DNA of 64,000 nucleotides. Origin: Chrysoperla carnea (lineage: Eukaryota; Arthropoda; Insecta; Neuroptera; Chrysopidae). Positions 1 through 64,000 of the stretch are shown in pieces. Each line of letters opens with the position of its first letter. Position 1 is the first letter of the stretch. The notes under the pieces were generated by a model that saw nothing but the letters and a program-made list of their open reading frames with translations, was not told the DNA's origin and searched no databases. The stretch is from contig NC_058340.1 of NCBI RefSeq assembly GCF_905475395.1, positions 70,410,181-70,474,180 of the forward strand, read 5' to 3'. The translations under genes and the position numbers were made by a program.

Positions 1-66
1 TAGCGCCAAAGTAATAAAAAATTGAACTAGATATTATAATGAAAATGGTATGGCAATATAACGGGT

Positions 67-643
67 GCGCCATCTTTTATGTCGGTATATAAACATTGAA
101 TAACTTTGAGAAAAACAATCGAATTCTGTACATGAGGTATTTTTATTCAATTTGATCCTTTTCAATTTATTTGGATTAGTTTTTGCGTACAACATCAATC
201 ATATCTCTTTTTGTTACGTTTTGGCCCAAACAGTCACCTTTTAAGCAAGCTACGCCGTTTTATGAATCTCGTGTGGATTCACCATTTTCCAAATGGGACT
301 ATTTTGCTTATTAATGCCATCAGAAAGTGTGAAATGGGCCGGTAATCAAAATTTGCTTCCAAATATCAGATTCAGTGACTATTTGGTGATTATACGACAC
401 TTTTGGGTTCTGGACAACGGTCTCTGATCGCTGACCAGTTCATTGAAACGCCTTGGTTGTTGATGAACGGCATTTTGACAATTTCCCACTGTCTCCGGCT
501 CAACGAACTACACTAAACGACGAATAGTGTTGTCACGAGCAAATTGTACTGAATTTATGTTTCAAAAACATGTGTAACCAACTCAATCGATTGACAAATG
601 TCAAAAATATTCAATGCTTACATACCGACATAGAAGATGGCGC
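67..643 (-). mobile_element. Decayed mariner/Tc1-like DNA transposon with long TIRs
   Basis: The ends are near-identical inverted repeats of about 43 bp (67-110 and 601-643), both beginning GCGCCATCTT. The minus strand between them keeps broken pieces of a Tc1/mariner-type transposase. One piece is an N-terminal helix-turn-helix-like stretch near 420-540. Another, near 230-330, contains the NKQN..W...NPHEI and KVTVWA signatures of this superfamily. Stops and frameshifts interrupt it, and at about 577 bp it is too short for a full transposase, so it is a dead, internally deleted copy. Family placement follows those motifs; the subfamily is not determined. Confidence 0.75.
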
Positions 644-2166
644 AACCTCTATATCTTCTTCCCTCAATCTTTTTAATAAAAAATGCAAGATCAATACTAA
701 TTACTATTTTGTGCTTTGTTATGAAGTGGTTTTAAATTACTATCAAAACCAACGAACTTACAACGAACTGAATGTATGGACGTGAATTCGTGACTTATCT
801 ATATCTCTCTCAGAAAATTGTATTGGTACTATAGTAAAATATTACAAGAGAAATCTATTGACGAAATAATCGATTGCCTTTAGTGTAAATTATTGAAAAC
901 TATTCATAATATCTAGTTCAGTTTTTTGATTTCATTACATATACAGAGGCATTCAAAAAAGAGAGAATACTCCTCAAAATCCTTTTTTTGTCTTGCGATT
1001 GTAAAAAAAGCATAATAAAAACAACTTTGGTTCTGTAAATAGCACTTTAAATATATTTCAGACACTCTTATTTCGCATTTCTTTAATTTCTCTCCTCAGG
1101 TTAATATTTTGTGAGATATTAATTTGATAGAATTTACAAAATCAAAGTTTTGTCTATTGAATGTTATCTCGTTTATGAATGACATTGTATAAAGAAACAT
1201 TCACAACAAAAAAATATAACGAATTTTTACTAGAGAAACTATGAGTAAAATGTTTCTCAAATAAATATTCCAGCCTGATTTAACCCAAATTTCACAATAG
1301 CAACGATGTTTCTTCGTCAAAATTATAAACTTACAGTTTTCTTGATAAAAATATGTAACCTTTTTTGTGGACTACTCTGTATATAATAAAGCATATCATT
1401 CTTTAAAACAGACAGACATAAATTTTTCAAATCCTGACATAAAATTTTATTAAAAATATGAACATTTTAATCAGACCGACTTTAAACACAAGTTCACCAT
1501 ATTAATAAATTCTTATAATCCAAATAAATGTAACCAGGTCGATTTACAGGACAATTGTTAAGTGCAAGTTTGTTTACTTGCCGAAATTCTACCATAGACA
1601 TTTTTCGACTCTTTTCCATCTAAGAGCAAAAATCAACACAATGGCAATTTTCGCCTAAAAATTGACCTGAAGTAGACTCAAATTTTAAATTTGATTAATG
1701 AGTATATTAAGTGGCAAATTTCGTTCAAAAATGGATTTAAAAAAACATATTTCGTCATGATTATAAATAACACTTTTCTAAGATTTCAACACTTTTAATT
1801 AACTAAACAGGATATTCCTTCTTCCTTCTTATCTAACGTTTAATATATTAAAGAAAAAATTTTCGCTACCGTATAAATAACATATTAAAATTTAAAAAAT
1901 GGCAGCGTACATTTTGAGCCAAAATAAAAAATTTGATTTCAAGCAAAAAGAAAACATAAAAGAGTGATTTACACCTAAATTTAATCCCATTTTAAAAATA
2001 TTTCATTTCAAATTAATTAAAAAAATTCGAAACTGCAATAAATTTCAAATTTAATGTTCAAAAGTTAACCAGGATGTACGGAAATTTAAAAAAACAATCT
2101 ACAGGAATATTTTGGGATTTTAACAACAACAACAAAAAATGATAAAAATCAATAAAAAAATATTTT
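644..2166. other. AT-rich stretch downstream of Dap160, no gene seen
   Basis: Very AT-rich with long A and T runs and no open frame having coding character on either strand. It would contain the 3' UTR of the minus-strand Dap160 gene and, if the last visible splice donor is used, a further terminal exon that I could not find. Confidence 0.5.
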
Positions 2167-5100
2167 CTACTTACATTGTAAGGGTCCAACATAGTTGCTA
2201 GGAAATAAACCAGATACTCCATTTAATTCACCACGCCACCAATCAGGTTCTTCACGGGCCGTTACACTTATTATATCGTCTTTTGTAAATGTTAATTCGT
2301 CAACATTTTGTGCTGTATATGGGAACAAGGCAATTACTTTATCTGGAAATTTAAAAAAGAAATTAACTTTTAACTCAAACCAAAGGTCTAGAATCAGCTT
2401 AAAATCGATGAAATAAGAGAATAATTAGCCTTTTTCCTGGGAAGATTAAAAAAAAGATCTGCTAAATGGCAACACTAGGGTGAGGGGGGTATAAATATAC
2501 CCTACCATCTAGAGGATCTTTTTTTAATCTTCCCAGGGAAAAGGCTAATTGACTAAAAATGTGTTTACCTAATATCATTTCTTGTTGATCAGTTTTACTT
2601 GCAGAAACTGGAGTATTTCGACCACTATTACGACCACTACTTTCTAATACTTTAACATATGTAGCAGGAAACCAGCCTACTTGACGTTTGCGTCCTTTTG
2701 CTTGTAATTCACCCTCCCACCAACCAGAATCGGATTTTTTACGAATCATTATTAATTGTCCTCGTGACAGTGTTAATTGTTCAGCACTGGTTGCTTGATA
2801 TGGTGCCAAAACTGTAGCAATTTCTGGTTTTTTCGAGTTCTTGAGAGTCTAAAAAAAAGAAAATAATTAATTTCAATTTTTTTAACTGACTTCAGGCTAA
2901 AACTATATGAATCTGAAACTACTGTTCTTTAAAAGAACCTCTTGAGGAGATTAGATCAGCTATTATATTTGGTTCCGATACCGGGAATCAAATAAAAGTC
3001 TCCAAGAGTGAAAACCATGATTCTAACCAAATACTAGGAGAAGAGATGTTAATAAATTAAAAAGAACTTTCAGAATTTCAGAAGCAGAGGAAATATAGAT
3101 AAGTCAAAAGCGATAAAAAGTAATTGTTCTTATCGGAGGAATTTAATATAAAAAAAAACCATTCTAACCATTGTATTAGAACCCATTGCCGCAAAATCTG
3201 GTGATTTGTCCACAGATTTTCGTTTATCGTTAATCGCTGATATTTCTGCATCAAAATCTGACGATGATTTATTTTGTGCATTATCAATATCTTGCTTAGC
3301 TTGTTCCAATTGTTTTGGAACATTCGGTGGCTAAAATAAAAATTTACCAATTGTTATTGTTGATATTTAAAGAATTTTAATAGACTTACCGCCATATCAG
3401 CTTTTTGTACATAATTTGAAGGGAAAATTCCAATATTATCACCGTTTTGTCCAGTCCACCATTCGCCTTCTTTTTTCAAAACGATAATTACATCACCTTA
3501 AAAACGCATATTCATTGTAATAATTATTTCTACAGTAGTATCAAAGATAAAGGAGAGGGGGAGAAAGGATATAAGGATGCCGTGGATTCATCGAATGAGG
3601 GAATTTTAAAAAATTGTGTAAAATTGACTGATTTCAATTACCTGCATTGAAGCTTAAATCGCCTTGTTCTATTGAATTGTAAGGATAACAGGCAACGTAA
3701 TAGTCTGGTTCTCCTATCGCCTCTACAGGTGCTGGTGCTGCTACTTCATTGGCAACAGGTATTTGTGATACAGTTTCTACGACTTCCGGAACTTCAGCGA
3801 TACCTCTGTACAAAAGATTTGAACAGTTTGAGCAAATTATTTGATATAATTTAGTGGACCACACTTTAAAAGCAAGTCTCTGTTTTCTAGGTCACACCAT
3901 AAGTTCGAGTTCTTATTTGTGAGTACATGATCAGTGAAAGATTAACCATGGTAGAGGGGAATTAGGCACTGCCTGGGGGCCCCGGGAGAAAGATCAAAAG
4001 ATAAATTTGTACGAGAAGAGTGATACAAGAGAACGCCCAAGGAAAAGACAAATTTTTATGAGAAATGCCGCACATAAGTTGATTTACAAAGTTGAACGCA
4101 AATAAAAAACTTACTCTAATGGCCGGTTTATAAGTATATTATCATCCTTAACTCCAGATAATACACTTTCGGATGTAGTGCTTCCATCGGTAACAGGCTC
4201 CACATATGATTCAGGGAACCATCCTAAATGGCCACGAATTTCACCAGCTAACCAACCAGGTTCACCATTTTGTTCCGGTGGCACCATAATAATATCACCC
4301 GGTTGAAATGATATTTCATCTTGATTTCGTGCAACAAATTCGTAAATTGCACGATATTTAATTGATGTTGATGGCGATGTACTATTATTCGTTGTAACAT
4401 CTTCTGGTGGTCCCCAATCGGCAGACGATGTTGAATTCCAAGCGTTGTCAGTATCTTTCCATGCACTTTGATAATCATTTGCAGCATTGTTGTTGATATT
4501 TTTCATTTGTAGCACCTAGAAAAGAAATTGTCATAATTGTATAGCTTCAAATTTGGTTCTGAAGAAGGAAGGAAAATAAAGGTAAAGAATCTTGGGCCTG
4601 AGAGACTTACCTTCTCTTTTTTTGCTTCATAATCGTTATATATGACTTCGCATTCGCTCACTAAGTCATTTAATTGTTGTGTGAGATCATTTAATTGTAA
4701 ATTATTATTTTCAATATCACTTAATTTTCCACCAATTTGTTCTTCCATATCCTGTAATTTATCCTAAAAAAAGAAAATTTATTTTCAATTTTACAAAACT
4801 ATAGTTCCATTTTAGATCGTAAGATAGTGACATATTTTGTTCCTCAATTTTCGCTTCCGCCTAGAAAAATTATTTCAGTTTTGACTATAAGGAGGAAAAT
4901 TCTATCAAACGATCGAATAGCAAGAAAATGGTACTCACTTTCAATTGTTTGATAATAATTTCTTTATTATCGAACGCCATTTGTGTTTGATCTAAATGAT
5001 CTTGATCATTTTGTAAATTCATTTTATTTTTCGTGTCCAATTTTAATTTTTCCTGACTGAGTGCAATTAATCGTGCATTTTGCTCTTTTAATTTTGTTTT

Positions 5101-8100
5101 TAATTGTGATAATTCTTGCATGTGTGTGTCTCGTGTTGCACGCATTCCATCAATTGTTGTTTTTACATTTGAGACGCCCACTCGAGTATTACAAATTTTC
5201 TGGGATAATTCTTTTACTTGATCGGTAAGTGAATTTAATTCAATCGAAAGCGTTTGATTGCGTGCTTTCAATTTCAACACATTTTCTTGAGATCGTTGTC
5301 GTTGTTGTTGTAATTCTTGGGAACGTTGTTTCTCCCATTCTAACTGTCTTTGACGTTCCATTTCCCTGAAAATAAATACAAAGATACAAAAATGTTCAAT
5401 CATATTAAGTTGTTCTTAAACTTCAATACAATTTTCATTACCTTCGTGCTGCCTCTCTTTGTTCCTGTTGTCGTTTTCGTTCCTCTTCAAGTTGACGTTC
5501 TTTTTCAAGTTGTTCCTGAAGTTGTTGTTGTATTTCTAGCTGCCGTTTACGCTCCTGTTCTGCTTTAGCTCTTTCTTTTCGTTCTTGTTCTTCCCGTTCT
5601 TTACGTTCACGCGCTTCAGCTTCAGCTCGTTGTGCTTCTAACAAAGCGCGACGACGTCGCTCTAATTCAGCTTGACCCTTCTCAAAGTTCTCCTTGCGCT
5701 TATCCTCGAAAGTAGCTACAAAAAAGAAACAAGTAATTTTTATCTAAATTAAATAATTTATTTAAATTAAATTTTTGTTTCTTACTTTGTGGCAAGCTAG
5801 AAGCTGGATCCCCATCAGGTTGTTGGGAACCTTGACTAGAAATAGACCCGTGTCGTGAAGTCGTACCAACACCCGTTCCACTAGTGACCGATGCACGTCG
5901 AAATGCTGGTGGAATTAATTCAGTGGGTAATACTGCTGGCGGCAATTTTCCCATGGTTGCTTGTTCGCATAAATACATGGCCAAAACGAATTCATCACAA
6001 CCTAATCGTCCATCTGAGTCCATATCCGCTAACGCCCTAAACATAGAATTAAATATTTCGTAATGGTTTTTTATATGAATATCAAGAAATTTCTCGAAAC
6101 TTACCAGATTTGTGCTAAAACTGCATGAGGTAATTTCGATTGTAACATTAAATTTCTAGCTTGTGGACCACTCAAGTATCCAGATCGTGAACGATCAGTG
6201 GTATTAAAAAGTTGGGTAAATTTCAATTTTGTTTGATGTGGAACTGCCCATTCGATTTGCCTAAAAGATCCAGAAATACAATGTTTTTACCGACATAAAA
6301 GATGATGCATCCGTTATAAGAAAATGTTATGAAACTTACATGGGAGACTCAATTGAACCAATGCGCTCCATAGTGTTTCGAGGAGTCGTATTCACTGTCG
6401 ATTCAAGTGGTTTAATGGGGGTAGAAGAAATTGGAGCCGTTGAAATTAAACCTTGTAAATTTTCCATTGAAGGTAACGCTGGTAGTGTTGTTGTTTCTGT
6501 CTTAACCGGCATACCAGTACTAATAATTGAAGTAGGAATAGATGGCACAACTCCAGGAACAGATGGCAAAGCACCAGGAATAGATGATGGTAAAACTCCG
6601 GGAATCGAGGGTGGTAAAACACCAGGAACATTAGCTGCTGGAATCGTTGGTTGTACCAAGCCTCCTAATGGTGCTGCACCACCAATTAACGATGGTGTAG
6701 GTCCACTGATTAAGGATGCAGTTGGTTGTGACATTATTGGCATGGAAGGTTGAATTAAGGGTGCAGGGTTAGTTGAAATAGCCGACCCTAATGGCACTAA
6801 CGGTGGTTGATTCATAATATTAGGTTGCATTATAGGCTGTTGTGCCAATAAATTAATATCGTTTGATGCAGGTTTTGGAGGTTGAGGACGCGGGGGTATA
6901 ATTGTGCTACCCATAGTAGATGGTGTTTGATTTATATTCATTATCTGTGTTGGTAAGGGGGGTATCGCTGGGGGAGTGTTTTTCACTGAATTTAATAGAG
7001 CTGGTGGTAAAACTGTTGGTATTTCAAAGCCACGTAACTTCAGATTAATCAATTTACATGCGATTGAAAATTCACTTATGTCCATTTTTCCATCAGCATC
7101 TGTATCTGCCAGGGACCTAAATATAAAATTTTTGTTAGTAATTATTTTAGCGATAAGGAATTGAAAATAATTAAATTAATGCCTAATAATAACACAGGTC
7201 TGCAAAAAAAAATTTTTTTCAGCTGCATGAGATATTTTTACTAAATTATGTTTTAGAATGCGCTGATTTCAGAAATGATGGCCATTTTTTTCTATCACGT
7301 AAGGTTTTTTTGCAAATTCAAACACTAAAAATTGGTAAAAGCACTCGTTTATTAAAAATTTTACAGTAACCTGCAAGCATAGTGACATCCCATCTTCCTT
7401 GGTGTCATCCCATCTTTCCTGTTCTTCACTGTAAGCTCCCAAGTTTTCAGGAAAATAGTCTATGTGGGAGTGTAAAAAATGGACCTCCAGGCTTATCTTG
7501 CAACCTTGAGCATCGTATGCTGGTAGTTGAACAATGGTTTTGTAGTCAGGATCCTTAGTATTTCCTAAAAACTTTCACACTATATCCTTGAATGATACAC
7601 AAGCTTATTTTCCTCCTCATTCATACTTTTCACAATGAGGGTGCCGGTTAAAAGCCTTCTTATGTCGAGGCCAGTGAAAACTCCCTCTTTCAACTTTGCT
7701 TCTGACAGCTTCGGGAATTTTGTACATAGATATTTAAAACAGTCTCCACCCTCTTGCAGGGGTTTTACAAATTGATTCATTAACCCCAAATTGATATGGA
7801 GAGGTGGTAACAAAACTTTTCCTGGCGGCAAAAAAGTAGTATTGATAACATTTTTCTCTCCAAGTTTTTAAGTTTCTCGGGGTGGCCAATCACTTTTAGT
7901 CTAATGCTGTTCTCTGGCTCTACTATCCCATAAGCATAAGAAGCAAGGATATTTAGTATAGCCTGCTTACTGACCCAAAAGCATCGTCAGCTGCCTGCTG
8001 ACCCAAAAGTTCCCACAAACCATTCATTAATGGTCCTGATATTTGATTCTTTCCAGGATAATGGCCAAATTATTATAGTTAGTTTTCTTCCATATGCACA

Positions 8101-8629
8101 GAATACCCCATTGGAAGCGAAGCTAATTTATTTTCATTGTCCAATAATACTACTTTAAGACTAGTTTATGTTGTTACTATAATATCTATGAAAACCTATG
8201 TGATAGAATGTTTTGAATATTTTTCCTGTTTTTGGGAGGTCAAAATCTATAAGAAAATGTAAAAAATCCTATGCAGTTTTTTAGTCGCAGACCTGTGTAA
8301 TTGAAGTTATTTAGATATGAACAAGTTTGATTTTAGTTTTCCACATAGTGTTCGAAATTGTTTTTAAAAAACGTAAAAGCGCCCCTTAAAAACTTTTCCA
8401 AATAATATTTTGTTAATTACACTTTTAAAAAAATACTAGCATGTAAAAACTTGTTTATTTACCAAATTTGACCTAAGACGACAGGTGGAAGTTGACTTTG
8501 TAACATAAAACCTTTGGCTTGAGATCCATTTATATGACCATTTATTGGTTGTAACGATTTAAATTGTTCTTCGTATCGAGCTCGTTCTCGTGGCTGAACA
8601 GTCCACGGATCTCCTTGAATTTGTGCCAT
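2167..8629 (-). CDS. Dap160: Dap160 / intersectin-family endocytic scaffold protein
   Basis: Scaffold of clathrin-mediated endocytosis and synaptic-vesicle recycling; in the family EH domains bind NPF proteins and SH3 domains bind dynamin, synaptojanin and WASP-type proteins. Thirteen exons (minus strand): 8463-8629, 6340-7116, 6105-6260, 5786-6036, 5442-5715, 4939-5365, 4611-4763, 4115-4515, 3642-3805, 3390-3496, 3169-3330, 2569-2848, 2167/2175-2342. All joins keep phase, giving 1164 residues. EH1 is residues 1-100 with EF-hand loop [12 protein letters not shown] (60-71). A Pro-rich linker follows, then EH2 at about 316-410 with a loop at 371-382. The [20 protein letters not shown] hallmark and a long coiled coil occupy about 451-735. 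SH3 domains lie at about 789-848, 904-959, 1023-1085 and 1107-1163. No DH-PH-C2 module is visible, as in the short, Dap160-type form. The stop falls inside a strong splice donor, so the C terminus may differ. Confidence 0.95.
2423..2550. repeat. Intronic inverted repeat (hairpin) in Dap160
   Basis: Arms 2423-2460 and 2515-2550 are complementary over about 36 bp, with one mismatch and one length difference in the T run. They enclose a loop of about 54 nt that itself contains the palindrome GGGTATAAATATACCC. The hairpin lies in the 226-bp intron between the third and fourth SH3 exons, so the pre-mRNA would fold back there. It may be a small foldback element. Confidence 0.85.
6285..6318. repeat. 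Solo terminal-repeat relic of the 67-643 element family
   Basis: The sequence ACCGACATAAAAGATG and the bases after it match the terminal repeat of the mariner-like element at 67-643, read outward through its end. It sits in the 79-bp intron between Dap160 exons 2 and 3 with no partner repeat, so it is a remnant of a former insertion. Confidence 0.5.
7193..8297. mobile_element. Non-autonomous DNA transposon, TAA target duplication (PIF/Harbinger-like), in Dap160 intron 1
   Basis: Perfect 11-bp inverted ends (CACAGGTCTGC ... GCAGACCTGTG) are flanked on both sides by TAA. The second copy at 33120-34081 is flanked by TTA. Three-base TWA duplications are typical of PIF/Harbinger. Inside, on the minus strand at 7580-7831, is an 83-codon open stretch ([19 protein letters not shown] and onward) resembling an uncharacterised ORF that I recall being repeated in arthropod genomes. 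No DDE transposase is visible. The superfamily call rests only on the target duplication. Confidence 0.75.
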
Positions 8630-8990
8630 TATATTTATTAGGTATTTTTATCAGTTGTCACCTAGAAATATAATATCATAATTAAAACCTCATTACATTT
8701 TAATTACTTTCAAAATAATCGTTTATAAATATTTGCATTTTAGAAAATAAAAATTTACCAATAAAAACAACAAAATTTTATATTCGTAATCCGCCCATCT
8801 AAATGTTTGACATTTCTACGAATGAAACTTCATAATCAAAATCAATAAAGCCACGAAACGTCGTGTGTTATTTTGTACTGATAATTTGTAATAGTTCTAT
8901 TGATTAAAATACGTACAAAAGGGTCGGTTCACACTGTTCGTGAATTGTACGGATGCGTACATAGTTTTTATTAGAAATTCATTAAAAAAA

Positions 8991-9840
8991 TTGGGATCTG
9001 ACATATGGGCGGGGCTAAAGAAACATGGCTGACATAAAGTGACAAATTTTAAAAATAACACAGCAAAACATACTCTTTGTGCAATTTTTCAAGAAGAGAA
9101 TGATTAATATTAATGAAATTTGTTGTTGGGGTCAAACAAAGCCGAGTAATCGTAATTTTACTAAAGGTGAAATACTATTGATAGCAGGGCATGTGATTAA
9201 ATGTGGAAAAAATCAGATCGAAAATGAGGAGGATGTGCTCAGTTTAACGTCATACTGTTTACAAACAACTAATTTAATAGAAAAGCCTCATCAAATCGAT
9301 ATAGATAAATAAATATCTCTTCAAGTATTCTTGATGTCAAAACACAGTTATCTTTTTAGATTTAAACATATAAGTTCAGTAATACATTATAAACATTGTA
9401 CTTACTTGATAAGACATAATGATTTTTTTTTTAATGAAGTGAACACACTTTTTGACTTGGTAAGATATTTTTTAATTGCAGTATTTTCTGCCATAATTTT
9501 AAGGCATCAATTTTCTCAAAATTACCAAAATAATTTTCGACTTTCATGTAATATTTGCCTGCTTGAGGCAAATTATGAAAACTCAGACCTGTATTCGTAT
9601 TGAAACGACTTTGGCAATTTTTCACACATCACTTTACTTTTCTCGTGCTTTTAAATTGACGTAAATACTTTCCAGACGAAATAATTTAATTTTTTTATAA
9701 ATTATTTATAATTGTTGTAATTATAACTTGCAAAAAGTAATCAACTCCAAACTTTTCAATGCTCAACACTAAAAGCTGTAACTTGAAATTAGTTTCTACT
9801 TTGACAACCAGGTGTCACGCCTCCTTCTGTCAGATCCCAA
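8991..9840 (-). mobile_element. DNA transposon with THAP-domain ORF, copy 1
   Basis: Inverted ends ATTGGGATCTGACA / TGTCAGATCCCAAT bound an 850-bp element; a close copy is at 30495-31304. On the minus strand, 9627-9431 encodes an almost complete THAP zinc finger: C-x3-C, the FHNLP and LWQK landmarks, then C-x2-H (CSLH). In this copy a stop lies just upstream of the first Cys. On the plus strand, 9079-9312 is a convergent 77-codon frame beginning MININEICCWGQTK that is also preserved in the other copy. THAP fingers occur at the N terminus of P-element-type transposases. No catalytic domain is present, so this is a non-autonomous derivative. Confidence 0.75.
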
Positions 9841-10737
9841 TAATTCATTTTTCATATACCTTTTGAGTGAATTGCTAAAACATCCCGCATATATGTTTTT
9901 TTTTCAGTGATCATTATTTTGCTTTCGAGTAGTAACTTAATGACAAAACGCTAGTGTCCCATAAAAAGTTTCACTTCAATAAAGATTTAAAATTCGAAAA
10001 CTCCTACAAACTGTAGTAGTCGATATCTATTACTGACACGGCCACATACAATCGTCTATTATTCTTAATCAGTCTACATTCTATATAACTCTGTGGGAAC
10101 TTATTTATATCAAAAGAAAGATAATTAAAAAAGACAAAAACATTTAAGACTAATCAAAATTACTGAGTAACTTGATCATATTGTCTTTTGTTTGTTAGGT
10201 ACGAAACAAATTGACTTAGTTACTAATGACATTACTGAACAATTATATCATATTTCAAAGAAAATGTTTGTGTAGATGTAGGCTGTTTTGAATTTTTATC
10301 TTTTAACAAATGAATTTTACAAAATCTCCAAGAAGTATTTCGGGTACGGAATCCTAAACTCGCACTTGAAACGTATCTAAGAACACTCTACCTTAAATTA
10401 CCTTTTTCCTTAGAGCCTTCTCCAAACTGAATTGATTTTGAGGATCATCACCTACTTTTTTAGTTGTTCCGCATACGGAACCCTAAACTCGCACTTGAAA
10501 TGTTGCTAAGAACACTGCCCATTAAATTGCCATTCAAATGAAACTAAAAAAATACAAATCGGTTCATCCGTTTAGGAGCTACGATATCACAGGCAGACAC
10601 ATATAGCGGTTAATGAGAGATAAAAATGGTATTTGGAAAACAGTGGATTAGAGGCTTTTAAATAGTTTTATTATTTTTGTTGATCTCATATACAATATTA
10701 AGTATGAAAATATAAAATTGATATCGATAATCATTAA
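9841..10737. other. Intergenic stretch between the THAP element and POLD2
   Basis: No gene seen. At about 10340-10620 there is a dispersed-repeat fragment containing two imperfect direct copies of a segment with CCTAAACTCGCACTTGAAA, followed by a CGGTTCATCCGTTTAGGAGC segment of a type I recall from other insect repeats. The POLD2 3' UTR should begin at the right-hand edge. Confidence 0.5.
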
Positions 10738-13065
10738 TTATAAACCAACTTGAAATGATACTGGGTACGTGGTAAATGTTTTTAAATTGAGTACAGCAAC
10801 TGTTTGGGTTTTAGCAAATTCTGGTACGCATATAAGTTGAACTTCTTGATTTTCTGGTCCTGTAACAAACAAACAAAAATAACCATTAATGTTAGTTATC
10901 CCTATTTAAGTACAATACCCGTACGCCAATCATAACATCTAGAATTACCTTTATAAATTTTATTTTGATATTTTGCTTGATTTCCGGCAAATACTGTATG
11001 CGGACAATCCTTTATTATGAATGGATCTTTTGAATAATATGGATAACAACTTAAGGTATCTGGTGCTGTTGGACATAAATGACCCCATTGTACACATCGT
11101 TGTAACGCTTCTAACGGATCTTCAATATTACTGTAACTTAATATTGATTGTATTGGTTGACCTGAAGTGCCTGTAAATCAATAATTTTAACTTTAATAAG
11201 ACTCGGCTGTAGTGTTTTATTAAATATGGCTAAAATATAAGTAAAACCTTACCCAAAAATTTAAACCCATCCAGTTCGAATTCATATGGATTTGTAACTC
11301 CCTGAATCGTTGTAAATTTACTGGATTGTGGATACATACAATAATGCATGGGCTGTTGAGGTAACATATAATTTGTTGGATCAAATTCACCAGGCATAAT
11401 ATCCACTGGTACACACTGTACTAATTCTGATAACATTTGATCGAATAATTTAACAGCGTTAATTGTTTCATCCGTTTCATTTCCTTTACCCAATAATGAT
11501 TTTTTTACTTTATTATCTGCGGATGCACGAATTGAATTTCCTACAATTATCACACGACAAATTTTCGAAACTTCATTCAATTGATCCTTATTCGCAGATA
11601 ATCCAATTACCCAATCGATAAATAACTGTAACGCCATTAAACTATCTGTTTGATTTGCCATATCGATGCCCGAAATAAACACAACAAATCGATCATCGTT
11701 GAATATTGGCCTTTCAATTTGTTCAGAGCAATCGACAAACACGTATTCTTCAACCTTAAATTGTCCTAAACTAAGTTCACTACCTAAAATGGCACATGGA
11801 ACGCCCGTTACAATATCGTGAGCGCTTAAACCTTCATGTAATTGTACACGCTGTTGTTCGTTTTCTAAAATTAAAACATCCGAATCATCTGTGAAATGTG
11901 TTCGAATTGGTTGTGGAATAAGTTGACTTTCCTCGGCGATTTCTTTTAAAATTGATGGTTTCAATTTTTGTTCTTTATAAATAGTCCCTAAAACTATACA
12001 TAGACCAGGTTGATCGCCAGCATTTGCGAGTTCACAAATTGGATATTTTTTACCTAGAAAAAAATATCGAAAGCTATGATTAACATTTCCAGTTTGTGTG
12101 AACTTTCAGTCTTTATCTCAAAACCATTCGAATAGTTATTAAATCGATACGATTTTCGATTTTTTAGGCCACTCGGGCCTCTCTAAATTTCTGTTAGAAA
12201 ATGATCTCATTAAATGATACATATAAGCCATTTTTAGCAAGTGATTTAAGTAAACATTTACCAAAATCTCAGTATTCGTTGTGTGCGTAGTCATGGTAGG
12301 GATAATAAAATCGATGCCAGCGCTTCCAGTGACAAATTTTGGCGTTCAAGGAGGCTGTTGTTGACTAATTTGCAATTCTTTACATGTTAATGTTATAGAA
12401 AATGTCAAATTAAATTTATTGAAAAACACTAATTAATTAAACTTAATGCATTAAAAATTGTGAAAATAAGAAATCAAATTTCACAAATATTATTTTTCAA
12501 ATTATCATAATTATTTATTTAAATTTGTGAGACAATAATATTAAATTTTCAATGTAAGTTATAAATGCAATCCATACAATTATATATGCATCCATACAAT
12601 TCTATAATTAAAGTAGTGTATCGTTACCATGGAAACGCCTCCAAAAAAACTCACTCACGGTGCGAATATAAATATAAAATTACAGTAAAACTTACCAAAC
12701 TTCGGTAAATGTTTTTTTAAAATCAATTTTGCTAAAAATTGCTTGGTATACCAATTGCTTTTTGGCTCTTGTGTTCACCCTGTATGGCGTAAACCCCATG
12801 TAATATATGTAATTTTACCAAAAGTGAGTTAAGTAAACTTTTACTGAGATTTTAAAATTATTATAAATGTATTAATTTATAACTCACCCCATTTTTTCTC
12901 AATTCTCTCCAACAATCTATTTTTCACATCGATAAGTCGAGTCAAATAAATATGATAGTATTGTTTTGTAAAAGACTCTAAGGATGGCTTAAACCGGGTC
13001 GATAAATTACTATATTTACATTCTTTTCGAATCATTTCTTCTGAATTTTCTGTTTTTACAGGCAT
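10738..13065 (-). CDS. POLD2: DNA polymerase delta small (B) subunit
   Basis: Accessory B subunit of replicative polymerase delta; it bridges the catalytic subunit to the other subunits in the nucleus. Exons (minus strand): 12888-13065, 11253-12053, 10949-11170, 10738-10859. Phases agree and give 440 residues, close to the family's usual size. Family marks visible are the N-terminal SFTKQYYHIYLTRL segment, the OB-fold region GLCIVLGTIYKEQKLKPSIL, the conserved DIMPGEFDPTNYMLPQQPMH block of the inactive phosphoesterase fold, and the C-terminal CPTAPDTLSCYPY and PHTVFAGNQ blocks. The start is the only ATG opening the frame before the FTKQY block. Intron 1 carries a MITE (12272-12668). The gene lies head-to-head with the ADAP gene. 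Confidence 0.96.
12272..12668 (+). repeat. MITE-like repeat family, copy A (POLD2 intron 1)
   Basis: It shares nearly its full length with 60358-60700, from GTGTGCGTAGTCATGG to TTACCATGGAAACGCCTCC and GGTGCGAATA. A more diverged copy lies inverted at 13960-14310. The ends show a short imperfect inverted repeat (ATTCGTTGTGTGCG versus ATTCGCACCGTGAG). No ORF. Confidence 0.75.
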
Positions 13066-13343
13066 TTATGCTAAATTATAAATAATCTTGGGTTTCAAGT
13101 TTTCAAGGATTAAGAAAATTTAAACCGCGCAAATTAATAAATATTGACAGTAAGTACGTAAATAAGGAGCACCAACTATATGAAAACTAAATTTCGTGTC
13201 TGCTTACACGGTACCAGTCAAACATACATTATTTATTATAGATACTCTTCACCGAACGATTTCTTGAATTTTTTTTTGGGGTCCGTTTTCAACTTATTTT
13301 CGGCGTCAGAATTCGTTGCGTTCGAAGTATGGTACCTACATTT

Positions 13344-13765
13344 CAGGGCTGCCAGTAGAGCCAACTTATTTTATACCGCTCGGTCACTGAAATTATACAG
13401 AATCAAATCTCATTATACAAAGCGACAAAATTGTTTAAAAAAACAGTTCCAGTAGCAAGTGGCGCTGGGTTAAAAAGTCACTTTTACGTTTACTTGTAAT
13501 GCTAACGAATATTACTCTGAGAGCGCCAATTTCGATTAGAATAGTTTTCGAAAGAGCGACAAGCTCATCACGCTATCTACGATTAAGAAATGTTCGATCT
13601 CTCGTTATCTCAAATAATCGGTATTTTAACTCTCACAAAATTTACTTCACGTTTGAATTTTTATTTTTGTATCCAATTATACGAGGCAATCTGTTATACA
13701 AACTGGATACATAAAATAAACATATTATACCCTTTTTGTATCCATTATACAATCTGGCAGCCCTG
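13344..13765. mobile_element. hAT-type MITE, intact copy
   Basis: Inverted ends CAGGGCTGCCAG / CTGGCAGCCCTG are perfect over 12 bp and flanked by a perfect 8-bp target duplication, CTACATTT (13336-13343 and 13766-13773). An 8-bp duplication with CAGGG ends is characteristic of hAT transposons. At 422 bp with no transposase it is non-autonomous. The copy at 41582-42410 is the same element with another element inserted in it. It lies just upstream of POLD2, in the shared POLD2/ADAP intergenic region. Confidence 0.9.
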
Positions 13766-13959
13766 CTACATTTCAAATGATACACGTTCCAAAGCAAATC
13801 AATCTTAAACCACTGGTGGGAGTCGTCACGAGAGGGCCCAAATACAGTAAATGAATTATCGTCTCGCCAAAATATAATATTTATGCGAATCTGACCTCAA
13901 TCAGCTAACTCCTGCAAGGGTTATAGGATTTTAAACAGACGCACCAAAGACGTACATGT

Positions 13960-14310
13960 TGGCACTGTGCATGAGTTTTATTTCAGACGTTTCCATAGTA
14001 ACACTATTTTATTAATATAATTGTATGGATAGACATATAAGTTTAAGGTTTGTATATATGGTTTATAATGAAAATTTAATACTATTTTCTAACTAATTTA
14101 AATAAGTAATTATGTTAATTTACATTTAAAAATATAATTTATGCAATTTCGTCTCTTATTTTCATAATTTTTTATGCAACAAGCTTAATTAATTGTTTTT
14201 TATCATTAATTTTGACATTGACATTTATTATAGCATTTCCATGTAAACAATTAAAAATTAGTCTCCTTCGCTAAAATTATCTATTGGAAGCGCTCCATTT
14301 TAACGTGTAA
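13960..14310 (-). repeat. MITE-like repeat family, copy B (diverged, inverted)
   Basis: The reverse complement aligns along most of its length with copy A, for example the CAGCGCTTCCA, GACTAATTT, TTAATTAA, GAAAATAAG and ATGGAAACG blocks in the same order. Together with copy A it forms an inverted pair around POLD2 exon 1 and its upstream region. Confidence 0.65.
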
Positions 14311-14846
14311 ATAAATTAGATATCGTGTTAATAGACATATAAAAAAAAAAAAACATAAATTCCCCTAAAATTATTAGCTTTCACATTAGTCATAAGAAGA
14401 AATTGAAGCAATATACAAAGTTCCGTGTTTATGTTGAAATTTTTTCCAAAAATATCCAGTTTTTCTATGTAATTTTTGATTAAAAGTGTTTGAAAATAAG
14501 TGTTGAATGTTTTGAAAATAATTATAACAATTATAAACTAAAATTACGCCTGAAATTAACAAGAATATAAAATATTTAAAAAAAATTTATAAACATTACT
14601 TAATTATAATTCATATAAGGAAATTTGCTGATAAAATAAGTAGAGTGATTTTCCTGTTTTGAAGGCTGAAATAAATAATAAAATAAATGTTTTTTTTTTT
14701 TAATGAGTGAAGTAAGACTTCATAATAAAAATAAATAATAACGATGTATTACGAAATGTCATTCGGTCAATGTTCGCTACGTCATACTTAAATAGCAAGT
14801 GGCTTATGTGTGTATATGTATGTATCATCAAGTAAAAAGTTTTACG
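14311..14846. other. AT-rich upstream region of ADAP
   Basis: No ORF or recognised repeat. This is the proximal part of the 1.8-kb divergent intergenic region shared by POLD2 and ADAP, so it should hold the ADAP promoter and 5' UTR. I see no firm core-promoter motif. Confidence 0.4.
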
Positions 14847-17800
14847 ATGGCGGATAGAAATGAGAAAGTGTTAATGGAATTATTAAAAAAACCGGGTAAC
14901 AATGAATGTGCCGATTGTGGTAGTAAAAGTAAGTGTCATTCATAATTTTATCCAAAAACAATTCAAAATTTTTATGTCATCATCAAAACATTTGATGTGT
15001 GTTGTGTATATTATATGAAATCTAGGAAATTCATGTGTATTGGGTGATACATGATATATATATTTTGATTGATATTTTAAACTACTTCTGTCTTTAGCTT
15101 GGGGGCGTTTACATTTTTATTTATTTATTTATATTGCGTGAAACATTATTGTTTATGTCATTTTTATTGAATATGTATATATGTATAAATTTGTAATATT
15201 CTATTATTATTATACAGAGTGGTGGAAAAGTTACGCATGTGTTTAAAATTGGAATAACTTTCTACAAATAATTAATTTTATTATTTTAACTATATGCATA
15301 AACCTGGGAAATTTTATATATTTCGATCCCTTGTGTAAGATTCTTGTAAAAATCAAATTTTGTAGTTGTCATGTTTATTTGTTTATGTTGTCACATATTC
15401 TAAGACACTTGGCTTGACAGTCGGTTGAAGGTAGGTTAGGTTAGATTAGGTTAGAGTGGCTGTCCTGGGGTGGGACACACTTAGACCATAGGGTCCGTTG
15501 TGATACCGTAAATGGGTTGGCCCATCCCCGGCCAGTACTCCATGAACCATTTGGAGCTGTTTAAGAACAGCAGGAAGGCTTTGACGTCGACTGACTTTAG
15601 GTCGGAGAGGTCGTCAAAGAGAGGCTGGCTCAAGTAAGTCCATCTCCTCATGACAAGAGCTGGGCAGTGACAGAGAAGATGAGGCATTGTCTCTTCCTCG
15701 TCATCACTGTGACAGCTCCTGCAGTAGTCGTGATACACTGCCAGGCCTAAGCGTTCCGCATGCTTGCCGCCCAGCCAGTGTCCTGTGATAGCCGCAACAA
15801 CTTTGCGAACAGAGGCCCTTGGAAGTGATATGAGAACTTCGGAACGTCTGCGATTGTACTCAGACCATATCTGTCTTGTAGTACCACAAGTACGTTCTTC
15901 CCTCCATCTAAGATTTGCCTTTTTCAGGATATCCTCTTTCAGGAGTAACTTGCAGTTCGCAAATGGAACTCCCGGATATTTATTGATGCTTGTGTCCGGC
16001 AGCATCGTGCCATTTCTGGCAAGCTCGTCGGCTTCACAATTTCCTGGAATGTCCCTGTGTCCCGGTATCCATACCAGGTCTACATTCATTCGTTCCGCCA
16101 GCTCATTTAAGAACGTACGCCAGTCCTGTGCTACCTTTTACGGTTGAAGGTAAAAGACGTAACTCTTTCGTTGTAGTCGGGTAAAAATAGAAATGAACTA
16201 TTTCAGTACGGAACAAAATCGTCCAAATTTTTACGCTTTTAGAATCTGTAATAAAAATATTAAAATTAACTGTAGAAAGTTATTATATGCGTGATTTTTG
16301 CGCTATCCCGTATTATTACATAAATTTATTGTATCTATTTAGATATTTTAAATCTATTTTAGAAAAGGTTAGAAATATGAATTGTAGAAAATAATTTTAG
16401 AAATACTTAACTATCCGTTTATTATCTTATCAAGATTCACAATACATGGTTTTTCCAACAAAAACAAAGTATAAGAGTATTTGGACTATAGACCGGCATA
16501 ACCACAATAAAATTCTTTTCAAAAAAATTTGCTTATTGTGTTACGATATTGTGGCGTTACTATTTTATGATTTATTTGGTTTTTTTAATGTCTCATGTAA
16601 AGATGACTCACGCTAGAAACATGCTTGTGTACAAATATAATCACACATAAGAATTAACTGTTGATGTATTTAAAATTTCCCAATATCTTGACCTCTGACC
16701 TTCCTTCAGAGGCCAACACTTCAAAATGTATGATAATTTGTACATTTCTTCACTATCTAATTTTTACCCCAACGACGGCGAGTTATGTATTTAACAGGTA
16801 TGTATGTATATGGTTCATCTGTTCCCTCATAGTTTTCTAAACTCTTTATCATAATTTGACAAATGAAGTTGGTCGCTTTCACGCAAAAACTACCCAATGG
16901 ATTTAAATGAAACTGTACAACAATGTAGCTCATACATCAGAATATAACTAAAAATTTCGAGAGATATCTACATATTCTGTAACACTCTGTATTAATACTG
17001 ATTTTGTTTTGTTTATTGATGTTAATTAATATCTATAGAGGTCATTATATAATTTATAAGTGGATGACTCATATCAATTAATAAGAGAGAAATGGAATGA
17101 TTGTTTTTTGTCCTCTTTTATTCATATCGATAAGATACGTCTCGAAAATGAAATTTAAAATTAAAAGAAATATCCGAAGAATCCTTCCCATTTTTCAATT
17201 CTTAGAAACAATTTATAGTTGTCTTGTCATATGTCATTGAATGTCAGATCTTCAGTTACGTTATCTAATGCTTTGCTCCCAATTTTCTATTTTCCTGCCT
17301 GATGCAATTTCAGGCGAAACTACAGTTACTTCACTCAAGCAAGTTTCAAGTATGTGTTTATCATTTAAAAAAACCTGTGGTGTCCCACGGTCTATAATGG
17401 ACCGTGACAACCCTAAAATAAAATTAGATTTTTGGATCTTTTGGTTAAAAATGTTTGGTTTTCAGATCCGGTATGGGCATCATATAATATTGGTATATTC
17501 GTGTGTACACGTTGCGCAGGCGTACATCGAGGAATGGGAGCACATATTAGTAAAGTAAAACATTTAAAATTAGATCGATGGGAAGATTCACAAATTGAAC
17601 GAATGAAAGAAGTGGGAAATAAAGTGGCAAGACTAAAATACGAAGAAAGAGTACCACCATGTTACCGAAGGCCTACCGAAGATGATCCTCAGTTAGTATA
17701 CTCAGTTATGTTTTTGCAGGATATGCTTGGAGGATCACAAAACCTCTACTAATGTTATTTGTGTCCTTGCAAAGTCTCCAGTGAGTTGGACACAAGACGT

Positions 17801-19132
17801 TATAATTGAAACTAGGTTAGGTTAGGTTAGGTTAGAGTGGCTGTCCTGGGGGTCCATTATGATACCGAAAAATGGTTGGTCCATCCCTGATCCTTACTCC
17901 ATGAACCATTTGGGGCTGTTTAAGAACAGCAGGGTCAACCCTAATAGCTCAGTTGGTTAAAGCGTAACCAATTAGCGGATTCGATTTCCGACGTTACAAA
18001 AATTAATTTCATTAATGGTTGTGATGGGGTGGTGGGATAATGGTGCATAGTATATGCATGAAGGAGGTACACTCAGTCTCTCAAAGATAATTATGTCCTG
18101 ATAAATGAAATTACCAGCGAAAAACATGGTATCACAATGGGCCCTATGGCCTAAGTGTGTCTTTCGTGGACAGCCAATATAACCTAAACTTATCTAACCT
18201 AAGTACAGCGGAAGTGCTTTGACGTCAACGGACTTGAGGTCAAATAGATCGTTAGAAAAAGCTGACTAAAGTGGGCACATTCCCCATAGCAAAGCTGGAC
18301 TTGATTACATATTCCTTATTTGATTCCTAATGGTTGTTAAATTTTTCCAGAGTATTAGTTGAACAATGGATAAAAGCGAAATATCAGCGTGAAGAATTTT
18401 GCCACCCAGAACGACAGCAATTGTATATAAACGGGCATATGGAGGGATTTTTAATGAAACGTGGCAAAGAAGATAGTCGATTTCACCCTCGAAAATTTAT
18501 ATTAAACGAAACCGAAGATACATTAAAATATCATGTAAAAGAGCGTAAAGATCCGAAAGCAGTTTTACGAATATCAGAATTAAATGTTGCATTCGCACCA
18601 GAAAAAATTGGAAATTTAAATTCATTACAAATAACATTTATCAAAGATGGATCAACGCGACACATTTACGTGTACCATGACGACCCAGAGACAATTACAA
18701 ATTGGTACATGGCAATACGATGTGCGAAATTACATCGATTGCAAGTTGCGTTTCCAAGTGCAAGCGAAAGTGATTTAGTTGGACATTTAACAAAAGATTT
18801 TGCCAAAGAAGGATGGTTATGGAAAACGGGACCAAGGAGTAGTGACGGATACAAGAAACGATGGTTTACACTTGACAATCGTAAATTAATGTATCATGAC
18901 GAACCGCTAGATGCACACCCGAAAGGGGAAATATTTTTAGGGCATAACTCAGAAGGTTATAGTGTACATAGTGGAGTGACAGCAGGCACGAAGGATCAAG
19001 GTTTCTCATTTACGTTAAAGACCCCGGAACGTACGTTTAATTTATCGGCAACGACAGAAGCAGATCGAGATCATTGGATTGAAGTTATACAACGGGTACT
19101 TGAAAAACCACTTACACCGCAAGACACATCAA
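14847..19132 (+). CDS. ADAP1: ArfGAP with dual PH domains (centaurin-alpha/ADAP), last exon not secured
   Basis: GTPase-activating protein for Arf that is recruited to membranes by PIP3/inositol-phosphate binding. Exons: 14847-14928, 17466-17691, 18351-19132; phases agree and give 363 residues plus one nucleotide. The ArfGAP zinc finger is C21-x2-C24-x16-C41-x2-C44 with the catalytic arginine in GVHRG (R49), and the Cys set is split by intron 1. PH1 spans about residues 133-230, with basic KRGKEDSRFHPRK in the first loop. PH2 spans about 255-354, with KTGPRSSDGYKKRW. The PH2 exon ends at a GTAAGT donor after TPQDTS. The family normally continues about ten residues, so a short terminal exon is missing. 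A weak candidate is 19353-19375; reading through gives a stop at 19203. Intron 1 holds a LINE; intron 2 holds a LINE with a SINE inside it. Confidence 0.94.
15434..16140 (-). mobile_element. 5'-truncated non-LTR retrotransposon (RNase H end) with 12-bp TSD
   Basis: It is flanked by perfect 12-bp duplications CGGTTGAAGGTA (15422-15433, 16141-16152), proof of insertion at this site. An open frame on the minus strand (16137-15481, open at the truncated end) encodes the C-terminal part of a LINE polyprotein. It has an RNase H-like WIPGH..I.GN..AD.LA motif, then a Cys/His segment C-x2-C-x11-H-x3-C near YCRSCHSDDEEETMPHLLCH. The 3' UTR is under 60 bp and ends in TAACC-type repeats instead of poly(A). 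The frame is still open, so the insertion is recent. It lies antisense in ADAP intron 1. Confidence 0.93.
17813..18300 (-). mobile_element. Second LINE 3' fragment, split by a SINE (ADAP intron 2)
   Basis: Segments 17813-17933 and 18205-18300 align in order with the 3' end of the LINE at 15434-16140 (GAGTGGCTGTCCTGGG, CATGAACCATTTGG, CTGTTTAAGAACAGCAGG, then GCTTTGACGTC). The SINE at 17934-18204 interrupts it. The low-coordinate end carries four to five TTAGG units. It is more decayed than the first copy and does not encode protein. Confidence 0.85.
17934..18204 (+). mobile_element. tRNA-derived SINE, copy A, inserted in a LINE
   Basis: The head has a RNA polymerase III A box (TAGCTCAGTTGG) and a B-box-like GATTCGATTTCC at tRNA-like spacing. 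A non-tRNA body follows, then a tail of about 70 bp that matches the 3' end of the neighbouring LINE (GGTATCACAA, CCCTATGG, CTAAGTGTGTC, GGACAGCCA, then TAACCTAA repeats). It is flanked by ACAGCAGG / ACAGCGG from the interrupted LINE, an approximate 8-bp target duplication. A copy in the other orientation is at 51503-51782. Confidence 0.88.
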
Positions 19133-19203
19133 GTAAGTTACTTATTTTAACTAAACAAAAACGCGTGTGTGCTGATTTTTTTTGCTTTAAATGTGGATGT
19201 TAA

Positions 19204-22125
19204 AACAATAATCATTAATTTATTTTTGCTTGAACTATTTTTCTAAAATAATTAATTCATTCTGATTGAACAATGGATATCAAAAGACGCCATTTATCAT
19301 CAAACATTCTATAAAAATTACAAAATTTGTTAATACTCGATAATCATTCCAGACGCTCTAAGAAATTTGATATAAAATTCGATGAATTTTATGACACGAG
19401 TATGAATTTTCTGAATGTATCAAAGATGGCTTCCATTGACATCCAATGTACAATTTACACGACTTAGACTAATCCATTTCGAAAAGTTTGTATTATGTAC
19501 AATTGAATTATTTTATAATTAAATTTTTCAAGATGTATTTTTAATGTAAGTCTTAAAATCGATACAATTATTTCTTGATCAATCCGATACTGATTGATCA
19601 TTGCTCCAAAAAAAAGAAAATTTTTATTTATTTAAAAAAAAAATAATAATTAAACCAAAGATTAATAATTACTATTAATGAATATTTATTATAATTTTAA
19701 AATGTACGTCGAATTTATATATAGATACTTTAACGCGTGTAAATTTTTCATAGAATTGTACGAAAAATTTACACCAAATTAGCCGAATTTTGAATGATTA
19801 ATTTTAACATATTGAAATCGAAAACCTCGCTGTACTATTTAAATAATATCAGAATTTCAATCTTAGAAAAAAATTAAGTATGAATTTTAATCGAATATTA
19901 ATTAAGAATCTCTTTATTTGCTAAGATCGAATCTTATTGTATATAATCGTGTTTTCAGTCCTCTGTTTAGTCCTAAGGTTTTTACGATAACTAAGATGAT
20001 TAAGTCAAGAAAAGTATATAAATCAACGGGGAACTGTAACTGTACAAACTTTATGGGAAAAATTTTTCGTTGGATTCAAAAATAATCGAAATATGGTAGC
20101 TTATTTTTCGATCCCAATTCAGATATTCAAATGCCTTGAAAAGCATTATTTCTGGCTGAGATCAAACATTCAGCTAATCTACATAATGAATGGCGTGTAT
20201 GAAAATAAATTCGTCCTTGAATTTTCCTTCCAAAAATGTTTTCTAAAAAAATTGTCTTATTAAAATTTGTATTTTCACGACTTATCACTAAAAATAGAAA
20301 TCTTCCAATTCTTCTCAAGCAAATATGCTAGATATGCTTTCGAACTTAAGTGGTCACTTGATTACCATCGAAAATTTTCCCCTAAAGTTTCTGCAAGATC
20401 CTTTCAACTAAAGATGAGATTCCATTGCTGCGACAAATAATAAAGTCCGATTTGACCAAGCGTTAGTTTTTGGAAGTTTCCGATTGGTTAATGCCTACTA
20501 CAAATGTTTGTTACAACAATGGAGCTTGAATAGAGTAGAATCCTCCCCCCTACGAAAATTTGATTGGGTGCCCTCGTATTTAAGTATCATTTACATTATA
20601 AAATTTCACCAAAAATCAATCTTAACCATTTTTGCACAAATCGGATTCTGAAGGAAAGCATATGCAAAATAAATTCAAGCAAGAGAAAATACGCATGAGG
20701 CCAAGATCCATTGAAAGAAACTCTCAAAAAAGTAGAAGTAAAAGTTCACTTATCTAATACTCAATTATTCACAGATCTAGTATAATAAATGTAGATTGCT
20801 GTCATATTTTGCATATTATAATTCTTTCAGATCTTGCACGAATAAATTAAACAAAACTATTTTATAGTGTAATTTTTCCAAATGTATATTTATTTTTTTC
20901 ATAAATATTTTAAAGCAGTCTTTGGATAGACATGCGCACTTGTATCATTGCCAGTATATTTATTTCTTTAAAGAAATTCAATTGTATATAATAAATTATT
21001 GATTATAATTTAATTAATTAGTATTATAGGTTAGGACGTTTCAAAACGGCTAGTAATTTTTACAAATTTTTCTTCTATCAAAATTTTCATAGTCAAGAGA
21101 CTTCTATTTCAGTACGGAAAATCAAAATGATAAGATACTTGCTGCTTAAATTATTGTTAAGGTTTTACTGGCATTTTGGGGTTACAATAATACCTGACCT
21201 GCATGTTTGTTTCATTTTCTTTTCATAATTTCATTTTTACATCAAAATTCAAAAAATCCCTTGTCGAGTAATTACATTTTTCAAGGTTTCCTGAAAGATA
21301 AGTTCTCTATTATGCAAATTTTCGTAGAGAAAAAAATATTAGATACGATTTTAACAAAAGCCGCTCAAATTTTCAGAATAAGCCGTTTTGAAATAACTGT
21401 TAAATACTAAACCACAGCCCTAGACCTATTAATATGTTCGAAACAATTAAGATAAATTTTGTTTAATCATTTTAATAATTTATTTCATTATTTTTTTTTT
21501 TTTTGTCACTCATTATTTTTGTGTATATAAATAATAATTAAAAAAAAAAATTTATCATAATTAAATTAATATTTTTTAAATCAATTTTCTGCATTAATTT
21601 TTGTTATTCATTGTAAATTATTTTCACCATTTTCCTTGCAGCTAATAATAATAATAATATATTAATTCAAAAATAACGCTATTAATCAACATGGCCGCCG
21701 TCTCGTGCTTAACTTATTCATTTGTTTATGTTATTTTTTCATATTAACATAGTAAATAGATTGTCTCATTATTTTTAACATTTTATTAACATTCTATAAA
21801 CCAGGATTGCCACACATAACAATTAGGAAAATTTTTGGGAAAACACATCATGTTATAAACTTTCGAGAAAGTATTATGATAGAGTCATTTTTTGTTGAAT
21901 TAATGATTTTGATTTTTCATATCGATCCAACGAAATTGGTCCTTATACCTAATGTAACCGGAAATCTAAACATTCGTACCTGATTTATTTAGATACAAAC
22001 TACAAATGGTCAATTCCAGGTTTAAGAATTGCATAGTGGAAAAGTTTGTAGGAGCGATAAACAATCTAGTCTATTACGAAGGAATATTACTTCAGGTACA
22101 CCGTTTGACAACTAATAATTTTTAT
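19204..22125. other. Long AT-rich intergenic region after ADAP
   Basis: No ORF with coding character on either strand. It includes the presumed ADAP terminal exon and 3' UTR. Around 21690 a short frame opens with a good context (ATGGCCGCCGTC) but closes after 18 codons. Confidence 0.4.
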
Positions 22126-22426
22126 ACAGAGTGCCTTTTTTAATTTTACATATGGTTGAAACTCGGAAAATAACTTTTATCGGTAAAAATGTTTCAAACG
22201 AAAAATGTTGGGTGTGCAGGCGCATGTCTTGCAAAAATTAAACTTGACCTAGGTAATCGATTTGAATCGAAGTGAGGTTTTAATTGAATCTGAAAACTTG
22301 GATCGAATTCGATGCCGATATTAGATGTGTCCCCTTCAAACTAGCATTTTTCGTTTGATGTATTTTCCTCGATTAAATTTATTTATCGAGTTTCAAGCAT
22401 ATGTTAATTCAAAAAAAGCACCCTGT
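22126..22426. repeat. MITE with ACAGRGTG ends, copy 1
   Basis: The ends are imperfect inverted repeats of about 28 bp (ACAGAGTGCCTTTTTT... and ...AAAAAAAGCACCCTGT, continuing into CATATG on both sides). The body after the left end (GGTTGAAACTCGG, TTTCAAACGAAAAAT) matches the element at 45227-45656. No coding capacity. Confidence 0.75.
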
Positions 22427-23597
22427 ATAATATCAACAGACGTATATTATGTTGCGACTATAGACTTGTTAAATAGACGACTTTTTGTCACTCCTACAAG
22501 TTCTTGAATGTGACCAAGTTATTTAGTTTGAAGTATTAGGCTTTAGTTTTTTAGAATTTAGCGCAAATTAAGTGTGGCAATTTTGTACTAATTCGACTTC
22601 TATAATTTCTAGTTTGAATGACAACGCAATAATTTTAGCTACAACCGCATGGCTTTTAACAATAAATTTAAATGTTTGATTAGAAAAACAATTGAAATAA
22701 TTTGGATATAATGATTTCAGTCGCAGCCCGTCTTGTAAGGAAGCGAACATCATCAAATACCATGAATATATTCTCAGCAAGATAGATAATAAGATTACAT
22801 GAAGCTCTCCTAAAAATTCCCGTGTTGTGTTTATAAGTTTCAAATTTACATTTTTAATCCAGTAAAATTAGATCTAAAATTTCTCAAAAAATCCTTACCG
22901 CGTTGTAATTTTTGTTGTACATGAAAAATACCTTTAATCTGAACCGGGAACGAATCGAAGATTTTTATGATATGAATTTTTTAAGGCATTAAAATAAAGA
23001 TCTCCACTAATATTTAGCTTGGTCAGAATTTTTCGAGATGATTTCTAATTTAATTGGATTAGTTCTGTTCATATTAGTTCAGAAAACATATCGAAGTAGA
23101 GATTTTTTGCCTAAAATTTGCGTGCACTAGAACAAAAGAGGACGAATGTGACAAGGGGTGATGAAAGCCTATGGAATAATAATAGAAGACTGGATTTAGA
23201 GTGTGTTAAGATTAGAATATAATCATATTTTTGCATGGGTTCGATTTTCAAAAAAAAAAATGGTCTACCAAAAGTGAAGCCAATGTTATTTGCAGCAATA
23301 GATATTATTTCCAACGTTAATTTAAAAATATAACCAAGACATCAAGCAATCTGGAAAATCTAGAAATATATAGAGATTTTTGAGATTCTAGAAAAGCATA
23401 ATTTAACGATGAAAATAAGACAAAATTTATAAAATACTTTCTTTTAAAAAAGGCAAATAAAATTCTGCATTTTATATATTTTTAATTTAAAGACATACAA
23501 AAAAAAAAACACATAATCTCACAAAACAAACAAAATGTAAATTTAGTCTTTCGAATGTTTTAGATTTATTTAGGAATTTTTATTATTTAAAAATACA
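22427..23597. other. Non-coding AT-rich stretch
   Basis: No gene, RNA gene or clear repeat boundaries recognised; the small open frames here have no coding character. Confidence 0.4.
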
Positions 23598-24410
23598 GGG
23601 TCTTTCATCAAGAGGTGTCATTTAAAATTTTAAAAAAAATCGCAATATTTTTGTAAAAAGAGGTGATAATTTTATTTTAATCCAAAGTACAAATTCTGAA
23701 GTTAGTAATGGAACACAATATATATTAAATCCCCGCCGCGGTTGCACAAGTTGCACAATTTCGACAGACTATAAAAATCTCTATTTCGAGAAACCATAAC
23801 TCCAGGAAATTTTTCACGCAATAGAGCCGTTGTTTCGCCAGAAAAAAAAGCCAGTTTAAAATATGACCCAATGATACCACCACTGCAAAAACCCCACCAA
23901 ACTGTCTCTCGTTGTGAATAGAGATGTTGTTTGACTATTTCTCTTGGATTTTCGTAGCCCCAGGTGCGACAGTTTTGCTTATTTACGTACGTACACAGAT
24001 GAAAATGAGTTCCATCACTTAGAATAATTTTATTAAAGAAATCATGATCTTGTTCTTGTATTTCCAGTACCTAATCAGTGAATGAACGGCGTTTTTCATT
24101 TCTAAAGGTTTCAATTCTTGTGTCAACTACATCTAAGTATGAAGTGGTTATAGATACATATGCAATAGCTGCCATATTTTCAGTTGACCTACCCGAACGA
24201 GCACAAGTTGAAATCTAACTTGTTCGAGAAGTTCGAACTTGTCGATTAATTTCACTATACCAATGCGAGAAGGCGCTTGATGATGTCCCAAAAACAGTAT
24301 GAACTTTACGAATTATGTTCGCGATATTTTCACCGCTTTTGTAATGAATTTTCACTGTTAATGAAAGCAACACAAAAAGAAGGAAAGTTACACCTCTTGT
24401 TAAAAGACCC
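23598..24410 (-). mobile_element. Mariner/Tc1-like transposon with degenerate transposase
   Basis: Inverted ends of about 26 bp (GGGTCTTTCATCAAGAGGTG at the left; its imperfect complement ending AAAAGACCC at the right). The minus strand carries a transposase relic in order: an N-terminal helical segment (SGENIANIIRKVHTVFG, near 24350), then ILSDGTHFHL, then VNKQNCRTWGYENPREI and TVWWGFCSGGIIGSYF (near 23860-23960). The last two are hallmarks of Tc1/mariner-superfamily DDE transposases found in insects. An in-frame stop interrupts it near 24072 and others follow, so it is inactive. Confidence 0.82.
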
Positions 24411-24774
24411 ATTAGTTATTCATGTTGAATTTTATTATATTTATATACTTACAAAAAACAAAAAGAAGAGTGATGTACGAATTTTCATTTTTTTTAAACA
24501 ATTATAATATATACATCCATTTTACGGATGACGTCAGATGGTCGATATGTAAAAATATTTCATACAATTATAATTTATAATATTGAGTCCATTATTATAT
24601 AATAGGCATTTAAAAATTACGATTGTACGCCAATAAAAGTAAACTAAGCACCTCCATAAATAAAAAAAAGTAACCTCGAAGACCTTGTGATACAAAATCG
24701 CCTTGATAAAAGGTAAGTTAATAATTTTTTGTATTGAATATTTAAAAACCTTTAGTTAGAAACCTCATATCGTT

Positions 24775-24930
24775 GTCTTTTGTGGTTGATCCTTTTTTTG
24801 CAACTCGTTTCCAATTCCCAGTTCTCGCAAATCTTTTTCCACTGACTTTATCCACCTGGTCCTGGGTGTACCGCTTTTTTCTTTTTCCAGTATTTCCTCT
24901 GCTCAGCATTTGTCTCGCCACTCTATCTAA
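24775..24930 (-). mobile_element. LINE 3' scrap, same type as 62462-62870
   Basis: The reverse strand reads like the C-terminal tail of a non-LTR reverse-transcriptase protein (NTGKRKK..., then frameshifted VEKDLRELGI), colinear with 62760-62870. Frameshifts show it is dead. It is a short relic, and its boundaries are approximate. Confidence 0.6.
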
Positions 24931-27900
24931 GTGGAATCGAAATACATGACCCGTAACCGTAAATTAGGTACTATCCCAAATTCAATCGATTAAGAAATAG
25001 TAATACTTTTCATTAATTTTCAAATGTGGTTTACTTTTTCATTAGTAAACTACTGAGTATCGATAATTGGGAGAGGCACACTGACGAGTAAGCGATTTTG
25101 AACTGGACCAGTTTGCATTTGGATCATTTCAAACAGTAACGGTGAATTTCTATCAAAGCGATAGGCGATGAGAGTACCGCAATGAACTGTGAATGAAATC
25201 GAAAAAGAGATATTGGAAAGATTTAGAGGGAACATTAGGTGTGTCTAGGCGAACGGTACCACATATATCGAGAATTCATTATTCTTTTGAGATACGTGGA
25301 ACGCAGCAATTGCGTTTTATAATAAAAAAGAGGAGAAAAACTTCATCCTTAAATTCAGTATTACACCTAGATTTTTGATATCTAAATAAAGGCGTTAATA
25401 GATATTGAAATAAATACCACGATACTCGAAATAAAATTGTATATAATTCTATTTAAAAAATATACCACAGGCTTTAGCTAAATATCGATATTTCGATTTC
25501 AACGCAACCATCGTCAGTAGCTAAGTTTATCTATATAACACATATATTCTTTGCAAAAAAAAAAAATTATATAAATTGTGATATTTATTTCAATAACTAT
25601 GTCTCAACTCGAAGTCAAGTTCATTTTTATAAAGGCGTTAATGTTTATTTTTAGATGCCTGTATGTATAGGGTCTCCAAAAAATAATATAATATTTATGC
25701 GAAATCCAAGTGCTTTTCAAATTGATAACGAGGGTAAATGTAAAGTCACACAGAATATCACATTAAACATATGAAAACAAATTTTGTTGTTGTAAATATC
25801 TTCAAAAAGATGATGTCGATGTTCGAATTTATATATAAATTTAGTTGCTCAAAAATATGTACATTTTTATGAAATCATGATTATAAGACTGTTGTTCTGT
25901 GTGAAATAAATGTGGAATGCACTTCTCATCAATAAAATCACTTTTGATCACCAACCCTTCCAATTTTGATATTCATATGAATCCCGAATACCTCTGAATC
26001 CAGACATAGTATTTGAGACATGGAGACTAATGAAGGAGACTGCACTAAAGCGGAGGATTGGCAGTAGAAATTGTAGTTACTTTTGCTGGTACCACTAGCG
26101 TCGCTAGTTTTCCATTTGCGCCGAAATGAATATAGTATAATAAACAGGGGTGAAGTAAGCAAGTAACCAATTTTATTTTGAAGTGAATAAATAAACGAAA
26201 TAAATACGAACATACGAACGGAATACTACATAAATACGTCACATTTTTTAAATCCAATTCGCACATTTCACTCCTTCCACTATCCTGGTGCAAAAGGAAC
26301 ACTACTGACATCTAATTTGTGACAACCATTTGTTTACATGGAATTCGATCCCCTTCTTTAGCCTCCATGTCTCCATTTGATAGTCAATTCAGAACGGTTT
26401 ATAATTTGAGAGACTTATGCAAGGCCATGTCTAACAATCCTCCAGAGTTTTAGGGACTGCCATGGGGTCTGCAAAAAAATGTTAGTTGCGCGGCAATTAT
26501 TAATATGAATATTGAAGTCGGAAGGGTACAATCGATTTATTTAGAAAAACACGCTATATTCAAAATTATATAAAGTAAAATTATTTCGAAAATAAAAACA
26601 AAAAGAAATTTCAACCATTTTTCAAGTAATTCATACGTAATTAGTTTTAATTATGAGCTTGGTTTTTATTATTTATTAATTTACGAATATATTTTCAAAT
26701 AAAAGACAAAATTTGGAATTTTTTTTAATAATTCTGTCGAGATATACATAATATATACTGGAATGCACATATTATCCAAATATATACCCAATATTTAAAT
26801 CCAAAGTTAGTAAATTTCTAATAATACATAATTAAAAACTTTTTTCAAGGAAATCTGCACTCAAGAGCACTGCGATCGTTTTCTATTTAAAAAAAATGAC
26901 TGAATCATAAAAAGCTGAAGATTGCATGATCGGTCCTCGTGGGCAGATCATGCGATCTTCTAGAATGAAGCCTTGTAGTCTTGACGTTTGAATTCGCCTT
27001 AAACAAAAAAAGTCTAGACTCTAGAAGCTAGTACCGGCATTATCAAAGTCTCGAATTGGTCTCAAATAGAATGCACAATGCTCATTTCTTGATATTTCCA
27101 AAATTTTATTTTTCTTCTTAGATTAATTAGAAATTAAAAGCAATAATAGTTATTTTTACCGCAATTTTATTGCGTCGGTAATAATTTTGGTTGAATAAAC
27201 CTGTAAATGGGATCAAAATTTTTGAATAAGGCATATAATAAAATTTACGCCTTTTGCTCAAATGAATAAAAAGTAGTTTGTTTGGATATTGATGGTACTC
27301 ATTTTGTGGTAAATTTTTTAAGAAATATTTTCGTACGAATTATTATTCTAAGAAATAATTATCCAATATACATGTATGTAAATCTCGATTTTAATAATTA
27401 TACAGTCAATTTTGCTTGTACATTTTATATTTTACGAACCTTTCAGAGAGAAATGGCGATTCATTCACTAAAAGTCCTTCTTCAATTGGAATACTAACTG
27501 TTCGAGTTGGGCCGCCCAAAAAAACAAAAAGAACCCACCAAATGAGTCTCTAGTACCAAAATATTTATTCGTCATTATAAGCGATGTCACGAAAACTAAT
27601 TTTGACTGTATATTTAAAAAATTTTTGCACACGTAGAAAAGACAAAGAACTCACTCCAAAAATGTCGTATAAATCCAGAGCTCTATTATTTTTAACATAG
27701 AGAAGAGAATGTGTACCCTAGTGGATACGGCGACATTTTTAAAGTGATGGCTCTTGGTCTATAAGTTGATTTAGCGTAAAACTAAAGAATGCAAATGCAA
27801 AACAAATCATTTTTCATCATCATATAATTATAATCAAATAAAATTAATGTTGTAATTTATATATAATAAATTTTTAACTTGTGTATTTATTTTCAAAAAC

Positions 27901-29169
27901 AAACAACTAATATAAATTATTCATTTCTAAATCATTTCTTAATTTATTTTCCTTACTCTTTATTATTCCTCATTGCTCCTTTATGAATGATCAAAGTAAT
28001 AAAACCAAAAAATGACCAAAATATCGGAATTTAATAATACAATTCCGATTGTTGCGGGTCCGAACGTAAAGTGTTCGTATATGGATGCTTTGTGTATCTT
28101 GCTCCTATACTTACTTCCCCCTTTAATCTGAAAATGTTTTGCTCGACTCTATTTTATATTTTTGACTATTCTAAACACTTTTTGTGTCTTAAAATTTTAT
28201 CATATGAACAGTTTGCGTCCAGTCCCGTAAAAAACAGAGTTGTACTATTATTATATTCTGATCTCAAATGGTTTATTTCCTCAACTAAAATATTAATTCA
28301 TTGAAATAGTCAGAGGCCCTAATGAAGTTTAAAAATGTGAGATTTTATTTAGATCTTTATCCCAATATAAAATGACTTTTTCAGTGCTTTAATGATTAGA
28401 GTAAGGTTATTCGGACATCGTGTGTTTAGCGTGAGTCTCACGTTAAGATAATTTAGAGTAGATGATTAGCGTGAACAGAATATTATCTAAGTTTTTTAGC
28501 TTTTCTCAGATTTTCTGAGAAAACCTGAGAGATTTCCTGAGAAAAGCGTTCAGTGAATGAACGCAATCACAGGATTAACCAAAAAATTCACAGACCCGTT
28601 TTTACTCGACCCCATTAAAGGTTTGGTCAACCCGTGGATCAGTAAATGAACGCAATCACGGAGAAAAACTATTAATTTTTCACCAGATCCGACAACGGAT
28701 TTAAATTTACGTAAAAAATGCTATAATTTGGTTTTTTTACGTGACATTCTAGTAGGTTTTTAAGAAAAGTCGCTAAAGAAAATTTTATCGGTAAATAGCC
28801 GTTCGATACACGATAGTGTCCGAATTATCCACTACCGTAATTATTAATACGGCAACCAAAAAAGTTGTCTAGGACTGCTACTGAAAGTGTACTACAATTT
28901 ACGTATAGCCTTATATTCAGGAGTAAAAAACTGTTTTTAAACTAACAAACCTTTATTTACAAAGTAAAGTCTAACAATAAATATTATAAATTATTTAAAA
29001 ATATCAAATCGCTGGTTGAAGAATCCGATTCAATCCGAAGTGTGGTCAAAATTTTCTTTTTATTTTAAAATATTTTCTCCATATACAATTAATTTTCAAA
29101 ATTTTCGGATTCAGTCTCATTAAAATGGATCGGATTCCTTAACCAGAGTTAAATTCTGACTATTACATT
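24931..29169. other. 4-kb AT-rich intergenic region, no gene seen
   Basis: No convincing coding frame on either strand. Local structure consists of a strong stem-loop at 26917-26960, a hairpin-forming segment at 28498-28546 (GCTTTTCTCAG / CTGAGAAAAGC), and a direct repeat of GTGAATGAACGCAATCAC (near 28553 and 28642). Confidence 0.4.
26917..26960. repeat. Perfect-stem hairpin
   Basis: GAAGATTGCATGATC pairs with GATCATGCGATCTTC over 15 bp (one G-T wobble) around a 14-nt GC-rich loop. It is isolated in AT-rich DNA with no flanking element ends, and its function is unknown. The stem is too short for a typical pre-miRNA. Confidence 0.8.
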
Positions 29170-29748
29170 TTACTTGACGGCAAATGATGCTCCACACGAA
29201 CAACCTTCTTCCGCTTGAGGGTTATTAATTATTCTAAAAGCTGATTTTATTAATTCTTCATGATATTCAAGGGTTGATCCTTTGATAAAACCTAAGGTTG
29301 TATTATCGATAACTATCGATACACCTTCTTTTTCAATTACTCTGAAAAATACAGAAAAATATTTTATTCGATATTTCTGTGTGGTCTAAAATATGTAGCG
29401 ATCTGTTAAAATCACTTAATCTAATAGTGTCAACTCTTGAATTATTACACGAAATCCTTAGAAACAAAATAAAAACGATCAGCTTCTATGCAATAATTTT
29501 CTGATTACTTACATATCTTCATTACTGATATTATTATCCAATTCGAATTTATATTGGAATCCAGAACAGCCTCCACCATCGACAGCAACTCGTAAATATT
29601 TTGCACAGTCTGGATCATTTTGTAGTTTTTTTAATTGCCGTACACAACTATCACTAATTATTATATTTTCTAACTTTGTCGAAAATAATCGTATATGATT
29701 CGGTGTTAATTTACGTAATGCTGGTAATAAATATGATAGAGTTGCCAT
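29170..29748 (-). CDS. ISCA2: Mitochondrial iron-sulfur cluster assembly protein ISCA2
   Basis: A-type Fe-S carrier of the mitochondrial matrix that, in the family, works with ISCA1 and IBA57 to build 4Fe-4S clusters for lipoate synthase, aconitase and complex I. Two exons: 29513-29748 and 29170-29341; phases agree and give 135 residues. The N terminus (MATLSYLLPALRKLTPNHIR) is basic and amphipathic, as in a mitochondrial presequence. The three ligand cysteines are present: C61 in GGGCSGFQY, and C126 and C128 in the C-terminal GCSCGASF. The start is the first ATG of the frame. The RLFSTKLENIIISDSCVRQLK segment favours ISCA2 over ISCA1. It is divergent from the coiled-coil gene at 31465. Confidence 0.96.
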
Positions 29749-30494
29749 TGTTGTTTTTGCCCTTTTTTTTTTGCTGAGTATTTAAAATAAATGTTTTTAA
29801 ATTAATAAAAATGGCATAATTTATTTCATCATTCGTCTATTTACATCTATCTAAATATTAGGTTATGTCGTTTAAAAACAAATGTCAAATGCCAAAATTT
29901 AAATTACTAATGACCTCTATACTTTAAAATACAAATCAAATTATATTTTTTTACATGATTAGGGTTCCGTTGTTAAATATAGAATAACGAAAACCACATA
30001 GTTTTTCATGTCCGTCTGACCAGCTCCAGATACTTGAAGAAAATAACACCATTGACTGAATTTTACACTAAAAATGTTGGAAATGCTTCAAAAAAATGTT
30101 TCACTCTTATTTTAAATCGTAATTTCTTGTAACCTACCGTAACGTAATGTCGTACAAAAGAAACAGTAAAGCAAATTTTCTTACTCGTGATTAAAATACA
30201 TGAAATATTATTTAAATTAACCGCTATTAAGATATGGTTTTTAGCAAAGACTATAGGATAGACAAGAAGCAGAAGTATAATTATAAGTGACATCTGGAGT
30301 CTGAGGCGATCAACTATTAAGTTTGTAGGCCTTTGCGGGTATGACTATTAAGTTTAACTACTTTGCGGGGGTGACTATTAACTATTAAGTTTGAAAGCCT
30401 GACTCGGTAGAGGCGCTGAAACTCGTATACTACGATTTTACATTAGCTCATATGGGCTGCTTCTCCTCTACCCTATGCTCTTTGGTTTTTAGTA

Positions 30495-31304
30495 TTGGGA
30501 TCTGACATATGGGTGGGGCTAAAAAAACATGGCTGGCATAAAGTGACAAATTTTAAAAATAACATCGCAACACAAGAAGACAATGATTAATATTAATGAA
30601 ATTTGTTGTTGGGGACAAACAAAATTGAGTAATCGTAATTTCACTGAAGGCGAAAGACTTTTGAAAGCAGGTCATGTGATTAAATTTGGAAAAAATCAAG
30701 TCGAAAGTGAGGAGGATGTGCTCAGTTTAACGTCATACTGTTTACAAAGAACTAATTTAAAAGAAATGCCTCATCAAATCTATATAGATAAATAAATATC
30801 TGTTCAAGAATTCTTGATGTCAAAACACAGTAATCTTTTTAGATTTAAACATATTAGTTTAATAATACATTATAAACACTGTACTTACTTGATAATACAT
30901 ATATGAGCACACTTTTTGACTTGGTAAGATATTTTTTAATTGCAGTGTTTTCTGCCATAATTTTAAGACATCAATTTTCTCAAAATTACCAAAATAATTT
31001 TTAACTTTCATGTAATATTTGCCTGCTTGAGGCAAATTATGAAAACTCAGACCTGTATTCGTATTGGAACGACTTTGGCAATTTTTCACACAACACTTTA
31101 CTTTTCTCGTGCTTTTAAATTGAGGTAAATACTTTCCAGACGAAATAATTTAATTTTTTTATCAATTATTTATTATTGTTGTAATTATAACTTGCAAAAA
31201 GTAATCAACTCCAAACTTTTCAATGCTCAACACTAAAAGCTGTAACTTGAAATTAGTTTCTACTTTGACAACCAGGTGTCATGCCTCCTTTTGTCAGATC
31301 CCAA
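30495..31304 (-). mobile_element. DNA transposon with THAP-domain ORF, copy 2
   Basis: Same element as 8991-9840, with ends TTGGGATCTGACA and TGTCAGATCCCAA. Here the THAP frame (minus, about 31098-30900) has no stop just before the finger and reads K-C-C-V-K-N-C-Q-S-R, then FHNLP, LWQK and KVCS. It then runs on differently because of a small deletion near the last His. The convergent plus-strand frame (30583-30795) is intact. It ends 160 bp before the ATG of the coiled-coil gene, inside the ISCA2/coiled-coil divergent intergenic region. Confidence 0.78.
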
Positions 31305-31464
31305 TTCCGCTACATAAACAAAAAAACATCGAATATGCACCAATCAGGTACCGAATAGCTGTGCGTATGCTTAATACTTGCGCGTCTTCATTATTAAAAC
31401 GGCGTCATTTAGCTGAAAAAAGTATTTGTACTAAAATTGTTAATCATAGTTATAATTAATTATC

Positions 31465-34400
31465 ATGACAGAAAAAGATATGAATCCTGTTGATCGCATT
31501 AATTTAGTTTCTATGCAACAAGATCGAAAATTACATGAAAAACGATGTGAAGTTCAAGGTAAGTTCATTGAAACTTTTTTGTTGACCTTGAACTTTCTAG
31601 TTGCTATATATATTTATTATACAATGTTTTATAGAATTAGAAAGAGTAAAAAAAGAACTTGAAAAAACTTTGAATGATTTAAAAAAAGAAAATGAGGAAA
31701 AACAAAAAAAATTGGATAAGAAAAGAGAGTATAATAATAAAATGAGAAAAATTAATGAAAGGTCTGATACAATTTTATTTTAATTAATAATAAAACTAGT
31801 TTTATGGATTTAAATTAAGTTAAATTTTACTAAATGAGTTATAAAAAAATAGAAGGAAAGAACGGTTGAAACACTTAATCTAATCTAAAGGCTAGCATTC
31901 CATCTAGGAACTATTGAGGCTGGAAGTTACTGCTATTTAATTAAATTTCTTCTCTGGGTCCGCGAATATTCATGTATTTTTTTAATATTTATTATTCATT
32001 GTTTACACCATTATATAATAAAGTATATTATATAATTAAAGTAAAAAATATAAATACTGTTTAAAAATGCTGTATTTAAGTGTAAATAAATATTTAAAAT
32101 ACATTATAATTTTGAGATATTTAAACGCAGTTTTTTGGCGCTCTCTGTAGATGACGTATAAGTACGTGATCTGTCAATTTATGACAGTTTAATGTATAAT
32201 TTACACTTTAAAAAAATGAATTTACAACACAGAATTTACACTCGTTATTATTAATGTTTCTAATAAAAAGCCGTAGAATAATATAATTAAATGAAATACC
32301 ATATAAAATGAAAGTAATTAATATCATACAGTATGTCAACAAATTTGACAAGTCCGTACTTTGATGTCACGTCCGTATAAAAATTTGAATTTCCGTTTTA
32401 GAAATCTTTAAATGCCCTCACTGAATTTGTACTTTTATTAATTAATTTTAAGTAATTAAAAAGATATTAATTACTAAAATAATGGTTTAGTTGAAATGTC
32501 CAGTCATTAAATTACGAAAGAAAAATATTTGAACCAAATTTAAATTTCATGAATATTCCCTATTATTGTTTAGTTTCAATAACAATCTAGTCCGCGTTCT
32601 AATTTTACGATTATTATTAAAGATTTAAGAAACATTTGAAACTTATCGATGAACATAATGAATTATTAGAAGAAAAGAATACCATTGCCGAAGAAAATTG
32701 TTCCAAAGAATTGGCTCGTTACGAAAATTTAGTTAAAACATCCGCAAAAAAAGAACAAGAACATATTAAAATTTATGAACAATTCCCTCACGTACAAGAA
32801 CAAAAAGAATGGTCTCTGAAATTACAAAATATCAAAATACAATTGTGGATTGAACAGACCCGGGTCAACGAACAAATCAAGATGAATATGGTAATGCATG
32901 GAATTCAACAAGGTCGTTTGAATATTTCCATTGTTCAATTTGCCAAACGTGTTATGGATTTATGGAAGCATCAAGATAAAATTGAAGCGGCAAAAAATCA
33001 GAAACAAACTTTGATTGTTCGATTGAATTCTATGAAAGAAAAAATCGCGTTACATCAGTCCAGAAGTAAGATGGGGGCATTATAGTTTAACCTTTAAATT
33101 GACTTAAAAATATTGATTACACAGGTCTGCAAAAAAAAAAAAAAATTGTTGTCAGCTGCATGAGATATTTTTAATAAATTATATGTTTTAGAATGCGCTG
33201 ACTTCAGAAGTGATGGTCATTTTTTTCTATCACGTAAGGTTTTTTTTGCAAATTCAAAAACAAAAAATTGGTAAAAGCACTCGTTTAATAAAAATTATAC
33301 AGTAGCCTGCAAGCATAGTGACATCTCTCGATATCGCGGACATCCTGGTGAAACCGCTCCCCTTGTTCTTCACTGTAAGCTCCCAGGTTTTCAGGAAAAT
33401 ATGTGGGAGTGTAAAAAATGGACCTTCAGGCTTATCTTGCAGCCTTTAACTTCGTATGCTGCTAGTTGAACAATGGTTTTGTAGTCAGGATCCTTAGTAT
33501 TTCCCAGAAACTTTCGCACTACATCCTTAACGATACCCAAGCTTCATTTTCCTTCTCATTCATACTTTCCACAAAGATGTTGCCGGTAAAAAGCCTTCTT
33601 ATGTCGGGGCCAGTGAAAACTCCCTCTTTCAACTTCTGACAGCTTTGGGTATTTTGTATATAGATATTTAAAACAGTCTCCATACTCTTGCAGTGATTTT
33701 ACAAATTGCAAATTGCCAAAACACTTTTAGTCCAATGCTGTTCTCTGGCTCTACTATCACATAAGCATAAGAAGCAAGGGTATTTAGTATAGCCTTCCTG
33801 CTGACCCAAAAACATCGTGAGTATTTTGAAGTTCCCACAAACCATCCATTAATGGTCCTGATATTTGATTCTTTCAAGGATAATGGCCAAATTGTTATAG
33901 TTAGTTTTCTTCCATATGCACAGAATACCCCATTGGAAGCGAAACTAATTTATTTTCATTGTGCATATCTATGAAAACCTATGTGATAGAATGTTTTGAA
34001 TATTTTTCCCGTTTTTGGGAGGTCAAAATCTATAAGAAAATGTAAAAAAATCCTATGCGGTTTTTTAGTCGCAGACCTGTGTTATGGTTTTTAAAACATT
34101 ATTTTCCATAAAAATTAAATTTTTTTTCTTCTAATAGGTATGCAACTTGAATTTCAAGTTCCACAATCATTTTTGGAACAGGTAAGTTTGTTGTATAAAT
34201 AGATTTTGGATTTGTTTAAAAAAAAGTAAGTATTTTGAACAGGCCTGTGCGCGGAGTTCAAAATTTTGTTCATCAGTTGTAGTATATAGTGTATATACAT
34301 ACTTTAAACAATTAACTCAGTAAATTGTTTATTTTCACTTGTTTATAAATATTTATGATACATTTAGGTTGGTAACGTTTCGAACACAATTCCGCATTCG

Positions 34401-37070
34401 TCCACAGCATCATCTTTGAAAAAGTTGGAATCGAATTTATTGCATACGCTATCGAAATTCACTACTGTTGCAAAAGGTGAGTGATGACGGTTCCCCTAGG
34501 TCCGAAAATACAATACATCTACAATTAAGCAACATAACACGCTGGGAAGATGGTTAATAAGTTTACTGCAATCCATCTCTGCATATCTTTAGGGCCTTCG
34601 TCAATATTACTTATTTGTTAAAAAAAATATTAGTTTAAACAATACCCTACCGAGTTACCCACCGGCAACCTTCACTTTTAGGTTCAGAAGCATGTTTTAA
34701 ACGGGTTTTTTCGAAAATTAATCATGCTCAATGCCGGATTTTGCCGTATCTATATGTAATTTCCCAATGTTCCATTTATCGAAAATCATTACATTAGTTC
34801 CGCGATTTGCAGGTAAAAATGTTCAGAAAATTAGTTAAGCGATTTGGGGGTAAAAATGTAAGAACCAGACAGAGAAAGTTTTCTTTAAAAAGTTAGGATT
34901 TCAAAGATAAGATTTTTTTATTTCTAGTTACAGATTCGGTACCACGCAATCAATTATCGCCTTCGCCATTTAATAAAGGACTACCACATTTTCCTCAAAC
35001 TAGCCTCCACAAATCTGATGATTTAATAAAAAAATTGAGCCAAATGACTGCTCTGAAAAGTATTAGAAGTAGTAAAGATAAAGTTCCTGAAGCAAACTTC
35101 AAAACACCTAACCCAGTTTCAAAAGAGAAAGTTTCTTTGGGAAAAAAAGAAGGAACAACTTCAACTAGTGATCATATACCACCCAATCAAACAACTCCAC
35201 TTACAAAACAAAACTTGAATTTATTCCCTGAAAATAAATCATCTCCGGTGATTAAAAGAAAACGGGAAAACTCCGAATCCAATATTAAACTCGGTACGAG
35301 TGTTGAAAATATTCAAAAGTCGGAGCTATCATTATCGAATAACAAGGGAAAAGAACCGGAACCTGTTGAATCTACAAAGAAAAATAATGAGCAAAATCCG
35401 AAGATAGCACCAATTGATAAAAAAGTACGATTTGATCAAAAAATACCACAAATACTAAATATTGAAGTAATTCAACCACCGAAAAATTCTAATATGGATG
35501 ATAGCACTCATGAAATAACGTCCGAAGTTGGAAATATTCCTGAAATTGGACAACAAAGCGTTAGTTTTATGAGTGATGAACCTGTAGACCAAGAGAGCAC
35601 TCAAAATTCACAAAATATTATTAAAAATTATGATCAAGAAATAGCTGATGCGCGTTCTCATATGTCATTTATTTTGGACGGTATGTAACTTGTTTCAAAT
35701 AAACAGCCGGGATGCAAAGCCGGTACAACTAATAAGCCGGGATGCAAAGGAAAATTGGGGAAACAGTACTGATTTTTAACCGACTTCAAACAAAAACGGA
35801 GGAGGTTATCAATTCGACTGTATTTTTTTTAATGTTTATTACTTCAGAACTTTCGACTGGGCGAACCGATTTAGATGATTCTTTATCTGTTTGAAAGCTG
35901 GTGCTTTCCGTGTGGTCCCATTTCATTTTGGTCCAGTTCTAACAACGGAATCTATGAAAAAACCATAAAAGTCTTAAATTTGCATTAAGTATGCACGACA
36001 AGAGGACGAATAACTCAATATCAAGCCAACCGATTTCGATGAATCTTTTTTTAGTGACGAATTAGTTAGTGTACTTCAGATTCACTAAAATTCACTAAAT
36101 AAAAAAACTTTATTGTTATATTAACAAAAAGAAAACCAACTTCAAAAGAAAAACTTTTCTAAAATCAATTAATATGCACTAAAAAGTAAAAAATAACGAT
36201 AATATCGACTCCAAAAATAACAAGTTGGGTTGGGTTGGGTTATTACAAATCATTATTATTTTTGGAGTTAAATTGTTATCTAAGACATATTTTTGGTCAC
36301 TGATTACGAATCTGGTGTCAGATTAACGAATTCTGTCACGTATTCCGAAAATCTTTCCATTTTTTGCCAAGAATTTCACTTTTTTGGTACTAAAACGGTA
36401 AACTAAGTATTTGTGGTTTCAACTTGATTCTAGGAGATATTTTTGGCCGCTGTTTACGAATCCGATGCCCTATTACGCGGATTCTATGATGCCTTCTGAA
36501 AAACTAGTCAATTTTGATAGTTTGCCGTTTTTGTGCCAACATATATTTTTTGGGTTTACATATTTCCTCGCTAAGGTCCTATGCCCTTTCAGGCTAGGTT
36601 AAGTTGGCTGAATGTTCCTTGGAGTTCTATAAACACGTTACGGAAAGTTCAATTCAAATCGGTGCTGTTTCCTCATTTTTCCACATTTTTTTTCCGATTT
36701 ATTTTCATTGTATTAAAATTTTAATTTTTGGGTTTGTTTCAAGGATCGCCAGAATATCCTGCGGCTATGGGAGATTTCGGTAAGATTTAAATATTGTATT
36801 TGTTTCCTCTCTAATTTTACTCCGTTACCAAAGACCTAAAAAGTCCTAAGACCTAAAAATATTACTGGAGCACACAAAAGCGTTTCAATTTTCTTTTTAT
36901 ATTTAGCTTCACCACCTTTATCTTCAAATGAAGGTGGATCGGAAAATAATGAAGCCACTATGAACATTCTTACTGTCCCAGCACCGAAGCCAGCGACGAA
37001 AACAACATTTTCGATATTCGGAAGAAAATCATCAGAAAAGACAGATAACAAAGGTTATCGATTATTTTGA
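31465..37070 (+). CDS. Unrecognised coiled-coil protein, 589 residues, 8 exons
   Basis: I do not recognise this gene. Exons: 31465-31558, 31635-31761, 32623-33065, 34138-34181, 34368-34476, 34928-35680, 36744-36779, 36907-37070. All seven joins keep phase and total exactly 590 codons including the stop, strong support for one real gene. Residues about 28-75 are a charged heptad coil (ELERVKKELEKTLNDLKKEN). Residues about 75-221 continue helical and charged, with aromatic/hydrophobic IYEQFPHVQEQKEWSLKLQN and VMDLWKHQDKIEAAKNQK. From about 236 the protein becomes a Ser/Lys/Pro-rich, probably disordered tail ending TTFSIFGRKSSEK...YRLF. It has no signal peptide or membrane segment. An N-terminal coil plus long disordered tail would fit a chromosome, centrosome or synaptonemal-type structural protein, but that is a guess. 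Intron 3 contains a 962-bp transposon; intron 6 a dispersed repeat. Confidence 0.85.
33120..34081. mobile_element. Non-autonomous DNA transposon (TTA target duplication), copy 2
   Basis: Same family as 7193-8297, with ends CACAGGTCTGC / GCAGACCTGTG, here flanked by TTA on both sides. Internal deletions relative to copy 1, including most of the conserved 83-codon frame, show decay. It lies in intron 3 of the coiled-coil gene, and the gene's splice sites on both sides remain intact. Confidence 0.8.
35778..36230 (+). repeat. Dispersed insect repeat (CCGACTTCAAA family), copy 1
   Basis: It begins AACCGACTTCAAACAAAAA, continues through GGAGGAGGTTATCAATTCGAC and CGAACCGATTT, and includes one arm of the large hairpin seen at 39594-39882. 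The same order recurs at 39247-39882. It lies in intron 6 of the coiled-coil gene. No coding capacity; class unknown. Confidence 0.7.
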
Positions 37071-38065
37071 GGATGAATAGATGTGTGGGATTTGTCAACA
37101 ATATTAGAATCATTATTAGATAGGTCCAAGAGGATTCCAAGATTATTTTTTCCAAAGTTTTTCAAAAAGAATTTATTTTTTGTTTTTTAGAATTATTATT
37201 ATTTTATTAAAATTGTTAATTTTTAAATACCTCGTTGGCTCGAATCTTGTTAAGTCGAAAAAAATGTCATTCTCTTCCGCTGAACGCCTTAATACACGGT
37301 ATCTCGAATTATTTAGACTTTGTAACTCGAACAAAATGTTATTTCCCTACGAAGTATTGATAGTACATGTTTGCATTCTCTGTAACTTGAATTTCAGAGC
37401 CCGTAAGTTGTAGTCAGCAAAATATAATGCCACAGTAGTTAGTAAAATATAATCACGCCTTTCTAGGTCGAAATTTTAGCAATTAAATCCTCTGTATCTC
37501 AAACTACTTGGGAAGTTGAAAACTTAATAGCACGAAATTTTTTTGCACTTTTCTTGAGGTTCGAGTTTTTCAGGTTCTACTGTATTTTAATTATTAAACA
37601 AATACCATCGCACAATTTTCATCTTTTCCTTTTTACTTCCCTACTCCTAGCGCCTTTGTATCGGCCTCTCCTTAAATTCCCTTTGCCTGGTCGTCTGTTT
37701 AGCATCTTTGACTTAAAGGAACGGGACAAAGCCCATGACACATAATGCCCTTTTACTTCTTCCCTTTGAAACCTACTTGGGCATGAAAACCCATTAAATC
37801 CACTTTATATGGACCTTTTTTTAATTTCCCTTGACCTGTAACGGACAAAACAAAAAAAATCACATAATAATCCCCTATGCCTTTTGTATCCCTCTCCTCT
37901 TCATTTTCTGAGTTCCAATTCCAGCACAGATTTATTTCTACAAGAGCTCTTCTTTAAAACGCTTTGACCTGACCACTAGGAGAAACAAAACAAAATAAAG
38001 AATTGATTCATTTATTATTTTGAAACATTTTCGAAGTTCAAAAAAATTTACAAATACATGCTAAA
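37071..38065. other. Convergent intergenic region
   Basis: It separates the 3' ends of the coiled-coil gene (plus) and the V-ATPase subunit E gene (minus). It is unusually pyrimidine-rich at 37600-37960 (CCTTTT/CTTCCC runs on the plus strand). No gene or known repeat recognised; both 3' UTRs should lie here. Confidence 0.4.
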
Positions 38066-39171
38066 CTAATCCCGAAAATTCGATACACTAATAATTCGAG
38101 TATCTTGACCAAATAATGTTGCACGTATATGTGGTTGCATTTTCGTAATAATTAGATTAAATCGTGTATTTAATGTATTGTCAATAATTAAACGACTTCT
38201 TCTATCCCGTAATTTTACACCACCATTTTCATTTTCATTTAAATAAAATCGTTTATCTAAACGTAGCTCCAATGGTTTTCCCGTTTCTTCTACATATGTT
38301 TTAACACATTCATCTAGTATACTATTTACAAAGGTTTTATCTTTTGCACGTATGGTTAATATCACCTGTGATTCCAGAATCTAAAAGAGGAGAATGCATA
38401 AGAATTTCAGAAAGTGTAACCGTATTTTCGAATATATTTATTTAAAATATTATTTCATGTTTGCAAAAAAACCAGATTTTTAAAAATAATTTTTTTGAAT
38501 TTTTTCCAATTAAATCCGACGAAACCTTTGAATCAGTTTCAATTGGAATGAATAAAAAAAATTTTCCATTCATCTCTCTTAAAATTGGTTGGTTCCAAAT
38601 GGAATTAATTGGAATAATTTGGAAATTTTTTCCCAATTGAATCCCAATCGTTCCAATTGATTGAATTGGAAATTTTCCAATTTATGAATTGGATTTTTTA
38701 TCAGGGCTAGCTTTAGAAGAATTAACATCTAACTTAAAACTTTAAATACCATTAAAATTCCTTCTAAAATAAGTGATTTTAACATTTTTTGATAAACTTC
38801 AGTGCCATGATGTGAAAATTGTGATAGATTTCGTCTGGCTTCTTCAATAATATCATCGACAATTTCACGACATCTAAATAATACTTTTAATCGACTTGCA
38901 TTTTCAAGTCTAGATAATTCCCTGTAAATTTTTTAAATTTTATTAGGAAAATTTGTTATATTCTTCGTCTTTACATTATACAATGTTTCCCCAACCTTTT
39001 TTGTGCAACCAATTCCTTCTTTTCCTCTTTTTTATAACGTTGCATTATTTTTAAACGTTCATTTTGTACATACTTTCCTTTTGCAAGGCTAAAATCTTCT
39101 TCAGTTCTGGTTTCTATTTCATTTATTTTTTCACATGCTTCTTGTCGTATAAAAGCTAACATATGCCGTAA
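38066..39171 (-). CDS. V-type proton ATPase subunit E, divergent copy, first exon missing
   Basis: Subunit E forms the peripheral stator stalk of the V-ATPase with subunit G, linking V1 to V0 on acidifying membranes. Exons found: 38996-39171, 38750-38921, 38066-38380; phases agree and give 220 codons starting LRHMLAFIRQEACEKINEI. The family is about 226 residues and starts a few residues before this block, so a small upstream exon is expected beyond 39171; I could not find it. Family marks are the HM.AFI.QEA.EK.NEI start, QNERLKIMQRYKKEEK, NASRLKVL.CRE, and the C-terminal GGVKLRDRRSRLIIDNTLNTR...I.....PHIRATLFG block. Several normally strict positions differ (QPHIR for the usual LPEIR; NTRF for ESRL), so this looks like a diverged, perhaps tissue-restricted, paralogue. 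The frame is intact. Confidence 0.88.
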
Positions 39172-39246
39172 CTGTAAAAAAAATATGAGTATGAGAATAA
39201 AGTTAATAAATTCGTAATAATTTTCGTATTATGGGATAGCGAGATC

Positions 39247-39593
39247 ATCAACCGACTTCAAACAAAAAAAGAGGAGGTTATCAATTCGACTGTATTTTTG
39301 TTTTTTTTTTTTTTTTTTTATGTTTGTTATCTCAGAACTTTCGACTGGGTGAACCGATTTTGATAATTCTTTATCTATTTGAAAGCTAGTGCTTCCCGTG
39401 TGGCCCCATTTCATTTTGGTAGAGTTCTGATAACGGTATCCATGAGAAAATAATAAAAGTGTTAAATTTGCATTAAGTATGCACGACAAGAGGACGAATA
39501 ACTCAATATCACGCCAACCGATTTCGATGATTCTTTTTTTAGTGATAAATTAGTTAGAGCTTTTCAGGTTCACTAAAAATCACTTCAAACTTT
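39247..39593 (+). repeat. Dispersed CCGACTTCAAA-family repeat, copy 2
   Basis: It matches 35778-36120 closely (GAGGAGGTTATCAATTCGAC, AACTTTCGACTGGG, GAACCGATTT, TTGAAAGCT, GTGTGGCCCCATTTCATTTT). It continues directly into the large inverted repeat at 39594. Confidence 0.75.
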
Positions 39594-39882
39594 TAACAAA
39601 AAGAAAACCGACTTCAAAAGAAAAACTTTTCCAAAACAAATTAAAATACACTAAAAAGAAAAAAATAACGATAATATAATGTAGTTAAAACTATTGTTAT
39701 TTTTGGAGTCGGTGCCAAGCTAATGTAGCAAACTGTTCTGTCAGAGTTGTTTCCTTTGCTGACACCGACTCCAAAAATAACAATAATTTTAACTACATTA
39801 TATTATCGTTATTTTTTACTTTTTAGTGCATTTTAATTTGTTTTGGAAAAGTTTTTCTTTTGTGGTCGGTTTTCTTTTTGTT
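39594..39882. repeat. Large near-perfect inverted repeat, arms about 120 bp
   Basis: The arm at 39594-39714 pairs with 39763-39882 across a 48-nt loop. Both arms contain ACCGACTCCAAAAATAACAA and AACGATAATATAATGTAG on opposite strands with few mismatches. One arm-like segment also occurs singly at 36120-36230. It lies just 5' of the recognised V-ATPase E exons, either in its first intron or its upstream region. Confidence 0.9.
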
Positions 39883-40432
39883 AAATTTTTTTTTTTATAT
39901 TTTTAATTTGTCAAAAACGTAATTTAAAAAATGTCGAGAAACACAGTCGAAAGATCCTGGCTGGAATTCTTAGAAATTATTTGATTTTACTTGAGACTCG
40001 GCAATATTTAAGTGCTCGTCAGTTGCTGGTAGAGCTTCATCTTCGTCTTCCCAGTGTTGATCCAGTTTTGTATGATTTTAGTTTTCACTCATAGTAAATT
40101 GAAAACTAAATTTTTTAATGAAAAATAACTAAATAATTTTTATGTATTACCATAGAGATTATTGAAATTTTCAGATTGCTTGGGAACTATGATTTAATTC
40201 CAACGTTTAAATTTATTCGCTCTGGTGCAAGTCTATGGATTAGCTACCCCCTAACTATTTCTAGATGGATATTTTGCTTCCACCAAAATGTTAACCGAAT
40301 CATATTGCTATCAAATAGATTTCACTATGATCCGATAATCACCATCAGTATATAAATTATACTGTAATCAGAAACACTTTAGAAGTATTTATATCATAAT
40401 CGTAGCTTAATTATAATTAAAAGTAATTTAAA

Positions 40433-40930
40433 ACAAGTGAAAACAAACAATTGACTGAGTTAATTGTTGAAATACCTGCAAGTAAAGAAAGATAGCCACT
40501 CTTACTGACATTCCCATATATTACATATTACCATATAATTTGCACCCTCAAGGGTAAACAGTGATGTTTACGAAAAAAAGTTTCAAACAAAAGTTGTTTA
40601 TTTTTTTATAAGTAACATTTTTTATATTTAAATTTTTATTCTATCTCCAACGGTTTACAAGGTGGGTTCCACGGATCTATGTTGCTCATTTACGAACTCG
40701 ATCTCACTTTTTACGTCCCGAGCACGCTTTAAAAATTTCAGCTTGATATCTTTTTTCGTTTTTGAGTTATCGTGTCGACAGCCAGACGGACAGATAACCA
40801 AAAACAGATTAATTAGGTGATTTTATGAACACCAATACTAAAATTTCATTCGTAGCATTAACATTTTTAAGCGTTGCAAATTTGGGACTAAACTTAGTAT
40901 ACCTTGAAATATATTTCATATATACATGGT
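40433..40930 (+). mobile_element. AACAAGTG/CATGGTAT repeat family, copy a
   Basis: It begins ACAAGTGAAAACAAACAATT, continues with an imperfect palindrome AACAATTGACTGAGTTAATTGTT, and ends with AACTTGGGACTAAACTTA-type sequence and TATATACATGGT. Inside is a GACAGCCAGACGGACAGA stretch. It has no coding capacity. Other copies are at 41900, 42753, 49928, 58164 and elsewhere in this window. Confidence 0.75.
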
Positions 40931-41581
40931 GTAATAAGATTTCTGGTAAATACTTTTGGAAAATCTATATACACTTTCAAACTGTAATGGAAATTAATTA
41001 GAAAATTAACTTCATATATCGTACGATACGTATCATATCATATATAAATGAAAATTATTTAAAATTCTACATACGCTCTTTATTAACTTTGTACTTCATG
41101 TGGTTTTATTTAATTTACTCGAAAATTTATAAAATATAAAGATATTTTTTATATTCGGACTATTCCAAAAATTCAGTTGGAATTTTTTTAAATCAGAATA
41201 AGACGTATTTATTAGAATTAATTTAGAATTACGAACACACGAACGTAGTGCTGGCTTTACTGATCGTGGGTGTAAGACGTGTGCCCCAGGTATATTTACG
41301 AAGACTAAGAAACAAGATAAAGTGGAAAAAAAACACACAACTGATGATAGAATTTGCTACAGGCCCAGCGCTGGCTTAATCCGGCACTGTATTCACAATG
41401 TACAGTTCCGAAGACTTACTCGTAAATTCTACATTAATAAACTGCTTTTATTTCAATTGTCTGGGTTTTTCAGCCTTCCGCATTCACCATTGTATTTTTA
41501 GTTTTTGACGCCTTCATTTAAGGTCACCATTTATTTCCTTCCAGGTTGTGTATTGAAGACTTTCAAAATAAGACTGTAAGC

Positions 41582-42410
41582 CAGGGCTGCCAGTAGAGCC
41601 AACTTATTTTATACCGCTCGGTCACTGAAATTATACAGAATCAAATCTCATTATACAAAGCGACAAAATTGTTAAAAAAACAGTTCCAGTAGCAAGTGGC
41701 GCTGCGTTAAAAAGTCACTTTTACGTTTACTTGTAATGCTAACGGATATTACTCAGAGAGCGCCAATTTCGATTAGAATAGTTTTCGAAAGAGCGACAAG
41801 CTCATCACGCTATGTACGATTAAGAAATGTTCGATCTCTCGTTATCTCAAATAATCGGTATTTTAACTCTCACAAAATTTACTTCACGCTTGAATTTTTA
41901 TACCATGTATATATGAAATATACATAGTATATTAAGTTTAGTCCCAAGTTTGTAACGCTTAAAAATAATGATGCAAAGAAAAAATTTTGTCATAGGTGTT
42001 CATAAAATCACCTAATTAGTCCATTTCCGGTTGTCCGACCGTCCGTCCGTCTGTGGACACGATAACTCAAAAACGAAAAAAGATATCGAGCTGAAATTTT
42101 TACAGCGTTCTCAGGACGTAAAAAGTGAGGTCAAATTTGTAAATGAGCATCATAGGTCAATTGGGTCTTGGGTCCGTAGGACCCATCTTGTAAACCGTTA
42201 GAGATAGAACAAAAGTTTAAATGTAAAAAATGTTCCTTATCAAAAATTAAACAACTTTTGTTTAAAACATATTTTCGTAAACATCAATTGTTTGTTTTCA
42301 CTTGTTATTTTTGTATCCAATTATACGAGGCAATCTGTTATACAAACTGGATACATAAAATAACCATATTATACACTTTTTGTATCCGATTATACAATCT
42401 GGCAGCCCTG
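41582..42410. mobile_element. hAT-type MITE, copy interrupted by another element
   Basis: Same ends and body as 13344-13765 (CAGGGCTGCCAG / CTGGCAGCCCTG), with flanks CTGTAAGC / CTGTAAAC forming a 7-of-8 target duplication. The body is split between GAATTTTT and ATTTTTGTATCC by the element at 41900-42307. In the intact copy these halves are contiguous. Confidence 0.9.
41900..42307 (-). mobile_element. AACAAGTG/CATGGTAT repeat family, copy b, nested in a hAT MITE
   Basis: It starts ATACCATGTATATATGAAAT and ends CAATTGTTTGTTTTCACTTG, in reverse orientation. Comparison with the empty site at 13344-13765 defines the boundary. Either a TT dinucleotide was duplicated or the element entered T/A without any duplication. 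Confidence 0.85.
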
Positions 42411-42752
42411 CTGTAAACGTATAAGATTGGAATGCTTTGAATATAATGAATCCAAGCTGTGTATTGAAGACTAAACGTATAAGATTGGAATGCTTTGAAT
42501 ATAATGAATAAACTGTGGAATACATCCATAATAGGTTAAATGCCACCTATGTTGGGGTACAATAATTGCTTATTAAAATCTATTTAACAAAAATTTCTTA
42601 ATAACAATTTCTTCTAGGCTGTTTCCTTAGTACTTAGTTGTAAGGTTAAGATGAACGTCATGAAGATATAGCAAAGAAAAGATTGTAATCAAAATCAATC
42701 ACTAAGAGTTAAGTCTGGACCACAAACAAATACTTTTGTTATTATTATTAAA

Positions 42753-43440
42753 ACAAGTGAAAACAAACAATTGACTGAGTTAATTGTTGAAATACTATGT
42801 ATATAGACAGTGTAGATTACTCACATTACACATACATACCTGCCACACATATATAACTGGTATTCTCATATAATACATACTATACAATTTGCACATAATT
42901 TGCGCTCTCACACAGGGTGAACAGTGATATTTACGAAAAAATGTATCAAACAAAATTATTTTTTTATAAGGAACATTTTTCATATTTAAACTTTTGTCCT
43001 GTCTCTAACGGTTTACAAGATGGGTCCTACGGACCCAGGATCCAATTGGCCTATGTTGCTCATTTACGAACTCAGCTTCAATTTTTTACGTTCTAAGCTA
43101 TTTACGTTGTTTTTACGCTATAAAAATTTCAGCTTGTTATCTTTTTTCTTTTTTGAGTTATCGTGATGACAGACAGACAGACGACAGACGACAGATGACA
43201 GACGACAGACGACAGACGACAAACGACAGACGACAGACGACAGACGACAGACGACAGACGACAGACGACAGACGACAGAAGACAGACGACAGACGACAGA
43301 CAGACAGACACACGGAAATGGACTAATTAGATGATTCTATGAACACCTATACCAAAATTTTTTTCGTAGCATCATTATTTTTAAGCGTTACAAACTTGGG
43401 ACTAAACTTAATATACTATGATGTATTTCATATACATGGT
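42753..43440 (+). mobile_element. AACAAGTG/CATGGTAT repeat family, copy c, with expanded minisatellite
   Basis: It runs from ACAAGTGAAAAC to TTTCATATACATGGT. The internal GACAGAC segment, short in other copies, has expanded here into about twenty 7-bp units. Confidence 0.8.
43168..43312 (+). repeat. 7-bp minisatellite (GACAGAC)n
   Basis: About twenty near-identical tandem heptamers with occasional ATGACAG, ACAAACG and AGAAGAC variants, within repeat copy c. The reverse strand is open across it only because the heptamer lacks stops; it is not a gene. Confidence 0.95.
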
Positions 43441-45226
43441 ATAACTATGTTAGGTTAGGTTCAAAAAAGAATTCATAATCAAGATTTTATAACGATTAAA
43501 AACTTAAATAGTACAAAACGGTAGCGTTGCCTGTCATTCTGTCAAATGTCAAGAGCTACTGCTAACTGCACACACATACATATACAACAAGTGTAAAAGG
43601 TGGATTGTTAATTCATATTTTTATTATTTGATTTCTTGTCCACAGCTGGATACCTCTTGCAATCATGTAACTTTGAAATGGTTAAGAATGTCTGCAATGT
43701 CTTAAAAATCAAATCTATACATAATATTATCTATCTTCTCTGTAGGGTCTTATTATTTTACTACTGTAGGTCTTTTTTTTTTTTACGAGATTCACGCGTG
43801 TTTGTGAGTTATGTTTAAAGTCTTTTTGATGTACAGTTGAATTTCGATAAGTTAAATTGTAAGGTACATTTCAAGTTAAGGTAGGCTCCTTTTGAAGGTC
43901 AACTTGTATTACAAATCTTCACGATGTTTGCTGATAGAATACAGAACGTGTGCTTTCCTGACATTTCATGGAATGGCATTAGTGTTGGCATTTCATGCCA
44001 GTTTAAAATATAGATCGAAGTTCAGACACCAACATAAATCCTTTCAGTAGTTGAGTACAAACTACTGAGACTAGATTGATTTCTCTATCTCCCGACTTCA
44101 CAAAGCTTTGAGGTGGCAATCCTAAGTCTAGGTCTGAAATTTCTCGAGAGCTTCTATTCTCTATTGCTATTTTCTACTAGAGATGGAAACAGTAAGACAT
44201 CTTAACAGAAAGTTGGTAAGTTTTTCAAATGTAAAAATATGAAAAACTGAAAAGTTCCATTTGAGTTCCATTGTGATTTATGTAAAAAGCAAGAACTGAT
44301 TGTGGAATTGAAATCTTTGATTCTTATTATAATAACTTTAATATATGAACTTTTTTACATGCAAGGTGGTAGATATATCTTTGAAGAAATATTTCAGGAG
44401 ATGTAATAAAGTGAATTTATGTGTATGTAAAATTATTTGAATGTATTAGTAGCAACCAGAAATAAAATCAGTTTTATTATAAAGTTACTAATCAGACTTT
44501 TATCTTCTTGCTTTGATTGACTTGTCTAATCATTAATATATATGCTTGAGATAACCCAGACTTGAGACTTTAAAAGTGAGTATAGTTTTTGGCAACGAGT
44601 GCAAATAGACGTAGTCATATTCGTAATCGAGTAAAAAGAATTTTTTATACAAGAAACGGTGTATGGGGCTAACATACCGTGTTTACTATTGCTACTCCTT
44701 CAATTCAGAGGTGTTTTGGCATCCCAGAAAAATTTTACAGGAAAAAAGAATTTTTAATCTGGGCGTGACACTTTACAATAGGGGATCGGATAAAATTTTT
44801 ATTATCACTTCAGATGAAGAATTCTCACTTTACGAATAGAAAAGTGAAATTGAGATGACATATAAAACATTGTTTTGCTAAAAGAGGATGCACAATCTTT
44901 GAATGCAATCGTTGATTGCTTATAACTTCTTCGTTTTTTAATCAATTTTAATTTCACTTTCCAATTTTGTCATGGTATCAAGTCGAGTTTTACATTTTTG
45001 TGGGTAACATGGCAAATTAGACAAAATGATTATTCCTTATAGCTAATATTGTTAAACTTGCCACTAAATAAAAAGCACCACCTATTGAGACTTTTTCCTG
45101 GCAAAAAATTTTTCGTATTCGTCATAATGTACGTCCAGACTGTCTGGAGGACACTTTTTAAAGCCTCTAGGGCCCAAGCTATGGCCCGATCTAGCTATTT
45201 AGGCCTTTATACTTCTGATATCATAT
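43441..45226. other. Region with candidate small exons, otherwise non-coding
   Basis: It contains two TTAGG units (43448-43460) and two stretches with good splice signals. One is an acceptor after TTCTTGTCCACAG at about 43646. The other is the candidate exon at 44181-44214. No long frame; the rest is AT-rich without recognised repeats. Confidence 0.35.
44181..44214 (+). other. Candidate first coding exon (METVRHLNRKL)
   Basis: A pyrimidine-rich acceptor (TTTTCTACTAG) precedes 34 nt that open with ATG, read METVRHLNRKL and end at a consensus GTAAGT donor. It would be a 5' coding exon of a plus-strand gene with tiny exons; see 58023-58035 and 58867-58920. Tentative. Confidence 0.3.
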
Positions 45227-45656
45227 ACAGGGTGTCTTTTTTAAGTTGACATATGCTTGAAACTCGGTAAATAAATACAATCGAGGAAAACGCTTCAAAC
45301 GAAAAATATTAGTTTCAAAGGGATATATCTTATATCGGTATCGAATTCGAATTTTTCAGGTTCAATTAAAACCTCACTCTGATTCATAACCGACAAACAT
45401 TAGCTGAACGCTTTAAATTGTTGTGAAAGTTGTTCCTTATAAATACACAAACAGTTTTTTCTAAACCGAATAGTTTAGACAGTTGATTTATTGGAACATT
45501 TTTTTCGAAGAGTGTCCAAATTTCGTAGAAACAATTATACAAAGTAGCAATTTTGATACGAAAGAAAAATTTTGGGTTTTCCAACAAAAAATGTTACATT
45601 TTTATTCAATAACAACTTTCTAATTTAAATTGTCTTATGTCAACTTAAAAAGCACC
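45227..45656. repeat. MITE with ACAGGGTG ends, copy 2
   Basis: The ends pair: GGTGTCTTTTTTAAGTTGACATA at the left versus the complement of TATGTCAACTTAAAAAGCACC at the right. The body shares TTGAAACTCGG and TTCAAACGAAAAAT with 22126-22426. No ORF. Confidence 0.78.
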
Positions 45657-46189
45657 ATTTTGCCACTCCGGGTGGTTGCCGAGGCTACCTCCCCCCGGAT
45701 CGAGCTCTGGTTCAAGATATAAACTAATGTTTATAATTAAGCTAGTCGTATAATAATTGAACGGATTTTAAGATCCATTAACGATAAAATCATGCATAGG
45801 TACTAACTTGGTAGGTATAATATGATATAGCTGCGGACGAATCTTTATATTTTATTTTTGTGACATCTCTCATCTTATTTCTGACGTAGATCTTTTTTAG
45901 ATAGATTTAGACACTGACATATAATATCCATTATAAAATATAACATATTTTTATTAAAAATGAAGAGTAACCGAGACTCTCTGTTTATAAGTGTAAGTGT
46001 TATGTGGATACCTTCTATTCTTTTTTTTTTTTGGTAGATTTTTTATTTTGCTTTTTTATAATATGAATATTATGGATTATAAAACTGTATGGTATTATAT
46101 AATGGTATGCAAAATATTTTGATCGAAAAGAGTTGAAAATATGGTGTACAAGCTTCTTATTAATTTGTATATGAAATTCTTATTATCCT

Positions 46190-46500
46190 TATATACTGAG
46201 TTTTATCGAAATTTCTCGATTTTTTGCAATTTTTTTTCCCTTTGAAAAAATCGAAAAAAACGCAAAAAAAATTTTTGTTTTGGAATTTGATGAAACTCGA
46301 TGCATGGGGTAATTTTGGTCCAAAAAGTATAAAAATCCGGTTAATTTAATGATTGAATGCAGAGTTTCTGGCATATCGCTATATTTGTACCGATTTTAAT
46401 CCGTATCTCGAAAACTATTCGACCAGTCATCAAATGCACCTGGTTTTCGTACTTTATGGATCAAAATTACCTTATATACGGTGTTTTATACAATCAGAAT
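46190..46500 (-). repeat. Satellite-like monomer, reverse orientation
   Basis: The reverse complement matches 56388-56770 (AATCATTAAATTAACCGGAT, ACTTTTTGG.CCAAAATTACC, AAATTCCAAAACAAAAATT). It contains both halves of the inverted pair described for that tract. Confidence 0.7.
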
Positions 46501-47159
46501 AATTCTAAATTCAATCAAGATGATTTTTAATTTTATCCAACAAAAAAATTTGACAAACCACTGTTAAATCGTAAATCCTCTAATTTCGATTGAGGCGTGG
46601 GAGAAAGGTTTATCAATTTTTTTTACAAAAAGCTTATAAACCATTACTAAAAAAACACCTTACACTATTTTTAAACAGAAAGAATAAAAAATAAATCCAG
46701 CCAAACACCAAGTGAAGTGGATAATATTTAGTCGTCGTGTATTTTTTTTTGTCGGCAAACGATGTAAACATACAAACATCTAAAGAAAAAAGTAATAAGT
46801 ATAAGAAATATATTAAATAAAAGAAAAAATTACCACTAAACGAATATAATAATACAAACATTTATTATAAAGTAAATAATATATGTATCTAAGATACAAA
46901 GATACAAAGATACAAAGATACAAAAAAAAAAAAGAATTTTATTAAATACAGAAGCGTTTTAAAAAATAATTTTCTATTGAATTCAACAAAAAAAATATCA
47001 TAATATAATAATAATATGTATAACCTTTCGGCAGGTTTTTATTTTTGTTATATTCTTTTTAATAATATTTCTTATGTATGTTTGTTCATAAAGATTTTTA
47101 ATTTTCTATTATATGCCTTTTTAGTCAAAAGTTGTGTTCGAAGATACCACCTATATGAA
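46501..47159. other. AT-rich stretch with GATACAAA octamer repeat
   Basis: No gene seen. A perfect tandem octamer array (GATACAAA) lies at 46892-46926. The surrounding sequence is A- and T-run rich. Confidence 0.5.
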
Positions 47160-47905
47160 TGGGTGTCTCATCTAGTCTAAGTAGTTGGAACATTCATCTA
47201 ACATTAAAACGTAAACGATATCTCGAAGGATCGAGCTACCGAAACGGCCCTCTTCGCGATACAGCAAACTACTGTATCTCCCGGCAGTCGAAACTTATTT
47301 CGAGCTGCCTTCAGTTACGCATATACAAGCTTGAAAGCTATTTCAAGAAGTGGAAAATCAAAATTAATCCTACGAAGACCTAGTTCGTCTTGTTCATAAA
47401 GAAGACTAAATGTTCTTCACATCCACTCGAATTGAAGTTGGTTACCACTGAAATTTAACTAACTCAAATTGTTGAATACTTGGGTGTAGCCCTCCAGAGG
47501 TAGCTGAATTGAACGCAGAACGTTAAAAAACATCTTGCCCTTGGAAACGCATCCTTTGCTGGGTTGTACCAACTACTCAACACTAGGAGTGAGTTACGCT
47601 GTACTCACATACGCTGCCCCAATCTGGTCGAACGTTGCAACTTCGCAGCTTGCGAAAATGAAAAAATTCAAAATCGTTATCTTCGGGCGATTTCGAAAGT
47701 CCCCCTACGATGCCCGACTGAAGCTCTCCACAGAGAAACTGGGCATCCCACAATCAAAACCTTCATCCAAACCATTTCAAAATCCTATTTCCAATCTTCC
47801 CGTAAAAATCCTTTCCCGAAAATCAATGAACTGAGTCTATTTGACCCGCGTACATTGTTTTTCAGGAAACGATATCGCAAGCCACATGATGTTGATTACA
47901 ACTGA
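47160..47905 (+). mobile_element. Degenerate non-LTR retrotransposon, reverse-transcriptase C-terminal part
   Basis: Several frames together read like the thumb and C-terminal region of a jockey-like LINE protein: YFKKWKIKINPTKT (47340-47380), VEYLGVALQR (near 47475), then ALHRETGHPTIKTFIQ and LFDPRTLFFRKRYRKP (47720-47885). Stops and frameshifts separate them. An AATAAA signal lies near 47990. Dead copy. Confidence 0.75.
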
Positions 47906-48797
47906 TTCGGTGTAATCTAAATTTTATATATTTTTCTTTAAGATCTAGTTTTAGGGATCTAGAAAAATTATTTTTTACTTGTTAGTACAATAAAAGCTTG
48001 CCCCTTAAAAAGTATTTTTTATTAAAATTTTTTCGCAGAAATTTTGCTGACTTTAATATATTAACAGGAATACAAAAAGACGTGCATCGAAGAAGGGAAT
48101 TTAATTATCGAATCTAAAAACCTTAGAAAAAACCTTCAAAAATTTTATGATATTATGTTAGGATATGGTAGGGTAGTTCAGATGAGTTCTTTAAACATTA
48201 TTCAATTAAAAAATAATTTACTATAAAGTGGGACGTCCTGTACCTCTTACTTTTATTAATATCAAACATATAAGATGGAAAAAACAGTAAACCAGCCTAT
48301 TTCTTAATAAAGATTTTAGTTATTGACGAAAATTTACAACGGTATACTAAAATGTTAATTTCATCGACTTTGGTATGCGAGAAAATTGATAAAAAATCAT
48401 TTTTTAAAAATATGAAGTATGACTTCAAAATCCCAAGAACACGAAAATTCATACAAATCGTAAGAAATACAGGAAAATATTAAAGAAAAAAAATGTTTGC
48501 TTTATTCTAAATCATTCAATTTTTGGGTGATTCAAATGTAGTGTCAGTCACATATGGAATCACCCATTTGTTTAAAACATTCTTTTTTTCTCTTGTATAT
48601 CAGAAATGTACTGATATATCGTTCAATATATACAAAGTATTTAAACTATTAACTATGTTAGTTGTTGAATTTCTTATTATTATTGATAAAGATCAAATCA
48701 AAACAATTAGACGGCATAAGTGTTTGTATAATAGAATTTCAACATTTTTGACATATGACATGTTCATTTATTTACAAGTGTATATGTATCTACGTCA
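47906..48797. other. AT-rich, no gene recognised
   Basis: The largest open frame (48523-48885) has no similarity that I recognise. Its end runs into the GTTTGTTTGTTT region of the neighbouring Helitron, so it is probably chance. Confidence 0.4.
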
Positions 48798-49245
48798 TCC
48801 CTATATAATAAATGTGAAAGTAATGTTTGTTTGTTTGTTTGTTTGTTACGTTTTCACGCAAAAACTACTGAATGAATTTGAATGAAACTGTACAACAATA
48901 TAGCTCTTACATCAGAATAAATATATTATAAAGATATATTTAAAAAAGTTATATTTAATCTGACCTTTTATTTCTTCATCTATGATCATCATTTTGAACC
49001 ATAAATTAAAAAAAATTTAACATAGTAAATGTAAAACAATTCATGATCATCTTTTCTGATATACTCAATCAATTATTACTATTTTACACTTAAAAAAAAT
49101 TGAAAACTGTGCATATATTTTAACTGTGTAAAACAATCCCTTTGAGTGTTATGGAACAGGGATAAGTGAGATCAAGACAGGTAGATGCTATAAAGCGGTG
49201 GTTTTTTACTTTTAAGCCCAGTGAAGCGGGCGGGTATCAAGCTAG
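48798..49245 (+). mobile_element. Non-autonomous Helitron-type element
   Basis: It starts TCCCTATATAATAAATG directly after an A and ends CAAGCTAG directly before a T, the Helitron rule (5'-TC...CTRR-3' between A and T). A GC-rich hairpin (GCCC...GGGC, 49215-49230) sits about 12 nt before the CTAG. Inside are a GTTTGTTT run and a CACGCAAAAACTACTGAATG segment also present, diverged, near 16880. No Rep/helicase. Confidence 0.75.
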
Positions 49246-49517
49246 TACATGTATATTTGTCTTTCATAGAACAGCGATCTATGATAATATTTCAAGAGTT
49301 AGGTTTAGAATAGAATGAAGTATATACGATCAATTTTTAGTTACCCTATGAATACTATCGTGATATTGTAAAGATTTGTTAGGTCACCCACTGAGTTTAA
49401 AGTGGTATTGGAGATTTTTTTTTTTTAATTAATTAATTAAATAAAACAAGCTATATAATTGAATTGACTAATTGAATAAGATTTTATGTTATATCATTAA
49501 GTAAAATACAATTTTTT

Positions 49518-49650
49518 ATACCATGCATATATGAAATATATCAAGGTATCCTAAGTCCTAAGTTTGTCCCAAAAAAATGGATGCTACGATAAAGTTTTGG
49601 TATAGGTGTTCAATACATTTACGGCTATCTGTATGTCTGTCTGTACATTC
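49518..49650 (-). repeat. Fragment of AACAAGTG/CATGGTAT family
   Basis: It begins ATACCATGCATATATGAAAT and includes the GGATGCTACGAT and TGTATGTCTGTCTGTAC segments, then diverges. A truncated, older copy. Confidence 0.6.
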
Positions 49651-49819
49651 GGGGGACCTGTAGCCAAGGATCAGATCGTCTGGTGGCGCATAGTTAACAA
49701 GGCCAAAGTTCATTACAGGCTCTAGCGACTGGATCGGAAGGGATCGAACTTGAACCTGTTAAAACTATCTATCCGTTGTTGTTTCGTGGGATAAGATTCC
49801 CTTACTTTGTGAAGAGGGC

Positions 49820-50923
49820 AATAGGGTATTATCGTTAGTCAAAAATAAATCATAAAATTTGAAAAAGTTAAAATTTATGTAAAAATATATTTAAATATTC
49901 TGATTTCGAGTCATAAAAGCACTTTTTATACCATGCATATATGAAATATACATAGTATATTAAGTTTAGTCCCAAGTTTGTAACGCTTAAAAATAATGAT
50001 GCTAGGAAAAAAATTTTGTCATAGCTGTTCATAAAATCACCTAATTAGTCCATTTCCGGTTGTCCGTCCGTCCGTCCGCCTGTGGACACGATAACTCAAA
50101 AACGAAAAAAAATATCGAGCTGAAATTTTTACAGCGTACTCAGGACGTAAAAAGTGAGGTCAAGTTCGTAAATGAGCATCATAGGTCAATTGGGTCTTGG
50201 GTCCGTAGGACCCATCTTGTAAACCGTTAGAGGTAGAACAAAAGTTTAAATATAAAAAATGTTCCTTATAAAAAAATAAAAAACTTTTGTTTGAAACATT
50301 TTTTTGTAAACATCACTGTTTAGGGGGCGTTACTTAGGTGCAAATTTTATAGTATGTATTAATATAGGAATATCAGTTGTGTGTGTGTCTATTTAAAAGT
50401 GAATATCTTTTGTTATTTACGTGACGTCAAAAAAAACAAACGATTGCGCATCAACACTGTCTATACATGTTATTTCAACAAATAACTCAGTCAATTGTTT
50501 CTTTTCACTTGTTTCTTTTAAAATATAAAAATTAAAAATCTTAATTTTTAAACTGTATATTGCGTGACCTAAAACGCGGGTAAGCCCTGCTGTGATGTCA
50601 TAGCGGTATGAGTCATAGACCGCCAGTTAGTTCAGTGTAGACAGCTGGGTTAATATATACATAGATAATAAGTATTTATATTTATTATAATCAGATGTCT
50701 ATGAATATATCTATCAAATTTATTTGTATTATTTCGTATAGTGATACCCAGATTATGTCATCCAATTGGATGCCCGCGTTTTTGACAGTTTAAAAAAGGG
50801 TTTTAAATTTAATTAAAGTTTTTGACAAGAAAGCGTGTGTATTTTTCCGAAATAAAGTTTTGGTGGCTTTTTATTAGCAAAACATTTTGAAGTACTTTTT
50901 CAAAAATAGTGGAATACCCTATT
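49820..50923. repeat. AATAGGGTATT-ended MITE, interrupted copy
   Basis: Inverted ends AATAGGGTATT / AATACCCTATT. The body matches 53737-54254 on both sides of a 586-bp insertion, including CCTAAAACGCGGGTAAGCCC and ATGCCCGCGTTTTTGACAG. No ORF. Confidence 0.85.
49928..50513 (-). mobile_element. AACAAGTG/CATGGTAT repeat family, copy d, nested in a MITE
   Basis: It runs from ATACCATGCATATATGAAAT to TTTTCACTTG in reverse orientation. The uninterrupted MITE at 53737-54254 gives the empty site, a run of six T. The filled site has five T before and three after the ...CACTTG end, so it entered a T/T position, with or without a two-base duplication. Confidence 0.85.
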
Positions 50924-51470
50924 AACTCGATGGCCTCTTTCTGAATTTGCTCTTGTGTCTGTATAAATGTTCCTATATTTTTGCTGAAATGTTTTAACTA
51001 TTTTTTCCACTATTTTCTTGTATTGTTTTGTACACAAGTGTACATCCACCTATGTATATGTATTGAAATTAATATTTTTATTCTTATCTTTAATGTTAAG
51101 TTTTATTTTTATTTTGTTCACAATACTTGTGTATATAGATAGATATGCCTATGATGGATTGGATCGGCTCCAAACCACTGCTGTGTAATCGCACTATCGT
51201 TCATTCGATCATCAACCGGCATCATCTCAATCAAAAAACACTTACATACATACATACATACATACATACATGCATATATACACGCCAAACAACCTGTGTG
51301 CCACAAAACGTCATCATTCCATTATACAGACAGTTTACCATTGATTGGGTGGTCTGTAGGACTCTTCTATAAAAATATTATTTATTTTAATAAAAGAAAA
51401 ATAATTTTTTTCATGTAATAAGTAAAAACCGAAAAGAACTTAGCCCGATCATCTTAGTAAAAAAAATGGT
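50924..51470. other. Non-coding stretch with CATA microsatellite
   Basis: No gene seen. A (CATA)n array occupies about 51246-51272. Confidence 0.5.
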
Positions 51471-51502
51471 TAACCTCGGAGTTCGTAAATCAACAACATA
51501 GG

Positions 51503-51782
51503 TTAGGTTAGGTTAGGTTAGGTTATATTGGCTGTCCACGAAGGACACGCTTAGGCTATAGAGCCCATTGTCATACCATATGTGTTTTACCACCTTTCCG
51601 CTGATAATTTCATTTATTAGCTCCTCAATTTCAGAGGCTGAGTGCACCTCCTTCATGCATATACCATGCACTACACTAGCCCATCACAACTTTTAATTAA
51701 ATTAATTTTGTTGCGACAGCGGGAATCGAACACACTACCCTAAGCATACCGCGGACGGAATTGGTCACTCCTTAACCAACCT
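51503..51782 (-). mobile_element. tRNA-derived SINE, copy B, perfect 16-bp target duplication
   Basis: It is flanked by identical AAATCAACAACATAGG at 51487-51502 and 51783-51798. On the minus strand a B box reads GTTCGATTCCCG. The A-box region is shorter than in copy A (GGTTGGTTAAGG). The body matches copy A (GATGGG, GTATATGCATGAAGGAGGT, GAAATTA.CAGCG), and the 3' end GTGTCCTTCGTGGACAGCCA is followed by TAACC repeats. The host DNA is a fragment of the AACAAGTG/CATGGTAT family (GAGTTCGTAAAT, then TAGGTCGATTGGGTCTTGGG). Confidence 0.9.
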
Positions 51783-51845
51783 AAATCAACAACATAGGTC
51801 GATTGGGTCTTGGGCCCGCAGAATGCTCATAGATTCTTAAAAACA

Positions 51846-52529
51846 TCTGAAAATTTTCTATAACTATTCAGCTTTCGATATTTCGAAAATTAAGGCAGAT
51901 AACGAAAAATGTTATTTTTATTCTTCGTTTACATTCGTGAAGTTATAATAAAATTCATCATCAAAGTTGAAAATAAGATAAAAATCATTTCAACTCCGAA
52001 TCTAGCCAAATATGTTTACTATCTATAAAAAAAATTTGTTTTCATTCGTTCCAAGTGAAAATTATCAAAAGCTTTCAAAATATGTCGTTTATTGAGAGTT
52101 CTCCATAACAGCAATGTATTTTATATTGGTTTTCAATTATTTAAAAAAAATTTGTATGGACACCTAAGCTCAAATTTTAACCATTTATTCTTTGAGTAAA
52201 AGTCTACCTATAAAATAGTTTTAAGTCTTTAAATCAAACATTGATGTCATGCTCATACATCCTTAATCACATCTAAATCAACATTGTATTTTATTTTCAT
52301 CAAATTCCTTAAGAAAATTGTTTTTACGAGCAAACTACCTTAAAACTCAAGTTTTTGGAACTATATTCCTTATCGCACGTTATGATTTGTTTTGCTGGTT
52401 GAGATGTAAAACCAAAAAATGGTGCAACAATTTAAAACGACTCCAAAATTCGAAGATATAGGTTACCTCGACTACAAGCCGCGCTGAATATTAACAAAAA
52501 TATATAGACAGAAGAAATTGATCATACAA
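51846..52529. other. Repeat-derived non-coding DNA
   Basis: Parts are reverse complements of 57240-57480 (TTCAACTTTGATGATGAATT, GAAGTTATAATAAAATTCAT), so this is a dispersed repeat of unknown class. No gene. Confidence 0.45.
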
Positions 52530-53040
52530 AATTGAACATGTGCATAATAAATCATTCAAACCAGCAAGAAAATCAAAGAAAATTTGAGTAAAAAAGTAAG
52601 CACTACATTTATAATGTACGAAGATACGATAGGAACATAGTTCTTACCAGGTGTCCTACGAAAGATCTCTCTTTTTTTAAATAATGTTAAGGGTATTGGG
52701 TATTACATATATTAAATACGTCTTTAATAAATTCTAGTAGCTAATTTGAATAAACGACCCCAAAATCCGACGATGTAGACACGGCAAAATGATCGTATAA
52801 ACTTGAACATGTGCATAATCAATCATTCGAACCAGCAAGAAAATCAAAGCAAATTTGAGTAAAAAAGTAAGCACTACATTTATAATGTACGAATATACGA
52901 TAAGAACATAGTTCTTACCGGGTGTCCCACGACAGCACTCTATTTTTTAAAATAATGTTGAGGGTATTGGGTATTACATATATTAAATACGTCTTTAATA
53001 AATTCCAGTAGCTAATTTGAATAATACAATAGAACACAGG
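52530..53040 (+). repeat. Tandem duplication of a 271-bp unit (about 1.9 copies)
   Basis: GAACATGTGCATAAT occurs at 52534 and 52805, and the following 220 bp (GCACTACATTTATAATGTAC, GGTGTCC.ACGA, GGGTATTGGGTATTACATAT, AATTC.AGTAGCTAATTTGAA) repeat in the same order. A third, partial copy at 60225-60745 is split by a MITE. Confidence 0.9.
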
Positions 53041-53736
53041 TATATATTTCACAAAGATTTATTTTTCTAATTTCGAGTGGGTCATTTATTAAGTTTGAAT
53101 ATGAACTACTTACTTAGTTGCTAAGTAATATGGGATTTTTTGTTCAAGTGAAGTGTCATCCACATTTAATATATAATAATCGATACTTTTCTCTATTGAT
53201 TTAATACAAAATACTTATTATAGATCCATTTCTCCAAGAATTGAGAGTGTTTATATTATTAATCTTTTTTTATTCTCAAAAAAAAAAAAAAAACTATAGG
53301 CGGTCTATGTATGTATTAATTAAGTAGTACTCCAGAAAAAAATAAAAAGATTTAAGTAGGTTATTAAGTATATTGTGTAAAAAAATAAGAATATAGTGTT
53401 AACGCCACTATTGTAATCTTTTACATATTACTTCTTTTTTTTTTCACCATTTTTATGAGATCTCATTTAAAATTTAAATCATGCTTGCATTCTAATCAGA
53501 TGTAAAATAACTGTTTTAATCCCGAATGTGTAAAATATGTAAAATTTTTGGGGGATATGATAAAACGACTCGTTTGCTTAAGACTTTTCTATACATATTT
53601 TGATTGGCGTGAAATCATTCTTTGATTGGCGTGAAACTTTATATTTTTTTTTAAAGAATAATCTTTATTATTTATTGGTGCAAAAAAAAAAAGTATAAAG
53701 AAAAGCGGTTTTCTTGATAAGAATGATTAAAGTTAC
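53041..53736. other. AT-rich, no gene seen
   Basis: Long A/T runs and a short direct repeat of TTTGATTGGCGTGAAA near 53600-53636. Nothing else recognised. Confidence 0.4.
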
Positions 53737-54254
53737 AATAGGGTATTATCGTTAGTCAAAAATAAATCATGAAATTTGAAAAAAGTTAAAATTTATGTAA
53801 AAATATTCTTAAATATTCTGATTTCGAGTCATAAAAGCACTTTTTTCTTTTAAAATATTAAAATTAAAGATCGCAATTTTTAAACTGTATATCACGTGAC
53901 CTAAAACGCGGGTAAGCCCTGCTGTGATGCCATAGCAGTATGAGTCATAGACCATCAGTTAGTTCTGTGTAGACAGTTGGATATAATATATACATAGATA
54001 ATAAGTATTTATATTATAATCAGATGTCAATGAATATATCTGTCCAAATTATTTGTGTTATTTCGTAAAGTGATACCCATATTACGTCATTAAATTGAAT
54101 GCCCGCGTTTTTGACAGTTTAAAAAAGGTTTAAAATTTAATTTAAGTTTTTGGCAAGAAAGGGTGTGTATTTTTCCGAAATAATTTTTTGGTGGCTTTTT
54201 ATTAGCAAAATCATCATTTTGAAGTACTTTTTCAAAAATAGTGGAATACCCTAT
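53737..54254. repeat. AATAGGGTATT-ended MITE, uninterrupted copy
   Basis: Inverted ends AATAGGGTATTATC / GTGGAATACCCTAT bound 518 bp. It serves as the empty-site reference for 49820-50923. Non-coding. Confidence 0.85.
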
Positions 54255-54689
54255 GGAATTTCAAGCACTGCGATTATACCCTTTACTTTATCGATTTGAA
54301 ATTTGGATATGTTATAGGTATTCATATTCTACCTGCCCTGATTGCTTTTTCGAAAATCCTGTTAATTTTCCCAATTTTCATTGTTTACATCCAAGTCCAA
54401 GAATAACGAAAATGTACCTGGGTGTGAGTAAAAAAAATTGTTAGAATATGAATCAAATCATTATTAGGTCAAGATCCCATAGCTTATAATCGATTCTTTA
54501 ATCGTAATGTTTAATCGTCTGAATCGCAATCAACAAGTTCTAGCGACGGTAAAAGTTAATTATCTAAAAAAGAATTAATTATTTTTTATAGACATATATG
54601 CATATATTTTTATATTAATAAACGTATTGATCCGATCGGTTAAATAAATAAAAAATCTATTGTGAACACCAAATTACTCTCTTGTATAC

Positions 54690-54985
54690 TTCGAGATAGA
54701 ACAAAAGTTAAAATTCAAAAAAATGTTCCTTATAAAAAAATAAACCACTTTTGCTTGAAATATTTTTTCGTAAACATTACTGTTTACCCGCGAGGGCGCT
54801 AATTCGGTGTAAATTTTATATAGTAAGTATTATATGGGAATATCAGTTATGTGTGTGTGTGGCTAACTAAGAGTGGATATCTTTCTTTATTTATGTGACG
54901 TTAATAAACAAACGATTGCGTCACCAAAACTGTCTATACATGGTATTTCAGCAATTAACTCAGTAATTATTTGTTTCCCCATGTT
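54690..54985 (-). repeat. AACAAGTG/CATGGTAT family fragment (5' half)
   Basis: It contains GAACAAAAGTTAAAATTCAA, ATGTTCCTTATAAAAAAATA, CGTAAACATTACTGTTTACC and a CAATTAACTCAGTAATTATT end in reverse orientation, corresponding to the AACAAGTG-proximal half. Confidence 0.7.
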
Positions 54986-55147
54986 TTTTTTATAAATTGG
55001 AAGAGAAATAACAAAACAACTATGGACGTTTATTTGGTTTCGTTTTTCGAGAATGTTTCACAAGACCAATAGTCGAAGCTATCTGCAAATTTTCAACTGT
55101 CTATATTTCATAGTTTTGGAGAAAATGGATACCAAAGTTTGTCCTTA

Positions 55148-55550
55148 TTTGCGCCCTCACGGATAAACAGTAACGTTTACGAAAAAATGTTTACAAAAGT
55201 TGTTTATTTTTTTATAAGGAACATGTTTCATTTTTAATATTTAAACTTTTGTTCTATCTCTAACTGTTTACAAGATGGGTCCTACGTACCCAAGAGCCAA
55301 TTGATCTATGTTCCTCATTTACGAACTTAGCCTCCCTTTTTATTTCCTGAGCACGCTCTAAAAACTTCAGCATGATATCACATTTCGTTTTTGAGTAATG
55401 TGCTCACAGACGGACGGACAGACAATGATCGTTAATGAACTAATTAGGTCATTTTATGAAACCTCTACCAAAATTTTGACCGTAGCATCAATATTTTTAA
55501 GCGTTGAAAACTTGGGTCTAAACTTAGTATACCTTGATATATATAATACA
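55148..55550 (+). repeat. AACAAGTG/CATGGTAT family fragment (3' half)
   Basis: Forward orientation: GCGCCCTCACGGATAAACAG, ATGGGTCCTACGTACCC, GCTCACAGACGGACGGACAG, AACTTGGGTCTAAACTTAGT. It lacks the AACAAGTG end. Confidence 0.7.
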
Positions 55551-56387
55551 TTAATAGATACAGAGTATAAAAACCCATATTTGATTGTTATTATTATTAT
55601 CCGATTATCGCAAAACACACCAGTCTCCAAAAAGTTTGAGGAAAGTTAAGTTATTTTCTAAGTTTTTTATTTGTTTTTGTTTGTTCATTTAGTGGAAAAC
55701 GGGCATGTAACTTCTTATTAAACAAATAAGAAGATATAGAATAGTGACGTCATTCTACGGTATCGCCATAGAGATATAAAATTCTATTTTGCAAGAAAGA
55801 GACAGGTAACAATCTTTGAATGCTTATTATAGCCTCTTCGTTTTTTTAATACATTTTAATTTCAATAATTCAAGTATACTTTTACATTTTTATATTAAAA
55901 CTCCCTTAAATTTGTACAAGGAAGTTATATAATATACAATGTTAGGTCCGGTTGATTCGAGTCGGCATTGACAATAGACGACATTGACTGCAACAACACT
56001 TTGGATATATTGTCAAATGAAAAGAACATATATAGAGATAGGTAGACCTACCTGTGTCTCCAAACGTTATGTCAAAGTAATTTGATATTCATATTGTTTT
56101 TTAATGATTTGTACGAGCCATCTCACATCACTATATATATACCTTCTTTTTTGTTGTTGTTGTTGTTTGGGAAATCATATTTAATAACAAAACATAGGAT
56201 TCTTAACATCAAACATATCGAATAGTCTAAGCAACAGGTTCAAATCGGTGAAATATAGAAATAAATAGATCGTAAAAATGCTTATGATAACTCGTTGGAT
56301 TCTTTCGTTTTTATGGATTTTAATTTTTTTTGTGGGGAACTCGGTGGGAAGTTTTGAGCCATGATACTCGCTGACTTTCTATAGGTC
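55551..56387. other. Non-coding stretch
   Basis: No gene recognised. A segment near 55790-55860 (TGCAAGAAAGAG, CAATCTTTGAATGC, CCTCTTCGTTTTTT) resembles 44875-44945, another dispersed repeat. Confidence 0.4.
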
Positions 56388-56770
56388 CAATCATTAAATT
56401 AACCGAATTTTTACACTTTTTGGGTCAAAATTACCCCATCCACCAAGTTTTATTAAATTCCGAAACAAAATTTTTTTTCGATTTTTTCGATTTTTTCAAA
56501 AATTGCAAAAAATCGAAAAATTTTTTATATCTCCAATTTCGATAAAACTCAGTATATAAGGTAATTTTGACCCAAAAAGTACAAAAATCGGGTTCATTTG
56601 ATGACTGGTCGAGTAGTTCTTGAGATACGGACTAAAATCGAGCGAAATATTGTGATATCTCAGAAACTCTGCATCTAATCATTAAATTAACCGGATTTTT
56701 AAACTTTTTGGATCAAAATTACCATATCCACCAAGTTTGATGAAATTCCAAAACAAAAATGAATCTTTTG
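56388..56770 (+). repeat. Satellite-like tract, about 288-bp period with internal dyad
   Basis: CAATCATTAAATTAACCGAA at 56390 recurs at about 56678 as TAATCATTAAATTAACCGGA. Between them the sequence GGTAATTTTGACCCAAAAAG is the reverse complement of the CTTTTTGGGTCAAAATTACC in each unit, so each monomer holds the same block in both orientations. Related tracts are at 46190-46500 (reverse) and 59560-59900. Confidence 0.75.
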
Positions 56771-58022
56771 GAAACTTTTTTTTTAGTTTACAATGAAGTC
56801 GAAAATTCTACAACCATGGTCCTCTTTTGATAGGTACTCTACTTTATCGACATAAATGATAAAACTAATATATATTCGATGGGCTACCTTCAATTTGAAG
56901 TTAATAATACTGGCTCAATTAGAATTTATAATATATAAAAATATAAAGCGTATACTCTTCATTTAAAAAAAAATTATTGACATCTCGATTATAAAAACTG
57001 ATAATTGTTAACATGATATATCCATTGCGTTCAAATACTTTGTAAAATTTCTAGCTAAAAACCAAATAAATATTTTAACCCAAATTTGGTTAGAAAATTA
57101 CCACCAAACCCAACCATAAAGAAATATAAGAAATGTTCGAAATATCTGAGACATCCATATAAGCTCTCTCTGTATGGAATATTTGAGACGTTCATAGCTT
57201 AAGGAATAGTAGCGCCAAGGCAAGTTTAGACTTGTGGTTTAAATTATTTGTACCTTATTTTCAACTTTGATGATGAATTTTGTTATAACTTCATAAATGT
57301 AGACGAAAAATAAGAAAAACTTTTTTTCGATATCTCCCTTGGTTTTTCGAAATATTAAAAGATAAATAATTAAACAAAATTTTCAATTTTCGATATTTTG
57401 AAAATTACTCCAGATATTGCAAAATTTTATTCTTACTTTTCGTGTGTCCCCATTACCGTACTCATACATCCTTAATTATTCGGGCACAAGGGCTTTTTTT
57501 TGTTTTCAAGAATTTATTAAGTTTTTAACTTTAATTTCATTAGTTTCTTTTTTTTTAATTTCCACCAACTAGTTTTGGAGAAATCTATTAAAACATATCA
57601 TTCTTCTACCGTTTTCCCATTTTCTTATAAAACCAATGTTATATATACCTACTTTTGAAGTCATTTTTTTATTTAAATAATCGGGAAACCCCCAGTAAAA
57701 TTTTCAGAATTAATTTAGACTTTGTCCAACTTCATATCAAAAAATGATCAAACCATTTTATCCAAAATTGCCCTGGCGCTCGTAAATCGTTAAAAGAAGC
57801 TAGAAAAGTTTTTTTCTACCAAAATTTTAGATCAAATTGCATTCTAAATGACAAAGACTTTTGAACTATCGACAAAACAAGACTTGTTTGTGAGAATGTG
57901 TGTCTTTCCTAGTTATTGTAGTATATTTGTGTCTTCATAAAAGCACATTTAAGTGCACTGCGCTTCCACCATAATGAACTATCATCATAATATAACTAAT
58001 ATTGTTTTTGTCTGTCTTTTAG
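56771..58022. other. Non-coding, partly repeat-derived
   Basis: 57240-57480 is the reverse complement of parts of 51846-52080. The rest is AT-rich without a gene. Confidence 0.4.
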
Positions 58023-58035
58023 AGAATTGTTAAAG
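58023..58035 (+). other. Candidate micro-exon (13 nt)
   Basis: It is bounded by a strong pyrimidine-tract acceptor (TTTTTGTCTGTCTTTTAG) and a consensus donor (GTAAGT). Read in the phase that joins the next candidate exon it gives xELLK. Tentative. Confidence 0.3.
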
Positions 58036-58163
58036 GTAAGTTTAACAAAGGATGAAGTTGTGTTTTCAACTGTAATCCGGGTATCTCCATATTGTAAATT
58101 GGCATTTTTAGATCGAGTGTTTGTGAGGAGTTTCATTACCTACATATAAATATTATAATAAAA

Positions 58164-58649
58164 ACAAGTGAAAACAAACAATTGACTGAGTAAATTGTTA
58201 AAATACCATGTATAGACAGTGTTGATTACTCTGTCACATTACACATACATATATGTCACACATACATAACTGATATTCCCATATAATACATACTATACAA
58301 TTTGCACATAATTTGCGTTCTCACGGGTAAACAGTAATGTTTACATTTAAACTTTTGTTTCATCTCCAACGGTTTACAAGACCCAATTGACTTATATTGC
58401 TCAATTACGAACTCGACCTCTTTTTTTACGTCCTAAGCACGCTATAAAAATTTCAGCTTGATATCTCTTTTCGTTTTTCAGCAATCATGATGACAGACGG
58501 ACAGACAGACAGACAGACAACAAAAAATGGACTAATAAGGTGATTTTATGAACACCTACACCAAAATTTTGTTCATAGTATCAATATTTTTAAGCATTAC
58601 AAACTTGGGACTAAACTTAGTATATCTTGGTATATTTCATATACATGGT
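58164..58649 (+). mobile_element. AACAAGTG/CATGGTAT repeat family, copy g
   Basis: Full-length forward copy from ACAAGTGAAAACAAACAATT to TTTCATATACATGGT, with an internal GACAGACGGACAGACAGACA stretch. Confidence 0.8.
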
Positions 58650-58866
58650 TTAAAAAAAACTTAAAAACAACAGAAGACTTGCAAATGATAAAAGCGTCAT
58701 TTTTACCACAAAACATAAAGTTTTCTGCAAAAGAGAATCCAATTCCTGCTGTTTTGCAAATTTTGCTTGTCCAGTATTATGAAGATTTTGTTCCCAGATT
58801 AAGATATCCTTTTTCATTATGCCGCATATTTACATGATTTCATACATTAACAACTTTTTTAATTAG

Positions 58867-58920
58867 GTCAATGATCTCTTAAAGAAGATATCAGAAACTT
58901 TGAAAGATTTACAATTAAGA
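58867..58920 (+). other. Candidate coding exon (VNDLLKKISETLKDLQLR)
   Basis: The acceptor TTTTTTAATTAG and the donor GTATGT flank 54 nt (18 codons, phase 0) encoding an amphipathic heptad-like helix. It joins in phase to the micro-exon at 58023-58035 (ELLK+VNDLLKK). Base composition and codon pattern look coding against the AT-rich surroundings. The gene is not identified. Confidence 0.4.
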
Positions 58921-59120
58921 GTATGTAACAAAAATTATTATTATAAAGTAATAAATATTTTCTTTAAAAAACATTTTGTTTTAATTATGTTATTAAATAT
59001 GTTTTGTTTTGAAGTTTGCATTGAATGCGGCCGCACGCTGTATTTAAAAAAAATATATATATTTAAACAAGTGTATCATCTTTCCTCTGAAATGTTTTTA
59101 TCTAAAATCTATGTGCTTTA

Positions 59121-59559
59121 ACTAACTAAAAAATTGTTGTAAGATACCGCAAAATTGTTTTTAATTTTGTTTATTTTATTTTTGATATCAAATTTATTCA
59201 TTTTTATCATATTTAAATATGGTTTGCAGAAATATATCTTTTTTCTTTGTGATCTAACAGACTAATATCCAAGACCAATATTTTTACTATCACTATTTCA
59301 ATTTAACTGATTTGCGTGTGAAAGATCAACATTTTTTCCCTTTTCTTATTTTTATATCTTTTTTTTTTAACTTCCCACTATATATAGTTATTGCAATGGG
59401 TCCGATTTTCGAAATCGAAATTTTTAACATAAACGTTTCATGGTTAGGCCAAAACATTAACACTAATTTGGAGAAGTATGTATGTGTATGACGTCCGCAG
59501 ACATTTTAAAAATGATATCGACTTCGTTAAAGTGTCGATCAATGTGTAGTAAAGGCAAT
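59121..59559. other. AT-rich, no gene seen
   Basis: Contains a possible acceptor (GATCTAACAG near 59270) without a matching donor. Otherwise nothing recognised. Confidence 0.35.
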
Positions 59560-60015
59560 ATGATCTAAAAAAAATTTTTTCCCTACTGAAAAAATCTCTT
59601 AAGAAAATTGCAAAAAATCGAAAAATTTTTTTGCCTTTGATATCGAAAAAATTCATTAAATAAGATAATTGTGGCCCAAAAAATCCAAAAATTGGGTTTA
59701 ACTAATGATTGGATGCGTGGCTTTTGAGATATAATCCAAAATTGGATACAAAAGGCGATTTTCTCAGAATTTATGCAACCAATCTATACACCAAACCCGA
59801 TTTTTGTATTTTTCGGGTCAAAATTACCTTATATACAGAGATTTATTGAAATTGGAAACACAAATTTGTTCCCGATTTTTCTTAGGGATACCCCTAAAGA
59901 AAATTGCAAAAATACGAGACCTATGTTGCTCATTTACGAACTCGACCTCACTTTTTACGTCCTGAGCACGCTGTGGAAATTTCAGCTTTATATCTTTTTT
60001 CGTTTTTGAGTTCGA
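59560..60015. repeat. Satellite-like monomer plus AACAAGTG-family scrap
   Basis: 59560-59900 shows both orientations of the satellite block (TAATTGTGGCCCAAAAAATC and TCGGGTCAAAATTACCTTAT). 59920-60015 matches the 3' half of the AACAAGTG family (CTATGTTGCTCATTTACGAA, CTTTTTACGTCCTGAGCACG). Confidence 0.65.
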
Positions 60016-60224
60016 AATCGTGTTGACAATGGTATAGAAATCATGGTGTCAAAAAAATTAAACCTAAAATTACCAATGCACATTTTAAAGAAACTAATTA
60101 CACTAAACCTGCAAGGTAGCGTACCACAAAACTAATATTTATAATTAATTACTCAAATAGTTATTTGAATTTTCAAATAATTTTTATCTTGTTGTATATT
60201 TTTCATTTTTTTTGGAATTGTGTA

Positions 60225-60745
60225 TCGACTACAAGTCACACTGAATATTTTAAAAAAATAGACAGAAGAAATAAGCACAAAATGATCTTACAAAATTGAA
60301 CATGTGCAAAATCAAAGCAAATCTGACTAAAAATGAAAGCGCTATTATAAATAGCGCGTAGTGTGCGTAGTCATGGTAGGGACAATAAAATCGATGCCAG
60401 CGCTTCCAGTGAAAAATTTGGCGATAAAAGAGGCTGTTATGACTAATTTGCAGTTCTTTACATGTTAATGTTATAGAAAATGTCAAATTAAAATTATTGA
60501 AAAACACTAATTAATTAAACTTAATGCATTAAAAATTATGAAAATAAGAAATCAAATTGCACAAATATTATTTTTCAAATGTAAATTATCATAATTATTT
60601 ATTTAAATTTGGGAGACAATAATATTAAATTTTCAATGTGAGTCATAATTGTTACCATGGAAACGCCTCCAAAAAAGCTCACGCACGGTGCGAATACGAA
60701 GATACGATAGGAACATAGTAGAACACCTTTAGTTCTTTTTACTCA
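60225..60745 (+). repeat. Third copy of the 271-bp repeat, split by a MITE
   Basis: 60225-60357 (GACTACAAGTCACACTGAAT, ACAAAATTGAACATGTGCA) and 60701-60745 (ATACGAAGATACGATAGGAA) match the repeat at 52530-53040 on either side of MITE copy C. Confidence 0.75.
60358..60700 (+). repeat. MITE-like repeat family, copy C
   Basis: It aligns closely with 12272-12668 (GTGTGCGTAGTCATGGTAGG, ATCGATGCCAGCGCTTCCAG, GTTACCATGGAAACGCCTCC, GGTGCGAATA). It has two internal deletions. Nested in the 271-bp repeat. Confidence 0.85.
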
Positions 60746-62461
60746 AATTTTCTTCTAAAAATTTTCATTTAATATACATATAGATTAAAAAGTAAAAGTA
60801 AAAATATTCGATGTTTTTTGATTGTCGGTTTCTTCTATTATTATTATTGCTAACAGATAAACTATACATCAAAATTCTTGATTCTTTTCTCATCATTATA
60901 ACACACACCCAAAAATATAATAATGGGCGGTTTCTTTGTGTCGATAGGTAACAAAAATACACACATAGTAAGTATTTTTTTTTTGGGAGATAAGTGGTAT
61001 TGTCAATAAGCTGGGTGATACTATCCACATGCAAGTTTATAAAAATCTTTAATACCATAGGTATTTTTCTCTTTCTTCAGATTAACCCAACTTTTATTAT
61101 TATTTTTTTATTAAATACACGAGGGTTTGTATATTTTGGTCGGAGCGAGTATTAACTAGGTATCACACTTTTTTTTCTTTGCTTGTTCCATTTTTATTTT
61201 TTTATTTAATGAAATCGAAGCATAAACTAATTTTAAACAATATAATAATTGTAGTTTTTAGCTTCTTTGTTATTAAAAGCAATCGTTTAAGTTCCATGGA
61301 TCGATCTTTTGTGTCGGGTTCGGCAGATATGGATCATATAGAAATATTTAGATCTTACAAAAAAAATAATAAGAACAATATTTGTTCTTAAAGATTTTTT
61401 ATTTTTGAAGATTTTTTATTTTTGAAGAAAAATTCAATCAAGTATGAAAATTTGTATATATTTGAAAACATACGCCCTAATGGTTTCACACATTTGCGCC
61501 TGCTGTCATATTGGCTGTATTGTATATTATATATGTTTCTTGGATAACATTATGAATGGTTTTACACTCGGAGAAAATAATGTCATGGTCTAAATGTAAT
61601 TGTGACATATGTTTTGTCACGAGCAAGAAACTAATCACCGTGTAAATTACTTAGTGATTAGAAGATTAAATGATATATACCGCATGGAAGTTTTGGTTCA
61701 TTAGTTGTTGATTTTAGGTAAGTTCCAAGAAAAATACATCTATCATTCAAAATTACAGAAATTATAGAACTGGCAATGATGAAAGGCAAAGAATTTGGTG
61801 TTAATTGGAGCTCAGGAGCCAGAGACGGATTAAGAAATTTTGCCCTGTAGGAAGATTATAAAATTGGCGCCCCCCGTAATAAAAATCTAGCAATAAAGAC
61901 TTTTTTTAGTTCTTTTGTTTCAAGTTCTTTATTAAATGTAGTTCCTGTGAGGAGCTGATAAGCGTCCATTTGTAAAACATATGATTACAAAAAAAATTAA
62001 ACAGAATAAAAATCTACCCATAATTCATTGGAGAAACAGTTCTGTGAAAGTTTTTAGTTTTCTGGCATGTATAAGTCCAACCGTTTCCAAACTTGATGAA
62101 CCTTTCAAGATCAATTTGTCTTTTTTTATTTCTGAAGTTTTGGAATATATCTAAACATACTTTTCTGCAATTTTGTCTTTGAAATGACACCATTTTGTCT
62201 GTTATAACAAATTGCATCCTTAGTTTGTAGTACGTAGGGCAGCACTCTTTTTGGAAAATAATCAGTACCTATGTGAGTAGTTTCCTTTTGGCGAGTCTAT
62301 CAAACATTCTCTAAAACTTTTTTCGTAAGTGTTGTGTTTTCAAATGAACATGATAAGGTCATATTTGAGCTATCGGTCTGATCTAGGGTAAAAAATTCTG
62401 ATTGAGGGTTTATGTCTTTCGAGAACTGGAGGTCAAAAACGGGCTAAGGCAAGGAGACGAG
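60746..62461. other. Mostly non-coding; one protein-like short frame
   Basis: At 61254-61391 a stretch after an acceptor-like TTTTTAG reads ...NRLSSMDRSFVSGSADMDHIEIFRSYKKNNKNN and stops. Its codon use looks protein-like, but the acceptor phase does not fit the 58867-58920 candidate directly. The rest is AT-rich with no gene recognised. Confidence 0.3.
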
Positions 62462-62870
62462 GCAATTTTTTAACTCCAAGATCATGTCAAAGAACACAAA
62501 GATTAAAGTATACAGAACAATAATACGCCCAACAGTAATGTTTGGTAGCGAGTTATGGAAGCTGAACCAAAAAGAAAAACATACACTGAACATATGGGTG
62601 AGAAAAGTATTAATATCAATTTTTGTCGGCCGGCATTTCTGTGAAAGGAGATCAATCGAAGAACTATACAAACTATATACTGAGATGTTAAGATCACAGA
62701 GATTGAGATGGCTAGGCAATGCATTTCAATTATCCTTAAATAAAGCGACAAGACAAGTGCTGATCTGAGAAAATACCGGAAAAAGAAAGAGGGGTAGGCC
62801 CATGATCAACTTTATCAAGTGAGTGGAAAAAGATTTGCAAGAACTGGGAATTGAAAACTAGAAACAAGAT
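62462..62870 (+). mobile_element. LINE reverse-transcriptase C-terminal fragment
   Basis: An open stretch of 94 codons (62484-62768) reads TKIKVYRTIIRPTVMFGSEL, then RRSIEELYKLYTEMLRSQRL, RWLGNAF. After a stop, RKRGRPMINFIK and VEKDLQELGIEN follow. This is the standard C-terminal region of an insect LINE reverse-transcriptase protein (K.Y.TIIRP...YG.E.W...; RLRWLGH; GRP...W...VE.DL..LG). Truncated and broken. The same tail is at 24775-24930 in reverse. Confidence 0.88.
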
Positions 62871-63098
62871 CATCTCAAGAAGCCTTGGTGATCATTTATC
62901 TATTGATATTAAAATTTTTGCATATGGAGTATAATGATAGAATTCTTAAATAATACAATAGCTATTTGGAAATATGAAATCTATACTTCGGCATTTCTCT
63001 GTGTGTGATATACAAAACACTTTTTTTCAAGTGTTACATTGTCATCAAGATAATAAATATATATTTGACACACAAATAAAGTAATTTATATATAAACA

Positions 63099-63697
63099 CT
63101 AGCTGACCCGGCAAACGTTGTTTTGCCATATAAATAATTTCCTAGTAATTTCTAGTGTAGACAAAAAATAGCTTACTTATTGTAAGTATGTATGTATGTT
63201 AGAATGTGTATATTGTATGTATGTAAGAATGTGGTATATGCGTGAAATAAGCATGAAGCGCTGTGAACGATGAGGGAATATAAAAATAACAAAAGGCAAA
63301 CATTATTTTTAAGGTATTATAATTTATTCCTTAAAATTATATATCATTAATAATTAAACAATTACGACAGTAACACTATTAAACAATATCAATCTCTTAA
63401 TGCTATAGCGTGAACAATATTTAAAAAATAAGGGTTGATCGTAGAAGGGTGAAAATTGAGGATTGTATGTATTTTTGTTTGTTGTATCATAAAAAAAGAG
63501 AAATTAAAAATTTTGTCTAAAAAATAAAAAAAAAAATTTAGGGGTGGACTACCCCTAACATTTAGGGGGATGAAAAATAGATGTTGGCCGATTCTCAGGC
63601 CTACCCAATATGCACACAAAATTTCATCAAAATCGGTCAAGCCGTTTCGGAGGAGTATGGCAACGAAAACTGTGACACGTGAATTTTATATATTAGA
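63099..63697 (-). mobile_element. Non-autonomous Helitron-type element (TCTAATATATAAAATTC family)
   Basis: On the minus strand it begins TCTAATATATAAAATTCACG right after an A and ends GGGTCAGCTAG right before a T. The hairpin GGCAAA-ACAACG-TTTGCC lies 7 nt before the terminal CTAG. These are the Helitron 5'-TC, 3'-hairpin-CTRR and A/T target rules. The 5' end type is one I recall from many insect genomes. The internal 83-codon frame (63389-63640) is decayed. Confidence 0.85.
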
Positions 63698-64000
63698 TTT
63701 ATATATATGACAAATATATTTGTCATAGAAAAATAGAAAACAATTATTTTATTATTTGGAGTATTTTTTTTAAAAAGCCGTAACCAATACTTTTTGTAAT
63801 AATAAATATGCAGCAGGATAATCTGTTACATGTATAAGTATATTTTTAAAACTGTTCGATATGCTATTTTACAGTTTAAAACTTGTAAAATATGTATTGT
63901 AATAATTAGTAAATCTATTGAATTTTTTAAGTACCTAGTCTTTTTTTTTCAAAAATAAGTTTTAATAACTTAACAATTTTTCAAAATGGAATTATTTGTT
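63698..64000. other. AT-rich end of window
   Basis: No gene or repeat recognised. Confidence 0.4.

Follow-up and report, generated by a model that had tools for sequence, protein, structure and literature searches.

A putative stringent-type LINE/SINE pair with telomere-like (TAACC)n tails in the lacewing Chrysoperla carnea

A LINE and a SINE of Chrysoperla carnea share one 3′ end, which closes in a telomere-like (TAACC)n tail. We consider it likely that they form a stringent-type LINE/SINE pair, in which the tail serves the element as its own handle for priming and register and has no use at present-day telomeres. The pair was originally predicted from a 64,000-nucleotide stretch of chromosome 4 (NC_058340.1, positions 70,410,181 to 70,474,180; hereafter the window), together with a possible tie between the tail and telomeric DNA. 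SINE 3′ regions match the LINE, and most of the copies read end in TAACC; these are the reverse of the two observations that the prediction had named as counting against it (unmatched SINE 3′ regions and non-TAACC tails). On this sequence evidence, the predicted partnership appears sound.

The window holds two copies of each element, with the following features (positions within the window).
17933..18203, + strand: SINE-a, with a putative tRNA-derived head, a body, a LINE-like 3′ end and a degenerate TAACC tail
17945..17956, + strand: A-box-like motif TAGCTCAGTTGG in the putative Pol III head of SINE-a
17977..17989, + strand: B-box-like motif GGATTCGATTTCC in the head of SINE-a
18128..18177, + strand: LINE-like 3′ region of SINE-a, matching the LINE 3′ UTR; consensus stem UGUCC/GGACA
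18178..18202, + strand: degenerate (TAACC)n tail of SINE-a, TAACC TAAAC TTATC TAACC
17815..17932, − strand: 3′ part of LINE-b, split by SINE-a, with a tail run at 17814-17831; 75% over 150 nt against LINE-a
18204..~18294, − strand: remainder of LINE-b past SINE-a; 75% over 103 nt against LINE-a
15434..16140, − strand: LINE-a, a 5′-truncated RNase H LINE, with (TTAGG)n on the + strand at its left-hand 3′ end
15481-16137: open frame of LINE-a, 218 codons
15422..15433, unstranded: target-site duplication of LINE-a, tail side, CGGTTGAAGGTA
16141..16152, unstranded: target-site duplication of LINE-a, 5′ side
51503..51781, − strand: SINE-b, cleaner than SINE-a, its tail a perfect (TTAGG)n on the + strand at ~51499-51525
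51486..51503, unstranded: target-site duplication of SINE-b, tail side, 18-bp exact, overlapping the tail
51782..51799, unstranded: target-site duplication of SINE-b, 5′ side, 18-bp exact

SINE-a is nested inside LINE-b, an older second copy of the same LINE family that the original prediction did not contain. The insertion has a probable target duplication, ACAGCAGG (17926-17933) / ACAGCGG (18205-18211); that of LINE-a is 12 bp long. The tail first read in SINE-a does consist of TAACC units, but it is degenerate, and clean tails come from other copies such as SINE-b. The host site of SINE-a and LINE-b is an ADAP-like gene, between an ArfGAP-like exon (assigned by eye) and a PH exon (18331-19203). 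Elsewhere, the window contains a 271-bp unit in a tandem pair, 92% alike (52515-53024), and a 20-copy GACAGAC microsatellite (43168-43309).

The LINE and SINE 3′ ends are homologous in the window and across the genome. As the prediction stated, SINE-a and the minus-strand LINE-a carry the same words in the same order: GGTATCACAA (18128), CTAAGTGTGTC, GGACAGCCA (18168) and TAACC-like units. BLAST within the window aligns these two ends at 80% identity over 76 nt (E 5.6e-14). The family consensus sequences, drawn from 62 SINE and 24 LINE copies, are likewise 80% identical (63/79 identities). With the tail removed, their alignment scores 52, against a maximum of 29 among 2000 shuffles.

Genome-wide, both families end in a 5-bp stem, then a family-specific loop and (TAACC)n. 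We searched 559,487,470 bases in 337 contigs, C1 having 139,979,878 bases. The exact stem-loop-stem-tail motif occurs 1484 times, and its reversed control 0 times. By eye, the first 100 of these matches split into two discrete classes in which each loop goes with its own spacer: 34 are of LINE type, with a CACCCCA-like loop and a CTC-like spacer, and 66 of SINE type, with a TTCGT-like loop and an ATA-like spacer. Exact ends followed by two TAACC units number 1094 for the SINE type and 276 for the LINE type (reversed patterns, 0), and SINE stem-loop ends rise to 1880 when a tail is not required.

The stem UGUCC/GGACA is identical in LINE and SINE, while the loops measure 7 nt and 5 nt, respectively. 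Hairpin covariation is absent because the stem does not differ between the two. The entire 3′ end folds no better than its shuffles (z −0.6 and −0.8), and the short hairpin lies barely or not below them (SINE z −2.2, LINE −1.1). The LINE reverse transcriptase would recognize this common 3′ end, presumably through the hairpin.

The shared end belongs to the LINE 3′ UTR. Among the 20 LINE copies that match a test word for the end of ORF2, 18 read ...SSKWFME followed by a TAG stop, and the shared end is therefore 3′ UTR; that it might encode the last ORF2 codons is ruled out. Nine of the 29 LINE copies do not match the test word, and seven of these nine also have TAG by eye. LINE-a has TAC in place of TAG, and reads on to ...GITTDPMV. 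Of the ~81 nt of this UTR, roughly the final 65, together with the tail, recur in the SINE, which would have acquired them from the LINE itself or from one closely related to it. A single exact pattern, specific to the present LINE subfamily, finds 0 LINEs with the SINE-type TTCGT loop. Thus, the SINE may have received its end from a sister LINE that is perhaps extinct or has escaped detection.

It is very improbable that the SINE is nothing more than a LINE derivative, deleted or chimeric, that lacks a functional partner. An open frame of ~46 codons in the 3′ half of the SINE (consensus, by eye) is what a coding piece might leave; however, it says little, since ORF2 stops upstream of the common end. 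The SINE also exists in many uniform copies, has duplications of its own and carries a tRNA-like head in which A- and B-box-like motifs occur. From 2295 first-look candidates, 40 were scored and gave 42 matches; among these, copies of SINE-a lie on all six chromosomes, the main ones apart from itself being 73-81% identical. We regard the head as a putative Pol III, tRNA-derived one from its box-like motifs. At default settings, ARAGORN calls no tRNA in the window or in the SINE head consensus, and a relaxed run on that consensus returns one ill-formed tRNA-???. Rfam likewise reports no tRNA, with weak matches only, far under gathering scores.

Allowing one mismatch per unit, tails have a median of 3 units in LINEs (27 copies, range 1-8), 3 in pattern-picked SINEs (32 copies, 2-5), a set selected for having two units, and 4 in BLAST-picked SINEs (24 copies, 2-6). 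Rare arrays reach 29 units. We read 20 SINE ends on C1 that were selected for lying outside the list of perfect tails: a TAACC-like tail with mutations is still visible in 18 (L126 and L131 among them have a common flank), one is degenerate (L138) and one has barely a unit (L139). Slippage is a plausible source of tail length, not separable from later microsatellite expansion.

The LINE is a non-LTR retrotransposon, with a reverse transcriptase domain, 5′ truncation and target-site duplications. The RNase H domain predicted for LINE-a falls just under the Pfam cut-off in that fragment (24.9 versus 25.8 bits), but exceeds it in the longer copy L053 (32.5 bits), where an RVT_1 reverse transcriptase lies upstream (72.2 bits, above cut-off). 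Among the matches listed, copies that bear a reverse transcriptase are mostly broken or partial. Copies of LINE-a genome-wide, apart from itself, are 93-96% identical (40 scored out of 4666 candidates). Of 29 LINE copies, 27 cease to match the rest within 1.45 kb of the 3′ end; the truncated copies L059 and L060 are uninformative. The reverse transcriptase motif GTPQGGVLSPLL may place the LINE in the LOA or I group. I clade LINEs carry RNase H. Protein searches with the LINE returned no clade names among its relatives, and a viral contig scan found nothing.

We made three further observations on LINE copies and their relatives. Six of 29 copies (within L029-L058, LINE-a included) are 5′-truncated no more than 2 nt from one point, and three more lie 14-16 nt off. 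A hot spot for truncation could possibly account for this, as could a source copy that was itself short, in a set picked by similarity to LINE-a. Two copies ~43 kb apart on C3 (L048 and L052) match at 97% identity across 3.4 kb, have a common flank and represent a segmental duplication. Two insect-like LINE reverse transcriptases are filed under Streptomyces sp. IBSBF 2390 (P0129 and P0134), probably through assembly contamination.

Both families make ordinary target duplications, and their tails overlap the target. We gathered 93 copies, having set aside LINE L052 (the segmental duplicate of L048) and SINE L061 (a repeat fetch). Ten in which the tail rule located no tail, several of them strongly 5′-truncated, were dropped, which left 83. 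A duplication scoring at least 9 flanks 34 of the 83 (14 LINE, 20 SINE), against 0.5% of 400 mismatched pairs; the other 49 have no duplication at score 9. Across the 34, tail and target overlap by a mean of 2.21 nt, compared with 0.43 nt at shifted positions, and 0 of 20000 resamples reach 2.21. The overlap is at least 2 nt in 25 of 34 copies (10% in the null). It persists where the non-overlapping core itself scores at least 9 (mean 2.11, 27 copies).

Read on the element strand, targets favour T^TA(A). In the 34 copies, T occupies −1 in 17 and +1 in 18, and A occupies +2 in 24 and +3 in 13; 17 duplications start with TA, and 11 of these follow a T. Such a target implies a primer ending in TA or TTA, which pairs with the UA(A) of the tail. 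We propose target-primed reverse transcription in which the nicked strand would end, at a presumed nick position, in ...TA or ...TTA. These bases would anneal to UA(A) in the RNA's (UAACC)n tail, and synthesis would run on as GG(TTAGG)n. The SINE would be copied in trans by the LINE reverse transcriptase. The annealing role first suggested for the tail is thus supported at ordinary TA/TTA target ends, but not at telomeres.

The readable chromosome ends carry neither element. Eleven of 12 ends were fetched, 10 kb each (C6 right excluded); two read N, and the nine readable stretches contain no (TTAGG)3+ run and no SINE or LINE match. (TTAGG)10 has 133 exact overlapping places genome-wide; grouping the first 100 gives 17 arrays on C1-C4, every one of them interior and no longer than ~145 bp. 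Three of these 17 lie less than 10 Mb from an end, as chance predicts. C. carnea is also reported to be Southern-negative for TTAGG, with no recognized telomere motif meeting search criteria (PMC12564400). The suggested link between the tails and telomeric DNA is therefore not borne out.

These data make it highly unlikely that a telomere link is in action, with the (UAACC)n tail priming on a telomeric G-overhang or targeting telomeric arrays as in TRAS/SART or Athena. The tail RNA is indeed complementary to a (TTAGG)n 3′ overhang, and exact LINE ends on C1 are enriched in the first 10 Mb (17/55, p 1.6e-7). Yet SINE ends on C1 show no such enrichment (of the first 100, 15 lie within the first 10 Mb, where 21 are expected), and the LINE bias spans megabases at one end. 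Moreover, 34 of 83 copies have ordinary target duplications, and the subterminal repeat seen is TTGGG rather than TTAGG. We saw no insertion into telomeric repeats of the TRAS/SART kind. We reject telomere targeting on the bare readable ends, the subterminal TTGGG and the chance spread of the arrays. On some chromosomes, one end is richer in LINE copies (C1 and C2, 0-10 Mb), with statistics on C1 alone. The megabase-scale, one-sided bias on C1 looks more like retention in repeat-rich chromatin than telomere targeting.

The repeat found near chromosome ends is TTGGG. (TTGGG)8 has 573 places genome-wide; the reversed control is the same repeat backwards and says nothing. We grouped the first 100 by hand into 40 arrays on C1-C3, of which 33 lie less than 10 Mb from an end, 28 of those 33 in telomere orientation. 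Almost all near-end arrays are at C1 left (0-10 Mb), C2 left (0-10 Mb) and C3 right (84-94 Mb); none is near C1 right or C2 right among the matches listed. Blocks at 34-37 kb and 155-158 kb on C1 and C2 resemble a single unit that was duplicated; the arrays therefore lack independence, and the p-value for their placement serves as a rough guide. Both features count against a simple telomere reading. This distribution suggests that TTGGG is the telomere motif of C. carnea, although the arrays sit almost only at one end per chromosome. A telomerase gene is present: PF12009, the telomerase RNA-binding domain, scores 57.8 bits at C4:16343644-16344015, within an open frame of 714 aa.

Most of the long interior TTAGG arrays listed are retrotransposon tails. 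By eye, 15 of the 17 listed arrays clearly adjoin a LINE or SINE 3′ end and one more adjoins a degraded end (L117). That telomerase or repair added TTAGG at nicked targets or breaks, independently of the element RNA, is extremely unlikely: a telomerase gene exists and the G-rich strand is the primer strand, but the arrays sit at element ends, and tails start at a fixed point past the hairpin spacer. Furthermore, with TTGGG as the subterminal repeat, one would expect TTGGG units from the host telomerase. We therefore reject telomerase-added tails. One array, L118 (C3:61265500-61265770), is the sole listed long TTAGG array that has no recognizable LINE or SINE end.

UnaSINE1 is the SINE partner of the eel LINE UnaL2. 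We place the lacewing elements, as a new member, with stringent LINE/SINE pairs having short-repeat tails. Like UnaL2/UnaSINE1, they combine a common LINE/SINE 3′ end, a short tandem-repeat tail and a putative 3′ hairpin; the UnaL2 tail consists of TGTAA repeats with template slippage (PMC3747384). Unlike that pair, the lacewing LINE is presumably of a different group, its tail unit is TAACC, its host is an insect, and recognition of the end is presumed. The I element (I clade) also ends in a short non-poly(A) repeat, TAA (PMC3747384). The lacewing LINE resembles it in this kind of tail, but differs in its TAACC unit and its SINE partner.

Telomere-associated elements offer looser parallels. 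The TAACC orientation equals the CCTAA side of junctions of TRAS (R1 clade, with SART), as given by the search templates of PMC12564400. TRAS and SART integrate within telomeric arrays and have poly(A) ends, whereas the lacewing elements are dispersed and end in TAACC. A TRAS-like R1 origin may be suspected from the TT|A-compatible nick and the tail orientation, but reverse transcriptase motifs would argue against it. Athena, a group of endonuclease-deficient Penelope-like elements, embodies a similar idea in priming from chromosome 3′ ends (PMC3846280). These elements have no endonuclease and lie largely at chromosome ends, in contrast to the target duplications and interior sites of the lacewing elements. 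Class A of the mammalian short interstitial telomeric sequences, flanked by SINEs or LINEs, likewise places interior telomere-like repeats beside retroelements (PMC9693754). In the lacewing, by contrast, the repeat is the element's own 3′ tail. Among open-licence PMC papers, judged by titles and opening lines of abstracts, we found none describing SINEs of lacewings, SINEs tailed with TTAGG or interstitial repeats that stem from retrotransposon tails.

The likeness of the tail unit to a telomere repeat is probably a coincidence of a UAA-rich tail. It is unlikely, if less so than a live telomere link, that the tail is a relic taken from ancestral neuropteran (TTAGG)n telomeres, by a LINE that targeted them or by copies primed on them, and retained for priming after a chrysopine change to TTGGG. 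TTAGG is reported in Myrmeleontidae, Ascalaphidae and Nothochrysa capitata, and TTGGG in Nineta flava (PMC12564400); the tail has the orientation required, and the TA/TTA target ends fit the repeat register. On the other hand, short-repeat tails such as TAA in the I element and TGTAA in UnaL2 arise without telomeres (PMC3747384). A fuller version is similarly doubtful: the LINE ancestor would have primed on TTAGG ends or arrays and would now use any TA/TTA nick, leaving the old repeat to survive mainly as retrotransposon tails.

Our preferred reading of the tail, as a handle carried by the element, clearly illustrates that telomere-like repeats inside chromosomes can be the tails of retrotransposons (15 or 16 of 17 listed arrays) rather than traces left by fused chromosomes or by telomerase repair. 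Telomere surveys by FISH, Southern or sequencing reads could be misled by them, above all in a species whose telomere motif is unsettled. The telomere-oriented subterminal (TTGGG)n and the telomerase gene bear on that question in C. carnea, for which a published search found no motif (PMC12564400). The pair also offers a natural system for relating LINE tails to target choice, since many copies show the register of the tail alongside its target.
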